A stretch of DNA of 64,000 bases, taken from Kineococcus sp. NBC_00420. GTDB lineage: Bacteria > Actinomycetota > Actinomycetes > Actinomycetales > Kineococcaceae. Positions 1 through 64,000 of this stretch are shown here, in pieces (within the stretch, counting starts at the first letter, position 1; each line of letters begins with the position of its first letter). Made by a program: the position numbers and the translations under genes. A model generated the notes under the pieces. That model saw only the letters and a list, made by a program, of their open reading frames with translations. It ran no database searches and had not been told where the DNA came from. Location: NCBI RefSeq assembly GCF_036021035.1, contig NZ_CP107930.1:4092001-4156000 (forward strand), in the 5' to 3' direction.

Positions 1-2
1 GC

Positions 3-488
3 CGGTTGCGCTCCTGGAAGGTGCCGGCCCTGCGTCGCCAGATCGGGGTCGTCTTCCAGGACTTCCGCCTCCTCGCCGACAAGTCCGTCTACGAGAACGT
101 CGCCTTCGCCCTGCAGGTGCTCGGCAAACCGCGTCACGTCATCGCCCAGACCGTCCCCGAGACCCTCGGTCTCGTCGGGCTGGCCGGCAAGGAGAAGCGC
201 CGTCCGCACGAGCTCTCCGGGGGTGAGCAGCAGCGCGTCGCCATCGCGCGCGCGTTCGTCAACCGGCCCTCGCTGCTGCTGGCCGACGAGCCCACCGGGA
301 ACCTCGACCCCGAGACCAGCGTCGGGATCATGAAGCTGCTCGACCGGATCAACCGCACGGGGACCACGATCGTCATGGCCACGCACGACGACGACATCGT
401 CGACCAGATGCGCAAGCGCGTCGTCGAGCTCCGCGACGGTCGCGTCGTGCGCGACGAGGACCGCGGCGTCTACGGATCGGGTCGCTGA
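3..488 (+). CDS. ftsE: Cell division ATP-binding protein FtsE (5' partial)
   Basis: This is the C-terminal part of the ATPase of the FtsEX complex, which works at the septum and in actinobacteria controls peptidoglycan hydrolases. The reading frame is open to the window edge, so the Walker A motif lies outside. Visible are the Q-loop (VVFQDFRLL), the ABC signature [15 protein letters not shown], Walker [13 protein letters not shown] and the H-loop histidine in MATHDDD. The TGA stop overlaps the ATG of ftsX by one base (TGATG), so the pair is translationally coupled. The identification rests on these motifs and on the ftsX neighbour; only the true start is unknown. Confidence 0.95.
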
Positions 489-1393
489 TGCGGATCGGTT
501 TCGTCCTCGGTGAGATGTTCACCGGGTTGCGCCGCAACTTCACGATGACGCTCTCCGTCGTGCTCGTCACGATGGTGTCGTTGTTCTTCTTCGGGACCGG
601 TCTGCTCGTGCAGAAGCAGGCGGGGACCCTCAAGGGCGAGTGGTACGACCGCGTCCAGGTGTCGATCTTCCTGTGCGGGGACGAGTCCCTGGCCACGAGC
701 TGCCCCGGCGGTGCCGTCACCGACACCCAGCGCACCGCCCTGCGGGACGCGCTGACCGCGGACCCGCTGGTCGAGCGGGTCTACTACGAGTCGAAGCAGG
801 AGGCGTACCAGAACTTCAAGGAGACGACGGCGCCGGGCCTGTCCGACAACGTCACCGCCGACCAGCTCCCCGAGTCCTTCCGCGTGAAGCTCAAGGAACC
901 CTCGCGCTACCTCGAGCTCACCGCCGCGTACCAGGACTCCGCGGGGGTCGAGGAGATCCCCGACCAGCGCGCCATCCTGCAGCCGCTGTTCACGGTGCTC
1001 GACACCGCGACGCGCGTCTCGCTCGGGCTGGCCGCGCTCATGCTGATCTGCTCGATGATGCTCGTCTCCACGACCATCCGGCTCACCGCGTTCAGCCGCC
1101 GTCGGGAGACGACGATCATGCGCCTGGTGGGGGCCTCGCGGGCTCTCATCCAGTTGCCGTTCGTCCTCGAGGGGGTCGTCGCGAGCCTCGTCGGCGGCGT
1201 CCTCGCCTCCGGAGCGCTGTGGGCGATGGTCAACTTCGGGGTCTCGAGGCTGCAGTCGCGGCCGGGGTTCACGACGCGGCTCATCTCGACCCACGACGTG
1301 CTCACCGAGACCGGACCGATCATCGTCGCCGTCGGCGTGGTCTTCGCCGTCATCGCCTCGCTGTTCAGCCTGCGCCGCTGGCTGAAGGTCTGA
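488..1393 (+). CDS. ftsX: Cell division protein FtsX
   Basis: 301-aa membrane partner of FtsE. A first membrane segment at about residues 20-42 is followed by a large extracytoplasmic domain (about 45-175) and three more hydrophobic segments in the C-terminal third (about 178-298), the usual FtsX topology. The extracytoplasmic loop contains two cysteines within about ten residues ([12 protein letters not shown]). The ATG start overlaps the ftsE stop. Together with FtsE it relays ATP hydrolysis in the cytoplasm to cell-wall hydrolases outside, as known for the family. smpB follows after 85 bases containing its own promoter. Confidence 0.95.
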
Positions 1394-1400
1394 GTCGGGG

Positions 1401-1417
1401 CCGCGGGAGAACCGCGG
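1401..1417 (+). terminator. Small GC hairpin after ftsX
   Basis: CCGCGG, a 5-nt loop, then CCGCGG. The stem is only 6 bp and no T-run follows, so this is a weak candidate for the end of the ftsEX transcript. Confidence 0.3.
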
Positions 1418-1440
1418 TGCGGGACCCGGCGCGCGGCGCC

Positions 1441-1446
1441 TAGACT
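1441..1446 (+). promoter_or_regulatory. -10 element TAGACT upstream of smpB
   Basis: TAGACT, the same hexamer seen before clpS and the HNH gene. It lies 32 nt before the smpB start, leaving a short leader with a TGGAGG ribosome site. No clear -35 is visible. Confidence 0.5.
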
Positions 1447-1478
1447 CGAGGGTCCGAGATCGAGACCTGGAGGTCCAC

Positions 1479-1949
1479 GTGCCGCGCGAGACCGGTCGCA
1501 AGGTGATCGCCAGCAACCGCAAGGCGCGCCACGACTACTTCATCGACGACGTCTACGAGGCGGGCGTCAGCCTGATGGGCACCGAGGTCAAGGCGCTGCG
1601 GATGGGGCGGGCGTCCCTGGTGGACGGCTTCGCCCACATCGACCGCGGTGAGATGTGGCTCGAAGGGGTCCACATCCCCGAGTACGTCCAGGGCACGTGG
1701 ACCAACCACACCCCGCGACGCAAGCGGAAGCTCCTCCTGCACCGCGAGGAGATCGAGCGCTGGGCCGGGAAGGTCCGCGAGTTCGGGCTGACGATCGTGC
1801 CGTTGGCGCTCTACTTCAACGACGGCAAGGTCAAGGTCGAGATCGGGCTGGCCCGGGGCAAGAAGAACTACGACAAGCGCCAGACCCTGCGCGAACGTCA
1901 GGACCGGCGCGAGGCCGACCGCGCGATGTCGGAGCGCAAGAACCGCTGA
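1479..1949 (+). CDS. smpB: SsrA-binding protein SmpB
   Basis: 156-aa RNA-binding protein that delivers tmRNA to stalled ribosomes for trans-translation. The family core is clear: [12 protein letters not shown] at the N-terminus, the GTEVKALR strand, and a basic C-terminal tail ([21 protein letters not shown]) that mimics the mRNA path. The start is GTG, with TGGAGG six bases upstream. Its RNA partner ssrA is encoded 1.9 kb downstream on the same strand, separated only by the DUF2207 gene. Confidence 0.97.
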
Positions 1950-2001
1950 CGTCCGACGAACTGCGGATGCGCGCCCGGTCCGTGAGCGCTGTCATCGGTC
2001 C

Positions 2002-3777
2002 ATGCGCACCGTGACGACCCTGTTCGCCGGCCTCGGGGCGGCGGCCCTGATCCTGGGGCCGCTGGCCACCGCGGCCTCGGCCTCGGCCTCGGCCTCGGCC
2101 GACGGTCCCTCCGACGACGAGCGCGTCGACTCCTACGCGGCCCGGCTCACGGTCGGTGCCGACGGGTCCGTCGCCGTGCGCGAGGAGATCAGCTACGACT
2201 TCGGCCGCGAGGGCCACCACGGCCTGGAACGCTTCCTCCCCGTCCAGGCGCCGCACGACCAGACCCACGACCGCCGCTACCCCGTGCGCGACCTGCAGGT
2301 CACCAGCCCGACCGGGGCCGCGACCCAGGTGAGCACCGAGACCGACGACGGCTTCCTCGACGTCCGCATCGGCGATCCCGCCGCGAACGACGTCACCGGC
2401 CGGGAGACCTACGTCCTCACCTACACCGTCCCCGCCGTCGTCGACCGCGTCGACGGGGGACTGCAGCTCGCCTACGACGTCGTCGGCACCGGGTGGGAGG
2501 TCCCGATCGACCGCGTCGACGTCACCCTCGAGACCCCGGCCGCCGTCACCGATCCCCGGTGCTTCCAGGGCGCGGAGGGCAGCACCGACCGCTGCTCGGC
2601 CCAGGCCACCGCCACCGGTGCGACCTTCGGCGCCACCGGTTTGGGCCCCGAACAGGGTGTGACGATCGCCGCCGGCCTGCCTGTCGGATCGTTGAGCCCG
2701 GTCGCCCCGCTGCTGGTCGACACCTTCAGCCCGGCCCGCGCCTTCACCGCCGACGGCCCGACCCTGGGCGCCGCCGCAGGTGTCCTCGCTCTCGGAGCCG
2801 GGGGGATCGCGCTGGCCCGCCGTCGTCCGGAGGCCCGCGCCACCCAGGGGGCCGTCGGGGTCACCGACGTCCCGCCCGGGGTGCTCGGGACCGTCGTGCA
2901 CGGTGGCGCGCGCACCGTCGACGTCGTCGCCACCCTGCTCGACCTCGCCCAGCGCGGGCACCTGCGTCTGGAGGAGGTCACCGCCCCCGACGGCTCCGTC
3001 GCCGAATGGGACCTCACCCGCACCGACAGTCCCGATCCGCTCGCCCCGGCCGAACGACGGCTGCTGGACACCGTCTTCGCCGAGGGCGACGACACCTCGC
3101 TGTCCGCGGTCCGCACCACCGCCCGGGCCGGGACCGGGCTGACGAAGGACCTGCTCGAGGACGACGCCGTCGCCCGCGGCCTGTTCACCGACCGCCCGCG
3201 GAACGTGCTGCGCCGGTGGGCGCTGCGCAGCGCCCTGGTGGCCCTCGCCGGTGGTGCGCTGACCCTGGTCCTGGCGCTCTGGACGACCCACGCCCTCGTC
3301 GGCGTCGCCGTCACCGCCGTCGGACTCCTCGCCCTCGTCGCCGGGTTCGCCGGAGCCGCACCCAGCCCGCTGACCGCCCGGGGACGCGAGATCCGCCGGC
3401 AGGCCGGCGAGTTCGCCGCCACCCTCGCCCGCTACGGCGACGCCGACGCGCTCGCCGACGGCGGTGCCCCGCACCGCTTCGCCCGGCTCGTGCCCTACGC
3501 CGTCGCCCTCGACGCCACCGACGCCTGGGTCGCCGGCGCCCGCGCCCTGCAGGCGGCCGACGCACCCCTGCCCGTCCCCGGCTGGTACTCCGGGCGGGCA
3601 CACGAAGGGTCGACCTTCAACGTCGCCCTCTTCGCCGGGACGATGGGCGGCTTCTCCGCCAGCACCACCGACGCCCTCAGCGCCGCACCCCCCGCCACGG
3701 CGAGCTCCGGCTCGTTCGGCGGTGGCGGCGGGTTCACCGGGGGAGGGGCCGGTGGCGGTGGCGGTGGGTCCTGGTGA
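2002..3777 (+). CDS. DUF2207-type predicted membrane protein
   Basis: 591-aa exported membrane protein of unknown function. The N-terminus is a signal peptide (about 1-30) ending in an (Ala-Ser) repeat encoded by tandem GCCTCG hexamers. An extracytoplasmic beta-rich domain (about 35-245, with EEISYDFG and the RDLQV region) resembles the DUF2207 N-terminal domain. A membrane segment follows at about 255-272, a cytoplasmic part at about 280-400, and one or two further membrane segments at about 405-455. The C-terminus is almost pure glycine with a terminal Trp, as in many DUF2207 proteins. It lies between smpB and ssrA, but nothing in it suggests a role in trans-translation. Confidence 0.8.
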   Translation: MRTVTTLFAGLGAAALILGPLATAASASASASADGPSDDERVDSYAARLTVGADGSVAVREEISYDFGREGHHGLERFLPVQAPHDQTHDRRYPVRDLQVTSPTGAATQVSTETDDGFLDVRIGDPAANDVTGRETYVLTYTVPAVVDRVDGGLQLAYDVVGTGWEVPIDRVDVTLETPAAVTDPRCFQGAEGSTDRCSAQATATGATFGATGLGPEQGVTIAAGLPVGSLSPVAPLLVDTFSPARAFTADGPTLGAAAGVLALGAGGIALARRRPEARATQGAVGVTDVPPGVLGTVVHGGARTVDVVATLLDLAQRGHLRLEEVTAPDGSVAEWDLTRTDSPDPLAPAERRLLDTVFAEGDDTSLSAVRTTARAGTGLTKDLLEDDAVARGLFTDRPRNVLRRWALRSALVALAGGALTLVLALWTTHALVGVAVTAVGLLALVAGFAGAAPSPLTARGREIRRQAGEFAATLARYGDADALADGGAPHRFARLVPYAVALDATDAWVAGARALQAADAPLPVPGWYSGRAHEGSTFNVALFAGTMGGFSASTTDALSAAPPATASSGSFGGGGGFTGGGAGGGGGGSW

Positions 3778-3816
3778 GCGAGCAGGAATGTGGGCGACGG
3801 CTCGGCCGTTGAGGGG

Positions 3817-3822
3817 TACGCT
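3817..3822 (+). promoter_or_regulatory. Candidate -10 (TACGCT) for ssrA
   Basis: TACGCT lies 18 nt before the mature 5' end of tmRNA, so the primary transcript would carry a short leader removed by RNase P. A TTGAGG sequence at 3809-3814 is too close to be its -35, so the assignment is tentative. Confidence 0.35.
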
Positions 3823-3840
3823 AGGGACACAACTGAACAT

Positions 3841-4206
3841 GGGGATGACAGGTTTCGACGGTGGACGTCGAGCCAGGGGAAGCGGGTCGAGGATGCATGG
3901 TCATCTCGTCAACGATCCATGCAAACCAATAGGTGCCGATTCCAAGCGCACCGAGTTCGCCCTCGCCGCCTGAGCGAGTGTGACTCTGTCAGCCCGGGTG
4001 TGCTCCCGCCCCGGGTCCTGGCATCAGCTAGGGGGCTCACCTCTCACCGAGGTCGCGTAGGTGAGAGGGACAATCAACGCGGCTGGGCCCGGCGGTGACA
4101 TGCCTGTATGAGCATCGGGGCCGAGCAGACCGCTGAACAGGATGCACCCGGAGAAGCCCTGGTTTCACGCTATCGGACGCGGGTTCGATTCCCGCCATCT
4201 CCACCA
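3841..4206 (+). ncRNA. ssrA: Transfer-messenger RNA (tmRNA)
   Basis: One-piece tmRNA of 366 nt. The 5' end GGGGATG pairs with CATCTCC just before the 3' CCA, forming the alanine-tRNA-like acceptor stem, and GGTTCGATTCC is the T-loop. The tag reading frame resumes at GCC 3935 and encodes ADSKRTEFALAA followed by TGA at 3971-3973; the ALAA end is the ClpXP/ClpAP degron. CCA is encoded. tmRNA 3' ends are common integration sites, but no integrase follows here. Confidence 0.97.
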
Positions 4207-4212
4207 GCACCA

Positions 4213-4252
4213 CGAGAGCGCCCCACCGGCTGGTCCGGTCGGGGCGCTCTCG
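4213..4252 (+). terminator. Strong terminator hairpin after ssrA
   Basis: A 12-bp stem CGAGAGCGCCCC/GGGGCGCTCTCG is extended by an inner ACCGG/CCGGT stem across one bulged base. It starts 7 nt after the tmRNA CCA. No U-tract follows, as is usual in high-GC actinobacteria. Confidence 0.85.
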
Positions 4253-4351
4253 CGTTCCCGGGCCGGGCGTAGGTCCCAGGGCTGACCCGGCGTCCGGGAA
4301 CTCCGTCCCCGCTCCGACGCGCGAGCCACAGCGGATCGACAGGCTCGAGGC

Positions 4352-5041
4352 ATGGACATCCTCACCGCCCGCGGTCTCGTCATGACCTACGGGACCACCC
4401 GCGCCCTCGACGACGTCGACGTCACGCTCCCCGCCGGGGAGTCGCTCGCCGTGATGGGGCCCTCGGGGTCGGGCAAGACCACGTTGCTGCACGTCCTCGC
4501 CGGGATCCTCCGCCCCACCTCCGGGGCCGTCGAACTGGCCGGACGTGATCTCGGATCCATGTCGGACGCCACCCGCACCGTGTTGCGACGCAACGACTTC
4601 GGCTTCGTCTTTCAGTCCGGTCAGCTGCTCTCCGAACTGCCGGCCGACGAGAACACCGCCCTGCCGCTCATGCTCGCCGGGCAGTCCCGCGCTGCCGCCA
4701 CGGCCCGGGCGCGGGAGCTCCTGGCGAAGCTGGGGCTGGCGGGCATGGAGCACCGGCGACCGGGCGAGCTCTCCGGGGGACAGGCGCAGCGCGTCGCGAT
4801 CGCGCGGGCCCTGGTCGGCTCGCCCAGCGTCGTCTTCGCCGACGAACCCACCGGCGCGCTCGACCAGGCCACGGGTCGGGAGGTCCTCGAGCTGCTGACC
4901 TCCGCCACCCGCGCCACCGGCGCGGCCCTGGTCGTGGTCACCCACGACGCCGGGGTCGCCCGCTGGTGCGACCGGACGCTGGCCATGCGCGACGGTCACG
5001 TCGTCAGCGAGTTCCGCGCCCCGGCCGGGATCTGCGCGTGA
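4352..5041 (+). CDS. ABC transporter ATP-binding protein, MacB/LolD type
   Basis: 229-aa ATPase with Walker [10 protein letters not shown] (about residue 40), signature [15 protein letters not shown], Walker [13 protein letters not shown] and the H-loop VVTHD. This is the subfamily that pairs with FtsX-like permeases in exporters of peptides, lipoproteins or antibiotics. It ends in a GTGA overlap with the permease, so the two form one translation unit. A CAGGCT hexamer lies 6 nt before the ATG and could act as a -10 for a leaderless transcript. The substrate cannot be read from the sequence. Confidence 0.9.
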
Positions 5042-6402
5042 ACGCCACCCTGGCGATCTGGTGGTCGCTGGCCCGTCACACCCACGGCACCTCGCGCGAC
5101 CGGTTGCCGACGACGCTGGCCGTCACCGCCTTCGCCGTCACGACGTGGTCGGTGCTCACCGTCGCCGGCGGGGTGCAGGCCTTCGCGGCCCGGGCCGCGA
5201 GCGCCGGGGCGGACTCCGACGCGCAGGTCTACCCCCTGCTCTCCTGGGTCTCCGTCGCGCTGCTGCTGGTGCCGACGGCGACCCTCGGTGCGGCCGCGGC
5301 CCGCCTCACGGTCGCCCGGCGCGACGAGCGGCTGGCCCGGTTGCGCCTCGCGGGGGCGACGAGCACGCAGATCGGTGCGATGACCCTCCTCGACGCGGCC
5401 GTGCAGGCCGTCGTGGGCGCGGCGCTGGGTGTGGTGCTCGACGTGGTGGCGCTGCCGGCGCTCGCCCGGTTGCGGTTCCAGGGCCGCGCCTTCGACGTCG
5501 CCGAGCTGCGGCTGGGCCCGTGGCCGGTGCTGGCGACCGTCGCGGCGGTCCTGCTCGTCGCGCTGGTGTCCTCCGCCGTCAGTCTGCGACGGGTCGCGAT
5601 CACGCCGCTCGGGGTGGCGCAGCGCCTGCCGCAGAAGGGCCTGAGCTGGACGCGGGTCGTTCCGGTGCTGGTGCTGGGGGTGGGTTTCGTCGCCGCCTTC
5701 AACGCGGGCAGCGTGGTGTTCGGGGCCGGTGTGGTGGTCGGGGCGCTGGTCCTGGTCGGCTTCCTGGCCGGTGCGTTCGCGGTCTTCAACCTCGTCGGGC
5801 CGCTGCTCGTCTCCGTCCTCGGCCGGGTCCTGGGGGCCCGGGCCCGGACGGTCCCGACGCTGCTGGCCGCGCGGCGGATGAGCGAGGACCCGAAGAGCAC
5901 CTGGCGCAGCGTGGGGGGCATCTCGCTGGTCACGTTCGTCGCGGGGTGCCTGAGCGTGACCCCGGGGTTGACCGCCGGTTCGCCCGGTGAGGGGGACGCG
6001 CAGCTGCTGGGTGACATCGGCACCGGGGCGGCCGTGACGCTCGTCATCGCCGCGGTCCTCGCGGCCGTCTCGACGGGCGTGACCCAGGCGTCGCGGGTGC
6101 TGGACTCCCGCGGTCGCTACCGGACGCTGCACCTGGCGGGGACCGATGTCGCCGTCCTGCACGCCGCGCGGTCCCGGGAGACGTGGATCCCGCTCGTGGT
6201 CACGATGGGCGGGGCGGGCGCGCTGGCGCTGCTGATCGTCTCCCCGGTGATCGGTCTGCTGTCGGCGGCGCCGACGGGTGTCCTGTGGTTCGTGGGCTGC
6301 GCGGTGGCCGGTGCCGGTCTCGTCCTGGGTGCGGCGAGGGCCAGCCGGTCGCTCGTCGTCGCCGCCGCGCAGGGCGATCCGACGGGAATCCCGTCTCGCT
6401 GA
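5038..6402 (+). CDS. ABC transporter permease, FtsX-like
   Basis: 454-aa polytopic membrane protein, partner of the preceding ATPase. The GTG start at 5038 overlaps the ATPase stop at 5039-5041; an upstream frame extension exists but would overlap the ATPase by 76 bases, so the GTG is preferred. About eight hydrophobic segments are arranged as two FtsX-type halves, each carrying a cytoplasmic loop with a conserved RLRLAGA / RTLHLAGT type motif. The likely role is a MacB-like or bacitracin-exporter-like transporter. No sensor kinase lies nearby to suggest an antimicrobial-peptide sensing system. Confidence 0.85.
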   Translation: MNATLAIWWSLARHTHGTSRDRLPTTLAVTAFAVTTWSVLTVAGGVQAFAARAASAGADSDAQVYPLLSWVSVALLLVPTATLGAAAARLTVARRDERLARLRLAGATSTQIGAMTLLDAAVQAVVGAALGVVLDVVALPALARLRFQGRAFDVAELRLGPWPVLATVAAVLLVALVSSAVSLRRVAITPLGVAQRLPQKGLSWTRVVPVLVLGVGFVAAFNAGSVVFGAGVVVGALVLVGFLAGAFAVFNLVGPLLVSVLGRVLGARARTVPTLLAARRMSEDPKSTWRSVGGISLVTFVAGCLSVTPGLTAGSPGEGDAQLLGDIGTGAAVTLVIAAVLAAVSTGVTQASRVLDSRGRYRTLHLAGTDVAVLHAARSRETWIPLVVTMGGAGALALLIVSPVIGLLSAAPTGVLWFVGCAVAGAGLVLGAARASRSLVVAAAQGDPTGIPSR

Positions 6403-6503
6403 GTGATTCGTCAGAACGCAGCGTCGCGCGGTGTGCGCCAGGTCGGGGGTCTTTCGGATCGGGCTGCGAGACACGCCGTTCGAACTCGTACGGTCGGCTG
6501 ACA

Positions 6504-6522
6504 CCGACTCCTCCGGAGTCGG
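6504..6522 (+). terminator. Perfect 8-bp hairpin between permease and cyclase
   Basis: CCGACTCC, a 3-nt loop, then GGAGTCGG. It lies 100 nt after the permease stop and 18 nt before the cyclase start. It may end the permease transcript or be a 5' UTR structure of the cyclase mRNA; no T-run is present. Confidence 0.4.
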
Positions 6523-6540
6523 CCGGACCGAGGGGGAGCT

Positions 6541-7392
6541 GTGCAGGACGCCGACTACCGGCGCCTCGTGGAGGACTCTCCGCTGGCCACGCTCCTCGTC
6601 GCTCCGGGCGGGGACGGGTGGCTCACGACGTGGGCGAACCCTGCCGCCGCCGACCTCCTGGGCCGCTCGGGGGCCGAGGAGGCGACGGGGCTGGCGCTGG
6701 CCGACCTCGTCCACCGCGACGACGTCACCGAGGTGCTCGAGGCGCTCGAGCACGGGGTGCCGGGCGAGCAGACGGCTTTCGAGTGGCGGTTCGTGCGCCC
6801 CGACGGCGAGACGGTGACGGTCGAGGTGCTGCTGGGCCCCGCCGACGGTTCCGGTGGGCTGAGCCTGTCCTGCTGGGACGTCAGCCAGCACGTCGCGCGC
6901 ACCCGCGACCTCACCCACCGCGCGACCCACGACCGCCTCACCGGTCTGCCCAACCGTGGCCTGCTGGAGGACCGCTGGGCCCTGGCCCGTTCCCGTGCCC
7001 GCCGCACGGGCCACGCCCCGGTCGTCGCGTTCTGCGACGTCGACGACCTCAAGCAGCTCAACGACGTCCACGGCCACCTCGTCGGCGACCACGCCCTGGT
7101 GCGCATCGCGGAACGGCTCACCGGGGCCTCGCGCGGGGAGGACACCGTCGCCCGCTTCGGCGGCGACGAGTTCATCGTCCTCGTCGAGAGCTCGCTGGAC
7201 GTCGAACCGCAGGCCCTGACCCACCGGCTGCGCGAAGCCGTCGCCGGCGTCCCGGTGTCGCTGCCCGACGGCACGGTGATCACGGTGTCCTGCAGCGTCG
7301 GCCTCGTCGTCGACGACCTCGGCGAGTCCACGGCCGAGGTGCTGGCCCGCGCGGACCGGCACATGTACGAGGACAAGCGCCGTTCCCGCTGA
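6541..7392 (+). CDS. PAS-GGDEF diguanylate cyclase
   Basis: 283-aa cytoplasmic enzyme predicted to make cyclic di-GMP from two GTP. Residues about 1-115 form a PAS sensor domain (LVEDSPLATLLV start, WRFVRPDG core). A short linker leads to the GGDEF domain (about 125-283) with DRLTGLPNR, CDVDDLKQLND and an intact FGGDEFIVL active site. RGED exactly five residues before GGDEF matches the RxxD product-inhibition I-site. There is no EAL domain and no membrane segment. The GTG start follows AGGGGGAGCT. It appears to be monocistronic. Confidence 0.93.
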   Translation: MQDADYRRLVEDSPLATLLVAPGGDGWLTTWANPAAADLLGRSGAEEATGLALADLVHRDDVTEVLEALEHGVPGEQTAFEWRFVRPDGETVTVEVLLGPADGSGGLSLSCWDVSQHVARTRDLTHRATHDRLTGLPNRGLLEDRWALARSRARRTGHAPVVAFCDVDDLKQLNDVHGHLVGDHALVRIAERLTGASRGEDTVARFGGDEFIVLVESSLDVEPQALTHRLREAVAGVPVSLPDGTVITVSCSVGLVVDDLGESTAEVLARADRHMYEDKRRSR

Positions 7393-7396
7393 GGGG

Positions 7397-7402
7397 TAGC
7401 TT
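7397..7402 (+). promoter_or_regulatory. -10 TAGCTT, predicted leaderless promoter of the OYE gene
   Basis: TAGCTT ends 6 nt before the GTG at 7409, so transcription should begin at or next to the start codon. No ribosome site is present. Confidence 0.55.
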
Positions 7403-7408
7403 CCCCTC

Positions 7409-8521
7409 GTGGCCAAACTGCTGGAACCCCTCACCCTGCGCGGCACGACGTTCGCGAACCGCATCTGGGTCTCCCCGATGTGCCAGTACTCCTGCGACGC
7501 CGAACGGGCGCCGGGCGTCCCCACCGACTGGCACCTCGTCCACCTCGGGGGACTGGCCGTCGGCGGGGCCGCGCTCGTCCTCACCGAGGCCGCGGCCGTC
7601 GTCCCCGAGGGCCGGATCAGCCCGCAGGACGCCGGGTTGTGGAACGAGGAGCAGGCGCGGGGCTGGACCCGCATCGTCGACTTCGTCCACTCCCAGGGCG
7701 TCGCGATCGGTGTCCAGCTCGCCCACGCCGGCCGCAAGGCCAGCACCTACCGGCCCTGGGCCGAGCAGCAGGGCAGCGTCCCGCCCGCCGACGGCGGCTG
7801 GGAGACCGTCGCCCCGAGCGCGCTCGCCTTCGGCGGCTACGCGACCCCCACCGAACTCGACCTCGACGGCATCGCCCGGGTCGTGGCGGGCTTCGCCGAG
7901 GCCGCCCGCCGCGCCGACGCCGCGGGCTTCGACGTCGTCGAGCTGCACGCGGCCCACGGCTACCTGCTGCACCAGTTCCTCTCACCGGTCTCCAACCACC
8001 GCACCGACGCCTACGGCGGTGACCTCGCCGGCCGGTCGCGGCTGCTGCTCGAGGTCCTCGACGCCGTCCGGGCGGTGTGGCCGCAGGAGAAGCCGGTCCT
8101 GGTCCGCCTCTCCACCTCCGACTGGGTGCCGGGTGGCTGGGACGTCGCGGAGTCCGTGGAGCTGACCCGGGAACTCGCCGCCCACGGGGCCGACCTGATC
8201 GACGCCAGCTCCGGCGGGAACGCCCCGGAGCAGCAGATCCCCGTCGGCCCCGGCTACCAGGTGCCCAACGCGGCCCGGATCCGCCGCGAGACGGGTGTCC
8301 CCGTCGCCGCCGTCGGTCTCATCCTCGAACCGGCCCAGGCCGAGCAGCTCCTCGTCAGCGGTGACGCCGACGCCGTCTTCCTCGCCCGCCCCCTGCTCGC
8401 CGACCCGCGCTGGCCGCAGCGCGCCGCTCAGGCGCTGCACTCGCCGGAGGCGGTCGCGTGGCCGCCGCAGTACGTCCGCGCCACGCGGGCGCCGGTTCCC
8501 TTCGTGCAGCCGCGGGTGTGA
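7409..8521 (+). CDS. NADH:flavin oxidoreductase, old yellow enzyme (YqjM-like)
   Basis: 370-aa FMN TIM-barrel oxidoreductase. The YqjM-class features are present: SPMCQYS near residue 25 (flavin-tuning Cys and Tyr), QLAHAGRKAS, the substrate-binding His pair in HAAHGYLLHQFLSP, and the phosphate-binding region near FLARPLLADP. Such enzymes reduce activated alkenes such as enones with NAD(P)H; the physiological substrate is unknown. The gene seems to have its own leaderless promoter, and yqgE follows after 15 bases. Confidence 0.92.
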   Translation: MAKLLEPLTLRGTTFANRIWVSPMCQYSCDAERAPGVPTDWHLVHLGGLAVGGAALVLTEAAAVVPEGRISPQDAGLWNEEQARGWTRIVDFVHSQGVAIGVQLAHAGRKASTYRPWAEQQGSVPPADGGWETVAPSALAFGGYATPTELDLDGIARVVAGFAEAARRADAAGFDVVELHAAHGYLLHQFLSPVSNHRTDAYGGDLAGRSRLLLEVLDAVRAVWPQEKPVLVRLSTSDWVPGGWDVAESVELTRELAAHGADLIDASSGGNAPEQQIPVGPGYQVPNAARIRRETGVPVAAVGLILEPAQAEQLLVSGDADAVFLARPLLADPRWPQRAAQALHSPEAVAWPPQYVRATRAPVPFVQPRV

Positions 8522-8536
8522 GGACATGATGGGGAG

Positions 8537-9124
8537 GTGAGCAGCGCGATCCCGTCGTCGACCCTGGCCGGACGGCTGCTGCTCGCGACCCCCGCGCTGA
8601 CCGACGAGAACTTCGCCCGTGCCGTCGTCCTCGTGCTCAACCACGACGAGGACGGCGCGCTGGGCGTCGTCGTGAACCGGCCGCTGGACGTCGACGTGGA
8701 CAGCGTCCTGCCCGGCTGGCAGCCCTTCGCGACGGCCCCGGGCAAGCTCTTCCAGGGTGGCCCGGTGGCGCTGGACTCCGCCCTGGGGCTCGTCGCCGTG
8801 CCCGGGGACCGACCCGACCCGCTCGGTGTCCGTCGCGTCTTCGGTTCCGTCGGGCTCGGCTCGGTGGGCCTCGTCGACCTCGACACGCCACCCGAGGCCG
8901 TCGTCGCGGAGCTGTCCGGGCTGCGGATCTTCGCCGGGTACTCCGGGTGGAGCGCCTCGCAGCTGGAGACGGAGATCGCCGAGGGGGCCTGGTTCGTCCT
9001 GCCCGCCGAGGCCCGGGACGCCTTCAGCGACACCCCGCACGACCTGTGGGCGCAGGTGCTGCGCCGTCAGGGGGGTGACCTGGCCCTCGTGGCCAGCTTC
9101 CCCGACGACGTCTCCATGAACTGA
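8537..9124 (+). CDS. YqgE/AlgH family protein (UPF0301)
   Basis: 195-aa soluble protein of the YqgE/AlgH family. The hallmark segments are visible: LAGRLLLATPALTDENFARAVVLVLNH at the start, GALGVVVNRP, the FQGGPV turn and the FAGYSGWSASQLE stretch. Its biochemical role is unsettled; AlgH was named for an effect on alginate regulation in Pseudomonas. The start is GTG, with CATGAT 6 nt upstream as a weaker -10-like hexamer. Confidence 0.93.
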   Translation: MSSAIPSSTLAGRLLLATPALTDENFARAVVLVLNHDEDGALGVVVNRPLDVDVDSVLPGWQPFATAPGKLFQGGPVALDSALGLVAVPGDRPDPLGVRRVFGSVGLGSVGLVDLDTPPEAVVAELSGLRIFAGYSGWSASQLETEIAEGAWFVLPAEARDAFSDTPHDLWAQVLRRQGGDLALVASFPDDVSMN

Positions 9125-9144
9125 ACGGCCCCCCGCCGGGCGCG

Positions 9145-9150
9145 TACGAT
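9145..9150 (+). promoter_or_regulatory. -10 TACGAT, predicted leaderless promoter of the DUF3039 gene
   Basis: TACGAT is followed by a 7-nt spacer and then the ATG at 9158. Confidence 0.55.
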
Positions 9151-9157
9151 CCTGCCC

Positions 9158-9505
9158 ATGAGTGGCCGCCTGAGCTCGCCGACCGACGACCCGTTCCGCA
9201 CCCAGCCCGAACAGTCGCCCGCGTCCACCCCCTCCCGCACCGCGGTCCTGGACCGCGAGGAGCAGGTCGAGGAGAAGGTCGAACCCGGCGACCACGAACG
9301 CTTCGCGCACTACGTGAAGAAGGAGAAGATCATGGAGTCCGCCCTCTCGGGCGACCCCGTGATCGCACTCTGCGGGAAGGTCTGGGTGCCCGGACGCGAC
9401 CCGAAGCGCTTCCCCGTCTGCCCGACCTGCAAGGAGATCTACGAGACGCTCTCCGGCAAGGGCGGCGACAAGGGTGGGGACAAGGGCGGCGACGACGGCT
9501 CGTGA
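9158..9505 (+). CDS. DUF3039 family protein
   Basis: 115-aa small protein. The conserved core (about 46-95) reads HYVKKEKIMESA, then PVIALCGKVWVPGRDP and FPVCPTCKEIYE; the separate Cys and the Cys-x2-Cys pair look like a metal-binding ribbon. The ends are low-complexity, with a C-terminal GGDKGGDKGGDDGS repeat. This is a family of unknown function that is widespread in actinobacteria. Confidence 0.88.
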   Translation: MSGRLSSPTDDPFRTQPEQSPASTPSRTAVLDREEQVEEKVEPGDHERFAHYVKKEKIMESALSGDPVIALCGKVWVPGRDPKRFPVCPTCKEIYETLSGKGGDKGGDKGGDDGS

Positions 9506-9514
9506 GCCGAACGC

Positions 9515-10314
9515 TCAGAAGGTCCACCGAGTGAGCCTCATGCTGCCCGGCAGGATCCGCCGCACACCTCGGTAGGCCCAGCGCCGGCCCGGGGAGGTGA
9601 TCCGGTCGGCCAGCGACAGCACGTCGACCGCCTCGCCGAACCGCAGCGCGGGGGCCAGGGCGCGCACCTCGTCGGGACCCCGGGGGGCCCAGTGCATCGC
9701 GAACGCGCCGTACACCGCGGGCAGCGACCCCGAGACCCGCACCACCCACGGGGCGACGACGTCGAAGAGCACGTCCCCGTGCTCGAACCGCGCCGTGATC
9801 CGCTCCAGCAGCGCCTGCACCTCGGCCGCCGAGAGGTACATCAGCAGGCCCTCCGCGACGACCAGCACCCGCGGCCACCCAGGTCCGCCAGCCAGGCCGG
9901 ATCGGTCACCGAACTCGCGACGACCCGCCCGGGTGCACCGGGGTAGAGCGCGCGTCGCACGCCGGCGACGTCCGGGGTGTCCACCTCGATCCACCTCGGC
10001 CCGGCCCCCAGCCGGAGTCCGCGCGAGTCCAGCCCGCAGCCCAGGTGCAGCACGGTGACGTCGGGGTCGGCCCGCAGCACCTCGGCCGCCCACGCGTCCA
10101 GCTGCGCCGCCCGCAGCGCCACGAGATCCCGGTCACCGCTGGTGGCCGCCAGCCACGGCGAGTCGACGTCCGCGCCGCTCGCGCGCAACCGTTCCAGCGC
10201 GGGCACCGCCCACGCGTCAGCCAGGAGCGGGTGCGCCGAGCGGGCGTCGAGGGCGCGCAGGTGCAAGGTCACGAGGCTCGTCCATCCCACCCCGTCCAGC
10301 TCACCGACACCCAC
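9515..10314 (-). pseudogene. Class I SAM methyltransferase (LCM/PPM1-like), frameshifted
   Basis: Two overlapping minus-strand frames together make one methyltransferase of about 265 aa. The upstream frame (GTG 10314) carries the SAM-binding motif VLHLGCGLDSRGLRL, the acidic WIEVDTPDV and up to PAWLADL. The downstream frame resumes with GWPRVLVVAEGLLMYLSAAEVQ, the leucine carboxyl-methyltransferase-type core, and runs to the stop at 9515. The switch falls at 9878-9880, a CCC run (GGG on the coding strand) where one missing base explains everything. It is either a recent inactivating deletion or a sequencing error. The exact start is uncertain because several GTG codons are possible. Confidence 0.8.
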
Positions 10315-10379
10315 TGCCCCATGGTGCGCGCGTCGCCGCGCCGGAGCACCCCCGAGCCTCGTCTACGGTGGAGGGACCG

Positions 10380-12203
10380 ATGAGCACCACCGAACACGAA
10401 CCCCAGCTGGCCCTGGCCGACACCGTCACCGCACGCGGTCACGGTCCCGTGGTCGACGCCCCCGGAACTCCCGCGGCGCGTCCCCTGCGGGCCTGGCAGA
10501 ACGCCGCCCTCGAACGCTACTTCGACCCCGCGCGCGACGAACCGGCCGACTTCCTCGTCACCGCGACGCCCGGCGCCGGCAAGACGACCTTCGCCCTCGC
10601 GCTGGCCCGTCGGCTGCTGGACTCCCGCCGGGTCGACCGGATCGTCGTCGTCGCCCCGACCGACCACCTGCGCACCCAGTGGGCCGAGGCCGCCCACCGC
10701 GCCGGCGTCGAGCTCGACCCCACGATGACCAACGCCGTCGGGCCGGTGCGTCCCGACATGAAGGGCTACGTCACCACCTACGCCCAGGTCGCGGGACACC
10801 CGATGCTGCACCGGGCCCGGGCCACCGCGAAGCGCTCGCTGGTGATCATGGATGAGATCCACCACGCCGGGGACGGGCTGTCCTGGGGTGACGCCGTGTT
10901 CGAGGCCTTCGGCGACGCCCGCCGCCGGCTCTCGCTGACGGGGACCCCGTTCCGCACCAAGACCGACGAGCGCATCCCGTTCGTCAACTACGTCGACGAC
11001 GACTCCCCGGAGTCCGAGGGCGGCCTGCGGAGCAGCGCCGACTACGGCTACGGCTACAAGGAGGCGCTCGCCGACGGCGTCGTCCGCCCCGTCGTGTTCG
11101 CCGCCTACACGGGGGTCTCGCGCTGGCGGAACTCCGCCGGCGAGGTCGTGGCCGCCTCGCTGACCGACGCCACCACCAAGTCGGTGGAGTCGCTGGCCTG
11201 GAAGACCGCCCTCGACCCGCGCGGCGACTGGGTCCCGCACGTGATCGCCGCCATGGGCGAGCGCCTCGACCACCTGCGTGAGCACGGCATGCACGACGCC
11301 GCCGGTCTGGTGTTGGCCTCCGACCAGGAGGACGCCCGCGCCTACGCCAAGATCGTGCAGAGGGTCACGGGGGAGAAGCCGGCGCTGATCCTCTCCGACG
11401 ACCCGAAGGCCTCGCAGAAGATCTCCGAGTTCGCGCAGAGCGACCAGCGGTTCGCGGTCTGCGTCCGGATGATCTCCGAGGGCGTCGACGTGCCGCGCGC
11501 CGCCTGCCTGGCGTGGATGACGTCCTACCGGACCCCGCTGTTCTTCGCCCAGGCCGTCGGCCGCGTCGTGCGCTCGCGGGTACCGGGGGAGTCCGCGACG
11601 GTCTTCCTGCCCGCGGTGCGCCCCCTGCTGGCGCTGGCCGCGGCGATGGAGAGCGATCGCAACCACGTCATCCCGCCGCCCGCGTCGGTCTCCTCCGACG
11701 AGGTCGACGAAGGCGGCCTGGACCTGCTCCCGCCGCCCGAACGCGAACCCGGCGGCCCCCAGGAGTACGAGGCGCTCGAGGCCCAGGCCGAGTTCGCCCA
11801 CGTCCTGCACGGGGGCAAGGCCCTCACCGGCGACCTCCCGCAGGTCAGCGTCGACGAGCAGGACTACCTCGGCCTGCCCGGCCTGCTCTCGCCCGAGCAG
11901 ACCGCGGCGCTGCTCCACCAGCGCGACGCGGAGATCCGCAAGCGCACCGCGACCCCGCGCCACGTCGAGGACGCGCCCCCCACGGAGGACGCCGAACCCG
12001 AGCAGGAGGACGCCACCTGGCACACGGCCGCCGTGCTGCGCAAGGAGATCCACGGCCTCGTCGGCCGGGTCGCCGCGGGCCGGCAGATGCCGCACGCCAG
12101 CGTCTACTCCAAGCTGCGCGCGGCGGTGCCCGGACCGCCGTCGGCCTCGGCCTCGGTGGACGTCCTGCGCGCTCGCCGCGATCACCTGCTGTCCATGGTC
12201 TAG
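10380..12203 (+). CDS. DEAD/DEAH-box superfamily 2 helicase
   Basis: 607-aa SF2 helicase. The N-terminal RecA domain has Walker A TATPGAGKTTFAL, motif Ia VVAPTDHL, the DEAH-type box IMDEIHHAGDG and motif III LSLTGTPFR. The C-terminal RecA domain includes VCVRMISEGVDVPRAA and the arginine-finger region QAVGRVVRSR. A charged tail of about 150 aa follows. ATG 10380 is preferred over the upstream GTG 10368 because GGAGGG lies just before it. Helicases of this XPB/restriction-subunit-like type are common singletons in actinobacteria; no methylase or nuclease partner is adjacent. Confidence 0.88.
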   Translation: MSTTEHEPQLALADTVTARGHGPVVDAPGTPAARPLRAWQNAALERYFDPARDEPADFLVTATPGAGKTTFALALARRLLDSRRVDRIVVVAPTDHLRTQWAEAAHRAGVELDPTMTNAVGPVRPDMKGYVTTYAQVAGHPMLHRARATAKRSLVIMDEIHHAGDGLSWGDAVFEAFGDARRRLSLTGTPFRTKTDERIPFVNYVDDDSPESEGGLRSSADYGYGYKEALADGVVRPVVFAAYTGVSRWRNSAGEVVAASLTDATTKSVESLAWKTALDPRGDWVPHVIAAMGERLDHLREHGMHDAAGLVLASDQEDARAYAKIVQRVTGEKPALILSDDPKASQKISEFAQSDQRFAVCVRMISEGVDVPRAACLAWMTSYRTPLFFAQAVGRVVRSRVPGESATVFLPAVRPLLALAAAMESDRNHVIPPPASVSSDEVDEGGLDLLPPPEREPGGPQEYEALEAQAEFAHVLHGGKALTGDLPQVSVDEQDYLGLPGLLSPEQTAALLHQRDAEIRKRTATPRHVEDAPPTEDAEPEQEDATWHTAAVLRKEIHGLVGRVAAGRQMPHASVYSKLRAAVPGPPSASASVDVLRARRDHLLSMV

Positions 12204-12206
12204 GTT
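12201..12206 (+). promoter_or_regulatory. -10 TAGGTT sharing the helicase stop codon
   Basis: The helicase stop TAG (12201-12203) is the first half of TAGGTT. A 6-nt spacer then leads to the GTG of the next gene at 12213. Confidence 0.55.
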
Positions 12207-12212
12207 GCTGAG

Positions 12213-12668
12213 GTGCCCGAGATCGTCCAGCGGACCATGGTCCGCGCCCCCGTCGCCGAGGTGTTCGACATGTCCCTCGACCTCGACGTGGAGCGGGTCG
12301 CGGGCAAGCGCTACAAGGTGAAGGCCGTCGAGGGGGCCGGGCGCACCAGCGGGCGGATCGAGCTGGACGAGAAGGTCCAGTGGCGGTTGCGCCTCCTCGG
12401 TCTGCGGGTCACCCACACCTCCCACATCACCGCCCTGGACCGCCCGCGGCGCTTCGTCGACGAGATGGAGTCCGGGGCGTTCCGGGCCTTCCGCCACGAG
12501 CACACCTACGAGCCCGAGGGCCCGCGAATGACGATCATGACCGACCGGATGGCGTGGACCTCGCCCTACGGTCTCCTCGGCCGCGTCGCCGACCTGCTCT
12601 TCGTCCGTCGCACGCTGCGCCAGCTGCTGGCCGACCGCAACTCCGAGATCGTCCGCCGCTTCAGCTGA
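12213..12668 (+). CDS. SRPBCC (START-like) family protein
   Basis: 151-aa soluble protein with the helix-grip fold pattern of polyketide cyclase/START-like proteins: an N-terminal strand MPEIVQRTMVRAPVAEVF, a central RPRRFVDEM(E) stretch, the HEHTYEP strand and a long C-terminal helix (LRQLLADRNSEIVRRF). Members bind hydrophobic ligands, and no specific function can be assigned. The start is GTG with a predicted leaderless promoter. Confidence 0.75.
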   Translation: MPEIVQRTMVRAPVAEVFDMSLDLDVERVAGKRYKVKAVEGAGRTSGRIELDEKVQWRLRLLGLRVTHTSHITALDRPRRFVDEMESGAFRAFRHEHTYEPEGPRMTIMTDRMAWTSPYGLLGRVADLLFVRRTLRQLLADRNSEIVRRFS

Positions 12669-12703
12669 CGGAACCCCCGCGGGTCGGTGGCCGTTGCCCC
12701 GGT

Positions 12704-13162
12704 ATGGGATTCCTGGACAACCTGAAGAGCAAGGGCCTGCTGGCGGGCGACCAGCTGAAGACGAAGGTCGGTCAGTTCAAGAGCAAGGACTTCGCCGAGG
12801 CGAGCATGGCGACCTGCGCCCTCATCGCGGCCGCCGACGGCAGCATCGAGCCGGAGGAGCGCCAGAAGACCGCGGCCTTCATCGCCAGCAACGACGTCCT
12901 GTCGATCTTCAACGCCGGAGAACTGCGTGAGTCCTTCGACAAGTGGTGCGGGAAGCTGACCGCCGACTACGACTTCGGCAAGATCGAGGCGCTGCAGGCC
13001 GTCGGGAAGCTGCGCAGCAAGCCCGAACAGGCCCGCGCGGTCGTCCAGGTCGGCGTGGTCATCGGCGGTGCGGACGGCGACTTCGACCCGAACGAACAGC
13101 GTGCGGTGCGTGAGCTCTGCCAGGCCGTGGGCATCGACCCCTCCGAGTTCGGCGTCGCCTGA
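12704..13162 (+). CDS. TerB-like tellurite resistance family protein
   Basis: 152-aa all-helical cytoplasmic protein. Two EF-like acidic turns characteristic of TerB are visible, IAAADGSIEPEE (about 40-51) and IGGADGDFDPNE (about 118-129), embedded in the TerB helical fold. TerB domains bind divalent metals. The other ter genes are absent, so a role in tellurite resistance should not be assumed. The start is ATG 12704. Confidence 0.82.
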   Translation: MGFLDNLKSKGLLAGDQLKTKVGQFKSKDFAEASMATCALIAAADGSIEPEERQKTAAFIASNDVLSIFNAGELRESFDKWCGKLTADYDFGKIEALQAVGKLRSKPEQARAVVQVGVVIGGADGDFDPNEQRAVRELCQAVGIDPSEFGVA

Positions 13163-13181
13163 ACCTGACACGCTGACGACC

Positions 13182-13916
13182 ATGAGCACGCCGGCCGGGT
13201 GGTACCCGGATCCTTCCGCCCCTGACGCGCTGCGGTGGTGGGACGGTGGGCGCTGGACCGAGCACGTCCACCGGGCCGCCACCACCAGCCCCCCGCAGCC
13301 CTGGCTCAGCAAGGCCCCGACCGCGCCGCAGCAGGCCCGCAGCCCCTACGGCGCACCGCACCAGCAGTACCCGCCCTCGCAGTACCCCGTGCCCGGGGTG
13401 AAGGCCATCGCCACCCCCGACGGGCAGGCGCTGGGCGGGTTGGGGTTCCGGCTGCTGGCCCGGATCGTCGACTGGATCCTGCTCGGCGTCATCGGGACCA
13501 TCGCGGCGTGGTCACCCCTGCAGACCATCGACGCGCAGGTCCGGTCGGCCTTCGACGTGTGGATGGCGGGAGACCCGGAGCGCGGGTCGACGCTGATCGT
13601 CGAGGCCACCCGCAGCGGCGCCGCCTCCACGGCCACGTTCATCCTGCTGGCCGTCAGTGCCGTCTACACGATCCTCACCGTGCGGCTGGCCGGGGCGACC
13701 CCCGGCAAGCTGCTCTTCCGGCTGCGGGTCCGGGACTGGCAGCGCCCCGGGCTGCCGTCGTGGGGTCAGGCGATCATCCGCTGGCTGGGGTGCGACCTGC
13801 TGGGACAGGTCGTGCCGTTCTACTCCCTGATCGACTTCCTCTGGCCGTGCTGGGACCAGCGCAAGCAGGCCCTGCACGACAAGATGGGCCGCACCGTCGT
13901 CGTGCGGAAGCGCTAG
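13182..13916 (+). CDS. RDD family membrane protein with DUF2510 N-terminus
   Basis: 244 aa. It begins with a DUF2510 motif (GWYPDPSAPDALRWWDGGRW), followed by a Pro/Gln-rich linker (about 30-80) and an RDD domain (about 85-240). Three hydrophobic segments lie near 92-112, 150-172 and 195-220, with RIVDWILLG providing the name-giving Arg-Asp. This architecture is common in actinobacteria; the function is unknown. The ATG follows CACGCT by 7 nt, a weaker leaderless-type arrangement. Confidence 0.85.
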   Translation: MSTPAGWYPDPSAPDALRWWDGGRWTEHVHRAATTSPPQPWLSKAPTAPQQARSPYGAPHQQYPPSQYPVPGVKAIATPDGQALGGLGFRLLARIVDWILLGVIGTIAAWSPLQTIDAQVRSAFDVWMAGDPERGSTLIVEATRSGAASTATFILLAVSAVYTILTVRLAGATPGKLLFRLRVRDWQRPGLPSWGQAIIRWLGCDLLGQVVPFYSLIDFLWPCWDQRKQALHDKMGRTVVVRKR

Positions 13917-13934
13917 GAGCACCACCGGGGACGA

Positions 13935-14549
13935 CTACCCGAGGATCGGTTCCCCGACGAGGGCGACGCCCGCGCTGCGCAACTGCGCCAGCGCGGGCTC
14001 GACCGTCGCGGCCGAGATCCCGGCCGTCAGCCCGAGCAGCACCGTCGTCCTGAACCCTGCGGCCGCCGCATCCAGCGCGGTCGCCCGGACGCAGTGGTCG
14101 GTGGCGATCCCGACGACGTGGACCTCGGTGACCTCGTGGGCGCGCAGCCAGTCCGCGAGCCCGGTGTCCAGTTCGCCACCTTCCTCGGTGACCCGGCTCG
14201 TGGTGCCCTGGAACCCCGAGTAGGCCGCGCTGTACTGCCCCTTGCGGAAGACCGCCTCGATCCGTCGGGTCTCGAGGTTGTCGTGCAGCAGCGCGCCGTA
14301 GCTGCCCGCTCGGCAGTGCGGCGGCCAGCTGTCGACGAAGTCCGGGGTCGGCGAGAAGTGCGCGCCCGGGTCGATGTGGAAGTCCTGGGTCGCGACGACG
14401 TGGTCGTAGCCGATGCCCCGCCCGGCGGAGGTGTCCTGCTTCAGCAGCTGCGAGATCGCCGCGGCCACCTCGTCACCGCCGGCCACGCCCAGCGAACCCC
14501 CGGGGCAGAAGTCGTTCTGCACGTCGACGACGATCAACGCGCGGGTCAC
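13935..14549 (-). CDS. pncA: Nicotinamidase
   Basis: 204-aa cysteine hydrolase of the isochorismatase fold that converts nicotinamide to nicotinate. Visible are the catalytic Asp in LIVVDVQNDFCPGGSL (D9), metal ligands in the DFHIDPGAHF region, the catalytic Lys in VFRKGQYSAAYS and the nucleophile Cys in GIATDHCVRATAL. The GTG start overlaps the stop of pncB (GTGA), so both are made from one mRNA and act in consecutive steps of NAD salvage. Confidence 0.95.
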   Translation of the reverse strand: MTRALIVVDVQNDFCPGGSLGVAGGDEVAAAISQLLKQDTSAGRGIGYDHVVATQDFHIDPGAHFSPTPDFVDSWPPHCRAGSYGALLHDNLETRRIEAVFRKGQYSAAYSGFQGTTSRVTEEGGELDTGLADWLRAHEVTEVHVVGIATDHCVRATALDAAAAGFRTTVLLGLTAGISAATVEPALAQLRSAGVALVGEPILG

Positions 14550-15862
14550 CGCAGCACCGTCCGGTTCGCGTCCAGCACGGTGGTCGGGATCGCCGGTTCG
14601 CCCTTGGACAGGGCCAGTCCGTCCCACGGCAGCGTCACCAGCGCCCGGTGCAGGTGCTCGCGGGCCGCGTGCAGGTCGGGTAGGCCGCCGGAGTCCGCGG
14701 GGATTCGTTCGCCGTCCACGACCATCGGGATCTGCAGCGGCCGGTCGTTGGTCTCGCGCGGGGGGGCGGACCCGACGCCGAGGACCTCGTCGGTGGCGGT
14801 GCCCGTCGCCCGGTGCCGCCGGATCGCGACCTTGCGCCCGCCCTGGGTGACCTTGGACGTCGAGCGCTTCGCGACGGGACGGCCCTCGACCTCGACGAGC
14901 TTGTAGACCAGCCCGGCCGTGGGGGCGCCGGAGCCGGTGACCAGCGAGGTGCCCACGCCGTAGCCGTCGACGGGCGCGGCGGCGAGCGCGGCGAGGGCGT
15001 ACTCGTCGAGGTCGCCGGAGACGACGATCCGCGTGGAGGTGGCGCCGAGGGAGTCCAGCTGCTCACGGGCCTGCACGGCGATCACGGACAGGTCGCCGGA
15101 GTCGATCCGGACGGCACCGAGCTGCGGTCCCGCGACCTCGACGGCCGTCGCGATGCCGGCGGTGATGTCGTAGGTGTCCACCAGCAGCGTGGTGGAGACC
15201 CCGAGCGCGGCGACCTGGGCGGCGAAGGCCTCCGCCTCGGTGTCGTGCAGCAGGGTGAACGCGTGCGCGGAGGTCCCCGAGGTGGGGATGCCGTACGTCG
15301 CGCCGGCCTGCAGGTTCGACGTCGAGGTGAACCCCGCGAGGTAGGCGGCGCGTGCGGCGGCGACGGCGGCCTGCTCGTGGGTGCGGCGCGAGCCCATCTC
15401 GATGATCGGGCGGTCCCCGGCGGCGTGCGCCATCCGGGCCGCGGCCGCGGCGATCGCGCAGTCGTGGTTGAGGATCGAGAGCACGACGGTCTCGAGCACG
15501 ACGGCCTCGGCGAAGGTGCCGGTGACGGTGAGCATCGGGGAGCCGGGGAACCACAGCTCACCCTCGGCGTAGCCCTCGATCGACCCCGTGAACCGGTACC
15601 CGGCCAGCCAGCCCAGCGTCCTCTCGTCCAGCACGCCGTGCAGCCCGCTCAGCAGCTCCGGGTCGAAGGTGAAGTCGCGCACGGCGTCGAGGACCCGCTC
15701 GGTGCCGGCGACGACGCCGTAGCGGCGGCCGTCGGGCAACCGGCGGCCGAAGACCTCGAACGTGCACGGCCGGTCGCCGGTGCCGTCGGCCAGGGCCGCC
15801 TGCAGCATGGTCAGCTCGTACATGTCGGTCAGCAGCGCTGTGCTCGCGCGGGGGCTCCCCAT
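14546..15862 (-). CDS. pncB: Nicotinate phosphoribosyltransferase
   Basis: 438-aa enzyme that joins nicotinate and PRPP to give nicotinate mononucleotide, the next step after PncA. It starts TALLTDMYELTMLQAAL; the active-site region EMGSRRTHEQAAVAAARAAY and the VRIDSGDL and GTSLVTGSGAPT phosphate-binding segments are intact. The ATG at 15862 lies 6 nt after a TAGATT hexamer, predicting a leaderless mRNA. It is divergent from clpS, as in mycobacteria. Confidence 0.96.
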   Translation of the reverse strand: MGSPRASTALLTDMYELTMLQAALADGTGDRPCTFEVFGRRLPDGRRYGVVAGTERVLDAVRDFTFDPELLSGLHGVLDERTLGWLAGYRFTGSIEGYAEGELWFPGSPMLTVTGTFAEAVVLETVVLSILNHDCAIAAAAARMAHAAGDRPIIEMGSRRTHEQAAVAAARAAYLAGFTSTSNLQAGATYGIPTSGTSAHAFTLLHDTEAEAFAAQVAALGVSTTLLVDTYDITAGIATAVEVAGPQLGAVRIDSGDLSVIAVQAREQLDSLGATSTRIVVSGDLDEYALAALAAAPVDGYGVGTSLVTGSGAPTAGLVYKLVEVEGRPVAKRSTSKVTQGGRKVAIRRHRATGTATDEVLGVGSAPPRETNDRPLQIPMVVDGERIPADSGGLPDLHAAREHLHRALVTLPWDGLALSKGEPAIPTTVLDANRTVLR

Positions 15863-15868
15863 GCTGGG

Positions 15869-15874
15869 AATCTA
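15869..15874 (-). promoter_or_regulatory. -10 TAGATT of pncB (leaderless)
   Basis: On the minus strand TAGATT is followed by a 6-nt spacer and the pncB ATG. It lies back-to-back with the clpS promoter inside a 41-bp intergenic gap. Confidence 0.55.
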
Positions 15875-15891
15875 GCGAGCGCGGGGTTGCC

Positions 15892-15897
15892 TAGACT
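15892..15897 (+). promoter_or_regulatory. -10 TAGACT of clpS (leaderless)
   Basis: TAGACT, then GCGGGG, then the clpS GTG at 15904. Confidence 0.6.
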
Positions 15898-15903
15898 GCG
15901 GGG

Positions 15904-16215
15904 GTGCCCGCCGCTGTCCCCGTCGTCCTCACCGCTCCCACCGAGCTCGAGCGTCCGGAGACCGACCTCGGCACCGCTCCGGACACCCCGTGGGTCACCA
16001 TCGTCTGGAACGACCCCGTCAACCTGATGTCCTACGTCGCCTACGTGTTCCGCACCCACTTCGGCTACTCCGAGGCCAAGGCCGACGCGTTGATGCTCGA
16101 CGTGCACCAGAAGGGCCGCGCCGCCGTGAGCGCCGGCCGCCGCGAGGCGATGGAACGTGACGTCGAGGCCATGCACGGCTACGGGCTGTGGGCCACCCTG
16201 CAGAAGGACGAGTGA
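15904..16215 (+). CDS. clpS: ATP-dependent Clp protease adaptor ClpS
   Basis: 103-aa adaptor that hands N-degron substrates to ClpAP/ClpCP. After a flexible N-terminus the conserved core is present: [20 protein letters not shown], with the NDP motif of the N-degron pocket, then the [20 protein letters not shown] helix. It is the first gene of a tightly overlapping operon with DUF2017 and murI, an order conserved across actinobacteria. Confidence 0.95.
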
Positions 16216-16817
16216 ACGTGGCCACCTTCCGCCGGACCCGGCACGGGCACTTCTCACTGACCCTGCACCCCTCCGAGGCCGACCTGCTGGCCTCGCTGGC
16301 CCGTGAGGTCCTCGAACTCCTCGAGGTGCCCGCGCCCGCGCCGCAGCGACCCGTCGATCCGCTGCAGGCCGAGCTCGGTCTGCACGACCTGCCGAGCTTC
16401 GACACGCCCCTCGACGGCCTCGCCGGCGACGGACCGCTCGCCCCGCCCGAGGACGAGGTGCTGCGCCGGTTGCTGCCCAACGCCTACGGCGACGAGGACC
16501 CCGCGGCCTCCGCGGAGTTCCGCCGCTTCACCGAAGGCGGTCTGCGGGAACGGAAGGCGGCCGCGGCGAGCAGCCTGCTGGCCTCGCTGGCCCCCGTCGA
16601 GGGACAGGGCGGCCGGATCCAGCTCGACCCCGACGGCGCGCGCTCCTGGCTCTCCGCGCTCAACGACATCCGGCTCGCGCTCGGCACCCGCCTCGGCGTG
16701 AGCGACGACAGCGACCCCTTCACCGACCTCGCCGAGGACGACCCGGCGCGCTGGGCGTGGGCGGTCTACGACTTCACCACCCACCTGCAGGAGACCCTCG
16801 TGCGGTCGCTGTCGTGA
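16212..16817 (+). CDS. DUF2017 family protein
   Basis: 201-aa protein of the actinobacterial DUF2017 family, always found next to clpS. The GTG start at 16212 overlaps the clpS stop (GTGA). The N-terminus has [20 protein letters not shown], the middle has [24 protein letters not shown], and the C-terminus has [17 protein letters not shown]; the latter two are family signatures. No enzymatic motif is visible. Strict linkage to clpS suggests a function in ClpS-dependent proteolysis, but that is inference. Confidence 0.9.
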
Positions 16818-17653
16818 GCCTCGAGCAGGACCTGCCGATCGGGATCTTCGACTCCGGCGTGGGGGGTCTCACCGTCGCCCGCGCGGTGCTGGACCAGTTG
16901 CCGCACGAGGCGGTCCACTACGTCGGCGACACCGCGCACGCCCCGTACGGGCCGAAACCCATCGCCGAGGTGCGCCGCCTCGCCCTCGACGTCCTCGACC
17001 GGATCGTCGAGTCGGGGGTGAAGATGCTGGTCATCGCCTGCAACTCCGCCTCCGCGGCGATGCTGCGCGACGCCCGCGAGCGCTACGACGTGCCCGTCGT
17101 GGAGGTCATCCAGCCCGCCGTCCGCCGGGCCGTGCGCGCCACCCGCAACGGCCGGGTCGGGGTCATCGGGACCCGCGCGACGATCTCCTCGCGCGCCTAC
17201 GAGGACGCCTTCGCCGCCGCCCCGCACCTGGCCCTCACCACGACGGCCTGCCCGGCGTTCGTCGAGTTCGTCGAGCGCGGCATCACCAGCGGCCCCGAGC
17301 TGCTCACCGCCGCCCGGGGCTACCTGGAACCGGCGATCGCCGCCGACGTCGACACCCTCGTCCTGGGCTGCACCCACTACCCCCTGCTGATGGCCGTCCT
17401 GCGCAGCGTCGTGGGCGACGACGTCACCCTCGTCTCCAGCGCCGAGGAGACCGCCTTCGACGTCTACCGCGAACTGGCCACCCGCGAACTGCTGCGCCCC
17501 GACGACCGTCCGCAACCCCGGCACCGGTTCACCTCCACCGGCGACAGCGTCGCCTTCCGCCGCCTCGCCCAGCGCTTCCTCGGTCCCCAGCTCGGGCCGC
17601 AGCTCGTGGACGTCGAGGAGACCGGCCCGCTCTACCTCGGCGCCCTGCGCTGA
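16814..17653 (+). CDS. murI: Glutamate racemase
   Basis: 279-aa enzyme supplying D-glutamate for peptidoglycan. Both catalytic cysteines are present, in [10 protein letters not shown] and LGCTHYPLL. The N-terminal substrate loop [15 protein letters not shown] and [13 protein letters not shown] are typical. The GTG start overlaps the DUF2017 stop. An alternative GTG about 57 bases upstream would only add residues encoded within DUF2017. Confidence 0.96.
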
Positions 17654-17713
17654 GCGCCCGGCGGGTGGTGCCGGCGCAGGCCGCGCACAGCCGCCGGTGA
17701 GAAGGTGGGCCTC

Positions 17714-18460
17714 GTGACTGACCCGACCCGTACCTCCGGACGCGCCGACGGCCGCGCCGCCGACGAACTCCGTCCCGTGACCATCACCCGCAACTGGCTG
17801 GACCACGCCGAGGGCAGCGTCCTCGTCGAGTTCGGCCGCACCCGGGTGCTCTGCGCGGCGTCGTTCACCGAGGGTGTTCCGCGCTGGCGCAAGGGATCCG
17901 GCCAGGGCTGGGTCACCGCGGAGTACGCCATGCTGCCCCGGTCCACGAACACCCGCAGCGACCGCGAGTCCGTCAAGGGCAAGATCGGCGGCCGCACCCA
18001 CGAGATCTCCCGGCTCATCGGCCGCAGCCTGCGGGCCGTCGTCGACACCGCCCAGCTGGGGGAGAACACCATCGTCCTGGACTGCGACGTCCTGCAGGCC
18101 GACGGCGGCACCCGCACCGCGGCCATCACCGGCGCCTACGTGGCGCTCGCGGACGCGATCGACTGGGCCCGCGGCAAGGGCATCGTCAAGGCCTCCCGGC
18201 AGCCGCTGACCGGGACGGTCTCGGCGATCAGCGTCGGCGTCGTCGACGGGGTGCCGGTCCTCGACCTGCCCTACGTCGAGGACGTCCGCGCCGAGACCGA
18301 CATGAACGTCGTCGTGACCGGCGACGGGAAGTTCGTCGAGGTGCAGGGCACCGCCGAGGGCGCGCCCTTCGACCGGGCCGAGCTGAACGCCCTGCTCGAC
18401 CTCGCGCTGGGCGGCACGAGCACCCTCGCCGCGCTGCAGGCGGAGGCGCTCGCCCGATGA
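17714..18460 (+). CDS. rph: Ribonuclease PH
   Basis: 248-aa phosphorolytic 3'-5' exoribonuclease that trims tRNA 3' ends. Family motifs are clear: [53 protein letters not shown] and [17 protein letters not shown] (phosphate and catalytic Asp region). GTG 17714 is chosen over GTG 17705 because GAGAAGG at about 17699-17705 is at proper spacing only for the former. ATGA overlap with rdgB follows. Confidence 0.95.
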
Positions 18461-19098
18461 GCAGGGTCGTGCTGGCCACCCGCAACGCCCACAAGGTGGG
18501 GGAGCTGCGGGCCGTCCTCGCGCCGCTGCTGCCCGACGTCGAGGTCCTCACCGTCGACGCCTTCGAGCACGTCCCCGAGGTCGCCGAGACCGAGGTGACC
18601 TTCGCCGGGAACGCGTTGCTGAAGGCCCGCGCGGTCGCCGCCGCCACCGGCGTCCCGGCGATCGCCGACGACTCCGGCATCAGCGTCGACGTCCTCGGCG
18701 GGGCCCCGGGGATCTTCTCGGCGCGCTGGTCGGGCCGGCACGGCGACGACGTCGCCAACCTGGAACTCCTCCTCGCCCAGATCGCCGACGTCCCCGCGCG
18801 GCACCGCGGCGGGGCGTTCGTCTGCGCGGCGGCCCTCGCCCTGCCCGACGGCTCGGCCGCCGTCCGGCTCGGGGAGCTCCGCGGGACGATCACCCCGACC
18901 ACCGCCGGGGGTGGTGGCTTCGGCTACGACCCGATCTTCGTCCCCGAGGGGGCGCAGCGGACGCTGGCCGAGCACACCGCGGCGGAGAAGAACGTGGTCA
19001 GCCACCGCGGGGCGGCCTTCCGGGCCCTGGCCCCCCTCGTCGTCGACGTTCTCGCCGGGCGACCAATCCGACCCGAGCACGGCTCCGAAGGACAGTGA
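18457..19098 (+). CDS. rdgB: dITP/XTP pyrophosphatase (RdgB/HAM1)
   Basis: 213-aa house-cleaning enzyme that hydrolyses non-canonical purine triphosphates such as dITP and XTP. Motifs visible are [52 protein letters not shown] and the [20 protein letters not shown] substrate loops. It is coupled to rph by an ATGA overlap, a conserved pairing. The next gene begins one base after its stop. Confidence 0.95.
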
Positions 19099-19099
19099 T

Positions 19100-20674
19100 G
19101 TGAGGACAGCCACGAACACGGGGGAGAGCGCACCACCCGGCGTTGCGGAGGGGAAGCGCCGGTGGACCGGTGCGCTCTCGGGTGTTCTCAGCGCGGGGCT
19201 GACGTTCGGCGTGGGGCAGCTCGTGGCGGGGATCGTCTCCCCGTCGGCGGCTCCTCTCGTCGTCGTCGGCGACGCGGTCGTGGACCGGGTCCCGGCCTGG
19301 CTGAAGGACACCGCCATCCGGGCCTTCGGGACCCACGACAAGGTGGTCCTGCTCGCGACGATCACGGTCGTGGTCGTGCTGCTCGCCGCCCTGGCGGGGG
19401 TCCTGGCCCGGCGACGGCTGGCGGTCGGCGTCGGGATCGTGGGTCTGCTGGGTGTCGTGAGCGTGCTCGCGGCGGCCACCCGGCCGGACGCGACGACGCT
19501 GTCCCCCCTGCCCTCCGTCCTCGGGGCGGCGGCGGGGGCGTACGCGCTCACCGTGCTCACCCGTCGGCTCGCCGGACCCGGGGTGACGGGCCGCGCGGGC
19601 GGTCCACCCCGCCGGGCGGTCCTGCTGGGCGGTACCGCCGTCGTCGCGGCCGCCAGCGGTGGCGCGGGGCAGTTGCTCGTCGCCACCCGCAGCGCGGAGA
19701 TCTCCCGTGACGCCGTTGTGCTGCCCGCGCCGGCCGATCCGGCGCCGGTCCTCCCCGCGGGGATCGACCCGAGCGACGCGATCGCCAGCGGGCTCACCAC
19801 CTACGCGACGAAGAGCGCCGACTTCTACCGCATCGACACCGCCCTCGTGGTGCCCGACCTGCGGGCCGAGGACTGGTCGCTGAAGGTCCACGGTCTCGTG
19901 GACCGCGAACTCACCCTGACCTTCGACCAGCTCCTCGCGATGCCGCTCCGGGAGCGCTGGATCACCCTGACCTGCGTGAGCAACGAGGTCGGCGGCGACT
20001 ACGTCGGCACCGCCCGCTGGCTCGGCTACCCGCTCGCCGACCTGCTCGGAACGCTGGGGGTGCAGTCCGGGGCGGACATGCTCTACGCCACCAGCACCGA
20101 CGGGTTCACCCTCTCCGCTCCGCTGGCCGAGGTGACCGACGGCCGGGACGCGATGCTCGTCGTCGGGATGAACGGGCAGCCGCTGCCCCGCGAGCACGGG
20201 TTCCCCGTCCGCATGGTCGTCCCGGGTCTCTACGGCTACGTCTCGGCCTGCAAGTGGGTCACCGACATCGAGGTCACCCGGTTCGCCGAGAAGACCGCGT
20301 ACTGGACGGACCGGGGCTGGGCGGAGAAGGGCCCGATCAAGACGGCCTCCCGCATCGACGTCCCGCGCTCCTTCGACAAGGTGCGCGCGGGGCGGGTCCC
20401 GATCGCCGGCGTCGCCTGGGCGCAGCACCGCGGGATCAGCGCCGTCGAGGTGCGGGTCGACGAGGGGGAGTGGGAACCGGCCCGGGTCCTGCCCTCCGCC
20501 TCCGCCGACACCTGGTGCCAGTGGGTCTACGACTGGGACGCGACCGAGAAGGGCAGCCACACGGTGCAGGTGCGGGCCACCGACGGCACGGGTGCGCCCC
20601 AGACCGACGTCGTCGCCGCTCCCGCCCCCGACGGGGCCAGCGGGTACGACTCGATCACGCTCAGCGTCCAGTGA
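19100..20674 (+). CDS. Membrane-anchored molybdopterin-dependent oxidoreductase (sulfite oxidase family)
   Basis: 524-aa protein. The N-terminal about 200 residues contain four to five hydrophobic segments, then comes a sulfite-oxidase-type molybdopterin domain (about 250-410). The Mo-ligand Cys is in WITLTCVSNEVGGDYVGTARW, and REHGFPVRMVVPGLYGY is the usual pterin-domain end. A C-terminal Mo-co dimerisation-type beta domain (about 425-524) follows. The GTG start lies 1 bp after the rdgB stop. The active domain would face outside. It sits just upstream of sigK-rskA, and such oxidoreductases often accompany SigK in actinobacteria; the substrate is unknown, possibly oxidised sulfur groups. Confidence 0.88.
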   Translation: MRTATNTGESAPPGVAEGKRRWTGALSGVLSAGLTFGVGQLVAGIVSPSAAPLVVVGDAVVDRVPAWLKDTAIRAFGTHDKVVLLATITVVVVLLAALAGVLARRRLAVGVGIVGLLGVVSVLAAATRPDATTLSPLPSVLGAAAGAYALTVLTRRLAGPGVTGRAGGPPRRAVLLGGTAVVAAASGGAGQLLVATRSAEISRDAVVLPAPADPAPVLPAGIDPSDAIASGLTTYATKSADFYRIDTALVVPDLRAEDWSLKVHGLVDRELTLTFDQLLAMPLRERWITLTCVSNEVGGDYVGTARWLGYPLADLLGTLGVQSGADMLYATSTDGFTLSAPLAEVTDGRDAMLVVGMNGQPLPREHGFPVRMVVPGLYGYVSACKWVTDIEVTRFAEKTAYWTDRGWAEKGPIKTASRIDVPRSFDKVRAGRVPIAGVAWAQHRGISAVEVRVDEGEWEPARVLPSASADTWCQWVYDWDATEKGSHTVQVRATDGTGAPQTDVVAAPAPDGASGYDSITLSVQ

Positions 20675-20910
20675 ACGTCTGAACTTCCTGCGCCGCAGAC
20701 CAATCCCTCCGGTGCTCCGGTCCGAACCCCAGGTGTTCGAACGCTAGGGAACCTCCCCGGCCGGACCGCTGGGGGGAATCGTGGAGCTGGAGAGCGAATT
20801 CGGGGCCCGGTCCTGCGGGGTGGGTTCCCGTTGAGACACCTGGGACGACACCCGGGGCACCGGGCAGGAACCGCGTGCCGAGCCCCCGCCGGGGTGACAC
20901 AGTGACGGTG
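20675..20910 (+). promoter_or_regulatory. 236-bp intergenic region upstream of sigK
   Basis: One of the longer non-coding gaps. It contains CCAATCC (20700-20706) followed 15 bases later by CCGAAC (20722-20727), which loosely resembles the CCATCC/CCGAAT-like elements of SigK promoters. It also contains GGAACC (20748-20753) and GGAATCG further down. An autoregulated ECF promoter is plausible but not proven. No RNA gene was recognised here. Confidence 0.35.
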
Positions 20911-21483
20911 ATGACGACCTCGAGACCCCGCGACGCCGCGGAGACCAGCGCCGAATCGGCCCTGGCCTCCTCCGCCGACGGTGACCAGGCCGCCTTCGCG
21001 ACGTTCTACGACGCGACCGCCGCGGCAGTCCACGGCACGGTCCTGCGGGTCCTGCGCGACCCGGCCCAGTCCGAGGAGGTCGTCCAGGAGGTGTTCCTGG
21101 AGGCCTGGCGGACCGCGGCCCGGTTCGACCCGACCCGGGGCAGCGCCCGCGCCTGGGTCGTCACGATGGCCCACCGCCGTGCGGTGGACCGGGTGCGTGC
21201 CTCGCAGGCCAGCTCGGACCGCGACGAGAAGGTCGGGGTCCGCGAGATCCCGCCCTACGACAGCGTGAGCGAGGAGGTGGTGGTGATGCTCGAGCAGGAC
21301 GAGGTCCGCCAGGCCCTCGACGCGCTCAGCCCGTTGCAGCGCGAGGCCATCGACCTCGCCTACTTCGGCGGCCGCACCCACCGGGAGATCTCCGAGGACC
21401 TCTCGGTGCCGCTCGGCACCGTGAAGACGAGGTTGCGCGACGGTCTCATCAGACTGCGCGACGTCATGGGGGTGGCCCGATGA
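20911..21483 (+). CDS. sigK: ECF RNA polymerase sigma factor, SigK type
   Basis: 190-aa ECF sigma factor. Region 2 (about 30-95) contains DPAQSEEVVQEVFLEAWRTA and a basic -10-recognition helix ARAWVVTMAHRRAVDRVR. Region 4 (about 125-185) has LSPLQREAIDLAYFGGRTHREI and the HTH LSVPLGTVKTRLRDGL. ATG 20911 is chosen; GTG 20902 is an alternative. It overlaps rskA by ATGA, so sigma and anti-sigma are made in fixed ratio. Confidence 0.92.
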   Translation: MTTSRPRDAAETSAESALASSADGDQAAFATFYDATAAAVHGTVLRVLRDPAQSEEVVQEVFLEAWRTAARFDPTRGSARAWVVTMAHRRAVDRVRASQASSDRDEKVGVREIPPYDSVSEEVVVMLEQDEVRQALDALSPLQREAIDLAYFGGRTHREISEDLSVPLGTVKTRLRDGLIRLRDVMGVAR

Positions 21484-22283
21484 GCCCCCGCAACCACCCC
21501 GACCCGATCAACCCGACCGACCCTTCGGAGGACCCCTTGCTCGCCGCAGCCTGGGCGCTCGACGCGCTCGACGACGCGGAGCGCGAGGCCTACGAAGACC
21601 GCCTGCGCTCCCACCCGGAGGAGCGCGCCGACGCCGACGCCCTGCGCGAGACGGCCTCCCGTCTCGGTGCGGCCGTCGCACCGCCCGCCCGGTTGCGTTC
21701 ATCCGTCCTCGACGCGATCGCCGCGACGCCACAGGAGACCCACGGACACGCCGCGCCGCCCCCGGTGCTCGACCTCGACGTCGCCCGCTCCCGGCGCGCA
21801 CACCGTCGCGACGGTGCCCGCAGACCGTCGCGCTGGAGCATGCTCGTCGCCGCCGCGGGGATCGTCGTCGCGGCGGCCGGGGTCGGGGTGGGAGTCTCCT
21901 CCCGCACCGACCGACCGCCGACCGTGAGCGCCGAGCAGTCCGCCCGGCAGGAGGTCGCGTCCCTGCTGAGCACCCCCGGGGCGGTGGTCTCGACCGTCGC
22001 CGCCAACGACGGGGGAACCGCGACGCTCGTGCGCGCCGACGGCCGCCTCGGGGTGCTGACGACCGGTCTGCCCGCCGCCGGTGACGGCCGCGGCTACCAG
22101 CTGTGGCTCGCCACCGGCGACACGATCTCCTCCGCGGGGATGATCACCGTCGGAACCGGCGGGAGTTCCGCGACCGTCGTCGACGCCGGCAGTTCCAACG
22201 GGGTCGGGATCTCGGTGGAACCCGCCCACGGGTCGCAGCAGCCGACGACGACCCCCGTCGTCTTCACCGCCCTGCAGGTCTGA
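21480..22283 (+). CDS. rskA: Anti-sigma-K factor RskA
   Basis: 267-aa single-pass membrane protein. The N-terminal cytoplasmic anti-sigma domain (about 15-75: LLAAAWALDALDDAEREAYEDRL) lacks the His-x3-Cys-x2-Cys zinc motif, as usual for RskA. A membrane helix lies at about 120-142. The extracytoplasmic RskA domain (about 150-267) includes GDGRGYQLWLATGD and ends GISVEPAHGSQQPTTTPV. Release of SigK is expected through regulated proteolysis of this protein. It is coupled to sigK. Confidence 0.93.
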   Translation: MSPRNHPDPINPTDPSEDPLLAAAWALDALDDAEREAYEDRLRSHPEERADADALRETASRLGAAVAPPARLRSSVLDAIAATPQETHGHAAPPPVLDLDVARSRRAHRRDGARRPSRWSMLVAAAGIVVAAAGVGVGVSSRTDRPPTVSAEQSARQEVASLLSTPGAVVSTVAANDGGTATLVRADGRLGVLTTGLPAAGDGRGYQLWLATGDTISSAGMITVGTGGSSATVVDAGSSNGVGISVEPAHGSQQPTTTPVVFTALQV

Positions 22284-22313
22284 CCGGTTCGGGTCCCTCT
22301 CCGGCACCACCGG

Positions 22314-22395
22314 TGCGGGAGAAGGGACTCGAACCCTCACGCCTCTCGGCACAGGAACCTAAATCCTGCGTGGCTGCCAGTTACACCACTCCCGC
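22314..22395 (-). tRNA. tRNA-Leu (anticodon TAG)
   Basis: The minus-strand sequence starts GCGGGAG and ends CTCCCGC plus discriminator A. The anticodon arm GCAGGATTTAGGTTCCTGT carries TAG, reading CUA/CUG leucine codons. A long variable arm and GGTTCGAGTCC T-loop are present. CCA is not encoded. It lies between rskA and bcp. Confidence 0.95.
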
Positions 22396-22407
22396 TCGCC
22401 CGCCAGG

Positions 22408-22890
22408 TTACTGGTCGAGCCCGAGGTCCTTGCGCAACTTCGCGACGTGCCCCGTGGCGCGCACGTTGTACTGGGCCACCTCCACGACACCCTTCGGGTC
22501 CACCACGACCGTCGAGCGCACCACGCCGACCGAGGTCCGCCCGTAGTTCGTCTTCTCCCCCCAGGCCCCGTACGCCTCCAGGACCCGGTGGTCGGGGTCG
22601 GAGAGCAACGGGAAGGTGATGCCGTCGCGTTCCGCGAACTGCGCCAGCTTCGCGACGGAGTCCTTCGAGATCCCCAGCACCCGGTAGCCGGAGGCGTTCA
22701 GGGCGTCGAGGGAGTCGCGGAAGTCGCAGGCCTGCGTGGTGCAGCCCGGGGTCATGGCCGCCGGGTAGAAGTACACGACGACGTGCTCCCCGCTCTCCTC
22801 CCGCAGCGACCGCAACGAGACGGTCGAGCCGTCGTGAGCGGGGAGCGTGAAGTCGGGGGCGAGGTCACCGGGCGAGAGTCTGGCGGTCAT
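22408..22890 (-). CDS. bcp: Thioredoxin-dependent thiol peroxidase (BCP-type peroxiredoxin)
   Basis: 160-aa peroxiredoxin that reduces hydrogen and organic peroxides. The peroxidatic Cys lies in YFYPAAMTPGCTTQACDFRDS and the second Cys five residues later fits the BCP/PrxQ class. DFTLPAHDGSTVSL is the usual N-terminus. The start is ATG 22890 with TATCGT 6 nt upstream. The tRNA-Leu gene lies directly downstream. Confidence 0.95.
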   Translation of the reverse strand: MTARLSPGDLAPDFTLPAHDGSTVSLRSLREESGEHVVVYFYPAAMTPGCTTQACDFRDSLDALNASGYRVLGISKDSVAKLAQFAERDGITFPLLSDPDHRVLEAYGAWGEKTNYGRTSVGVVRSTVVVDPKGVVEVAQYNVRATGHVAKLRKDLGLDQ

Positions 22891-22896
22891 GTCCGG

Positions 22897-22902
22897 ACGA
22901 TA
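22897..22902 (-). promoter_or_regulatory. -10 TATCGT of bcp (leaderless)
   Basis: On the minus strand TATCGT, 6-nt spacer, then ATG of bcp. Confidence 0.5.
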
Positions 22903-23044
22903 ACGACTGCGCCGCCCGCGTGCCCCGTCAGGAGAGCGGGTCCCGGCTCCGGTACGGTTCCGGGGACACGCAGCAGGACGACGTCCTCCCCGGGTCGTGC
23001 CCGGGCTGCACGAGAACGACGTCGGACGAACACAGGAGGTGGCC

Positions 23045-23335
23045 GTGGCGGCCAGCGACGGCAAGGCCGAGATCACGACGACCGACCCCCGCGCCCTCGA
23101 GCGCGAGGTCGAAGCCCGTCGTGCCCAGCTCGCGGGCACCATCGACGAACTCACGTCGCGACTCGCTCCGGCGGCCATCAAGGACCGTTCGCTGGCGAGC
23201 GTGAAGGCCAAGGTCAACGACTTCGCCTTCGACCACCGCGGCGGGCTGCGCGTCGAGCGCGTCGCCGCCGTCGGCGTCGCCGTCCTCGGCGTCACCACGT
23301 TCCTGGTCGTCCGCGCGGTGCGCAAGCGCCGCTGA
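23045..23335 (+). CDS. DUF3618 family membrane protein
   Basis: 96-aa protein. An amphipathic N-terminal half (ALEREVEARRAQLAGTIDEL) is characteristic of DUF3618 and is followed by one hydrophobic helix (about 70-90) and a basic tail RAVRKRR. AGGAGG at 23034-23039 fixes the start at GTG 23045. It is divergent from bcp, a conserved actinobacterial neighbourhood. Function unknown. Confidence 0.85.
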   Translation: MAASDGKAEITTTDPRALEREVEARRAQLAGTIDELTSRLAPAAIKDRSLASVKAKVNDFAFDHRGGLRVERVAAVGVAVLGVTTFLVVRAVRKRR

Positions 23336-23349
23336 GCGGACCCCGCGAC

Positions 23350-23383
23350 AGCGCCCCCGGCTCCCCACGGACCCGGGGGCGCT
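23350..23383 (+). terminator. Terminator of the DUF3618 gene
   Basis: An 11-bp perfect stem AGCGCCCCCGG/CCGGGGGCGCT with a 12-nt loop. The last T of the stem is also the first T of the next gene's -10. Confidence 0.8.
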
Positions 23384-23388
23384 ACGGT
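23383..23388 (+). promoter_or_regulatory. -10 TACGGT of the GroES-like gene (leaderless)
   Basis: TACGGT, 7-nt spacer, then GTG 23396. It abuts the preceding terminator stem. Confidence 0.5.
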
Positions 23389-23395
23389 TCCCGCC

Positions 23396-23731
23396 GTGAC
23401 ACCCTCCACGACCGACCGGGACGGGCTGCCCGTCCGGATGCTGCACGACCGCGTGCTCGTCCTGCCCGACGACGCCGCCGAACGGAAGTCCTCCGCCGGC
23501 ATCCTCATCCCGGCCACGGCCGCGGTGGGGAAGCGGTTGTCCTGGGCCGCCGTCGTGGCCGTCGGCCCGCACGTCCGTCAGGTCTCCCAGGGGGACCGGG
23601 TGCTCTTCGACCCGGAGGACAAGGCCGAGGTCGAACTGCACGGCAAGGGCTACACCCTGCTGCGCGAACGCGACCTGCACGCCGTCGCCGCCCCCGGCGA
23701 GCAGGACGGCCGGACCGGGTTGTACCTCTGA
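23396..23731 (+). CDS. GroES-like co-chaperonin family protein
   Basis: 111-aa chaperonin-10-fold protein. The signature is visible: RMLHDRVLVLPDDAAERKSSAGILIP followed by the roof strand WAAVVAVGP, GDRVLFDPEDKAEVELHGKGY and a C-terminal strand. The mobile loop is shorter than in true GroES and no groEL is adjacent, so it is a second, divergent family member. Its stop overlaps a possible CTG start of the P450 gene. Confidence 0.88.
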   Translation: MTPSTTDRDGLPVRMLHDRVLVLPDDAAERKSSAGILIPATAAVGKRLSWAAVVAVGPHVRQVSQGDRVLFDPEDKAEVELHGKGYTLLRERDLHAVAAPGEQDGRTGLYL

Positions 23732-23775
23732 ACCGCTACTCGCCGCTGGACGTCGCGGGGCCGCTGCCCTGGGAC

Positions 23776-25065
23776 ATGGTCCGGGCCGTCCCCGCGATCA
23801 TGCGGGCCCCGCACCTCTTCCTCACCGACGTCACCCGCCGGCACGGACCGGTGGCCGCCATCCCGATGCCCAGGACCCCGGTGCTCGTCCTCGCCGATCC
23901 CGACGGCGTCCGTCGCGTCCTCGTCGAGAACGCCCGCGGCTACGGCAAGTCCACGATCCAGTACTCGGCGCTCGCCACCGTCACCGGCGCGGGTCTGCTC
24001 GCCGGTGACGGCGAGGTCTGGAAGCAGCACCGGCGCACCGTCCAGCCGGCCTTCCACCACGGCAGCCTCGAGGACGTCGCCGCCCACGCCGTGCACGCCG
24101 CCCGCGGACTCGTCGCCGAGGCCGATGCGCTGGCCCCCGGGACGCCCCTGGAGGTCCTCGACGCGACCTCGCGCGCCGGGCTCGAGGTCGTGGGCCACAC
24201 CCTCGCCGCCGCGGACCTCTCCGGCGACGCCCCCCTGCTGGTCGACGCCGTGGGCCGGGCGCTGGAACTCGTGGTGCGCCGGGCCGCGAGCCCCGTCCCC
24301 ACGGCCTGGCCGACCCCCGCCCGGGCCCGCCTGGCCCGCGAGGTCGCCGTCATCGACGAGGTCTGCGCCCGCATCGTCGAACGCCGGCGCACCCGGTCCG
24401 TCGCGGAACCCCGCGACGTCGTCGGTCTGATGCTGGCCGCGGGCATGGACGACCGGCAGATCCGCGACGAACTCGTCACGTTCGTCGTCGCCGGCCACGA
24501 GACCGTCGCGTCGTCGCTGACCTGGACGCTGGACCTGTTGGCGCGCAACCCCTCCGTGCTCGCCCGCGTCCACGCCGAACTCGCCGACGCCCTCGGCGGG
24601 CGCGAGCCCGGCTGGTCGGACCTGGGGAACCTCCCGCTGCTGCGCGCCGTCGTCGACGAATCGCTGCGCCTCTACCCGCCCGCCTGGGTCGTGACCCGCA
24701 AGGCGCTCGCGGACGACGTCGTCGCCGGCGTCGAGGTCCCCGCCGGGACGCTCGTCATCGTCTGCACCTGGGCGCTGCACCGCGACCCCGCCGTCTGGGA
24801 GGCCCCGGAGGAGTTCCGCCCGGACCGGTTCCTGACCGGGACCCGGCCCCCGGCGGGTTCCTACGTCCCCTTCGGGGCCGGGCCGCGGTTGTGCATCGGT
24901 CGCGACCTCGCCCTCGTCGAGGAGGTCCTGGTCCTCGCGACGTTGCTGCGGGGTCACACCGTCGCTCCGGCGGGCCCGCCGCGACCCGTGGACGCCCTCG
25001 TGACGTTGCGCCCGCGGGGCGGGCTGCCGTTGCACGTCGAGCGACTGGCACCCTCCCTCCCATGA
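23776..25065 (+). CDS. Cytochrome P450
   Basis: About 429-aa heme monooxygenase. The I-helix oxygen-binding motif FVVAGHETVASSLTW, K-helix ESLRLYPP, PERF-type EFRPDRF and the heme-ligand loop FGAGPRLCIGRDLAL are all intact. The reading frame and P450-like sequence (NRYSPLDVAGPLPWD) continue upstream of the first ATG (23776) to a CTG at 23728 that overlaps the GroES-like stop as CTGA. The real protein may therefore be 16 residues longer. It is followed by RidA with an ATGA overlap. No ferredoxin or reductase gene is nearby; substrate unknown. Confidence 0.92.
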   Translation: MVRAVPAIMRAPHLFLTDVTRRHGPVAAIPMPRTPVLVLADPDGVRRVLVENARGYGKSTIQYSALATVTGAGLLAGDGEVWKQHRRTVQPAFHHGSLEDVAAHAVHAARGLVAEADALAPGTPLEVLDATSRAGLEVVGHTLAAADLSGDAPLLVDAVGRALELVVRRAASPVPTAWPTPARARLAREVAVIDEVCARIVERRRTRSVAEPRDVVGLMLAAGMDDRQIRDELVTFVVAGHETVASSLTWTLDLLARNPSVLARVHAELADALGGREPGWSDLGNLPLLRAVVDESLRLYPPAWVVTRKALADDVVAGVEVPAGTLVIVCTWALHRDPAVWEAPEEFRPDRFLTGTRPPAGSYVPFGAGPRLCIGRDLALVEEVLVLATLLRGHTVAPAGPPRPVDALVTLRPRGGLPLHVERLAPSLP

Positions 25066-25475
25066 GCGAGAGCACTCCCGTCAGCCGCAAGGAGACCTTC
25101 GTCTTCACCCCCGCCGACGGCGTCCCCCCGCAGGTCGGGCCGTTCGCGCACGCGACCCGCCTGGGCGACCTGGTCTTCGTCACCGGTCAGATGCCCACCG
25201 ATCCCGCGACCGGGGCGGTCGTCGCCGGCGGCGTCGTCGAGCAGGCCGAGCAGGTCCGGGCGAACCTCGCCGCCGTGCTCGCGCAGTTCGGCATGACCTT
25301 CGACGACGCCCTGCAGGTCCGGGTGTACCTGCGGGAGTTCGACCAGGACTTCGCCGCGTTCAACGAGCGGTACGCGACGTGGTTCGAGGGCCCGCTGCCC
25401 GCGCGGACCACCGTCGGCGTCACGGGCCTGGCCGTCGGCGCCCTCGTCGAGGTCGACCTGATCGCCGGCCGCTGA
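25062..25475 (+). CDS. RidA family (YjgF/UK114) protein
   Basis: 137-aa member of the Rid family, which deaminates reactive enamine/imine intermediates. Visible are FVTGQMPTDPATG, QAEQVRANLAAVLAQFG, VYLREFDQDFAAFNERYATWF and the C-terminal VEVDLIAG strand. The usual catalytic Arg position is occupied by Arg in PARTTVGVTGL. The ATG overlaps the P450 stop, linking both in one transcript. Confidence 0.92.
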   Translation: MSESTPVSRKETFVFTPADGVPPQVGPFAHATRLGDLVFVTGQMPTDPATGAVVAGGVVEQAEQVRANLAAVLAQFGMTFDDALQVRVYLREFDQDFAAFNERYATWFEGPLPARTTVGVTGLAVGALVEVDLIAGR

Positions 25476-25591
25476 GGGCGCCTGCGCCGGACGGGTGAAC
25501 CGGGAGCGGTGCTGCTCAAGCCCGTGACGTCCGCGACCGATGACCGGTGCACGGCCCACCGGCCGTGCCCACGAGGTCGAGGAGGACCGCC

Positions 25592-25945
25592 GTGAAGCCG
25601 CTCCACCAGGTTCTGCGAGACCTCGAGTTCGCCGCCGGCCAGGGCACGCTGACGCCCACGTTCCTGGACGACTACGCCCTGCGCCACGGCGAGCAGGTCC
25701 TCGCCCTCTACGGCCTGGCCGCGCGCCGCGGCCTGACCGTCGCCGGCGAGGACGGCCGCAACGACCACCTCGCGGAGCAGAAGGAGTGGCACTCCAGCGT
25801 CGACCCCGTCGCGGTCGAGCGGGAACTCGACGCGCACTGCGCCGACGTCCTGCGCAGCGTCCGCGACGCCGTCGACGACGGTCGTCCCGCGTGTCTGCGC
25901 AAGCGCAGCCGGACCGGGTTCTACCCGATCACGCCGGGGCACTGA
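25592..25945 (+). CDS. Hypothetical protein
   Basis: 117-aa protein I do not recognise. GAGGAGG ends 7 nt before GTG 25592 and supports the start. It looks soluble, helical and acidic, with an ADVLRSVRDAVDDG helix near the C-terminus and a basic RKRSRTGFYPITPG end. No membrane segment or metal motif. It is convergent with the next gene (3-nt gap). Confidence 0.6.
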   Translation: MKPLHQVLRDLEFAAGQGTLTPTFLDDYALRHGEQVLALYGLAARRGLTVAGEDGRNDHLAEQKEWHSSVDPVAVERELDAHCADVLRSVRDAVDDGRPACLRKRSRTGFYPITPGH

Positions 25946-25948
25946 GGC

Positions 25949-26419
25949 TCAGGGCATCTCCATCGTCTCGGCGCGGCGGACCTCCGCCAGCGCCGCGTCG
26001 ATCCGGCGCCGCAACGGGATCGCACCGGCCGTCACGAGCTCGTGGACCAGCAGCACCGAGTGCTGCAGGACCAGCGCGTGACCGAGACGGGGGATCTCCT
26101 CCGGGTCCGGGTGCTCGCCCAGGGCGGCGGTCAGGACGACGACGAGGATCCGGGGGTCCAGGCCCTCGAACCAGGTCGCCGTCCCCGCGGTGGTGGTGAC
26201 CGCGTCGCGCACGTCGTCGGCGTCGAGCCCGTCCGGGTGCTGCTCCTCCAACGTCTGGCGCAGCACCCACCCCAGGACGATCCGCGCCTGGTCGGCGTCG
26301 AAGCCGGCCAGCGCGGTCCCGGCGGCGGCGAAGTCGTCCGCGTCGGCGCGGGCGACCGCGTCCACCGCGTTCGTGACGAGACGGAGCAGGTGCGCGGGGT
26401 CGGCCGGGGTGGGACTCAC
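25949..26419 (-). CDS. Hypothetical helical protein
   Basis: 156-aa unrecognised protein, entirely helical in composition and acidic. Two hydrophobic helices (DQARIVLGWVLRQTLEEQ and DPRILVVVLTAALGEHPD) look like buried core helices rather than membrane spans. GTG 26419 is preceded by GGGAGGAG. It is divergent from the LysR gene with a 39-nt gap, so the regulator could control it; that is inference only. Confidence 0.6.
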   Translation of the reverse strand: MSPTPADPAHLLRLVTNAVDAVARADADDFAAAGTALAGFDADQARIVLGWVLRQTLEEQHPDGLDADDVRDAVTTTAGTATWFEGLDPRILVVVLTAALGEHPDPEEIPRLGHALVLQHSVLLVHELVTAGAIPLRRRIDAALAEVRRAETMEMP

Positions 26420-26446
26420 CCCGCCATCCTCGCTGCTCCTCCCGCC

Positions 26447-26452
26447 TACGCT
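26447..26452 (+). promoter_or_regulatory. -10 TACGCT of the LysR gene (leaderless)
   Basis: TACGCT, 6-nt spacer, then GTG 26459. Confidence 0.5.
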
Positions 26453-26458
26453 GCCGGG

Positions 26459-27382
26459 GTGCCCCTGGACCGCGTTCCCGACCTCACGTCGCTGCGGTTG
26501 TTCGTGGCCGTCGTCGAGACCGGGTCGATCGGCGCGGGCGCCCGCAGCGTCGGGATCACCCAGCAGGCGGCCTCCGACCGCCTGCGCGGGGTGGAGTCCC
26601 AGGTGGGCGTCGCCCTCCTGCACCGCAGCCGGCAGGGATCGGTCCCCACCGAGGCCGGGACGGTGCTGGCCGGCTGGGCCACGCGACTGCTCGACACCGC
26701 CACCGAGGTCGCCGAGGGCATCGCGACCCTGCGCGCCGACAGCGCCGCCCGGCTGCGGGTCGCCTCGAGCATGACGATCGCCGAGCACCTCGTCCCGCGC
26801 TGGTTGCTCGTGCTGCGCCACCGCGCCACCACCGCCGGGTCGGTGCCGCCCGCGGTGGAACTCACCGCGACCAACAGCGTGCGGGTCCTCGCCGCCCTCG
26901 AACGCGGCGACGTCGACCTGGGTTTCGTCGAGGGGGCCGCCGTCCCGAAGGGTTTCCGCAGCCGTCCCCTCGCGCAGGACCACCTCGTCGTGGTGGTCTC
27001 CCCGGGCCACCCCTGGACCCGTCGCCGCCGGGTGGTCACCCCCGGGGAACTCGCCGCCACCGCCCTGGTGTCCCGGGAGACCGGGTCGGGGACCCGTGAG
27101 GTCCTCGAGAACGCGCTGGCCGCGGTCGGGCACGGCCTGGTGCCGCCCGCGGTGGTGCTCACGACCGCCACCGGCGTGCGCGAAGCCGTGCGCGCGGGCG
27201 CCGGTGTCGCCGTCCTCAGTCGCCTGGCCGTCGCCGACGACCTCGAGGCCGGTCGGTTGCAGGCCGTCCCCGTGGCGGGTCTCGACCTCGGACGGACGTT
27301 GCGGGCCGTCTGGACCGGCGCCGCCCGGATGCCACCGGGCCCCGCCCGCGACCTCCTCGGCGTCGCGGCCGCGAACCGCTGA
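26459..27382 (+). CDS. LysR family transcriptional regulator
   Basis: 307 aa. The N-terminal winged HTH (about 8-66) reads LTSLRLFVAVVETGSIGAGARSVGITQQAASDRL, a typical LysR motif, and a linker helix follows. The effector-binding domain (about 95-300) has the two-lobe periplasmic-binding-protein pattern (VELTATNSVRVLAALERGDVDLGFVEG, then GVREAVRAGAGVAVLSRLAV). The effector is not predictable. No transporter of the usual YeiH type is next to it. Confidence 0.93.
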   Translation: MPLDRVPDLTSLRLFVAVVETGSIGAGARSVGITQQAASDRLRGVESQVGVALLHRSRQGSVPTEAGTVLAGWATRLLDTATEVAEGIATLRADSAARLRVASSMTIAEHLVPRWLLVLRHRATTAGSVPPAVELTATNSVRVLAALERGDVDLGFVEGAAVPKGFRSRPLAQDHLVVVVSPGHPWTRRRRVVTPGELAATALVSRETGSGTREVLENALAAVGHGLVPPAVVLTTATGVREAVRAGAGVAVLSRLAVADDLEAGRLQAVPVAGLDLGRTLRAVWTGAARMPPGPARDLLGVAAANR

Positions 27383-27433
27383 CGACGCTGCGTGCCCTGT
27401 GGACGAACTCCGGGGCGTTCCGCGAGTCCGGGT

Positions 27434-27439
27434 TAGTTT
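27434..27439 (+). promoter_or_regulatory. -10 TAGTTT upstream of the toxin gene
   Basis: TTAGTTT in an otherwise GC-rich gap. A leader of about 35 nt with GGGAGGAGGGG (27461-27471) precedes GTG 27477. No -35 is evident. Confidence 0.45.
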
Positions 27440-27476
27440 CCTCCCACGTCAGCAGTGACCGGGAGGAGGGGTTCGG

Positions 27477-28772
27477 GTGGACGAGTTGTCGACGTTGTCG
27501 CCGGGAGCCGCCGACGCCGCGGCCACCTCCGCGCGGCACGCCGCCGTGGCCACCGCGGCCACCGCGGCCATCGCGGGGCATGTCGGGTCGGGTGTGTCCG
27601 CCCTGGGGGGCTGGTACGGCGTCGCGCGCGACGGTTACGGCGAGCGGGTCCTGGAGTTGCAGGCCCAGTTGGACACTTTGTCCTGGACGGCCACCGCCGG
27701 CGCGACCCTGATCGAGGGTCACGCCCTGCAGTTGCGGATGCTGAAGGCGAAACTCGCGGGGATCGACGACGACATCGGAGCGGTCCGGCACCGGCTGGAC
27801 TCCACCCTGGTGGATCCGGCGGCCACGCAGGTCGACTGGGCGGAACTCGAACGCTGGCAGGCGAGTCGGGAACGGGTGCTCGCGGAGTTCGACGACGTCT
27901 CCGCGGAGTTCGCGACCCGGATGTTCTCGGTCCTGGACCAGGTCTCCGACCGCCCCCGCCGCCTCGGCGAGCACGTCGACGACGCCGTGTCGACGGTCGT
28001 CTCGGCGGGGCGGGACGCCGCGTTCACGGCGCTGGGCTGGGCCTGGGACCGACCGGGCTGGGTCTCGACCTGGAAGCAGGTTCCCGGGGCCGCCCTCGAC
28101 GCCGCGCAGCACCCCGTCGAGACCCTCGCCGACGCCGTCGACTGGGACGACTGGTCGCAGGGCCGCTACGGCGCGGGCGCGGCGAGCCTGGGGATGGCGG
28201 TCGTCGGCCGGGGCGCCACCCGCAGCACGGGTCGGCTGGGCAAGGTGCTGCCGGACGGTCACCGGTGGGCGAAGTACCTCGACGCGGACGGGAACCCCCT
28301 GCCGCAGACGGTCGACGAACTGTTCGCCGGTGTCGACCTCGGCCGCAACGAGGTCTTCCGGGACGCGCACACGGTGGCGCGGCACGTGGACGTGGACGAC
28401 GAGTTCCTGCGGAACCGGTTGCGGACGGGGGTGGTGGAAGGTGGCAGACTCAGGAGGCCCCCGCCCTGTGCGTCCCGCTGGACCGACGAGGCCACGGCGG
28501 AGAAGGTCATCGGTGAGGCGCTGCGTGAGCGCTCGGCCGACGTCGACCGGGCTGTCGGTCAGGGTGAGGAGAGGTACACCGTCCGGGCTCCGGCCGCGGC
28601 GGACGTCGGGGTCGTCTGGACCCTCGATCCCCACGGGATCCCCGTGGAGGTTCCGGTTTCCGAAGTCGTCATCGTTCTCGAACAGGCAGGAGACGGATCG
28701 TGGTTCATCCTGACGGCTTACCCCGACGTCGCGTCGAGCCCTACCCCCTCAAGAGTGCCTTCATCGGACTGA
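27477..28772 (+). CDS. Polymorphic toxin with C-terminal RNase A-like (CdiA-CT) domain
   Basis: 431 aa. Residues about 1-115 are helical, with a GWYGVARDGYGERVLELQAQL stretch resembling the W-x-G region of type VII secreted (WXG100-like) N-termini, and no signal peptide. A second helical segment (about 115-200) and a linker follow. Residues about 290-420 match the bacterial CdiA-CT RNase A domain: the spacing His303-Arg314 (RHVDVDDEFLRNR) and Thr413-x-Tyr415 (ILTAYP) reproduce the His/Arg/Thr/Tyr active site described for the Yersinia kristensenii toxin, and WTDEATAEKVIGEAL is the family's central helix. The product should be a tRNA/RNA-degrading effector against other cells. Confidence 0.82.
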   Translation: MDELSTLSPGAADAAATSARHAAVATAATAAIAGHVGSGVSALGGWYGVARDGYGERVLELQAQLDTLSWTATAGATLIEGHALQLRMLKAKLAGIDDDIGAVRHRLDSTLVDPAATQVDWAELERWQASRERVLAEFDDVSAEFATRMFSVLDQVSDRPRRLGEHVDDAVSTVVSAGRDAAFTALGWAWDRPGWVSTWKQVPGAALDAAQHPVETLADAVDWDDWSQGRYGAGAASLGMAVVGRGATRSTGRLGKVLPDGHRWAKYLDADGNPLPQTVDELFAGVDLGRNEVFRDAHTVARHVDVDDEFLRNRLRTGVVEGGRLRRPPPCASRWTDEATAEKVIGEALRERSADVDRAVGQGEERYTVRAPAAADVGVVWTLDPHGIPVEVPVSEVVIVLEQAGDGSWFILTAYPDVASSPTPSRVPSSD

Positions 28773-29608
28773 CGGGTTCGAGCCTCTGCCTCCGTCACCC
28801 CCTGGAGCGGGCGCTCGGAGGGCGCGGAGTCGACTTCGCCGACCAGCTCGACTGGTGGCGCTCCATCGTCGCCCTCGGCCACCGGGAGGACTTCGTCACC
28901 GTCATGCAGGACGTCGCGGGGGTGCTGTTCGTCGACCCCCCCGAGGGAAACTCCTGGGTCCGGTGGGCGAACTGGGTGGACGAGCGGCTCACGGAACTCG
29001 TCGACGACCCGACCACGGTGGCCGACGTGCCGAGGTACGCCGAGAACTGGCAGATCCGGTACGGGGAGCTGGATGCCGCGGCCCGAGACGGCCTGCGTCG
29101 GGCGATGGCGAAGCTGTCCGTGCCCGGAGGCGTGTCGCGGCGGGACTACCTCGTCCTCGACGTGGGCCGGCCCGTCGGAACGGTGAGCGCGGGAGAACAC
29201 GACAGCAACCGGAGGTTCGACGAGACCGTGACCACCCGGGTCGGCGTGGTGCTCGAGCGGAGCGGTCGAACCCGGGTGATCGGCGTGCACGCGGCCGATC
29301 CGGAGGACGAGTTCCGTGGGGCGGAGTGGCGCGCCCGGTGGCCGGTGCTCACCTCGCTCCTGGGGGGGTGGTTCAGTCTCGCCGCGGTGGGCGACCAGGA
29401 TCCGTCCGCGATGCAGTACCGGATGCTCCGGGAGGAGTCCGGAGAGCACCTCGAACGCCTCGCCGTCGAGGGCGCGGAACTCCTCGCCCTCGGCGACGAC
29501 GACCTGCACGCCGCCGTCCGGGCGCTCGGGTGCTACGTCGAACCCTCCTGGCTCCGGCTCTGGCTGGAGTGGATGTTCTGGCGCATCGGGTACTTCGACT
29601 GGACGTGA
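28700..29608 (+). CDS. Candidate immunity protein for the RNase A-like toxin
   Basis: 302-aa protein with no family I recognise. It starts at GTG 28700, 73 nt inside the toxin gene; there is no other ATG/GTG/TTG before the region DWWRSIVALGHREDF. It is acidic and rich in Trp (LDWWRS, WVRWANWVD, LRLWLEWMFWRIGYFDW), which is typical of immunity proteins. Position immediately after and overlapping the toxin is the main evidence. At 302 aa it is longer than most CdiI-type immunity proteins, so an additional function is possible. Confidence 0.6.
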   Translation: MVHPDGLPRRRVEPYPLKSAFIGLTGSSLCLRHPLERALGGRGVDFADQLDWWRSIVALGHREDFVTVMQDVAGVLFVDPPEGNSWVRWANWVDERLTELVDDPTTVADVPRYAENWQIRYGELDAAARDGLRRAMAKLSVPGGVSRRDYLVLDVGRPVGTVSAGEHDSNRRFDETVTTRVGVVLERSGRTRVIGVHAADPEDEFRGAEWRARWPVLTSLLGGWFSLAAVGDQDPSAMQYRMLREESGEHLERLAVEGAELLALGDDDLHAAVRALGCYVEPSWLRLWLEWMFWRIGYFDWT

Positions 29609-29612
29609 ACCC

Positions 29613-30446
29613 TCAGCAGTCCAGGCCCGACGACAGCGCCCTGAGGTTCTCCTCCATCAACGACAGGTAGTCCTGGTCCGCCTCGACGCGTTCCACGGGG
29701 TGCAGCACGGCGGTCGCCACCCCGAGTTCAGTGGCCAGCAGTTCGGCGACGGCGGGGTTCGCGCTCGCCTCGAAGAAGATCGTCTCGACGGGGTTCTCGC
29801 GCACCACCCGCACGACGTCGCGCAGCCGGGCCGGGGAGGGTTCCACGGACGGGTCGACACCGGCGATCCCGATCTGGCGCAGGTCGTAGCGCTGGGCGAG
29901 GTAGCCGAACGCCTCGTGCGAGGTGACCAGGGCCGCGCCCGCGCACCCGGCGAGCGCGTCGCGGTACCGGGCGTCGAGGTCACCCAGCCGGGAGTCGAGG
30001 CGGGCGGCCCCCGCGCGGTAGTCGTCGGCCCCCGCGGGATCGACGGCCGACAGTTCGGCCGCGACGTCGTGCCCGACCCGGGCCAGTCGCGTCGGGTCGA
30101 GCCAGAAGTGCGGGTCGTCCTCGAGGTCGGCGTAGCGGGCCGCGTCCACCAGGTGCTCCGGCGGTCGCGACGCCAGGACGTCGTCCACGGCGGGCTGCAG
30201 GGTCGAGAGGTGCACGACGACGTCGGCGTCGACGAGCGTGGCCAGCTGCCGGGTCGACACGTCCGCGTCGTGGCTGTCGGCGCCGGGGGCCACCAGGTTC
30301 GTCACGGCCGCGCGGTCCCCGGCTACCGCGGTGGCCACGAACTCCAGCGGGTGCGAACTCGTCACCACCGTCAGGCCCTCCTCCTCGCCGGCGGCGGGGG
30401 AGCAGCCGGCGAGGAGGAGGAGGACCAGGACGAGGAGGAACCTCAC
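29613..30446 (-). CDS. aztC: Zinc ABC transporter substrate-binding lipoprotein, AztC/ZnuA type
   Basis: 277-aa lipoprotein with a lipobox LLLLAGCS. It has the cluster A-I metal-binding fold: TSSHPLEFVATAVAG at the start, GADSHDADVS (metal-ligand His), DPHFWLDPTRLARV (second His), the central helix, TSHEAFGYLAQRYDL (third His) and FFEASANPAVAELLATEL (Glu/Asp ligand region). The His-rich loop of classical ZnuA is missing, as in AztC. The GTG start overlaps the AztD-like gene (GTGA). No ATPase or permease gene lies next to it. Confidence 0.85.
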   Translation of the reverse strand: MRFLLVLVLLLLAGCSPAAGEEEGLTVVTSSHPLEFVATAVAGDRAAVTNLVAPGADSHDADVSTRQLATLVDADVVVHLSTLQPAVDDVLASRPPEHLVDAARYADLEDDPHFWLDPTRLARVGHDVAAELSAVDPAGADDYRAGAARLDSRLGDLDARYRDALAGCAGAALVTSHEAFGYLAQRYDLRQIGIAGVDPSVEPSPARLRDVVRVVRENPVETIFFEASANPAVAELLATELGVATAVLHPVERVEADQDYLSLMEENLRALSSGLDC

Positions 30447-31681
30447 GCGGCGGCCTCGCCGGGCACGCCCTTGAGCTCGTTGGGCGTCACGCTCAACGCG
30501 GCGCTGCGGAAGACCTCGCCGGTCGCGATGTCGACGGCGTGCACCGACCGCGTCGCGGGGTCGCTCACGTAGGCGGTCCCGTCCAGGGTGAACACCTGCG
30601 GCTGCGGGCTCTGCCAGTCCTCCTCGACCTCCCACGCACCGACGACGGGGGTGGAGCGGACGACGGCGCCCGCCGCGGTGTCGACGAGGTGCAGCGCCCC
30701 GTCGGTGCCGAGGACGACCCCTTCGCCGTTCTCGCCGCGACCCAGCGAGCGGTACCAGTACGAACTGGGGAGGTCGACGAGGCGCAGTCGCCCCGTCGTC
30801 GTGTCGACCAGGGAGACGCGGGTCGTGAGTTCGACCTCGGCGTCGGGGTCGGTCTTGTAGTCACCGAGGACGATCGGGGAGTCCTCGGTGCCGAACTGGT
30901 TGCCGATGCGTCCGAACGCGTCGGGGCTGGCGACCTTGGTGGTGACGCCGTCGCGGTGGACGAGCACCCCGTCGCTGCACCCGATGACGACGGTCTCGTC
31001 AGCGGCGACCGTCTCGCCGTGGACGGCGGGGCACTCGTCCGAGGCGGCGACCTCGGCGTTCGCGGCGTCGAGCACGCGGATCCCGGTCCGTCCCTCCTCG
31101 TCGCCCTCGGAGACGACGACGTGCCCGTCGGAGAGTTCGACCGCGACACCGTGGTGGGGGTGCGGGGTGTCGAACTCCCGGGTCTCGGGGGCGTCGGCGA
31201 TGTCCTCGCTGTCGAAGGACACGACGTGGCCGGTGCCGTCGTCGAAGAGGACCGTGCGTCCGGCGTGGGCGACGACGTGGCCCGGCTCCTCGGCGGGGAA
31301 GACGACGCCGGTGTCGTGCGGCTGCGTCGTCCAGAAGTGCGAGTGGTCCCCGTGCGGTTCGCTCCAGGCGCCCGTGTCGAGGACGTGGAAGCCGCTGACC
31401 CCGTCCCGGGTCCCGGACACCACCAGGTGCCGACCGTCGCCGGCGGGGTTGAGGCGGGTGAAGCCGTCGTAGGGCACGTCGGCGAGGACCTCCAGCGTCG
31501 AGCCGTCGAGGACCTGGACCCCGCCGTCGTAGCTGATCGCGACCCGTGGGGCCGCGGCGGCCACCTCGGTCTTCGCGTACGAGGGCTCGGCGGGGGCGGC
31601 GGGTTCCTCGGCGGCACCCCCTCCGCACCCGGCGAGCAGGGTCAGGGACAGCGGGAGGGCGAGGAAGGGGCTGCGGCGCAC
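30443..31681 (-). CDS. aztD: AztD-like zinc metallochaperone, beta-propeller lipoprotein
   Basis: 412-aa secreted lipoprotein (lipobox TLLAGCGG) built of beta-propeller-like repeats. His-rich segments EPHGDHSHFWTTQPHD and FDTPHPHHGVAVE and the Cys pair DECPAVHG/IGCSDG are the expected zinc-binding and structural features of AztD, which passes zinc to AztC. GTG 31681 is chosen because it places the lipobox at residues 20-25. Alternative description: PQQ/WD-type repeat protein, but the link to aztC makes AztD more likely. Confidence 0.78.
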   Translation of the reverse strand: MRRSPFLALPLSLTLLAGCGGGAAEEPAAPAEPSYAKTEVAAAAPRVAISYDGGVQVLDGSTLEVLADVPYDGFTRLNPAGDGRHLVVSGTRDGVSGFHVLDTGAWSEPHGDHSHFWTTQPHDTGVVFPAEEPGHVVAHAGRTVLFDDGTGHVVSFDSEDIADAPETREFDTPHPHHGVAVELSDGHVVVSEGDEEGRTGIRVLDAANAEVAASDECPAVHGETVAADETVVIGCSDGVLVHRDGVTTKVASPDAFGRIGNQFGTEDSPIVLGDYKTDPDAEVELTTRVSLVDTTTGRLRLVDLPSSYWYRSLGRGENGEGVVLGTDGALHLVDTAAGAVVRSTPVVGAWEVEEDWQSPQPQVFTLDGTAYVSDPATRSVHAVDIATGEVFRSAALSVTPNELKGVPGEAAA

Positions 31682-31735
31682 GGTGACTTGTCCAACCTGG
31701 TCGGGGGCTGTGAACGAGCACGAAGCTAACACAAC

Positions 31736-31750
31736 TGAGAATCGTTACTA
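31736..31750 (-). promoter_or_regulatory. Candidate Zur box upstream of aztD-aztC
   Basis: TGAGAATCGTTACTA matches the actinobacterial Zur pattern TGAAAATnATTTTCA at about nine positions, in an unusually AT-rich patch. A minus-strand TAGCTT (31723-31728) could be the aztD -10, which would put the box in the promoter spacer and allow repression by zinc-loaded Zur. Confidence 0.4.
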
Positions 31751-31843
31751 TCTAGCCGGACAGATGGGGCCCTCCGGTCGAGAAGGCGCGCCGTCTGTGG
31801 TGGGGTGAGCCCACAGATCGGCAGGCAGTACGGAGGAGGGTTC

Positions 31844-34150
31844 GTGAACGAGGTCGGCAGCACGGTCGATGACGGTGTCCAGGCACCCGCGGTGACGGTG
31901 GAGGCGGCCGAGCACGAGCCGAGCGAGATCACCTACGACGAGCAGCGCTACGAGGCGCGTCCCCGGGCGCTGCGCCGGCCTCGTCCGCAGGCCCGCCTGC
32001 GCGGGACCGATGCGCCGCCGAAGCCGGCGGCCGGGGAGGGTCCCGCCGACGGCAGCAACCCGGAGTACGTCCGGTGGCTGCTCGTGCAGTCGATGCTCGC
32101 CGACGCGCAGAAGATCAGCCGCCAGTTCTCCGGCCAGGCCAGCATGTGGCAGAACCCGTACGCCAAGCCCGACCCCCGGCGCGCGGTCGACACCGCCGCG
32201 GTCTGGTTCACCGCGTACCCGATCTCGCTCATCACCCGCCAGGGCCGGTCCTTCCTCGGCTCGCTCGGCGACCCGGAGCTCTGGCGGGCGTTCCAGCACA
32301 TCGGCATCGAGGCCGTCCACACCGGGCCCGTGAAGTCCGCGGGCGGGCTCGACGGCTGGCGTCAGACGCCCAGCGTCGACGGCCACTTCGACCGCATCTC
32401 CACCGAGATCGATCCGATGTTCGGCACCGAGGGGGAGTTCCGCCACCTGTGCGAGGTCGCGGCCGAGCACTCCGGCAGCGTCATCGACGACATCGTCCCC
32501 GGCCACACCGGCAAGGGGGCCGACTTCCGCCTCGCCGAGATGGCGTTCCAGGACTACCCCGGGATCTACCACATGGTGGAGATCCCGCGGGAGCACTGGG
32601 AACTGCTGCCCGACGTCGCTCCCGGGCACGACGCCGCGAACCTCGACGCCGCCGCCGAGGCGGCGCTGTCCGAGCTGGGGTTCATCATCGGCCAGCTCCA
32701 GCGCGTCATCTTCTACGCCCCGGGCATCAAGGAGACGAACTGGTCCGCGACCCGTGAGGTCGAGGGTGTCGATGGGATCGTGCGCCGCTGGGTGTACCTG
32801 CACTACTTCAAGCAGGGTCAGCCCTCCGTGAACTGGCTCGACCCGAGCTTCGCCGGGATGAAGCTCGTCATCGGCGACGCGCTGCACTCCCTGGGCGACC
32901 TCGGGACGAGCGCGCTCCGCCTCGACGCCAACGGTTTCCTCGGGGTCGAGAAGAGCGTCGAGGGGCCCGCCTGGTCCGAGGGGCACCCGCTCTCCGAGGC
33001 CGCGAACCACCTCATCGCCGGGATGGTCCGCAAGGTCGGCGGGTTCACCTTCCAGGAACTGAACCTCACCATCGAGGACATCCGCGACACCTCCGAGGTG
33101 GGGGCGGACCTCTCCTACGACTTCATCACCCGTCCCGGCTGCCAGCACGCCGTCGCGACGGGGGACACCGAGTTCCTCCGGCTCTGCCTGCGCCAGGCCC
33201 TCGAACTCGGCGTCGACCCCGCCTCGCTCGTGCACGCCCTGCAGAACCACGACGAGCTGACCTACGAACTCGTCCACTGGGCCACGCGGCACGCCGAGGA
33301 CGAGTACGACTACCGCGGCGGCAAGATCACCGGTGCGACCCTCGCGGAGACGGTGCGGGCCGACCTCGTCGAGAAGCTGACCGGGGACGCCGGTCCGTAC
33401 AACCTGGTCTTCACCACCAACGGGATCGCCTGCACGAGTGCGAGTGTCATCGCGGCGAGCCGGGGTCACCAGGACCTCGACGAGCTCACCGACGACGACG
33501 TGGAGCAGATCAAGCGTGCCCACCTGCTGATGGCGATGTTCAACGCCTGGCAGCCCGGTGTGTTCGCGCTGTCCGGCTGGGACCTGATGGGCATGCTGCC
33601 GCTGCCCGTCGAGAGCGTGAAACCCCTGCTGTCCTCCGGTGACACCCGCTGGATCGAACGGGCCGCCCACGACCTCATGGGGGTCGCTCCCGAGGCGACG
33701 ATGTCGGCGTCGGGGATCCCGGTCGGTCGTTCGCTCTACGGGACGATGCCGGAACAGCTGGCCGACGAGGCCTCGTTCGCGAACCGGCTCAGTGCGGTCC
33801 TCACCGTCCGTCGCGACCACAAGATCGCCACGGCCCGCCAGATCGACATCCCGGCCGTCGCGCACCCGAGCATGCTCGTCATGGTCCACGCCCTCGACCC
33901 CGCCGACCACGACGGCCAGGAGGTCCTGCAGGTCACGGTGCTGAACTTCGGGCAGGAGACCATCGAGGGTTCGGTGCGCTCCGAGCACTTCACCCCGCGG
34001 GTCCCGGTGTGCGACATGACGTCGGGTGCGGAGATCGGCTGGGTCGACGACCTGAAGAGCTTCGGGGTCTGGCTCGCGCCCTACGGCGGGTTGTCGCTGC
34101 TGCTCAAGCCGGTGACCGTCGAGGACGAGGACGTCCGCACCGTCGGCTGA
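31844..34150 (+). CDS. GH13 family protein, trehalose-synthase-like
   Basis: 768-aa cytoplasmic protein with an alpha-amylase-family barrel after a disordered, charged N-terminal extension (about 1-75). Candidate catalytic residues are the nucleophile Asp361 ([10 protein letters not shown]), acid/base Glu405 (FQELNL) and Asp470 (QNHDEL); HTGKGADF and [12 protein letters not shown] are further barrel loops. It is longer than ordinary TreS (about 600 aa) and its motifs are divergent, so interconversion of maltose and trehalose is only one possibility. GGAGGAGGG before GTG 31844 decides the start over GTG 31805. The convergent LacI gene ends 3 nt away. Confidence 0.75.
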
Positions 34151-34153
34151 TCC

Positions 34154-35191
34154 TCACCGTCCCTGCGCGGGGACGTTGAAGGGGGTCAGGATCTGGATCG
34201 TCGAGGCCGAACTGCGCTGATCCGAACGCGTGTACGGGGCCTGCAGGAGCATCCTGCAGGCCTGGGCGCAATCGGTGCGCAGGTCGTGGTGCAGCACGGC
34301 GGAGATCTCGCCGCGGCTCAGCAGGTCGGCGTTCTCGCCGTCGAGGTCGTGCACCACGAACGGCAGCGGGCGGGAGCCCCGGCGCTCGAAACCCCGGAGC
34401 ACGCCGGCGTTCCCCCCGGCCCCCGCGCACATGGAGTACACCGCGCGCAGCCCGGGCCGTTCCTCGAGGACCGTCGCGACCGCGTCCTCGAGGGCGCTCG
34501 GGTCGAGGTCGTCGTCGTAGACGTCGACGACGGTGCGCACCGAACCCTCCAACTGCGCCAGGGTCGCCTCGAAACCCCGCGAGCGTTGACGTTCGCTGTC
34601 CTGCTCCAACCGGCTGCGGACGACGAGGACGGGGTCCTCGGGGTCCGGAGCCCACTGCGTCAGCAGGTAGGCGGCCGTCGCCCCGGCACCGAGGTTGTCC
34701 GCACCGACGTACCCGCGACGGGCGCTGCCCGGGAGGTCGCTGGCCAGCGTCACCACCGGGACCTGCCCGTCGGCGAGCCGTTGCACGGCGGCGCGGACGG
34801 CGGGGGAGTCCGGCGACTGCAGGACGACGCCGTGGGACCCGGTGCGCAGCACCCGGTCCAGCTCGGCCGCGACCCAGTCCCCGTCCGCGCCGTGCGAGGT
34901 GTGGAAACGGGCCCGCACGGTCGCGGGGCGCAGGGTGGGCAGCTCGACCTCGAGGGCGGTGCGCACGGCGTCGGCGAACCGACGCGGTGCGGACATCACG
35001 ACGTCGAACATCACGGTGCGACCGCTGAGGCGCACCTGCGACTGCTGGAGCTCCAGGTCGGCGACGGCCCGGCGCACCTGCTCCACCGTCCCGGCCCGCA
35101 CCCCCGGACGCTCGTGCAGGACCCGGTCCACGGTCGCCTCGGACAGCCCCGCCTGCACGGCGATGTCCCGCACGCTGAACTTCCGCCTCAC
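34154..35191 (-). CDS. LacI family transcriptional regulator
   Basis: 345 aa. The N-terminal HTH (about 4-50) reads FSVRDIAVQAGLSEATVDRVLHERPGVRAGT, and the hinge and a type-I periplasmic-binding-like domain (about 60-330) follow, with DGVVLQSPDSPAVRAAVQRL and YSMCAGAGGNAGVLRGFERRG. The effector is probably a sugar or polyol. The convergent GH13 gene is the nearest carbohydrate gene; regulation of it is inference. Confidence 0.9.
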   Translation of the reverse strand: MRRKFSVRDIAVQAGLSEATVDRVLHERPGVRAGTVEQVRRAVADLELQQSQVRLSGRTVMFDVVMSAPRRFADAVRTALEVELPTLRPATVRARFHTSHGADGDWVAAELDRVLRTGSHGVVLQSPDSPAVRAAVQRLADGQVPVVTLASDLPGSARRGYVGADNLGAGATAAYLLTQWAPDPEDPVLVVRSRLEQDSERQRSRGFEATLAQLEGSVRTVVDVYDDDLDPSALEDAVATVLEERPGLRAVYSMCAGAGGNAGVLRGFERRGSRPLPFVVHDLDGENADLLSRGEISAVLHHDLRTDCAQACRMLLQAPYTRSDQRSSASTIQILTPFNVPAQGR

Positions 35192-35223
35192 CGCGTGAGT
35201 CTCGCACCCACCCGGGCCCGGAC

Positions 35224-35838
35224 TCAGCCCTGGTAGCGCCCCGGGCGGTGGTTCATCGACAGCACGAGGTTGAGCACCACCGCACCGAGGGCGGAGAGCC
35301 CGACCACCGAGGGCGGGACGACCGTGAGGGAGGCCAGCACCACGACGACGTCGAGGGCCATCTGGACGTACCCCGCGCGCCAGCCGAACCGGTCCTGCAG
35401 CAGCAGGGCCAGGATCCCGAAACCCCCGAGACTGGCCCGGTGGCGGAACAGCACCAGGATCCCGAGGCCCGCGGCCAGGTTCCCGAACAGCACCGCGTAG
35501 ACCGGCGCGACGTCCAGGTCCGGCAGGGCCGCCGCGTGGATCGAGGAGAACACCGACACCGCGACCACCGCGACGAGGGAGCGGACCGTGAACGCCCAGC
35601 CGCGCGTGCGCAGGGCCACCACGAAGAACGGCAGGTTCACCAGCGGGAAGAGCACGGCGAAGGGGATCGGCGCGGTGTAGCTCAGCAGCAGGCTGAGCCC
35701 CGCGGTCCCGCCGGTCACGGCGGACGTGCTGTGCAGCAGGAACAACCCGAAGGAGGCGAGGAACGTCCCGACGGTGATCCCGGCGACGTCCTCGACGAGC
35801 GTGTGGGGTGGCGCCGCGGTCAGCGTCGGCGCGCTCAC
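35224..35838 (-). CDS. YitT family membrane protein
   Basis: 204-aa integral membrane protein with about six hydrophobic segments. STSAVTGGTAGLSLLLSYTAPIPFAVLFPLVNLPFF is the typical YitT N-terminal half, and GGFGILALLLQDRFGWRAGYVQMALD lies in the second half. The family is of unconfirmed transport function. The GTG start overlaps the aminotransferase stop (GTGA), suggesting it may move a substrate or product of that enzyme. Confidence 0.82.
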   Translation of the reverse strand: MSAPTLTAAPPHTLVEDVAGITVGTFLASFGLFLLHSTSAVTGGTAGLSLLLSYTAPIPFAVLFPLVNLPFFVVALRTRGWAFTVRSLVAVVAVSVFSSIHAAALPDLDVAPVYAVLFGNLAAGLGILVLFRHRASLGGFGILALLLQDRFGWRAGYVQMALDVVVVLASLTVVPPSVVGLSALGAVVLNLVLSMNHRPGRYQG

Positions 35839-36875
35839 CGCAGCACCGCCAGCACGCGGTCGTTCGTCGCCGGATCGGCGAGGGTGATCCGGACCCCGTC
35901 GCCGGCGTAGCCCCGCACCAGGACGTCGGCGGCGGCGAACGCCTCGACGAGTTCCTCGCGCCGGGCGTCGTCGGCGCGCAGCCAGACGAAGTTCGCCTGC
36001 GGATCGGGAACCGTGAAACCCGCGGCCCGCAGCTCGCCCGTGACCCGGGCCCGCTCACGGGTGACCACGCGCACCCGGTCGCGGACCTCGTCGGCCGCGT
36101 CGAGGGAGGCGATCGCGGCCCGCTGCGCGAGCGCGCTCACCGCGAAGGGCAGGGCCACCCGACGCAGTCCCTCGGCGAGTTCCGGGGACGTGACGGCGTA
36201 GCCGACGCGCAGGCCGGCGAGCCCGTAGGCCTTGGAGAACGTCCGCAGGACGCAGAGGCCGGGGAAGCGGCGTCGCAGCTGCAGGCTGTCCGGGCCGGTG
36301 CCGTCGGCGTACTCGACGTAGGCCTCGTCCACGACGACCAGGACCCCCGCGGGCACCTTCCCCAGGAACTCCTCGAACTCGACCGCGGAGATGCCCACGC
36401 CGGTCGGGTTGTTGGGCGAGCAGACGAGGACCGCCCGGGTCCGGGGGGTGATCGCGGCGGCCATGGCGTCCAGGTCGTGCCTCTCGTCGGCGCGCAGCGG
36501 GACCGGGACGGGCCGGGCCCCGGCCAGGGTCGTGAGGATCGGGTAGGCCTCGAAGGAGCGCCAGGCGAAGACGACCTCGTCGCCCGGGTCGCAGACGGTG
36601 GCGAGGACCTGGGCGAGGACACCGACGCTGCCGGGACCGACGGCGATCTCCTCGGCCCGGGCGCCGAGGTGTGTGGCCAGGCGTGCGCGCAGGTCCTCGC
36701 ACGTCGGGTCGGGGTAGCGGTTCAGGGTGGCGGCGGAGGACAGCACGACGTCCAGCACCGACGGCAGCGGCGGGTAGTGGCTCTCGTTGGCGGCCAGCGC
36801 CGCGGTCAGGTCGCTGGTCGCGCGGCGACCGGCGACGTAGCCGGGAAGTCCGGCCACGGTGGACCGGGGGCTCAT
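35835..36875 (-). CDS. HisC-like PLP-dependent aminotransferase
   Basis: 346-aa fold-type I aminotransferase related to histidinol-phosphate/aromatic aminotransferases. Visible are LAANESHYPPLPSVLD at the N-terminus, the cofactor-binding SPNNPTGVG and VDEAYVEYA, the PLP lysine in TFSKAYGLAGLRVGY and the carboxylate-binding Arg near the C-terminus (VRGYAGDGVRITL). No his genes are near. ATG 36875 is taken; GTG 36887 would add four residues. Divergent to an Lrp regulator with shared operator repeats, so its expression is probably amino-acid responsive. Confidence 0.88.
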   Translation of the reverse strand: MSPRSTVAGLPGYVAGRRATSDLTAALAANESHYPPLPSVLDVVLSSAATLNRYPDPTCEDLRARLATHLGARAEEIAVGPGSVGVLAQVLATVCDPGDEVVFAWRSFEAYPILTTLAGARPVPVPLRADERHDLDAMAAAITPRTRAVLVCSPNNPTGVGISAVEFEEFLGKVPAGVLVVVDEAYVEYADGTGPDSLQLRRRFPGLCVLRTFSKAYGLAGLRVGYAVTSPELAEGLRRVALPFAVSALAQRAAIASLDAADEVRDRVRVVTRERARVTGELRAAGFTVPDPQANFVWLRADDARREELVEAFAAADVLVRGYAGDGVRITLADPATNDRVLAVLR

Positions 36876-36876
36876 G

Positions 36877-36984
36877 ATCGTGCTCACCCGCCCAGGTTCG
36901 GGGCCCGGTGGAGGCTGCGCAACAGACGCATTCGTGGCTGAGCACGATGGCACCGTCTGGCCGCGAATCGTGGCATCGTGCTCA
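36877..36984. promoter_or_regulatory. Lrp-type operator: three copies of ATCGTGCTCA
   Basis: ATCGTGCTCA occurs at 36877-36886 and 36975-36984 and inverted (TGAGCACGAT) at 36939-36948. The last two form an inverted repeat with 14 of 15 matching positions (36939-36953 / 36970-36984). The two outer copies overlap the start codons of the divergent aminotransferase and Lrp genes. Likely the binding site of the Lrp regulator. Confidence 0.6.
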
Positions 36985-37466
36985 AAGTGACGACCTTCAC
37001 CGCCCTGGATCCGCTCGACGCCCGGATCCTGCTCGCCCTGGACGCCGACCCGGACGCGACGGTCCTGTCCCTGGCCCGTGAGCTCGGGGTCGCCCGCAAC
37101 ACCGTGCACGCCCGGGTGCACCGGATGAACGCGGCCGGCGCGCTGGGGGAGTTCAGTCGCCGCCTCGATCCCGTCGCGCTCGGCTACCCGATGGTCGCGT
37201 TCCTGTCCGTGGCGCTGAGCCAGGCGTCGGGACCGGAGGCCGTCGCCGCGCTCCGCGAGGTCCCCGAGGTGGTCGAGATGCACGCCACGACGGGCGACGC
37301 GGACCTGCTCCTGAAGATCGTCGCCAGGGACACCTCCGACCTGCACCGCATCACGACGTCGCTGTTCAGCGTGCCGGGGGTCGTCCGCACCAGCACCTCG
37401 ATCTCGCTGGCCACGGAGCTGCCGCCGCGGCACGGGGCGCTGCTGCGCCGGGTCGCGGGGGGCTGA
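36978..37466 (+). CDS. Lrp/AsnC family regulator
   Basis: 162 aa. The N-terminal HTH (about 10-60) reads LDARILLALDADPDATVLSLARELGVARNTVHARVHRM. The C-terminal RAM/AsnC ligand-binding domain (about 70-150) contains ALREVPEVVEMHATTGDADLLLKIVARD. The GTG start lies within an operator repeat; GTG 36987 is an alternative. It probably senses an amino acid and controls the divergent aminotransferase-YitT pair and itself. Confidence 0.92.
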   Translation: MLKVTTFTALDPLDARILLALDADPDATVLSLARELGVARNTVHARVHRMNAAGALGEFSRRLDPVALGYPMVAFLSVALSQASGPEAVAALREVPEVVEMHATTGDADLLLKIVARDTSDLHRITTSLFSVPGVVRTSTSISLATELPPRHGALLRRVAGG

Positions 37467-37469
37467 GGC

Positions 37470-37898
37470 TCACATCAGCACCGACGACAGCAGCAGGCTC
37501 GTCTCTGAGTTCACCACCCCGTCGACCCCGCGGATGCGGCCGAGCACGCGGTCGAACTCGGTCAGCGACGTCGTGCGGATCTCGGCGACGAGGTCCCAAC
37601 CACCGTTCGTCGTGTGCAGCGAGACGATCTCGGGCAGGCCGCGCAGCCGCTGGATCACCCGGTCCGTGGCGCGACCCTCGAGCTCGATGAACGAGATCGC
37701 CCGGACGTCGCCCTCGGCCCCCTCCCGGACCCGGGTGGTGAACCCGAGGATGGACCCGTTGGTCTGCAGCCGCTCGATCCGGTGGGTGATCGTCGCCCGG
37801 GTCACCCCGAGCCGCCGGGCCAGCGACGCCGCGGGTTCCCGGGCGTCGGTGCGCAGAGCGGCCAGCAGTCGCCGGTCGAGGTCGTCGAGTTCGGGCAC
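37470..37898 (-). CDS. Lrp/AsnC family regulator (second)
   Basis: 142 aa. HTH ELDDLDRRLLAALRTDAREPAASLARRLGVTRATITHRIERLQ (about 3-50) and ligand domain with LRGLPEIVSLHTTNGGWDLVAEIRT. It is convergent with the first Lrp gene and divergent from ornithine cyclodeaminase, an arrangement typical of a regulator of the amino-acid catabolic enzyme next to it. Start GTG with predicted leaderless promoter. Confidence 0.92.
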   Translation of the reverse strand: MPELDDLDRRLLAALRTDAREPAASLARRLGVTRATITHRIERLQTNGSILGFTTRVREGAEGDVRAISFIELEGRATDRVIQRLRGLPEIVSLHTTNGGWDLVAEIRTTSLTEFDRVLGRIRGVDGVVNSETSLLLSSVLM

Positions 37899-37904
37899 GG
37901 GAAC

Positions 37905-37910
37905 AACCTA
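37905..37910 (-). promoter_or_regulatory. -10 TAGGTT of the second Lrp gene (leaderless)
   Basis: On the minus strand TAGGTT, 6-nt spacer, GTG 37898. Confidence 0.55.
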
Positions 37911-37976
37911 GGCGTTGTGCGTCAGGGCTCGGTCCGATCCGTGCAGTTGCCACCTGCAGATCGCGCGATCAGCCGG

Positions 37977-38006
37977 TTGATCCGCAGCAGACCCCGTTCC
38001 TAGCCT
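37977..38006 (+). promoter_or_regulatory. Promoter of the ornithine cyclodeaminase gene
   Basis: -35 TTGATC (37977-37982), 18-bp spacer, -10 TAGCCT (38001-38006), then 7 nt to ATG 38014: a leaderless arrangement. A perfect 12-bp palindrome GATCGCGCGATC lies just upstream at 37959-37970 and may be the operator for the divergent Lrp regulator. Confidence 0.6.
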
Positions 38007-38013
38007 GGGGGAC

Positions 38014-39039
38014 ATGCAGTTCGTGAGCGTGCGCAACATGGCCCGGTGGGTCAGCTCGACGGGACCCGAGGCGGTCATCGCCGGGATGGTCGACGTCCTG
38101 GAGCGGGACTTCCGGCGGTGGCCGGACTTCGAGCGGACACCCCGGCTCGCGGCGCACTCCGCCGTCGGGGTCATCGAGCTCATGCCGACCACGGACGGCG
38201 AGCAGTACGGGTTCAAGTACGTCAACGGCCACCCCGGCAACCCCGCGCACGGTCTGCAGACGGTGACCGCGTTCGGCGTGCTCGCCGACGTCTACACCGG
38301 CTACCCGACCTTCCTCGCCGAGATGACGCTGCTGACCGCGCTGCGCACGGCCGCGACCTCGGGGCTGGCTGCCCGCTGGCTCGCCCCGCCCGAGGCTCGC
38401 GACGGCGTGATGGCGATGATCGGGACCGGGTCGCAGGCGGAGTTCCAGGCCCTCGGCATCCGCTCCCAGCTCGGCATCCACCGGTTGCGGGTCGTCGACG
38501 TCGACCCCGCCGCCACGAGCAAGCTCGTCCGCAACCTCGTCCCGCTCGGCTTCGAGATCACGGTCTGCGCCAGCGCCGCCGAGGCCGCCCGGGGGGCCCA
38601 GGTCGTGACGACCTGCACGGCCGACAAGCAGAACGCCACCGTCCTGCACCTCGACGACATCGCCCCCGGCGTCCACGTCAACGCCATCGGCGGTGACTGC
38701 CCCGGCAAGACCGAGCTCGACCCGCGCATCCTGCAGGCGGCCGACGTCTTCGTCGAGCATACCGAGCAGACCCGCGTCGAGGGTGAGATCCAGCACCAGC
38801 CGGCCGACTTCGCGGTCACCGAGCTGTGGCAGGTCATCCGCGGTGAACGCGCCGGCCGGGGCAGCCGCACCACGGTCTTCGACTCCGTGGGCTTCGCGAT
38901 CGAGGACTTCTCGGCGTTGACCTACGTCCGGGACGCGGTGCGCGACAGCGCCTTCGCCGAGACGATCGACCTCATCGCCGGACCCGAGGACCCCAAGGAC
39001 CTCTTCGGTCTCCTCGGAGCGCCCGTGCCGATCGGGTGA
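38014..39039 (+). CDS. Ornithine cyclodeaminase family protein
   Basis: 341-aa NAD-dependent enzyme of the OCD/mu-crystallin family; the true ornithine cyclodeaminases convert ornithine to proline and ammonia. Visible are KYVNGHPGNPAHGLQTV (substrate-binding Lys and loop), LTALRTAATSGLAARWL, the Rossmann motif AMIGTGSQAEFQALGI and HVNAIGGDCPGKTELD with the catalytic Asp near its end. The length and motifs agree with genuine ornithine cyclodeaminases rather than opine-type relatives. It is divergent from an Lrp regulator that probably controls it. Confidence 0.92.
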   Translation: MQFVSVRNMARWVSSTGPEAVIAGMVDVLERDFRRWPDFERTPRLAAHSAVGVIELMPTTDGEQYGFKYVNGHPGNPAHGLQTVTAFGVLADVYTGYPTFLAEMTLLTALRTAATSGLAARWLAPPEARDGVMAMIGTGSQAEFQALGIRSQLGIHRLRVVDVDPAATSKLVRNLVPLGFEITVCASAAEAARGAQVVTTCTADKQNATVLHLDDIAPGVHVNAIGGDCPGKTELDPRILQAADVFVEHTEQTRVEGEIQHQPADFAVTELWQVIRGERAGRGSRTTVFDSVGFAIEDFSALTYVRDAVRDSAFAETIDLIAGPEDPKDLFGLLGAPVPIG

Positions 39040-39050
39040 CGCTCGGGTTG

Positions 39051-39070
39051 CCGCGGCGACGCTCCCGCGG
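39051..39070 (+). terminator. Hairpin after ornithine cyclodeaminase
   Basis: CCGCGG, 8-nt loop, CCGCGG, starting 11 nt after the stop. Short stem, no T-run. Confidence 0.35.
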
Positions 39071-39105
39071 GACGGTTGAGGTCCGGACGGACCAGGGAGG
39101 CAGTC

Positions 39106-39501
39106 GTGGCACGGCTCGAACTCGACGCGGGGTTGTCCTCCGTCGGCGCTGCCCGGCACTGGGCCGCCGACGAGTTCCTCCGCGGTGACGGCCGGGGCGA
39201 CGACCACGAGCTCGCGGTCCTCGAACTGCTGGTGACCGAGACGGTCTCCAACGCCCTCCGGCACGGCCGCGGACCGGTCAGCCTCGAACTGAGCCGGGAC
39301 CTCGCCACCGGCGGCGTGCACGTCGCCGTCCACGACGGCGAGCCGAGCGCCCCCGTCCTGAGGGACGTCGACGACCACGCGACCGGGGGCCGGGGCATCG
39401 CCCTCGTCGACCAGCTCGCGCAGTCCTGGGGAACCGACCTCCAGGGCGCCGAGGGTAAGACGGTGTGGTTCGACCTCGTCCCCCTCCCCGCCGCCGCCTG
39501 A
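39106..39501 (+). CDS. ATP-binding protein of the RsbW/anti-sigma kinase type (HATPase)
   Basis: 131-aa single-domain GHKL ATPase. The N-box LLVTETVSNALRHG, a G1-type box VHDGEPSAP and the G2 box ATGGRGIALVDQLAQSWG are intact; no receiver or output domain is attached. Proteins of this type phosphorylate anti-sigma antagonists or act as orphan kinases. No SpoIIAA/RsbV gene is nearby. GGGAGG precedes GTG 39106. Confidence 0.88.
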   Translation: MARLELDAGLSSVGAARHWAADEFLRGDGRGDDHELAVLELLVTETVSNALRHGRGPVSLELSRDLATGGVHVAVHDGEPSAPVLRDVDDHATGGRGIALVDQLAQSWGTDLQGAEGKTVWFDLVPLPAAA

Positions 39502-39509
39502 TCCCTCGT

Positions 39510-39541
39510 GCGCGAACGTTTCACGCGCGAACGGGTAGCCT
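39510..39541 (+). promoter_or_regulatory. Direct repeats and -10 (TAGCCT) of the OhrR-like gene
   Basis: GCGCGAACG is repeated at 39510-39518 and 39525-39533 (15-bp period), just before TAGCCT (39536-39541), which ends 6 nt before ATG 39548. The repeats are placed for autorepression. This is not the classic OhrR box, so the assignment is tentative. Confidence 0.4.
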
Positions 39542-39547
39542 GGCGCG

Positions 39548-40006
39548 ATGACCGCTGAGCTCGAGACCGACCCCCTCGCCCTGGAGCGACAGGTCTGCTT
39601 CGCGCTCGTGGTGGCCGCCCGGACCGTCCTGTCGGTCTACCGGCCCGTGCTGGAGCCGATGGGGCTGACCCACCCGCAGTACCTGGTCATGCTGGCTCTC
39701 TGGGGCAGCGAACCGATGTCGGTGAAGGACCTCAGCGAGGCCCTGCAGCTCGACCCGCCGACGCTGTCACCGCTGCTGAAGCGGCTGGAGGCCGCGGGTC
39801 TGCTGGAACGCCGGCGCCTCCCCGAGGACCAGCGGTCGCTGGCCGTGACCCTCACCGAGCAGGGCCGGACGCTGCGCGTCGAGGCGTTGAAGGTCCCGGC
39901 GCAGATCGTGGCCAGGCTGGGCATGGACGTCGGGGAGCTCGAGCGCCTCCGCGACGGCCTCACCCACGTCATCGACGCCGCCGTCCGCGCCGACAAGGGC
40001 GCCTGA
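39548..40006 (+). CDS. ohrR: MarR family regulator, OhrR-like
   Basis: 152-aa winged-helix repressor. The peroxide-sensing Cys is at the OhrR position (RQVCFALVVAARTVLSVYRP, about residue 17), and PMGLTHPQYLVMLALWG, LQLDPPTLSPLLKRLEAAGL (recognition helix) and RRLPEDQRSLAVTLTEQG (wing) match OhrR. No ohr peroxidase gene is adjacent in this window, so the target is probably elsewhere. Confidence 0.85.
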   Translation: MTAELETDPLALERQVCFALVVAARTVLSVYRPVLEPMGLTHPQYLVMLALWGSEPMSVKDLSEALQLDPPTLSPLLKRLEAAGLLERRRLPEDQRSLAVTLTEQGRTLRVEALKVPAQIVARLGMDVGELERLRDGLTHVIDAAVRADKGA

Positions 40007-40011
40007 CCGCC

Positions 40012-40026
40012 CGGGACGTCGTCCCG
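40012..40026. terminator. Small hairpin between convergent genes
   Basis: CGGGAC, 3-nt loop, GTCCCG between the stops of ohrR and the cupin gene. It may serve both strands. Confidence 0.4.
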
Positions 40027-40031
40027 CGAGC

Positions 40032-40427
40032 TCAGGAACCCGTCGGGTACGGGTGATCGGCGTCGTCGGCGTAGCAGATGCCGAAGGGCTTGTTCGTGAT
40101 GAACAGGAACGTGCAGTCGTTGTCGGTGGCTCCGTGCTCCATCCAGCCGCCCTCGGGGAACCACACGAAGCTCCCCGGTCCGTGGTCCCCGGAGTGGGTG
40201 CGCAGCACCCCGTCGAGCACGAACATGCCGTGCGCGCAGGGATGGGTGTGCCAGACGTTGGTGAAACCCGCGGCGTAGCGCATGAGGAAGACCTGCATCC
40301 CGGTCTCGGGATCGTCGTGCAGCACCTTCGTCGGGATGCGGGCTCCGGTCTGCGGCACCGTGAACAGGTCCCAGGGCAGGGAACTGGTGTCGGTGGCGAG
40401 CACGTCGACCAGGTTGGTCGGGATCAT
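40032..40427 (-). CDS. Cupin-domain protein, last gene of the nitrilase cluster
   Basis: 131-aa single cupin. Metal-binding histidines are visible in WHTHPCAHGMFVLDG and GWMEHGATD, with the Gly-rich turn GPGSFVWFPEG between them. The ATG overlaps the stop of the glycosyltransferase (ATGA), so it belongs to the operon. It ends with YADDADHPYPTGS. It could be a small dioxygenase, isomerase or binding protein; the substrate may be an intermediate of the pathway. Confidence 0.82.
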   Translation of the reverse strand: MIPTNLVDVLATDTSSLPWDLFTVPQTGARIPTKVLHDDPETGMQVFLMRYAAGFTNVWHTHPCAHGMFVLDGVLRTHSGDHGPGSFVWFPEGGWMEHGATDNDCTFLFITNKPFGICYADDADHPYPTGS

Positions 40428-41512
40428 CGGGAACCTCCGGGGTGGGTGTCGGTCAAGCGGCGGTAGAGCTCGAGGTGGGTCCGTGCGGCGGCGGTCCAGG
40501 TGTGCCGGGCGGCCAGCTCCCGACCGCGAGCGACCCGGTCGGGATCCGGGGTCTCGATCGCGGACCGCAACGCCTGCGCCATCCCCGACGGTTTCGCCGC
40601 GAACAGGGCCGCCCCGTCGAAGACCTCCCGCAGCACGGGCAGTTCCCGGGTCACCAGCGGGACCCCGGCGGCCAGCGCCTCCATCGCGGCGAGCCCGAAA
40701 CCCTCCTTCGTCGACAGGAAACCCATGGCCGCTGCACCCGTTACCAGCCCCGGGAGTTCCTCCTCGTCCACGACACCCAGCACGACGGGGTCCACCCCGA
40801 GTTCCCCGGCGAGCCGGTCGAACCGCACGCGGTAGTCCCGGTGGTCGAACAACGTCTCGCCCCCGGCGATCACCAGCCGGACGTCGGGGAGCTCCTCCCG
40901 CAGCAGGGCGAGCGCCCGCAGCAGGTCGAGGCTGCCCTTGCGGGGTTCGATCCCGCCGACGGCGACGACGTAGCGACCGAACCGGTCCCGCCACCGTCCG
41001 GGGTCCGCGCGGGCGAACCGGGCGGAGTCGACCCCGTTGGGGATCACCGTCGCCGAGATGCCCCATCCGTCGGCGAGTTCCCGCGCCACCGCACCGGACA
41101 CGCAGACGTGCGCGAACGGTTCGACGATCGCCTTCTCGTGGCAGGTCACGAGCTGCGGGGTGGTGAAGGTGTCCAGGTGGTGGACGGTCCGCACGCAGCG
41201 CCCCACGGCGTTCGCGCTGATGCAGTCCTGGGCGTGCACCACGTCGTAGCCGGCCGGGTCGAACCCCGCGCGCAGCACTTCGATCGACCGGACGATCCTC
41301 TCCCCGACGTCCTCGCCGTCCCGCGCGGTGAACTCGACCACCCGGACGTCGACCCGGGGGTCCACCGGCCGGAAGAACGCCCGGTCGCCACCCCGGCCCA
41401 GCGTCCACACCGACACCTCGGCCCCGGCGGCGACGAGCGCCTCCGCCAGCGCGAGGGTGTGGACGACCCCGCCGCGGGGTTTCGTCGAGTACGTGGTGAG
41501 CGCGATCCTCAT
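40424..41512 (-). CDS. GT4 glycosyltransferase, MSMEG_0565 family
   Basis: 362-aa GT-B glycosyltransferase. Start MRIALTTYSTKPRGGVVHTLALAEAL; the donor-binding half has AVGGIEPRKGSLDLLRAL and the EX7E-type motif STKEGFGLAAMEALAAGVPLV. It corresponds to the glycosyltransferase (TIGR04047-type, MSMEG_0565) that accompanies nitrilase clusters of this kind. ATG shares one base with the stop of the flavin oxidoreductase gene. Substrate unknown; glycosylation of a cluster product is inference. Confidence 0.88.
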   Translation of the reverse strand: MRIALTTYSTKPRGGVVHTLALAEALVAAGAEVSVWTLGRGGDRAFFRPVDPRVDVRVVEFTARDGEDVGERIVRSIEVLRAGFDPAGYDVVHAQDCISANAVGRCVRTVHHLDTFTTPQLVTCHEKAIVEPFAHVCVSGAVARELADGWGISATVIPNGVDSARFARADPGRWRDRFGRYVVAVGGIEPRKGSLDLLRALALLREELPDVRLVIAGGETLFDHRDYRVRFDRLAGELGVDPVVLGVVDEEELPGLVTGAAAMGFLSTKEGFGLAAMEALAAGVPLVTRELPVLREVFDGAALFAAKPSGMAQALRSAIETPDPDRVARGRELAARHTWTAAARTHLELYRRLTDTHPGGSR

Positions 41513-42777
41513 CAGCGGACGGCGACCAGGTGACGCGCCGGGGACAGTTCCTGGACCCGGTCGGCGAGGAACTCCGCGTCCCGGGCCACCCCGGCGAACC
41601 GCCCGGAACCCCAGGTGTGCATCCACGGCAACCCGAGGAAGAACAACCCCTCGGTACCGGTGACGCCGCGGGTCTGGCGCGGTCGCCCCCGGCCGTCGAA
41701 CACGCCGAGCTCGATCCAGCGGTAGTCCGCCCGGTACCCGACGCTCCACACGATCGAGGTGACGCCGCTCGCCGCCAGGTCCAGGACGGTGACCTCCTGC
41801 TCCGGGTGCCACACCGGAACGTAGCGGGCCTGTTCGGGCGCCTCGATCCCGCGGGCGGCGATCCAGCGGTCGATGGAGTCCTTGATGCTCTCCGCCACCG
41901 CGTCGGCGTGGTCCAGCGCCCCGCCCAGCGTGGGCGCGAACGTGACGACCCCGTCGCGGACGTCCTCCAGCCGGCCGTGCAACCGCATGCCCTCCAGGGC
42001 GAAGGTCCGCAGGTCGATGTCCCGGCCACCGTCGCGGCCCGTCATGTAGTGGTTCGTCTTCTCCTGCGCGGCAGCACCACCGGGGACCTCGGTGGCGGAG
42101 ACGTCGTAGACGCCCATGTCCTCGAGCCAGGCGATGCAGTCCCGGCCGCGGTAGGTCCGGGCGCAGCGCGGGGCGTTGCCGACGGCGAGGTGGACGGTGC
42201 GCCCGGCCAGGTGCAGGTCCTCGGCGATCTGGGCCCCCGACTGCCCCGACCCGACGACGAGAACCGCCCCGTCGTGGAGTTCCGGGGAACCACGGTAGAG
42301 CGAGGAGTGCAGCTGCGCGATCCCCTCGGGAACCCGCTCGGCCGCCGCCGGGACGACGGGGAGGTGGTACCCGCCCGTCGCCACGACGACCTGCCGCGCC
42401 GTGAACTCCCCGGCGCTGGAGGCGACGTGGAAGAGCCCGTCGTCCTCGCGGGTCAACCGCGTCACCTCCACGTGCTCGCGCACCGGCGGTCCGAAACCGG
42501 CGGCGTAGGAGGTGACGAACCGGTGCACGTCGTCGCGGGGCATGAACCCGTCGGGGTCCTGACCACCGAACTCACCGGTGTAGGAGAACCCGGGGAGCCG
42601 GCACTGGAAGTTCGGGGTGACCAGGGTGAACGCGTCCCAGCGACCGTCGCGCCACTCGTGGCCGATCTCGTCGCGTTCCAGCAGGACGTGGTCGATCCCG
42701 CGCTGAACGAGGTGCCAGCTGAGCGACAACCCCGCCTGCCCCGCGCCCACGATGAGCACGTCGTGGTGTTCGGTCAT
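41512..42777 (-). CDS. Flavin-dependent oxidoreductase, MSMEG_0569 family (NitH-like)
   Basis: 421-aa FAD/NADPH monooxygenase-like protein. FAD motif VLIVGAGQAGLSLSWHL at the N-terminus, NADPH motif AVLVVGSGQSGAQIAEDL (about 170), and a C-terminal FFLGLPWMHTWGSGRFAGV. It resembles flavoprotein N-hydroxylating or Baeyer-Villiger monooxygenases. Member of the Nit1C set; its stop and start overlap both neighbours. Confidence 0.9.
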   Translation of the reverse strand: MTEHHDVLIVGAGQAGLSLSWHLVQRGIDHVLLERDEIGHEWRDGRWDAFTLVTPNFQCRLPGFSYTGEFGGQDPDGFMPRDDVHRFVTSYAAGFGPPVREHVEVTRLTREDDGLFHVASSAGEFTARQVVVATGGYHLPVVPAAAERVPEGIAQLHSSLYRGSPELHDGAVLVVGSGQSGAQIAEDLHLAGRTVHLAVGNAPRCARTYRGRDCIAWLEDMGVYDVSATEVPGGAAAQEKTNHYMTGRDGGRDIDLRTFALEGMRLHGRLEDVRDGVVTFAPTLGGALDHADAVAESIKDSIDRWIAARGIEAPEQARYVPVWHPEQEVTVLDLAASGVTSIVWSVGYRADYRWIELGVFDGRGRPRQTRGVTGTEGLFFLGLPWMHTWGSGRFAGVARDAEFLADRVQELSPARHLVAVR

Positions 42778-43070
42778 GACTCCTCCTGGGAGAGCGGGGG
42801 TTCGAGGGCGAGGACCCGGACCGTCCCCACCGTGCCGGCGGCACGGTCCTCGATGGCGGCGAGCTGGGCCACGGCCGAGGTGCAGGTCATCCCGAACTTC
42901 GCCCGGACCCGTTCGCCGGCCTCGGTCAGCGCCGTGCGGGCGCGGGCGGTGAACTCCTCGACGGTGTACTCGGCGCCGACCTCGAGGTGGTTGTGCACCA
43001 CGAGCGAGGGGGAGTAGCAGTGCTGGACGCCGCCGTCCGGCCACCGGACGCTGAACGTCATCTCAGGCAT
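42774..43070 (-). CDS. MSMEG_0570 family nitrogen-starvation response protein
   Basis: 98-aa protein. It begins MPEMTFSVRWPDGGVQHCYSPSLVVHNHL and has a central EFTARARTALTEAGERVRAKFG helix with a Cys near its end. This is the small protein of unknown function found only in nitrilase clusters of this type. ATGA overlap with the flavin oxidoreductase and an 8-bp overlap with the nitrilase. No known fold motif is visible. Confidence 0.85.
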   Translation of the reverse strand: MPEMTFSVRWPDGGVQHCYSPSLVVHNHLEVGAEYTVEEFTARARTALTEAGERVRAKFGMTCTSAVAQLAAIEDRAAGTVGTVRVLALEPPLSQEES

Positions 43071-43938
43071 GCGCCGGCTCCCGCACGAGGGCGCCGTACA
43101 CGTCCGGACGGCGGTCGCGCAGGTTGAACATCGCCCGCCGGGCCGCGTCGAGTTCCGCCTCGACGTCGACGTCCGCGGCGGCGACCCCGGCGCCCACCCC
43201 GGTGTCGGCCAGGACGTCACCGCCGGGCCCGACGACCTTCGCGCTGCCCACGAACCGCAGTGAACCGAACGTGCCGGCCTGGTTGGAGGCGACCCAGACC
43301 ACCTGGTTCTCCAGGGCCCGCGCCTGGTCGTAGAGGTCGAACCGCTTCTTCCAGCGGTCCTGCGCGAGGTCGGCCGCGGCCGCGGTCCGGGCCCCGGGCC
43401 AGGCGGAGATGCTGACGATGATCCGTGCCCCGTCGAGCGCCGCGGTGCGGGCGGCCTCCGGGAACGCCTTGTCGTAGCAGATCTGCAACCCGATCCGCCC
43501 GACCGGCGTCTCGAACGCCTCGAACGTCGAACCCGCCGCGTAGGAGAGGTTCTCGCCGAGGGGCTGGTGCACCTTGCGGTGCACCCCGAGGACGCCGTCC
43601 CCGGTCAGGGCGACCGCGGTGTTGTACCGGTCGGTCCCGCCGTCCTCGCAGATCCCGAGGACGACCACGACGTCGCGAGCCATCTCCTGCACCCGGCGCA
43701 GTTCCGGCCCGTCCAGAGCCAGGGCCGGTGGACCGGAACGCTGCCGCCGGGTCTCCGCGGTCCCGCGGTCCTCCGCGGAACCCAGGGAGGACAGGTACCC
43801 GCCGAGGCAGGCCTCCGGCAGGGCGATCAGTCCCGTGCCCTCCGCCCGGGCCCGCCGCAGCAACCGGTCGATGGTGGCGTAGGCGGCGTCGAGGTCACGG
43901 CCGAAGTTCTCGGCCACGGCAGCCAGTCTGGTTCTCAT
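43063..43938 (-). CDS. Nitrilase, Nit6803/Nit1C type (catalytically intact)
   Basis: 291-aa carbon-nitrogen hydrolase. The catalytic triad is complete: Glu42 in IALPEACLGGY, Lys122 in VHRKVHQP and the nucleophile Cys154 in LQICYDKAFPE. NQVVWVASNQAGTFG is the usual later motif. Enzymes of this subgroup hydrolyse nitriles to acid and ammonia; the cluster has been linked to cyanide assimilation in Pseudomonas. The gene overlaps the next by 8 bp and the preceding GNAT-AIRS gene by 4 bp. Confidence 0.93.
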   Translation of the reverse strand: MRTRLAAVAENFGRDLDAAYATIDRLLRRARAEGTGLIALPEACLGGYLSSLGSAEDRGTAETRRQRSGPPALALDGPELRRVQEMARDVVVVLGICEDGGTDRYNTAVALTGDGVLGVHRKVHQPLGENLSYAAGSTFEAFETPVGRIGLQICYDKAFPEAARTAALDGARIIVSISAWPGARTAAAADLAQDRWKKRFDLYDQARALENQVVWVASNQAGTFGSLRFVGSAKVVGPGGDVLADTGVGAGVAAADVDVEAELDAARRAMFNLRDRRPDVYGALVREPAHA

Positions 43939-45353
43939 GCGGTTCCCATTCCCGTCACGGTGCCCCGGATCACCGGGGTCACCTCTCCGTCGGGCCAGCG
44001 CAGCGAGACCCCGGAGGGTCCCGGCCGGAGGCGGCCGATCGTTCGTGTGGTGGCCGGTCCGGCGGGTGCCGGTGCCCGGCCGGGGGTGTCGGCGGTCAGC
44101 ATCCCGAACCCCGGGAAGCAGGTGAACCAGTCGCCGACGGTGGTCCCGGCCGGACGCGGCACGGCGGCGACGTCGATCTCGGCCGCGACCCCGCTCGCCT
44201 CCGCGAGCATCCCCGCGGTCCCGACGAGACCGGCCATGCTGACGTCCTTCGCGGCGGCCGGTGCGGTGCGGGCCACGAACGACCCCATCGCCCGCAGGTC
44301 GCCCGCGCGCCGCCAGGACGTGGAGTCCCACTGCGACCCCGCGTACCCCGGTCGCCAGTGGCCCTCGAGGTCCGCGGTCAGCGACAGGTCGTGCCCCGCC
44401 CGCCCCCCACCGGCCGGGACCGGGTGGTCGCTGCGCCCCAGCGCCGTCACCGACAGGGCCGCGGGAACCCCGAGCTGGGTGTGTCCTCCCAGGACCGGGA
44501 CCCCCCAGGCCTGCGACGCCGCCCGCAACCCGGCGACGATCTCGGCGGCGTGCTCCCGGGTCGGAGCCGCCAGCGCGTCCAGCAACCCGACGGGTTCGGC
44601 CCCCATCGCGGCGAGGTCGTTGACGTTCACGAGGACGGCGCACCACCCGGCCCACCGCGGGTCGCGGTCCACGAGCGAGGGCAGGATCGCGTCGCAGGCC
44701 GCGACGACGTCGGTTCCCGGTACCGGGGAACCGTCGTCCCCGCGGAACCCCATCGGAGTTTCGACGAACTCGGCCAGCAACCCCGCCAGGGCCGACTTCG
44801 TCGCGTCGGCCAGCCGTTGCGGGCGGTCCACCGGGTAGCGGACCAGCACGTGCGGAGTGCCCTGCACCTCGACGTCGCGGACCCGTTCCCACCCCAGCCG
44901 CCGGAACAGCACCGCGTTCGCGGCCTGGACCGTCGCCTCGAACCGCAGCGCGCCGAGGTCCTCGGCGTGGGCGCAGGCTGCCCGGACCAGCGCGGTCCCG
45001 ACCCCGCCGAGGGTGCGCGCACCGGCGGCCACGACGAGTCGGCTCCCGCGCCACCAGCCGACATCGGGTTCCGCGCACGGGGCCAACCGCACGCCACCCA
45101 CGACGGTCCCGTCCGGGGTCCGGGCCACCAGGACGCGGCGACGCGGGTCGTCGTCGGCCTCGTCGTGGTCGTCGAGGTCGAACAACTGCTGCTCCGCGAC
45201 GAAGACCTCGCGCCGCACCCTGCGGTACGCGGTCTCGGCCGCGGCGTCCGCGACCTCGACGTGGAACCTCGCGCGGGGCCGTGGGACCCCGGCGAGGACG
45301 GGCACGTCCGGCGCGGCGAGGAACTGGTGCGGGACGAGGTGCTCGAGGTCCAC
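43935..45353 (-). CDS. GNAT-AIR synthase fusion, MSMEG_0567/sll0787 family
   Basis: 472-aa two-domain protein. Residues about 28-170 form a GNAT acetyltransferase-like domain (FVAEQQLFDLDDHDEADDD, LGGVGTALVRAA). Residues about 180-472 form an AIR-synthase-like (PurM/ThiL/HypE fold) domain with NVNDLAAMGAEPVGLLDALA and PVLGGHTQLGVPAALSVTALG. In Nit1C clusters of Pseudomonas these are separate genes (nitE and nitF); here they are fused. The AIRS domain suggests ATP-dependent activation of an amide or similar group. Confidence 0.85.
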   Translation of the reverse strand: MDLEHLVPHQFLAAPDVPVLAGVPRPRARFHVEVADAAAETAYRRVRREVFVAEQQLFDLDDHDEADDDPRRRVLVARTPDGTVVGGVRLAPCAEPDVGWWRGSRLVVAAGARTLGGVGTALVRAACAHAEDLGALRFEATVQAANAVLFRRLGWERVRDVEVQGTPHVLVRYPVDRPQRLADATKSALAGLLAEFVETPMGFRGDDGSPVPGTDVVAACDAILPSLVDRDPRWAGWCAVLVNVNDLAAMGAEPVGLLDALAAPTREHAAEIVAGLRAASQAWGVPVLGGHTQLGVPAALSVTALGRSDHPVPAGGGRAGHDLSLTADLEGHWRPGYAGSQWDSTSWRRAGDLRAMGSFVARTAPAAAKDVSMAGLVGTAGMLAEASGVAAEIDVAAVPRPAGTTVGDWFTCFPGFGMLTADTPGRAPAPAGPATTRTIGRLRPGPSGVSLRWPDGEVTPVIRGTVTGMGTA

Positions 45354-45361
45354 CGGAACCC

Positions 45362-46441
45362 CTACGCGCCGAGGTTCTGCAGGACCGAGCAGGCGCCGCA
45401 GGCGGCGCAGCCGGCCATCTGGTCCGACCCGCGCATCCCCGCGGTCTGCAGCGCCTCCGCGACCCGGCGGGAGACGTCCGCCAGGACGGCTGGATCGGGT
45501 GCGGCAGCCCCGTCCTCGTCCACCGCGAGGGTGCCGGCCAGCGGCCGGAACGGGACGACGAACGGGTAGACCCCGAGCTCGACGAGGCGCTGCGCCCCGG
45601 CGACGAGTTCGTCCGGGTCCTCACCCAGCCCGACCAGCAGGTAGGTGGAGACCTGGTTGCGCCCGAACACCCGGACCGCCTCGGTCCACGCCGCCCAGTA
45701 CTCGGCCAGCGGGACGCTCGACTTGCCGGGCATCCACCGACGGCGGACCCCGTCGTCGAGGGACTCGACGTGGAGGCCGATCGACGACGCCCCGGCCTCC
45801 CTGAGCTCGGCGATCGTGGCGAGGTCGGCGGGGGGTTCGCACTGCACCTGGACCGGCAGTCCCGGAACGGCCTCCACGATCGCCCGGACGCACCGGGCCA
45901 GGTGCCGCGCCCCCCGGTCCGGTGCGGTCGAGGTCCCGGTCGTCATGACGACGTGCCTGACCCCGTCGAGGCGGACCGCGGCCTCCGCGACCTCGGCGAG
46001 CATCGCGGGGGTCTTGACCGCGATCGTCGCGCCGGAGTTCAGGGACTCCTCGATGGCGCAGAACCGGCAGCGGTTCTCCGGTGCGTAGCGGGAGCACGTC
46101 TGCACGACGGTCGTCGCGAGGACGTCCTTCCCGTGCAGCTTCGCGATCTTCTCGTAGTTCGTCCCGTCGGTGGTCTCCAGGTCGTAGAACCGCGGTCGCC
46201 GCACGGGCTCGACCTCGATGCCGAGGTCGGTGACCGACCCCATCCGCTCGATGAGCAACCGCCCGTCGTGGACGAGGTAGGGGCTGTCGGCGCGCCGGGG
46301 GATCGCGGAGGCGAACCCGTCCAGGACCACGTGGCCGTCGTCGCTGGGGCCGGCCCCACCCGTGCGGCGCACGGGCGTGGCCAGCCGGACACCCCGGATC
46401 GCGACGTCGGCACGCGTGGCGACCCTGTCCGGGCAGGACAT
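45362..46441 (-). CDS. Radical SAM protein, MSMEG_0568 family
   Basis: 359-aa radical SAM enzyme. The cluster-binding cysteines have unusual spacing: Cys116-x8-Cys125-x2-Cys128 (TCSRYAPENRCRFC), instead of C-x3-C-x2-C. A further triad Cys345-x2-Cys348-x2-Cys351 (GCAACGACS) at the C-terminus could bind a second Fe-S cluster. The barrel includes VVMTTGTSTAPDRG and EPPADLATIAELREAGA. Start ATG shares one base with the stop of the MSMEG_0572-type gene. The reaction is unknown. Confidence 0.9.
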   Translation of the reverse strand: MSCPDRVATRADVAIRGVRLATPVRRTGGAGPSDDGHVVLDGFASAIPRRADSPYLVHDGRLLIERMGSVTDLGIEVEPVRRPRFYDLETTDGTNYEKIAKLHGKDVLATTVVQTCSRYAPENRCRFCAIEESLNSGATIAVKTPAMLAEVAEAAVRLDGVRHVVMTTGTSTAPDRGARHLARCVRAIVEAVPGLPVQVQCEPPADLATIAELREAGASSIGLHVESLDDGVRRRWMPGKSSVPLAEYWAAWTEAVRVFGRNQVSTYLLVGLGEDPDELVAGAQRLVELGVYPFVVPFRPLAGTLAVDEDGAAAPDPAVLADVSRRVAEALQTAGMRGSDQMAGCAACGACSVLQNLGA

Positions 46442-46995
46442 CAGAGGTTGTAGGTCGAGTTGATGATCGCGCCCTTGCGGGCGTAGTGGATGAGGGCGTC
46501 CTGCACGTCGAGCGGGTGGCAGGGGATGACACCCTCGATGAGGTCCTCCTCGCGGTTGCCGTGCAGGGCGAGGCCGAAGCGGCAGCAGTAGACCGTGCCG
46601 CCCTCGGCGATGAACGTCGCCAGCGAACCGTTGATGTTCTGCTCACCCGGGAACCCCGAGTCCCCGACGGTCGGGAAACCGCGGGTGTCGATGCAGTTCA
46701 TCGCGCCGGGACCGTAGAAGTAGATGGCGGAGTCGAAACCCTTCCGCAGCGCCCGGGTGGCCTGCAGGACCGCGACGAAGCTGACCGACGACTCGTGGGC
46801 GATGCCGTGCACGAGGGTGAAGTAGGTCTCGCCACCCTCGGCCTGGTAGTCGGGGAACACCTTGGTGGAACCGTAGAGGTTCTCGCCCTTGGCCTTGCTC
46901 GGGTGCGGGACCTCGGCCAGCGACCTGGCGATGTTCGCCTCGATCTGCTCGTCGATCGCGGTGCCGGTGGTCGACGTCGTGGTGGTCGTGGTCAT
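46441..46995 (-). CDS. MSMEG_0572/sll0783 family nitrogen-starvation response protein
   Basis: 184-aa soluble protein. After a Thr-rich N-terminus it has VPHPSKAKGENLYGSTKVFPDYQAEGG, RKGFDSAIYFYGPGAMNC, GFPTVGDSGFPGEQNINGSL and GTVYCCRFGLALHGNREEDLIEG, with paired Cys in YCCRFG. The alternating beta/alpha pattern with conserved Cys resembles DsrE-like proteins (inference). It is the most diagnostic marker of this nitrilase cluster. Confidence 0.88.
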   Translation of the reverse strand: MTTTTTTSTTGTAIDEQIEANIARSLAEVPHPSKAKGENLYGSTKVFPDYQAEGGETYFTLVHGIAHESSVSFVAVLQATRALRKGFDSAIYFYGPGAMNCIDTRGFPTVGDSGFPGEQNINGSLATFIAEGGTVYCCRFGLALHGNREEDLIEGVIPCHPLDVQDALIHYARKGAIINSTYNL

Positions 46996-47005
46996 GTCTG
47001 GCTCC

Positions 47006-47842
47006 TCAGCCGTAGAGGGTGGAGTAGTTGTCCTGCAGGAACATCCGGACGAGTTCGGAGTTCCCCGAGGCCGCCTGCAGGCGAGCGAGCTCGCCCGCGT
47101 GGTCGCCCCACGGTTCGTCGCTGGCGAAGAGGACGCGGTCCGCGCCGACCCCTCGCCGTTCGATCTCCTGCGCGAGCCACCGGGGTGCGAAGCCGATGGC
47201 CCAGCTGGTGTCGGTGTAGACCTTCTTGCCGGCCTCGATCCAGTCGAAGAACCGGCCACCGATGAGTTTGACGTGGGCGCTCATCCCGCCGCCGAGGTGG
47301 ACGAGGTGGATGCGGACGTGGTCGCCGTAGCGCTCCACGAGCTTCCCCACCTCGTCGATGTCCGAGGCCGCACCGGGGGAGGTGTGCACGTGCACGACGA
47401 GGTTCCGCTCGCGGGCCGTGCCGAAGATCTTCTCGATCTGCGGTTGCGAGGTCGGGTCGTCCACACCGCCACCGAGCAGGAAGCTCGTCTTGAGCGCGAC
47501 CACCCCACGTTCCCCGGCCAGGGCCAGGGTGGCGTCGGTGAGCTCGGCGTCCTGGGCGCGGGGCGAGGTCCACAGCCCGCAGAGGAACCGGTCGTCCTTC
47601 GCCGCGGTCTCCAGGACCAGGTCGTTCAGGGCGAAGGACGCCGCCGCGACCGGGACGCCGTAGTTCGGCAGGAGGAGGGCCCGGGCCGTGCCCTCACGGT
47701 CGAGGTCGGCGAGCAGGTCCGCGATCTGGTCGCGGGCCGTGGTGTCGGGGTTGACCGGCGGACCCCCGTAGAAGGGGTACGCCGGCAACCGTCCGAGGTG
47801 ACGGTGCGCGTCGTACGTCGTGGTGCTCGGGGTGTTCGGCAC
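47006..47842 (-). CDS. Amidohydrolase-family metal-dependent hydrolase in the nitrilase cluster
   Basis: 278-aa TIM-barrel hydrolase of the amidohydrolase_2 type. Metal-ligand candidates: YDAHRHLG at the N-terminus (H-x-H would be canonical; here D-A-H-R-H), LVVHVHTSPGA and the His in VRIHLVHLGGG, and the distal Asp in VLFASDEPWGDH. Start GTG 47842. It is not part of the commonly described Nit1C set. It lies directly behind the GlnR-like box, so it appears to be the first gene of the regulated operon; it could process an amide or acid product. Confidence 0.8.
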   Translation of the reverse strand: MPNTPSTTTYDAHRHLGRLPAYPFYGGPPVNPDTTARDQIADLLADLDREGTARALLLPNYGVPVAAASFALNDLVLETAAKDDRFLCGLWTSPRAQDAELTDATLALAGERGVVALKTSFLLGGGVDDPTSQPQIEKIFGTARERNLVVHVHTSPGAASDIDEVGKLVERYGDHVRIHLVHLGGGMSAHVKLIGGRFFDWIEAGKKVYTDTSWAIGFAPRWLAQEIERRGVGADRVLFASDEPWGDHAGELARLQAASGNSELVRMFLQDNYSTLYG

Positions 47843-47865
47843 GGGACATAGTTCACGCCCTAACT

Positions 47866-47881
47866 GTTTCGTGCTGGTTAC
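47866..47881 (-). promoter_or_regulatory. GlnR-like box GTAAC-n6-GAAAC
   Basis: Minus strand GTAAC-CAGCAC-GAAAC, an exact match to the GTnAC-n6-GaAAC half of the actinobacterial GlnR consensus. It lies 24 nt before the amidohydrolase GTG, between that gene and the degenerate nitrilase. It suggests nitrogen-stress control of the cluster. Confidence 0.6.
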
Positions 47882-47894
47882 ACCTGGAACACGT

Positions 47895-48737
47895 TCAGGT
47901 TTCGTACACGTCGCTGCGCCGCTCGTCCAGGTGGTGCAGCGTGCGCCGCGCCCGGGCGACCTCGGCCTCGACGTCGACCTCGACCGCGGCCAGCCCGCCC
48001 TTGGACCCCGTCCGGGCCAGGACGTCGCCCCCGGGGCCGACGACCTTGGCCTGACCGAGGAAGCGGAGCGAGCCGTGCATGCCGGTCTGGTTCGAGGAGA
48101 TCCAGACGACCTGGTTCTCCGCCGCCCGGGCGCAGTCGTAGAGGTCGAAGAGGCGCGACTGGCGGTCCTGGGGGAGCCGTGAGGCACGGTCGGTCACGCT
48201 CGCCGGCCAGGCGGACAGGCAGGCGATGGCCTGCGCGCCCTGCAGGGCCAGGGTGCGCGCGGCCTCGGGGAAGGTCTTGTCGAAGTCGATGAGCATCCCC
48301 AGCCGGCCGACGGGGGTGTCGAACGCGGCCAGCCGGTCACCCGCCGCGTACAGCTCCGCCTCACCGGGCGGCAGGTGGACCTTGCGGTGGCGGCCCAGCA
48401 CCCCGTCCCCGCTGAGGCAGACCGCCGCCGGGTGCTGCACGGGGGTGCCGTGGACCTCCTCGACCTCGGTGTAGCCGAGGCACACCGTCAACGGTCCGCA
48501 CGCCTGCCGCAGGAGCTCGAACACGGGGTCGTCCGCGGCCAGGGCCGGGGGGACCTGCGCGGAGTCGATGTCCACGAGGTCCGGCAGGTAGCCGCCCAGG
48601 GTGCCGTGCGGCAGCACCAGCAGGTCGGTCCGGGACGCCCGCGCCTCGGCGACGATCCCCAGCGCCTTCGCGAGACCGCGCTCGAGGTCGGGGCCGAAGT
48701 TCGCGGCCACCGCCGCGACGCGGACGGGGTGGGACAC
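47895..48737 (-). CDS. Nitrilase-fold protein with lost catalytic Glu and Cys (pseudoenzyme)
   Basis: 280-aa paralogue of the cluster nitrilase, alignable over its whole length. The catalytic Glu is His44 (VLPHGTLGGY instead of ALPEACLGGY) and the nucleophile Cys is Asp151 (LIDFDKTFPE instead of QICYDKAFPE); only Lys119 (HRKVH) remains. The rest is well kept, including NQVVWISSNQTGMHGSLRF and a C-terminus ending RRSDVYET. The reading frame is intact and codon use normal, so it is maintained as a protein. It may be a regulatory or structural subunit of the nitrilase, a sensor, or a hydrolase with changed chemistry. GH125 lies 15 nt upstream. Confidence 0.85.
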   Translation of the reverse strand: MSHPVRVAAVAANFGPDLERGLAKALGIVAEARASRTDLLVLPHGTLGGYLPDLVDIDSAQVPPALAADDPVFELLRQACGPLTVCLGYTEVEEVHGTPVQHPAAVCLSGDGVLGRHRKVHLPPGEAELYAAGDRLAAFDTPVGRLGMLIDFDKTFPEAARTLALQGAQAIACLSAWPASVTDRASRLPQDRQSRLFDLYDCARAAENQVVWISSNQTGMHGSLRFLGQAKVVGPGGDVLARTGSKGGLAAVEVDVEAEVARARRTLHHLDERRSDVYET

Positions 48738-48752
48738 GTCAGGAACCCGGCG

Positions 48753-50042
48753 TCAGTCGAACGCGGCGACGTGCTCGCCCAGCAACGACAGCGCGAGCTC
48801 GCAGAACATCGAGTCGGCCCAGGAGAACCACTCCCGCGTCCACTGCGAGGGGTCGTCGACGTGGAAGCCCTCGTGCACGTGCAGGGTCCCGTCGTCGGTG
48901 TCGGCGATGAGCTGCAACGTCGCGACGCGCTCGTCGGGGTCGCCGCTCGTCAGGGCCTGCACGGCCAGCGAGATCGGCCAGACGTAGCGGTCGGGGGTGT
49001 GCGGGCTGCCGATCCCGGTCGCCGCGGTCCCGCGGTGGAACCACGGGTTCGCCTCGCTCAGGACGAGGGCCCGCGTCGCGACGTAGAGCGGGTCGTCGGG
49101 CGCGCACGCGCCCAGCAGGGGCAGCGACAGCAGGCTGGGGGTGTTCGCGTCGTCGGCCAGCAGGACGCCGCCGAGACCGTCGACCTCGTAGGCCCAGACC
49201 CGTCCGTGCACCGGGTGCTCCACCACCCCGAACTCCTCGACCCCCGCCCGCAGTTCCGCGGCCAGCGTCTCCGCGTCCGCGGCGAGCGCGGGGTCGTCGA
49301 ACACCTCGCGGGCGAACGTCCCGACGTGGTCGAGGGCCCGGGCGGCGAAGAGGTTCGCCGGGACGTTGTAGCCGTACTCGCAGGCGTCGTCGCTGGGCCG
49401 GAAACCCGACCAGGTCATGCCCGTGCGGCCGAGCGGGGTCCCGAGACCGTCCCGGTCGAGGGTCTCGCTGCGCTCGTCGGTGGGGCGCACGAAGCGGTAG
49501 GGGGACTTCTCCTCGTGGTCCTGCTCGAGGCGCCACTGGTCGACGATCGACCGGCAGGCCGCCGCCGCGTCGTGCCCGAGGACGTCGTCGCGGCCGGTCG
49601 CCCGGCGCAACCGGTGGGCGAGCAGCACCGGGAAGGCCAGGGAGTCGACCTCGTACTTGCGTTCCCACAACCAGGGGTCGTCGCCGAGGTCGCCCGGTTC
49701 GTGGCAGGCGCCCGTCGGGCCGTCGTTGAAGGCGTTGGCGTAGGGGTCGTGGACGATCGAGGTGAACTGGGTGCGCAGCACCCCCGCGATGACGTCGGCC
49801 AGCGCCGGCGCCCGGTCCAGCAGCAGCAGGTACGCCTGCCACTGCGCGGTCGAGTCCCGCAGCCACATGGCCGGGATGTCGCCCGTCACGACGAAGACGG
49901 ACCCGTCGGGCCGCAGGGTCGGGGTGCGGTCGACGGTCTCGCGCAGGGCCCGGGCGAACATCGCGCCCACCCGTTCCCCCGCGCGGCGCGAGACCTCTGC
50001 GCTGAGGTCGTCCACGAGGCCTTGCGGCAGCAGTTCGCTCAC
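48753..50042 (-). CDS. GH125 exo-alpha-1,6-mannosidase
   Basis: 429-aa glycoside hydrolase family 125 enzyme with family motifs GDIPAMWLRDSTAQWQAYL, YANAFNDGPTG, WERKYEVDSLAFP, RPSDDACEYGYNVPAN and SWADSMFCELAL. GH125 members remove alpha-1,6-linked mannose from glycans. No signal peptide, so it acts in the cytoplasm on imported oligosaccharides. It has its own leaderless-type -10 overlapping the ROK kinase stop. Confidence 0.92.
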   Translation of the reverse strand: MSELLPQGLVDDLSAEVSRRAGERVGAMFARALRETVDRTPTLRPDGSVFVVTGDIPAMWLRDSTAQWQAYLLLLDRAPALADVIAGVLRTQFTSIVHDPYANAFNDGPTGACHEPGDLGDDPWLWERKYEVDSLAFPVLLAHRLRRATGRDDVLGHDAAAACRSIVDQWRLEQDHEEKSPYRFVRPTDERSETLDRDGLGTPLGRTGMTWSGFRPSDDACEYGYNVPANLFAARALDHVGTFAREVFDDPALAADAETLAAELRAGVEEFGVVEHPVHGRVWAYEVDGLGGVLLADDANTPSLLSLPLLGACAPDDPLYVATRALVLSEANPWFHRGTAATGIGSPHTPDRYVWPISLAVQALTSGDPDERVATLQLIADTDDGTLHVHEGFHVDDPSQWTREWFSWADSMFCELALSLLGEHVAAFD

Positions 50043-50048
50043 GCCCGC

Positions 50049-50054
50049 AACCTA
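50049..50054 (-). promoter_or_regulatory. -10 TAGGTT of GH125 formed with the ROK kinase stop
   Basis: Minus strand TAGGTT; its TAG (50054-50052) is the stop codon of the ROK kinase. 6-nt spacer, then GTG 50042. Confidence 0.5.
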
Positions 50055-51008
50055 GCGCGCGGCCTCCACCCGCCACAGGTTCGCCGCCCCGATGGCCGCG
50101 ACGGGACGGTCCCCGGGCAGCAGGACGAGCCGGTCGTGCAGGGCGAGCCCGCGCAGGAACGGCGAACCCACCGCCTGCTGCTGCAGCGCGTCGGACACGC
50201 TGCGCAGCAACGGGTCCCCGAGGGCCGCGACCCCTCCGGCCAGCACGACGGTGCTCGAGTCGGCGGTCAGGGCCAGGGTGCGCACGGTCAGGGCCACCGC
50301 CGCGGCCCACCGGTCGCGGACGCCGACGGCGGCCGGGTCCCCGGCCTCGGCCGCGGCGAACAGGTGGACGGCGGAGCGTCCTTCGTCCCCGTGCGGCCAC
50401 GCGCGCCGCAGCGCGGCACCGGAGGCGATCGTCTCCAGGCAGCCCCGCTGCCCGCAGCCGCAGAGGTGGCCGTCCCGGTCCAGCGCCAGGTGGCCGATCT
50501 CGCCGGCCGCGCCGCTCGATCCGCGCAGCACCCGACCGTCGACGACGATCGCTGCCGCGAGGCCGGTGCCGAGCGAGACCAGGGTCAGGTCGCCGCCGAG
50601 CACGGCGTGCGCGCCGAGGGCGGTCGCCTTGACGTCGTTCTCGACGACGACGGGAACACCGCCGACCGCGCGGCTGACCAGGTCGGCCAGCGCCACCGGT
50701 TCCGGACCGAACCCCAGGTTCACCGCACTGCGGACCGTTCCGGCCACCGGGTCCACGAGTCCCGGGATCCCGATCCCCACGCCGGCCACGGGCAGGGTCG
50801 AGTCGCCCACCAGGTCCGACACGAGGGCGACCACCGTCGACACCACGTCGACGACGCCGCCGGGGGAGGGACGGCGCGCCGTCGCGAGGACCTCGTCCCC
50901 GGGACCGAGCGCCACCCCGTCGATCTTCGTCCCGCCGATGTCCAGGCCGACGCGCACGCTCGCCCGCGGGCCCCGGAGCTCGGCTCGCCGGGGCGTGAGC
51001 ACGGCCAC
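50052..51008 (-). CDS. ROK family sugar kinase
   Basis: 318-aa ROK kinase. Phosphate-1 motif VGLDIGGTKIDGVAL near residue 20, VENDVKATALGAH with the catalytic Asp, TGLAAAIVVDG, the zinc-binding motif CGCGQRGCLET and an adenosine motif VVLAGGVAALGD. There is no HTH, so it is an enzyme rather than a repressor. Between GH20 and GH125 it probably phosphorylates mannose, GlcNAc or a similar sugar released by them. Confidence 0.9.
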   Translation of the reverse strand: MAVLTPRRAELRGPRASVRVGLDIGGTKIDGVALGPGDEVLATARRPSPGGVVDVVSTVVALVSDLVGDSTLPVAGVGIGIPGLVDPVAGTVRSAVNLGFGPEPVALADLVSRAVGGVPVVVENDVKATALGAHAVLGGDLTLVSLGTGLAAAIVVDGRVLRGSSGAAGEIGHLALDRDGHLCGCGQRGCLETIASGAALRRAWPHGDEGRSAVHLFAAAEAGDPAAVGVRDRWAAAVALTVRTLALTADSSTVVLAGGVAALGDPLLRSVSDALQQQAVGSPFLRGLALHDRLVLLPGDRPVAAIGAANLWRVEAAR

Positions 51009-51011
51009 CGG

Positions 51012-52805
51012 TCAGCTCACCGCACGCAGCAGGGCGTGGCGCAGGGTGGAGAACTCGGCGAGGCTGTCGGCCAGCCCACCCGGCCGCGACCGCAGCAGCC
51101 AGCACGCCCGCTGCTCCTCGAGCAGGTCGTCGAGCTCGGGGAGCATCCGCGCCGCCGCGGTCGCCTCGAACGAACCGTCGCTCTCGCGGGCCTGCAGGAC
51201 GCGGACGGCGAACTCGCTGAGCCGCAGCGCCTGGGTGAGTTCGCGCAGCACGACGTCCCCGTCGGAGGCGGCGGGTTCCGCGGTGCGCAGGTCGAGCAGG
51301 CAGTCGGTGAGGATCCGCTGCGCGGTGGTCAGGGCGTCCGCGCTCGGCACGGCCCACGGCGCCAGGTCGTCGGTCTCGCGCAGGGCGAGGACCAGCGGCG
51401 AGGCGTTGAGCACCGGGGTGCCGAGGACGTGGCAGACCTTCCCCGCCCGCACGAGGACGTCGCCGGTCACCCCCTGCGGGTCCAGCAGCAGCCTCGTGTC
51501 GAGGACCTCGGCGACGTCCAGGTCGCGGTTGCTCTCCAGCGACCACGACACCGCGCCGCCGAACAGCACCGGGCCGAAGGCGACCGACGGCGGGTCCCAG
51601 TGCCCGTGGTCACCCCAGGAGGTGTTCAGGTACCCCTGCGCGGAGTTCGCCAGGCCGACCTCGGCCGCGTCGACCATGTTCCCCAGCGCGTTCTCCCACC
51701 GGCCGAGCAGCGAGTTCCAGTTGCTGGCGCCCGGGGCGACCCAGAACGGGATGCCCGCGTCGAGCAGCAGCTTGGCGCGGTCGCGGAACCCGTCGCGGAG
51801 CTTGGTGATGTCGACCCCGAGGCTGCGCCACTCCTGGACCTGGTCCGGCTGCGCGGCGTCGACGACCTCGGCCAGCAGACCGGGGGAGTCGTACTGCCAG
51901 ACGACGGGGATCGCGCCGGCGGGGACCTTGTCCATCAGTTCGGGGTGGTCGCCGAAGACGTCGGCCCAGAACTCCACGGTGTAGCCGCGGTCCAGCCAGG
52001 GCTGCATGACCTCGGTGACGTAGTCGAAGTACACCGTGCCCAGGCCGACCTCCTCGGCCCGCTGGCGGCTCTTGCCCTGGCCGAGTTCCCACGGTTCGTC
52101 GGCACCGATGTTGATGCGCTTCGTCCGGAAGTTCGGGGTGACGTCCTCGAGGAGCTCCTGGACGAACGCGGCGTTCTCGGAGGTCGGTTCGACGGTGCTC
52201 GGCGGGCGGTGCTGGCCGCGCATCGTGAACCCGTCCTCGTTCTCGGCGCGCTTGAGGTGCTCGGGGACCTTGAGGAACCGTTCCATGTGTCCGAGGGTGT
52301 TCTGGTTGCAGACCAGTTCGATGCCCTTGGACGCGCACAGCGCGTCGAGCCACTGCAGGTCCTCCGCGGTCAGCGGGGAGGCGTCCTGCCAGACGGCCTG
52401 CTGGCCCGTGAACGCGTAGGTGTGCTCGGTGTAGAGCTCGAGGGAGTTGATGCGGGCCAGGTCGAGGACCTCGACCCAGCGGGCCAGGGTGCGGCGGGTC
52501 GGCACCCGGTCGCGGCTGATGTCGAGCATGAAACCGCGGACGGGGAAGTCCGGGTGGTCGGTGATCGAGTAGCTCGTCGTCGCGAAGTCGCGGTCGGCGC
52601 GCAGCTGGTCGAGCGCGGCGAGGCCGTAGCGCAGACCCGCGGTGTCGGAGTGGGTGAGCGTGACCCCGGCCGCGGAGGTCTCCAGGGAGAAACCCTGGGC
52701 CGGGACCGAGGCGTCGAGGACGACGCGCACGGGGGCGTCGACGGCCGGGCCGACGCCGGTCTGCACCGACAGCGTCTTCGGGCGGGGGAAGGGGGTGACA
52801 GGCAC
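51012..52805 (-). CDS. GH20-like beta-N-acetylhexosaminidase
   Basis: 597-aa glycoside hydrolase. An N-terminal GH20b-type domain (about 1-85) is followed by the catalytic barrel (FPVRGFMLDISRDRVPTRRTL, then INIGADEPWELGQGKSR). The Asp-Glu pair is kept but the usual His-x-Gly-Gly-Asp-Glu reads Ile-Gly-Ala-Asp-Glu, so it belongs to a divergent subgroup. There is no signal peptide. A C-terminal helical region (about 440-597) follows. It would release terminal N-acetylhexosamine from imported glycans. Confidence 0.85.
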   Translation of the reverse strand: MPVTPFPRPKTLSVQTGVGPAVDAPVRVVLDASVPAQGFSLETSAAGVTLTHSDTAGLRYGLAALDQLRADRDFATTSYSITDHPDFPVRGFMLDISRDRVPTRRTLARWVEVLDLARINSLELYTEHTYAFTGQQAVWQDASPLTAEDLQWLDALCASKGIELVCNQNTLGHMERFLKVPEHLKRAENEDGFTMRGQHRPPSTVEPTSENAAFVQELLEDVTPNFRTKRINIGADEPWELGQGKSRQRAEEVGLGTVYFDYVTEVMQPWLDRGYTVEFWADVFGDHPELMDKVPAGAIPVVWQYDSPGLLAEVVDAAQPDQVQEWRSLGVDITKLRDGFRDRAKLLLDAGIPFWVAPGASNWNSLLGRWENALGNMVDAAEVGLANSAQGYLNTSWGDHGHWDPPSVAFGPVLFGGAVSWSLESNRDLDVAEVLDTRLLLDPQGVTGDVLVRAGKVCHVLGTPVLNASPLVLALRETDDLAPWAVPSADALTTAQRILTDCLLDLRTAEPAASDGDVVLRELTQALRLSEFAVRVLQARESDGSFEATAAARMLPELDDLLEEQRACWLLRSRPGGLADSLAEFSTLRHALLRAVS

Positions 52806-52847
52806 GGGAGGAGCTCCAGGTCGTGGGTGGTTCGGGGAGGGCGGGCG

Positions 52848-53723
52848 TCAGCCCTTGACGGCGCCGGCGACCATGCCCTTGGTCATGGCGTTCTGGACGA
52901 GGATGAAGACGATGAGGACGGGCACGGCGACGAGGGTCGAACCGGCCATCACCCCGGCCCAGTCGGTCTCCTGCAGGTTGGAGGAGAACGTCTTCAGCCA
53001 GACCGGCAGGGTCAGCCGGTCGCCCGAGGCGAGGATCACGAAGGCGAGCGTGAACTCGTTCCACGCGACGAGGAAACCGAAGACGCCCGTCGCGACGAGA
53101 CCGGGCCCGAGCAGCGGCACGGTCACCCGGAAGAAGGCGCCGAACCGCGAGCAGCCGTCCATCATGGCCGCCTCCTCGAGCTCGACGGGGACCCCGTCGA
53201 CGAAACCCTTCAGCATCCACACTGTGAACGGGACGATGAGGCCGACGTAGAGCAGCGACAGGCCCGGCACGGAACCGAGCATGCCCCAGCCGTCGAGCAT
53301 CCGGTACTGGGAGATGAAGAGCGCCTCGGCCGGGATCATCTGCACGACGAGGACCCCGACGAGAACCGCCCGGCGACCGACGAAGGAGAACCGGCTCAGC
53401 GCCACCGAGCCGAGGACGGCGGCCAGCAGGGAGACGGCCACGGCCAGGAACGTCACGGCCGCGCTGAAGCCGAGCGATCGCCAGAACAGGGAGTCGTGGA
53501 AGATCTGCTGGAACGCGTGCACGCTCGGGTGGATCGGGGCCAGCAGCGGTGGCGTGTCGCGCAGCCGGTCGGCCGGCATGAGCGCCGAGTTGATCATCCA
53601 GTAGATCGGGAAGGCCCAGATGAGGGCGAGCACGATCGCCACGACGTTCCACACCGCGCGGTGCTTGTTCTTGGCCGACCGGGTCGTGTCGAACAGTCGG
53701 GGGGTTTCCGTGGCCGTTGCCAT
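52848..53723 (-). CDS. Carbohydrate ABC transporter permease (MalG type)
   Basis: 291-aa inner-membrane permease with six hydrophobic segments. The EAA loop reads VPVELEEAAMMDGCSRFGAFFRVTVPLLGPGL, as in MalG-family proteins. ATG shares one base with the stop of the preceding permease gene. No ATPase gene is in the cluster, so a shared MsiK-like ATPase, common in actinobacteria, is likely (inference). Confidence 0.93.
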   Translation of the reverse strand: MATATETPRLFDTTRSAKNKHRAVWNVVAIVLALIWAFPIYWMINSALMPADRLRDTPPLLAPIHPSVHAFQQIFHDSLFWRSLGFSAAVTFLAVAVSLLAAVLGSVALSRFSFVGRRAVLVGVLVVQMIPAEALFISQYRMLDGWGMLGSVPGLSLLYVGLIVPFTVWMLKGFVDGVPVELEEAAMMDGCSRFGAFFRVTVPLLGPGLVATGVFGFLVAWNEFTLAFVILASGDRLTLPVWLKTFSSNLQETDWAGVMAGSTLVAVPVLIVFILVQNAMTKGMVAGAVKG

Positions 53724-54712
53724 CAGAGGTCTCCCTGCTTCATGAGGGTCCGCATGTACCGGAAGGTCAGGACGAGGACGAGGAGCAGCATGACGGTGGC
53801 CAGGGCCGAGGCGACGCCGTAGTTGCCGCCGCTGATGCCGGTCTCGTAGACGTAGGTCCCGAGCAGGTTCGTGGCCTTGTTGTTGCCCGCGCTGGACTGC
53901 AGCACGTTGATCTGGGTGAAGACCTTGAGGTCCCAGATGATCTGCAGCATGAAGAGCAGCAGGACGACCGGCTGGATGATCGGGAGCACCACGGAACGCA
54001 GCCGGGTCCAGCCGTTGGCGCCGTCGAGCTGAGCGGCCTCCAGGACCTCCTCGTCGACCTGGTTCAGGGCCGCGTAGGTGGACAGCGTCACCAGCGGCGC
54101 CGACGTCCAGATCACCGCGATCGCGGCGATCGCGAAGAAGCTCCACGGGCTGCCCGCGAGCCAGGAGTAGCCGCGGAAGCTCTCCAGGCCCATCGAGGTG
54201 AGGATCCAGTTCAGCAACCCGTAGCGCGGTTCGACCAGCCACTTGTAGACGGTCAGGGCCGCGAGCGGCGGCATGGCCCAGGCGAGGACCAGGGCGATCT
54301 GCAGCAGGATGCGCGGGACGACCGAGAGTTGCTGCATCAGCACCGCGAGCGCGATGCCGACCCCCATCGTGAGCACCGCGCAGACCGCGCAGAACGCCAC
54401 GGAGCGCGCGACCACGGTCCAGAAGTAGGAGTCCGTGAGGATCTGGGTGTAGTTGTCGAGACCCACCCACGTGGGCGGACGGCCGAACTGCTGGGCCAGC
54501 CCGAACTCCTGGAAGGACATGATGAACTGCTTGACCATCGGGTAGCCGAGGGAGACGACCACGAGCACGACGGGCAGGACCAGCAGGAGGTACGGGACCA
54601 CCAGCGAGCTGCGACGACGCCGCGGTCGGGACCGACCCCGGCCCGGGGCGGGAACCCCCGGAGCGAGGGTCGGTGCGCTGCTGACGCCGGCGCTGAGCTG
54701 ATCGGACACCAC
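53723..54712 (-). CDS. Carbohydrate ABC transporter permease (MalF type)
   Basis: 329 aa, with a basic N-terminal segment RSRPRRRRSS before the first membrane helix and six hydrophobic segments. The EAA loop reads VDEEVLEAAQLDGANGWTRLRSVVLPII. Start GTG 54712 (GTG 54709 is possible). Partner of the MalG-type permease. Confidence 0.93.
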   Translation of the reverse strand: MVSDQLSAGVSSAPTLAPGVPAPGRGRSRPRRRRSSLVVPYLLLVLPVVLVVVSLGYPMVKQFIMSFQEFGLAQQFGRPPTWVGLDNYTQILTDSYFWTVVARSVAFCAVCAVLTMGVGIALAVLMQQLSVVPRILLQIALVLAWAMPPLAALTVYKWLVEPRYGLLNWILTSMGLESFRGYSWLAGSPWSFFAIAAIAVIWTSAPLVTLSTYAALNQVDEEVLEAAQLDGANGWTRLRSVVLPIIQPVVLLLFMLQIIWDLKVFTQINVLQSSAGNNKATNLLGTYVYETGISGGNYGVASALATVMLLLVLVLTFRYMRTLMKQGDL

Positions 54713-54748
54713 GGTTCTCCTCCTGCTGGTCCTCGAGATCTCTTCGGG

Positions 54749-56038
54749 TCAGCTCTTGTTGAGCGCGTCCGCGATGGTCTTGTCCACGTCGGCGGCGACG
54801 GTCTTGACGTCCTCGCCCTTGGCGATGCGCACCCAGAAGTCGCGGGGGACGTTGTTGCCGTCGAGGACGCCCCACTGCGGGGAGTTCGGCGTGAGGACGG
54901 AGTTCTCGATGATCTCCTGGGCGATGGAACCGGTCGGGCCGGTCAGCGCGGAGGCGAAGGAGGTGCGGCCGGGGATCCAGCCGCCGATCTTGGCCATGTC
55001 GGTCATGAAGTCGTCGCCGTACATCAACTTCATGAGCGACTTCGACAGGTCGACGTTGTGGTTGTTCGCCGAGATGCCCAGGCTCGAACCGCCGGAGAAC
55101 GTCTTGCCGATGCTGCCCGGGGTCAGACCCGGGAGGGCCAGGACGCCGACCTTGTCCGCGTCCCACATGGCCTGGTCGATCTTGGCCGAGGCGACGTTGA
55201 GGGCGCTGTACATGCCGATCTTGCCGTCGTTGAACAACTGGTACGCAGCCTGCACGTTCTCGTTGGAGTCGAGGGCGTACTTGGTGGCGTTGAGCATGAG
55301 GTCCTGGACCTGGGCCAGGGCGGCCTGCGAGCCGGGGTCGGACAGCATGCCCTTCCAGGTGTCGCCGTCCTTCTCGGCGTACTGGCCGTCGTGGGTGAAC
55401 AACCAGCCCTCGTTGGTGTGCGGGTCGGCGCCGGGGAAGTAGATGCCGGAGAAGTCCGGGTTCTTCTCGGGGTTCGCGGTGTTCAGGGCCTTCGCGGCGG
55501 CGACGAGTTCGTCGAGGCTGGTCGGGACGGCGATGCCGGCCGCCGCGAACAGGTCCTTGCGGTAGTAGTACACGCGGGCCCCGGCGTACATCGGGGTGGC
55601 GTAGAGCTTGCCCTCCCACGAACCGGCGTCGATGAAGCTCTGGATGAGGTCGCTGCCGCCGAGTTCGTCCTCCATGTCGGAGATGTCGAGCAGGGCGCCG
55701 ACCGAGGAGAACAGCGCGACCTGGGTGTTGCCGAACTCGACGACGTCGGGGCTCTCGTCCTTGCTGGCGAGGCTGGTCTGCAGCTTGGAGACGATGCCGT
55801 CCCACTGCTGGACCTGGATGTTCAGGGTGGCGCCGGCGTTCTCGGCCTCGAACGCCTTCTTCAGCGCGGCCTGCGTCTCGTCGGGGACGGAGTCCTGCAT
55901 GAACCAGACGGTGAGGGACTTCGCGTCCCCACCACCGCCGGAGGTGCCGGAGGAGCTGTCGCCGCCGCAGGCGGCGAGGCCGCCGAGGAGGGCGGCGCCG
56001 GAGGCGCTGGCGAGCAGGGATCGCCGGGTGAGGTTCAT
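54749..56038 (-). CDS. Carbohydrate ABC transporter substrate-binding lipoprotein
   Basis: 429-aa family 1 solute-binding protein. The N-terminus MNLTRRSLLASASGAALL has a twin arginine and a lipobox LAACGG, so it is probably a Tat-exported lipoprotein. Domain features include VPDETQAALKKAFEAENAG, DVVEFGNTQVALFSSVGALLDIS, TPMYAGARVYYYRKDLF and GGSSLGISANNHN. First gene of the glycan-import operon, preceded by about 215 bp of promoter region shared with the ROK regulator. Confidence 0.93.
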   Translation of the reverse strand: MNLTRRSLLASASGAALLGGLAACGGDSSSGTSGGGGDAKSLTVWFMQDSVPDETQAALKKAFEAENAGATLNIQVQQWDGIVSKLQTSLASKDESPDVVEFGNTQVALFSSVGALLDISDMEDELGGSDLIQSFIDAGSWEGKLYATPMYAGARVYYYRKDLFAAAGIAVPTSLDELVAAAKALNTANPEKNPDFSGIYFPGADPHTNEGWLFTHDGQYAEKDGDTWKGMLSDPGSQAALAQVQDLMLNATKYALDSNENVQAAYQLFNDGKIGMYSALNVASAKIDQAMWDADKVGVLALPGLTPGSIGKTFSGGSSLGISANNHNVDLSKSLMKLMYGDDFMTDMAKIGGWIPGRTSFASALTGPTGSIAQEIIENSVLTPNSPQWGVLDGNNVPRDFWVRIAKGEDVKTVAADVDKTIADALNKS

Positions 56039-56158
56039 GGGGGCGGCAACCTTTCGAGGTCCGGAGCGACGGTGCTGGCGGTGGAGCAGGTGTGCTGGAC
56101 GGGCGGTGAGCGTTCGACTCTGCGTTGAGTCTCGACACCCCGGCGTTCGCATGACAAG

Positions 56159-56179
56159 TGTTAGGACACCTGCTTAACA
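56159..56179. promoter_or_regulatory. Inverted repeat in the SBP/ROK divergent promoter region
   Basis: TGTTAGG...CTTAACA (6 of 7 positions) in a conspicuously AT-rich patch of the 215-bp gap between the substrate-binding protein and the ROK regulator. It is a candidate operator of the divergent ROK repressor. The rest of the gap shows no further recognisable element. Confidence 0.4.
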
Positions 56180-56253
56180 AGAATGTAACCCTCCCTGCCC
56201 ATCTCGTGAAGGGGGACTTGCCGGGAGATTCGTAGGTAGGGGAAACTAATCCT

Positions 56254-57426
56254 GTGACCATCCCCGCGGTGCCCGTCCCGACGCCGCACCCGACGCCGTG
56301 GCGCGCCTCCGCGCGCGGCCTGCGGCCCAGCGCGAAGGTCCTGCCCTCGCACGCCCGCGCGCACAACCGCTCCGTCGTGCTGGGGCTCCTCTTCCACGAG
56401 GGGCCGGTGTCGCGCGCCGACCTGGCCCGGGCCACCGGCCTCACCCGGGTGACGGTCTCGGAGATCGTGGCGGACCTGCTGACCGACGGGCTCGTCGCCG
56501 AGCTGGGCCTGCGGCCGGAGGGACGCGTCGGCAAGCCCGCCATGATGGTGGGGCTGCGCTCGGCGGAGCACCACGTCGTCGCCGTCGACCTGCAGCGGCT
56601 GCCCGCCGCCCGCATCGCCGTCCTGGACCTGTCGGGGGCGATCGTCACCGAGAGCACCACCGACTTCACCGGCCTCCGCGGCGAGGACGCCGTCACCGCG
56701 CTCGACGGACTGTGTCGCGAGGTGATGGCCGCCGCGGGGCAACGGGTCGTCGGGGTGGGGATCGGGACCCCCGGCATCGTCGACGAGACGGGGGGTGTCG
56801 TGGAGTCCTCCCGGTTGGGCTGGACGGGCCTGCCCCTGGGTCAGCGCCTGTCCGCGTCCCTCGGGGTGGGCGTCCACGTCGCCAACGACGCGGACACCGC
56901 GGCCCTCGCCGAGTTCACCTACGGCGAGGCGTCCTCATCGGGATTCATGACGGTCGTCGTCGGTCAGGGCGTCGGGGCTGGACTCGTCCTCGACGGCCGT
57001 CTCGTCCGCGGGCACCGCCTCGCCGCGGGGGAGATCGGCCACCTCACGGTGGACCCGAAGGGCGAGCCCTGCGAGTGCGGCCGGCGGGGCTGCCTCGAGA
57101 CGATCGTGGCCCCGACCTACCTGGCGCGGACCCTCGAGGGGCGGAGCCCGGCCCGGCGGCGGACGGCGTTGCGTGACGCCGGTCGTCGCCTGGGTGCGGT
57201 CCTGGCCCCGATCGTCGCCGCCCTCGACCTCGAGGAGGTCATCCTCACCGGACCGGGGGAGCTGCTCGACGGCCCCCTCCTCGAGGCGGCCCGCGAGACC
57301 GTCGACGCCACGTGCCTCCCCTCCGACGCCGGAGCGCCGCAGGTGCGGATGGCGGAGCTCGGCGCCAACGGCGTGCTGCAGGGCGCCGCCGCCCTCGTGC
57401 TCTTCGGCGAGTTCGGCTTCAGCTGA
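56254..57426 (+). CDS. ROK family transcriptional repressor (NagC/XylR type)
   Basis: 390 aa. The N-terminal winged HTH (about 33-90) reads HNRSVVLGLLFHEGPVSRADLARATGLTRVTVSEI. The ROK domain (about 105-385) has VVGVGIGTPGIVDE, VANDADTAALAEF, GVGAGLVLDG and the zinc motif CECGRRGCLETI. Start GTG 56254. Divergent from the importer operon, which it presumably represses until a sugar or sugar phosphate binds. Confidence 0.92.
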   Translation: MTIPAVPVPTPHPTPWRASARGLRPSAKVLPSHARAHNRSVVLGLLFHEGPVSRADLARATGLTRVTVSEIVADLLTDGLVAELGLRPEGRVGKPAMMVGLRSAEHHVVAVDLQRLPAARIAVLDLSGAIVTESTTDFTGLRGEDAVTALDGLCREVMAAAGQRVVGVGIGTPGIVDETGGVVESSRLGWTGLPLGQRLSASLGVGVHVANDADTAALAEFTYGEASSSGFMTVVVGQGVGAGLVLDGRLVRGHRLAAGEIGHLTVDPKGEPCECGRRGCLETIVAPTYLARTLEGRSPARRRTALRDAGRRLGAVLAPIVAALDLEEVILTGPGELLDGPLLEAARETVDATCLPSDAGAPQVRMAELGANGVLQGAAALVLFGEFGFS

Positions 57427-57438
57427 CAGGCTGGGGCG

Positions 57439-57913
57439 GTGAGCGAACCCCTCGAGGTCGTGGCACGCGCAGGACCGCGCGGACTTCCACGCGATCCCAC
57501 TCCCGCGGCTGCGTGACCAGCTCGTCGTCGAGCACGAGGGTCGTGTCGTGGGCGATCTCATGGTCAAGGTCGAGGACGCGTGGGCCCAGCGCGAGGTGCG
57601 CGACCGTGGCCGGGGTGTGCAGGCGGAGCTCGGGTGGGCCCTGGCGCCGGCTGCGACCGGCCGGGGGTTCGCCACCGAGGCGGTGCGGGAGGTGATCCGA
57701 ACGTGCTTCTCGGACCTCGGCCTGCGCCGCCTCACGGCCAACGCCTTCGCGGACAACGAGGCCTCGTGCCGGCTCGCCGAGCGGGTCGGGATGCGTCGGG
57801 AGTCCTACTGCGTCGGCGAATCCCTGCACCGTGACCTCGGGTGGGTCGACAGCGTCGGGTACGCCCTGCTCGCGAGCGGGTGGATGGGAAGCACGTCCGG
57901 CCCCGCAGCGTGA
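57439..57913 (+). pseudogene. GNAT N-acetyltransferase, 5'-truncated and frameshifted
   Basis: The C-terminal two-thirds of a GNAT domain are clear: DQLVVEHEGRVVGDLMVKVED, VQAELGWALAPAATGRGFATEAV (acetyl-CoA loop) and ADNEASCRLAERVGMRRES. The likely original start, GTG 57439 (SEPLEVV), is in a different frame from the rest and about 50 residues of the normal N-terminus are missing between 57460 and 57470. This fits an internal deletion. A shorter protein from GTG 57548 (121 aa) might still be made but would lack the first strand and helices. Confidence 0.7.
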
Positions 57914-57924
57914 CCGCTGCGGGG
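57901..57924. terminator. Bidirectional terminator with stop codon in the loop
   Basis: CCCCGCAGCG / CGCTGCGGGG, a perfect 10-bp stem. The 4-nt loop TGAC includes the GNAT stop codon. The minus-strand HNH gene ends 11 nt further, so the hairpin serves both convergent genes. Confidence 0.8.
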
Positions 57925-57934
57925 CTGTCGTGTC

Positions 57935-59368
57935 TCAGAACGGAGGATGGTCGGGCAGGCTCGGCCAGAGTTCCTTCGGTGTCCCGAGCCGCTGGGCGAT
58001 TCTGGCGTCGTGGGCCTTCGTGGCTTCGAAGACGTACTGGGTCTTGAAGCGGTGGTGGCCCCGGCAGTACGCGCGGAGGTTGTTCGCGGTGGTCTGACCT
58101 TCCGGCCAGGGGATCTCGTGGTCGAGGTCGCAGTTGACGGCGGGGACGTGGCAGCCGGGCGCGGTGCAGTACTCATCGCGTGCGGTGATGAAGCGGCGCA
58201 TGGCGTCGGTGATGGCGTAGGCCTTGGCGCCGACGTCAATGACGTCTCGGGTTCCGGGTGAGTAGATGACCTTGCGCCACATCGCGCCGGTGGTGGTGGC
58301 GAGCTCGCGAGCGACGTGGGCCGGGACGGGGCCGACGCCGTCGACGGTGGCTTCCTCGTCGTCGAGGCCGAGGAGGGTGGTCGCGTCGATGCGGACGTGG
58401 ACCTGCACCGACGTCGCAGGGCGGTGGGTCCGCCCGATCACCGCGGGTGAATCAGCGGTGGCAGGTGTGGTGGGATCCGAGAGGGCGGGGACGGCGCGGT
58501 CCATGGCGTCGGTGAGCATGTCGACGATCACGTCGCGAACTCGCTGCCCGTGGGAGCGGGTGTCAGTGATGCCGGCCCTCTTCGCAGCGTCCGCGGCGTG
58601 GTCGGCGGCAGCATTGGTGTGCGCCACCAAGCGGAGGGCGAAGGCGGTGGGGGCGATGAACCCGAGGTGGCTGTGGAGGCCGTCCTCGCAGGGGGTGTGT
58701 CCCAGTCCGCGGGGGTCGTCGTTCTTCTCCAGAACGACGGATTCGTAGCCAGGGCTGAGAGCTCGGACTTTCCGGGAGCACTTGATGCCCAGTTTCCGTC
58801 CGGTCAGACCTGCCTGTGCGTGCAGGACTACCTCGGTGAGGTAGTCCTGCAGGGCCGCGGTGTAGTCCTCTCCTTGGAGGAGTTTCTCGCCCTCCTCGGC
58901 GTGGACGGAGGTGACGCGTCCGTCGGGATCGACCTCTTCGGTGAGGGTGGCGATGCGGGCGCCGAGGCGTTCGGCGTGGTCTTCGATGGTGCGGGCCTGG
59001 TAGCGGGTGACGCTGCCGTTGGCGACGGCTTGCCAGAGGGTGCGGTGGTCGTGGCCTCTGCGCCAGGCGTTGTGGATGGTGGCGCGGGCGCGGTCGAAGT
59101 CCATACCTTCGTCGCGGGAGTACTCCTCGGCGACGAGGTCGACGGCAGCCTCCCGGCGGTCGAACCCGGATCCCGTGATGGTGACGCCGCGGTCCTCGAG
59201 CTGGTCGAGGTCGGGGTGGGGGGAGTCGTGGACCATCCGGACGGTGTCGGCGACGCCGAGGAAGAAGAGGGCGTGGGCGGCGTCGGCGAAGCGGCGGTAC
59301 TTGCCTGGCAGGCCGAAGGCGACCCCGGTGGGGGCCTCTTCCGTCCGCTCTGCGAGTGCCGCCGTCAT
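57935..59368 (-). CDS. DUF222/HNH endonuclease family protein (13E12-repeat type)
   Basis: 477 aa. The N-terminal about 300 residues form a DUF222-like helical region (WRRGHDHRTLWQAVANGSVTRYQARTIEDHAERLG). The C-terminus is an HNH nuclease with CTAPGCHVPAVNCDLDHEIPWPEGQTTANNLRAYCRGHHRFK: two Cys, the DLDHE active-site segment, Asn and the C-x2-HH end. Such proteins occur in many copies in actinobacterial genomes and are often mobile. The gene has its own clear promoter. Confidence 0.9.
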   Translation of the reverse strand: MTAALAERTEEAPTGVAFGLPGKYRRFADAAHALFFLGVADTVRMVHDSPHPDLDQLEDRGVTITGSGFDRREAAVDLVAEEYSRDEGMDFDRARATIHNAWRRGHDHRTLWQAVANGSVTRYQARTIEDHAERLGARIATLTEEVDPDGRVTSVHAEEGEKLLQGEDYTAALQDYLTEVVLHAQAGLTGRKLGIKCSRKVRALSPGYESVVLEKNDDPRGLGHTPCEDGLHSHLGFIAPTAFALRLVAHTNAAADHAADAAKRAGITDTRSHGQRVRDVIVDMLTDAMDRAVPALSDPTTPATADSPAVIGRTHRPATSVQVHVRIDATTLLGLDDEEATVDGVGPVPAHVARELATTTGAMWRKVIYSPGTRDVIDVGAKAYAITDAMRRFITARDEYCTAPGCHVPAVNCDLDHEIPWPEGQTTANNLRAYCRGHHRFKTQYVFEATKAHDARIAQRLGTPKELWPSLPDHPPF

Positions 59369-59374
59369 GTCCTG

Positions 59375-59403
59375 AGTCTATCGTGTTCGAGCCTTTCGAA
59401 CAA
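59375..59403 (-). promoter_or_regulatory. Promoter of the HNH gene (leaderless)
   Basis: Minus strand: -35 TTGTTC (59403-59398), 17-bp spacer, -10 TAGACT (59380-59375), 6-nt spacer, ATG 59368. The best-formed promoter in the window. Confidence 0.65.
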
Positions 59404-59667
59404 GCAAACAGTCTGTGCTGCAACGCTTTCACTGAGTCATGCAGATGCCAGCCCTTGACGGATCCGACGCTCGACCTCTATGGCGTGTCCTGCGGATCAA
59501 GAAGACGGCTGACATCGAGTCGGCGTGATCGTGCTTGCATGCGGCGGGAGAACAAACCAGTGACACCTTCGAACGCTTGTGCGAGCATGAGTGCGTCGTT
59601 CGGGAAGTACTGGCGCAGTAGCAGCTTCGTCAGCACTCCTCGATGTGCGTCTACGGGTGGAGGTTGT
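59404..59667. other. Lower-GC non-coding stretch
   Basis: About 264 bases with GC near one half by eye, against about 73% elsewhere. It holds no recognisable gene, RNA or repeat. A minus-strand frame (59478-59756) reads LLRQYFPNDALMLAQAFEGVTGLFSRRMQ, which could be a gene remnant, but it conflicts with the following gene and has no family signature. Confidence 0.4.
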
Positions 59668-60141
59668 GTGTTCAAGTCCTTGACCATCGGATCGTCGCCG
59701 GTAGCGACCGTCGACCTGAACCTGATCTCTGTTGAAGCGACGCAGGCCACGTTCACGATGAGCGTTCGTCACGCCAGCCCCGCGACGCATGACGTCACCT
59801 CTGACCTGTTCGATGAAGCCGTCGCTTTCGGCGAAGATCCAGGCGGCCCAGCGAGGCTACGACTGACGTTGAACTTCTCTGACGGGCAGTCGGTGGACAA
59901 CGTGTCCTCACTACAGCGGCAAGCCCCCACCAGCGGTGGTAGCGAACACTCCTCACCATCGGCCAGCGACTTGCCCCTGCTGGCCGGCGGTGAAGGCGGC
60001 TCGTACATGACCGACGACGACCCGACGCGAACCGCAGAACGGACTTTCCGGCTGCAGCCCCTGCCGGCGGGGAAGCTGGTGAGCATCGACTTCCGGTGGC
60101 CGGGACTGCAGATCCCTGACACGCGCACCGGGTGGACGTAA
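59668..60141 (+). CDS. Hypothetical protein, actinobacterial beta-rich type
   Basis: 157-aa protein from GTG 59668 (GGTGGAGG just upstream); the frame is open further upstream but with low-quality sequence. It is mostly beta-strand in character: VDLNLISVEATQATFTMSVRH, ARLRLTLNFSDG, AERTFRLQPLPAGKLVSIDFRWPGLQIPDTR. The closing LP-x-G-x-L...WP-x-x-x-I-P-x-T pattern is one I associate with uncharacterised actinobacterial proteins. Its base composition is below that of the core genes, suggesting transfer. It ends 17 bp before the IS remnant. Confidence 0.55.
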   Translation: MFKSLTIGSSPVATVDLNLISVEATQATFTMSVRHASPATHDVTSDLFDEAVAFGEDPGGPARLRLTLNFSDGQSVDNVSSLQRQAPTSGGSEHSSPSASDLPLLAGGEGGSYMTDDDPTRTAERTFRLQPLPAGKLVSIDFRWPGLQIPDTRTGWT

Positions 60142-60158
60142 CCCTTCTCGAGTCCGCC

Positions 60159-61126
60159 GTAGTTCCGTCGCGATTCCGTGGTGGTTCGACTCACGTCGTG
60201 GCGCGGTTCATCGAAGGTGCAGCATGATGCAAGCGAGGATCACCTCGTGCGGAAGTAGGCAGCGCGTTTGGTGTAGCGGGTGGCGAAGGCGCGGAACTGT
60301 TTGAGCCGGTTGATGCAGCGCTCGACGACGTTGCGCTGACGATAGATCTCGGAGTCGAAGGCGGGTGGCCGTCCACCGGCGGAGCCCTTGGTTTAGCGCC
60401 GGGCGATCTGGTCGCTCTTCTCCGGAATGGTCGCTTTGATGCGTCTGCGCCGCAGCGCTTTGCGTGTGGGGCGTGGGTGTAGGCCTTGTCGGCGATGACC
60501 CGCTCGACGTTCAGGCGTCGGTTGTCCTCATGCCCACTGCCGCGCAGCGCGGCCAAGGCGTCCAGCAGTGGCAGCAGTTGCGGGTTGTCGCCGGCCTGAC
60601 CCGGGGTGAGGATCACTGCGAGCGGTGACCCGGACGCGTCGACGGCCAGGTGCAGCTTGGACGTCATCCTCCGGGGAGCGCCCGAGGCACTCCCCCTCGA
60701 CCGCGAGGGTTTCGATCCAGGATGCACAGCCCCCTTCTTCCGGGCACCGGCTGCTTGCTGGTGGGCCCGGACGTGGGTGGAGTCAATGCTGACCACCGCA
60801 GCGACGGCTTCATCGAAGGAACCGATGGAGTCGTCCTTGACGACGACCTCGGCCAGGATCCGATCCCAGGTCCCATCGGCGGTCCACTTCCGTAGCCGCT
60901 CATGCGCTGCCTTCCACGGTCCGCAACGTTCTGGGAGGTCCCGCCAGGGTGTGCCGGTCCGCAGCTTCCACAGGATGGCGTTGAGGACCTGGCGGTGATC
61001 GGGCCAGCGCCCACCACGTTGCACCATATGGAGGCAACAGCGGTTCGATCGGCCATCTGTGCCCATGCCTTGTTGGTGACCTCGCCCCGGCCTACTCCAC
61101 CCACGGGGTCATGATGACGCAGCTAC
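60159..61126 (-). mobile_element. Decayed IS5-family insertion sequence
   Basis: Contains an IS5-type transposase relic in several frames. Candidate terminal inverted repeats are GTAGTTCCGTC (60159-60169) and, on the other strand, GTAGCTGCGTC (61126-61116), matching at 9 of 11 positions and lying just outside the coding relic. No target duplication was recognised, so the ends are tentative. Confidence 0.65.
60208..61092 (-). pseudogene. IS5-family transposase relic (multiple frameshifts)
   Basis: Read on the minus strand, pieces of one DDE transposase appear in different frames: VTNKAWAQM, IEPLLPPYG, then GGRWPDHRQVLNAILWKLRTGTPWRDLPERCGPWKAAHERL and ERVIADKAYTHA in one frame. Next come RKALRRRRIKATIPEKSDQIARR followed by an in-frame TAA, then [23 protein letters not shown], and ILACIMLHLR in yet another frame. 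At least four disruptions are needed, so it cannot make an active transposase. Confidence 0.85.
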
Positions 61127-61216
61127 GAGATCCGCAGGACATGCCTCTGGACGGCGAACCGCTGTGCAGAGGCGAACAGCACGGGCCGGTGCCGGGGCGT
61201 CCCGACGGTTCCCCGC

Positions 61217-62170
61217 CTACTGCTGGAGCGGCAGGATCGTGGCGAGCGAGTCCAGGGCGCCCAGACGGTCCTCACCGACGGGGAAGAACGACACCTCGTC
61301 CAGTCCGGCGGCCTCGAGTTCCGCGATCCGGGAACGGATGCGTTCGGGCGCCCCGACGAGGGCCAGGTCGTCGACCCACTCGTCCGGCAGGCGGCGGGTG
61401 AACTCCTCGGCGTCGGCGCACTCGGCGCGCAGCGCGTGGAGTTCCTCGGCGTAGGCGGAGGGGGCGACGTGGGCGGCGGCGTCGGGGGCGCCGACCCACA
61501 CCAGCCCCGGCCGGACGAGGTCGCGCGCCCGGGCGGGGTCGGCGTCGACCGCGGTGAGTTCGTAGCCGATCAACCGGTGGCCCGGCGCGTCGCCGAGCTG
61601 GGAACGGGCGGCGCGGGCGTACTCGGGCGTGACGGGTTCGGCGAGCAGGGTCGCGTCGAGGTGCTCACCGGAGATCGCGAGCGACTTCGGTCCCCGCACG
61701 CCGGCGGCGACGGCGGGGGGCACGGCCGGCGGTGATTCGAGGCGGACCCCGTCCAGGTGCACGTAGCGGCCGTCGAGGGTGACCGTCTCCCCGTGCAGCA
61801 ACCGTCGGATGGCGGTGGCGTGCTCGGAGAACGACGTGAGGGGGCTGGCCCCCCACGCCCCGGCCTGGCGCATCCAGCCGGGGACCCCGTGGCCCAGGCC
61901 GAGGGTGAAGCGGCCGGGGAAGAGGTCGGCGAGGGTGGCCGCCTCCATCGCCGTGAACACCGGGTTCCGCGCCGCGGCGGGGGCGATGCCCAGCCCGACG
62001 TGGATCCGGCTGGTGATCGCCAACGCGGCCGCGGCCTGGGCGAACCCGCCGCGGAACCCGAGGTCCTCGATCACCCAGAGGGTGTCGAACCCGAGCTCCT
62101 CGGCGCGGCGGGCGAAGGGCAGGACGTCGGCGACGGGGAGGTCGCGGGGGAGGGTCACACCGGTGTGCAC
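61217..62170 (-). CDS. LLM-class flavin-dependent oxidoreductase
   Basis: 317-aa luciferase-like monooxygenase of the F420/FMN TIM-barrel class. VADVLPFARRAEELGFDTLWVIEDLGFRGGFAQAAAALAITSRIHVGLGIAPAAARNPVFTAMEAATL contains the usual strand-helix order, and FTLGLGHGVPGWMRQAGAWGASPL is the cofactor-binding loop. Whether F420 or FMN is used cannot be decided by eye. Start GTG 62170. Confidence 0.9.
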   Translation of the reverse strand: MHTGVTLPRDLPVADVLPFARRAEELGFDTLWVIEDLGFRGGFAQAAAALAITSRIHVGLGIAPAAARNPVFTAMEAATLADLFPGRFTLGLGHGVPGWMRQAGAWGASPLTSFSEHATAIRRLLHGETVTLDGRYVHLDGVRLESPPAVPPAVAAGVRGPKSLAISGEHLDATLLAEPVTPEYARAARSQLGDAPGHRLIGYELTAVDADPARARDLVRPGLVWVGAPDAAAHVAPSAYAEELHALRAECADAEEFTRRLPDEWVDDLALVGAPERIRSRIAELEAAGLDEVSFFPVGEDRLGALDSLATILPLQQ

Positions 62171-62176
62171 GCCCCG

Positions 62177-62182
62177 AACCTA
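62177..62182 (-). promoter_or_regulatory. -10 TAGGTT of the LLM gene formed with the MFS stop
   Basis: Minus strand TAGGTT; its TAG (62182-62180) is the stop codon of the MFS gene. 6-nt spacer, then GTG 62170. Confidence 0.5.
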
Positions 62183-63376
62183 CCGGTCGGCGGGTCGGGC
62201 CACGGACCGGGCGAAGAACGCCGAGATCGCGACCATGACGAGCACCACGAGGATCGCGGACCGCAAGCCGGCGTGCTGGCCGACGAACCCCAGCACCGGC
62301 GGTCCGACCAGGAACGCGGTGTAGCCCGCCGTCGCGACGGCGCTCACCCGGCGGGCCGCCCCGACCGGGTCGTCACCGGCGGCGGAGAGGGCGACGGGAA
62401 AACCGAGGGCCGCTCCGAGACCCCACAGGAGCACCCCGGGCACGGCCACCGCGATGCCCGGGGCGAAGGAGACCAGCCCGATCCCGACGACGGCCGAGCA
62501 CGCGGAGGCCAGCACCACCGGCGTCCGGCCGAACCGGTCGAGGAACCAGCCGCCGCCGAACCGGCCGACCGCCATCGCGCCGCCGAAGGAGGCGAACACC
62601 AGCGCTCCCGTCGTCGCGCTCAGCCCGAAACCGTCGACGACGATGAGCGGCAGCCAGTCGCCCGCCGATCCCTCGGCCAGCGCCATCCCGAGCACGATCA
62701 CCCCGATCGCGATCGTGCGGGTCTCCCGCCACACCCCGAGGAAGCTCCGCGCCGCGTCCGCGAGGGCGAAGGGGTGCGCGCCGCGTGGTTCGACGCCGGT
62801 GGCGGCGGGGAGCCCACGCACCAGCCACACCGTCGTCGCGGTGGTCAGCACCGCCATCCCCAGCAGGTGCACGAGCACCGGGAGGTGGCTGGCCGTGGCC
62901 AGCAGTCCCAGCAGCGCGCCCACGCACAACGCGAGGCTGTAGGCGCCGTGCAGGCTCGGGACCACGGTGCGCCCGACGACGGCCTCCAGGGTGATCCCCT
63001 CCACGTTCAGCGCGATCTCCCCGGACCCCATCCCGAAGCCGATGGCCGCGAGTCCCAACGCCACCAGCCAGCCGAAGCCCACCGTGGCCCCGACGGCGAC
63101 GACGGCCGTCCCGCAGGAGAGCGTGAGCAGTCCGGTGCGGACGACCGCGCGGGCGCCCGACCGTGCGACGTAGCCGCCGCCGATCGCGATCCCGACCATC
63201 GAGCCGACGGACATGCCGGCGATGACGACACCCATCTGCGCCGTGCTGGCGTGCACGAGGTCGCGGATCGCGGGGGTCCGTGACGCCCAGCTCGCCATCG
63301 TGAGTCCGCTGCACGCGAAGGCGGCCACGAGCGACGCTCGCCAGCGCGTGGTGCCGAGGCCCTGCTGCGTCGCCAC
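62180..63376 (-). CDS. MFS transporter
   Basis: 398-aa major facilitator with about 12 hydrophobic segments. The N-terminal half carries ASWASRTPAIRDLVHASTAQMGVVIAGMSVGSMVGI and the C-terminal half GGAMAVGRFGGGWFLDRFGRTPVVLAS, the conserved inter-helix motif. It resembles the YbjJ-like subgroup. Start GTG 63376, one base after the stop of the LysE-type gene. Substrate unknown. Confidence 0.9.
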   Translation of the reverse strand: MATQQGLGTTRWRASLVAAFACSGLTMASWASRTPAIRDLVHASTAQMGVVIAGMSVGSMVGIAIGGGYVARSGARAVVRTGLLTLSCGTAVVAVGATVGFGWLVALGLAAIGFGMGSGEIALNVEGITLEAVVGRTVVPSLHGAYSLALCVGALLGLLATASHLPVLVHLLGMAVLTTATTVWLVRGLPAATGVEPRGAHPFALADAARSFLGVWRETRTIAIGVIVLGMALAEGSAGDWLPLIVVDGFGLSATTGALVFASFGGAMAVGRFGGGWFLDRFGRTPVVLASACSAVVGIGLVSFAPGIAVAVPGVLLWGLGAALGFPVALSAAGDDPVGAARRVSAVATAGYTAFLVGPPVLGFVGQHAGLRSAILVVLVMVAISAFFARSVARPADR

Positions 63377-63377
63377 G

Positions 63378-64000
63378 TCAGCGGGCACTGACGACGGTGC
63401 CGACGCCGAACGCGGTGAGGACCGCGGCGCTGATCCGGTCCAGCGCTCTCGTGACCCGTGGGCGGCGGATCCAGCCGACCGCACGGGCGGCGACGTGCGC
63501 GAGCACCGTGAGGTAGGTCAGGGCGACGACCGCCTCGAGCGCGCCGAGCAGCAGGGTGGCCCGGACGGTGTTCCCCGCCGGGACGAACTGGGGGACGACG
63601 GCGAGGAAGAACAGGCCCACCTTGGGGTTGAGCACGCAGGAGACGAGGCCGGAACGCCAGGCCCGGGCCAGTCCCGCCCCGTGCTCACCGTCCACCGCCG
63701 GACCGTCGCCGCGGGCGGTCCGGCGGCTCTGGACGAACGTGCGGATCCCCAGGTGGACGAGGTAGAGCCCGCCCAGCACCTTGACCACCTGGTAGGCCTG
63801 CGCCGACCGTTCCAGCAGCGCCGCGAGACCGACCGCGACGGCGGTGGCCCAGACCATCGCCCCCACCGCGGACCCGAGTGCGGTCGCCACGCCGGTGCGG
63901 GCACCGTGCAGGCTGTGCCGCAGCACCAGGAACGTGTTCGGCCCGGGGGTCAGTTCGAGGAGCAGGCACAGGGCGCAGAACGCCAGGACGGACTCGAGTG
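63378..64000 (-). CDS. LysE/RhtB family exporter (5' partial)
   Basis: At least 207 codons of an amino-acid exporter; the start lies just beyond the window edge. LCLLLELTPGPNTFLVLRHSLHGARTGVATALG is the typical LysE/RhtB first helix and loop, VLNPKVGLFFLAVVPQFVPAG the central signature, and GIRTF and five to six hydrophobic segments complete the fold. It is followed by the MFS gene with a one-base gap. Confidence 0.9.
   Translation of the reverse strand, partial: LESVLAFCALCLLLELTPGPNTFLVLRHSLHGARTGVATALGSAVGAMVWATAVAVGLAALLERSAQAYQVVKVLGGLYLVHLGIRTFVQSRRTARGDGPAVDGEHGAGLARAWRSGLVSCVLNPKVGLFFLAVVPQFVPAGNTVRATLLLGALEAVVALTYLTVLAHVAARAVGWIRRPRVTRALDRISAAVLTAFGVGTVVSAR

Follow-up and report, generated by a model that had tools for sequence, protein, structure and literature searches.

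The CN-hydrolase (nitrilase) superfamily (PF00795) has been described as sharing a single Glu-Lys-Cys-Glu catalytic centre, together with a dimer interface called the A-surface (PMC4700190). The locus examined here has the same radical SAM, GNAT, AIR-synthase-like, flavoprotein, small protein and Sll0783 genes as the Nit1C cluster (PMC1199592, Podar et al. 2005; Pseudomonas nit1C, PMC11049912). It differs from that cluster in that its CN-hydrolase is not of the Nit6803 family and in that a second, altered paralogue is present, which the accessible parts of these reports do not mention. This paralogue represents a widespread clade with Asp at the nucleophile site and no general-base Glu, strongly selected alongside a triad-complete paralogue, and it is a further component of a cluster with an unsolved pathway.

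A related system is the gpr operon of Mycobacterium smegmatis (MSMEG_0565-0572), a tractable laboratory organism; the operon is under GlnR control and makes nitrogen-starved cells resistant to peroxide (PMC6039565). The gene families and their order are the same in one genome of our comparison (G130, locus L230), except that no small 0570 gene was detected in it. Going by gene order and by the numbers in the family names, rather than by the sequence of MSMEG_0566 itself, MSMEG_0571 corresponds to the triad-complete CN-hydrolase of our locus (NIT) and MSMEG_0566 to the altered paralogue (PAR). Nitrogen limitation induces MSMEG_0566, whose annotation is aliphatic amidase (PMC4617892, PMC4222082). 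MSMEG_0566 has been proposed to contribute to nitrogen assimilation, and the missing Cys goes unremarked in the accessible portion of that report (PMC6039565). If the assignment by gene order is true, it corrects the 'aliphatic amidase' annotation from which nitrogen release by the gpr operon was suggested. An active enzyme accompanied by a conserved, catalytically altered paralogue is likewise found in trypanosome AdoMetDC (PMC6221367), although the fold is unrelated and a complex of PAR with NIT is a proposal here.

Two CN-hydrolase genes in a Nit1C-type cluster

The window analysed is a 64,000-nucleotide stretch of the genome of Kineococcus sp. NBC_00420, which is a single contig of 5.43 Mb. 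Nine genes run along its minus strand from position 48737 down to 40424, with PAR first (47895..48737) and a glycosyltransferase gene last. The second, AMH (47006..47842), encodes an Amidohydro_2 family protein (PF04909, 70 bits) that is conserved in related clusters, and its start was chosen at the GTG at 47842. Next come genes for an MSMEG_0572/Sll0783 family protein (46441..46995; TIGR04044, 245.8 bits, cut-off 109.85), an MSMEG_0568 family radical SAM protein (45362..46441; TIGR04043, 520 bits, cut-off 303.7), and a GNAT and AIR-synthase-like fusion of the MSMEG_0567 family (43935..45353; TIGR04050, 479 bits, and TIGR04045, 105 bits, both above cut-off). NIT (43063..43938) is followed by an MSMEG_0570 family small protein (42774..43064; TIGR04042, 118 bits, cut-off 79.85), an MSMEG_0569 family flavin-dependent oxidoreductase (41512..42780; TIGR04046, 643 bits, cut-off 498), and the MSMEG_0565 family glycosyltransferase (40424..41533; TIGR04047, 453 bits, cut-off 260). 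The radical SAM, GNAT, AIR-synthase-like, flavoprotein and Sll0783 family neighbours typical of Nit1C clusters all score above their NCBIfam cut-offs.

NIT carries a complete triad (Glu42, Lys122 and Cys154), but it reaches only 34.3 bits with the model for Nit6803, or subfamily 1, nitrilases (TIGR04048, cut-off 502.6). Judged by this profile, it is a member of another CN-hydrolase branch rather than of the Nit6803/Nit1 family. The 'active cluster nitrilase' of a preliminary description of this DNA is therefore right as to the triad but should read 'triad-complete CN-hydrolase', and hydrolysis of nitriles by NIT is an assumption. Selenocysteine read-through of MSMEG_0571 has been proposed in the gpr report (PMC6039565). 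Across the clusters, 86 NIT genes stop with TGA and five with TAG, a mix that, on the sequences collected, speaks against such read-through as a general feature.

The PAR frame is intact, with a GTG start, a TGA stop and 280 codons for amino acids, and the protein aligns end to end with NIT at 52% identity over 283 columns, as had been claimed. It matches the Pfam CN_hydrolase profile PF00795 with 101.5 bits (cut-off 23.2), and its predicted fold (pLDDT 93.6) is the alpha-beta-beta-alpha fold of the superfamily, the CN-hydrolase match spanning the whole length. The top PDB matches to the model are all CN hydrolases. The nearest solved folds among those listed are the amidase PH0642 (1j31, and its Cys-to-Ala variant 6ypa) and N-carbamoylputrescine amidohydrolase (5h8i), and the fit to 6ypa extends over 255 residues with an rmsd of 1.7 (VIA Z 35.5). 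With these proteins PAR shares the full-length fold, the Lys and the second active-site Glu, which lies in the loop after the Lys and is present as Glu126.

The catalytic triad itself is not conserved in PAR. His44 (codon 48606..48608), Lys119 and Asp151 (codon 48285..48287) align with Glu42, Lys122 and Cys154 of NIT, with the catalytic Glu, Lys and Cys of PH0642 in 1j31, and with the same sites in 6ypa. The replacements at the general-base and nucleophile sites, and the retention of the Lys, are thus as first described. No NCBIfam model reaches its cut-off with the PAR of the window, and a scan of 20 PARs, with cut-offs given for the first member only, produced matches only to general CN-hydrolase models. 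Because Cys is lacking in all 106 members of the family described below, we class PAR as fold-related and not as a nitrilase or amidase enzyme. It fits the term pseudoenzyme in the sense of a conserved homologue of an enzyme family that lacks key catalytic residues. Our search of the open-access literature found nothing relevant on pseudoenzymes of the nitrilase superfamily, and no test of the job of this family was found in the literature.

Residue signature and history of the PAR family

The pooled loci contain 212 distinct homologues, split evenly at the nucleophile site between Asp (106) and Cys (106). The Cys-type proteins have Glu-Lys-Glu-Cys without exception. Among the Asp-type proteins (PARs), Asp151 and Lys119 are present in 106 of 106, and Glu126 in 105, with Asp in the remaining one. 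Site 44 is Asp in 91 of them, Gly in eight, His in six and Gln in one, and it is never Glu. Gln193, Leu196 and Ala206 are invariant as well (n=106), at sites that in NIT are mostly Trp, Arg and Leu. As read from these alignments, the family signature is Asp/Gly/His/Gln-Lys-Glu-Asp, mostly Asp-Lys-Glu-Asp, and the His-Lys-Asp combination of the window is a genus-level form. The altered paralogue of the preliminary description is thus found elsewhere, but the His44 of its 'H-K-D variant' is confined to the genus of the window.

PAR occurs in five congeners at 70-84% identity with the same His-Lys-Asp residues; identity is 75% at the locus of Kineococcus rubinsiae and 58% in a genome of another family. 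Scanning named genomes added some 50 PARs, from Microbacterium, Curtobacterium, Clavibacter, Rathayibacter, Frigoribacterium, Cellulomonas, Promicromonospora, Janibacter, Quadrisphaera and other genera. In a record titled Streptomyces sp. NP160 (L094), the PAR of the cluster and its NIT both fall in close groups with those of Quadrisphaera, so the name may be wrong. In a maximum-likelihood tree, all PARs form one clade (support 94/86) that adjoins the cluster NITs and requires one Cys-to-Asp change, and a wider quick tree recovers the clade with a support of 92. On these trees, PAR arose once, by an old CN-hydrolase duplication and a single Cys-to-Asp change of the nucleophile.

Two of the three triad residues are changed, as might happen if a second nitrilase gene had suffered point damage or begun to decay in this genome alone. 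However, the congeners with PAR have the same residues and lack the normal Glu-Lys-Cys, and the Cys-to-Asp change is fixed family-wide. The ratio dN/dS is roughly 0.03-0.2 for the PAR pairs compared (NG86), similar to NIT, although dS is saturated in wider pairs. A truly decayed copy looks quite different: the congener G002, which is without the cluster radical SAM gene, has only a PAR-like fragment left at a contig end (L016). Given these conserved homologues, local decay is rejected. Neither of the two outcomes that the preliminary description named as refuting it was seen: close relatives also lack Glu-Lys-Cys, and the paralogue is present in other such clusters. As judged from substitution rates and conservation, PAR is a real protein family under purifying selection, in agreement with the earlier view of a gene selected rather than decaying.

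Conservation of the pocket, a helix and a loop

Site entropies of PAR and NIT were compared in 57 matched genomes. For the pocket-lining positions, which were picked from the general layout of the superfamily, the mean entropy is 0.19 in PAR and 0.21 in NIT. The most conserved stretch of PAR is the helix 192-208, with an entropy of 0.12 compared with 0.51 in NIT; a window scan was done for this helix, and the random-site control gave 0.002. Outside the pocket and this helix, PAR is more variable than NIT. From what is generally known of the superfamily, this helix would belong to the dimer (A) surface. Such a pattern would be unexpected of a dead relic and would be expected of binding or chemistry in the pocket or of a fixed interface. 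It is this tight conservation of the pocket and one helix, along with Asp in all 106 relatives, that marks PAR as a selected family.

One reading of the conserved pocket is that PAR is an active enzyme with new chemistry, in which an Asp151-Lys119-Glu126 centre, with Asp as base or nucleophile, acts on another intermediate of the pathway. These three residues and the trio at 193, 196 and 206 are invariant or nearly so, the pocket is conserved as much as that of NIT, and one genome has PAR without NIT. However, the general-base site accommodates Asp, His, Gly and Gln alike, and the solved neighbours among the matches listed are Cys enzymes or Cys mutants thereof. We know of no enzyme of the superfamily with an Asp nucleophile, and we consider this reading a serious rival, though an unlikely one. 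More specifically, an active Asp151-Lys119-Glu126 group might perform Asp-based chemistry in the unsolved Nit1C/gpr pathway or form a Glu126-promoted isopeptide crosslink between Lys119 and Asp151, a rather improbable proposal. Pilin-type isopeptide domains use the same trio of Lys, Asp and Glu.

The loop after the GGY motif (52-68) behaves in the opposite way to the helix, with an entropy of 0.44 in NIT and 1.46 in PAR across the 57 matched genomes. It corresponds to 'region 1' of the C-surface in the spirals formed by nitrilases (PMC4700190), and PAR had been suggested to cap such a filament. Conservation of this region in NIT together with its variability in PAR could indeed mean that PAR caps or breaks a NIT spiral. 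In most PAR-associated NITs, region 1 is longer as well as more conserved, but the pattern is lineage-dependent. Over all homologues the loop lengths overlap, many NITs being as short as PAR or shorter, and spirals of NIT would themselves be hypothetical. The cap proposal finds no general support in these data and is very unlikely.

Gene neighbourhood and the possible role of PAR

Nearly all PARs sit in Nit1C-type clusters, across Actinomycetota, so the paralogue that had been reported from a single locus recurs widely in such clusters. Close matches were present in 50 genomes of a class-wide sample of 395, where PAR and NIT calls were assigned by score and the sequences were checked for part of the genomes. 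Both types occur in 33 of these, NIT only in 16 (about a third of the 49 genomes with NIT) and PAR only in one of the 34 genomes with PAR. In an order-wide sample, 16 of 18 genomes have both. NIT without PAR is also found in G001, of the same genus as the window. The exception with PAR only is G804, in which an intact PAR (L215, 8342-9205) lies outside any Nit1C cluster; neither a NIT-type match nor the Nit1C radical SAM gene was found in that genome. PAR, then, accompanies NIT often but not always.

Within the clusters, PAR most often lies between the flavoprotein and glycosyltransferase genes, with a glycosyltransferase as neighbour in 65 of 78 clusters, the flavoprotein in 60 and NIT in 10. 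Seven genomes from several families have PAR directly after NIT, with the PAR start 3-9 bases beyond the NIT stop codon or with an overlap of 4-10 bases, and an eighth has the same order with a 24-base gap. This close spacing fits co-translation of the two frames. Most of the PARs in this tandem belong to one deep PAR branch in the wider quick tree, so the arrangement may be left over from the duplication. We also considered a dependence of PAR on the MSMEG_0569-type flavoprotein, which was rejected: the clusters of G799 and G425 keep PAR without an MSMEG_0569 match, and in G425 the gap holds another FAD-protein-like frame. In clusters without PAR (L205, L208 and similar, family f106), a different FAD oxidoreductase apparently replaces the MSMEG_0569 type. 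Five distant Nit1C-like clusters from other classes (L234-L238) carry the radical SAM gene, but a CN-hydrolase of the PAR or NIT kind was not found in any of them; AMH is present in four of the five, and this amidohydrolase may take the place of the nitrilase in such clusters.

Hydrolysis of amides and nitriles in this superfamily needs a thioester acyl-enzyme, and without Cys the standard route is closed. For this reason we favour, with a confidence slightly short of even, the reading that PAR is a selected pseudoenzyme paralogue serving as a non-hydrolytic partner subunit of NIT. PAR, which probably can no longer form the thioester, would most likely pair with NIT across the conserved A-surface, a step that we infer from the features below. 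Such pairing would stabilise NIT, tune it or gate it, much as a dead 'prozyme' paralogue does with its enzyme, and PAR could possibly bind the same ligand as NIT in its altered pocket. The points for a partnership, all indirect, are the gene coupling, the co-occurrence and the conserved helix. PAR also shares the GlnR-type nitrogen-starvation cluster with NIT, and in the congener without the cluster (G002) just the decayed PAR fragment is left. The points against it are the NIT genomes that lack PAR (16 of 49, and G001), the PAR without NIT in G804, the rarity of NIT as a neighbour of PAR, the possible origin of the tandem as a duplication relic, and the fact that PAR and NIT differ at about half of the sites of helix 192-208.

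Some of the same observations would suit a PAR that acts alone as a ligand binder (a sensor, a carrier or a protector of a labile intermediate), using the old pocket and forming no stable complex with NIT. The pocket is conserved while the general-base site varies, the usual neighbours are the flavoprotein and glycosyltransferase genes and not NIT, and PAR persists in G804. The presence of NIT in 33 of the 34 genomes with PAR and the tight coupling of the two genes in several families argue the other way, and we give this possibility, a serious rival too, a low probability. Co-evolution as judged by tree matching was not used as evidence for the NIT partnership, since the signal failed in subgroups. 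The partial r between PAR and NIT is 0.63 overall, and NIT ranks first as partner in 99.9% of subsamples. The value is however -0.06, the signal being gone, without the Micrococcales-type group, and in Micrococcales-type clusters the flavoprotein and glycosyltransferase genes score above NIT.

A perfect GlnR-box-like site (GTAAC-N6-GAAAC; 47866..47881, minus strand) lies between the PAR and AMH genes, and the same motif precedes the first cluster gene in G004, G006-G009, G018, G268 and G799. In congeners that have PAR at the far end of the cluster, PAR is downstream of the box. In the window, PAR is upstream of it and starts 15 bases past the stop of the preceding gene (48753-50042), which belongs to an apparent sugar-use operon. 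With this arrangement, transcription of PAR in this genome may be separate from that of the GlnR unit.
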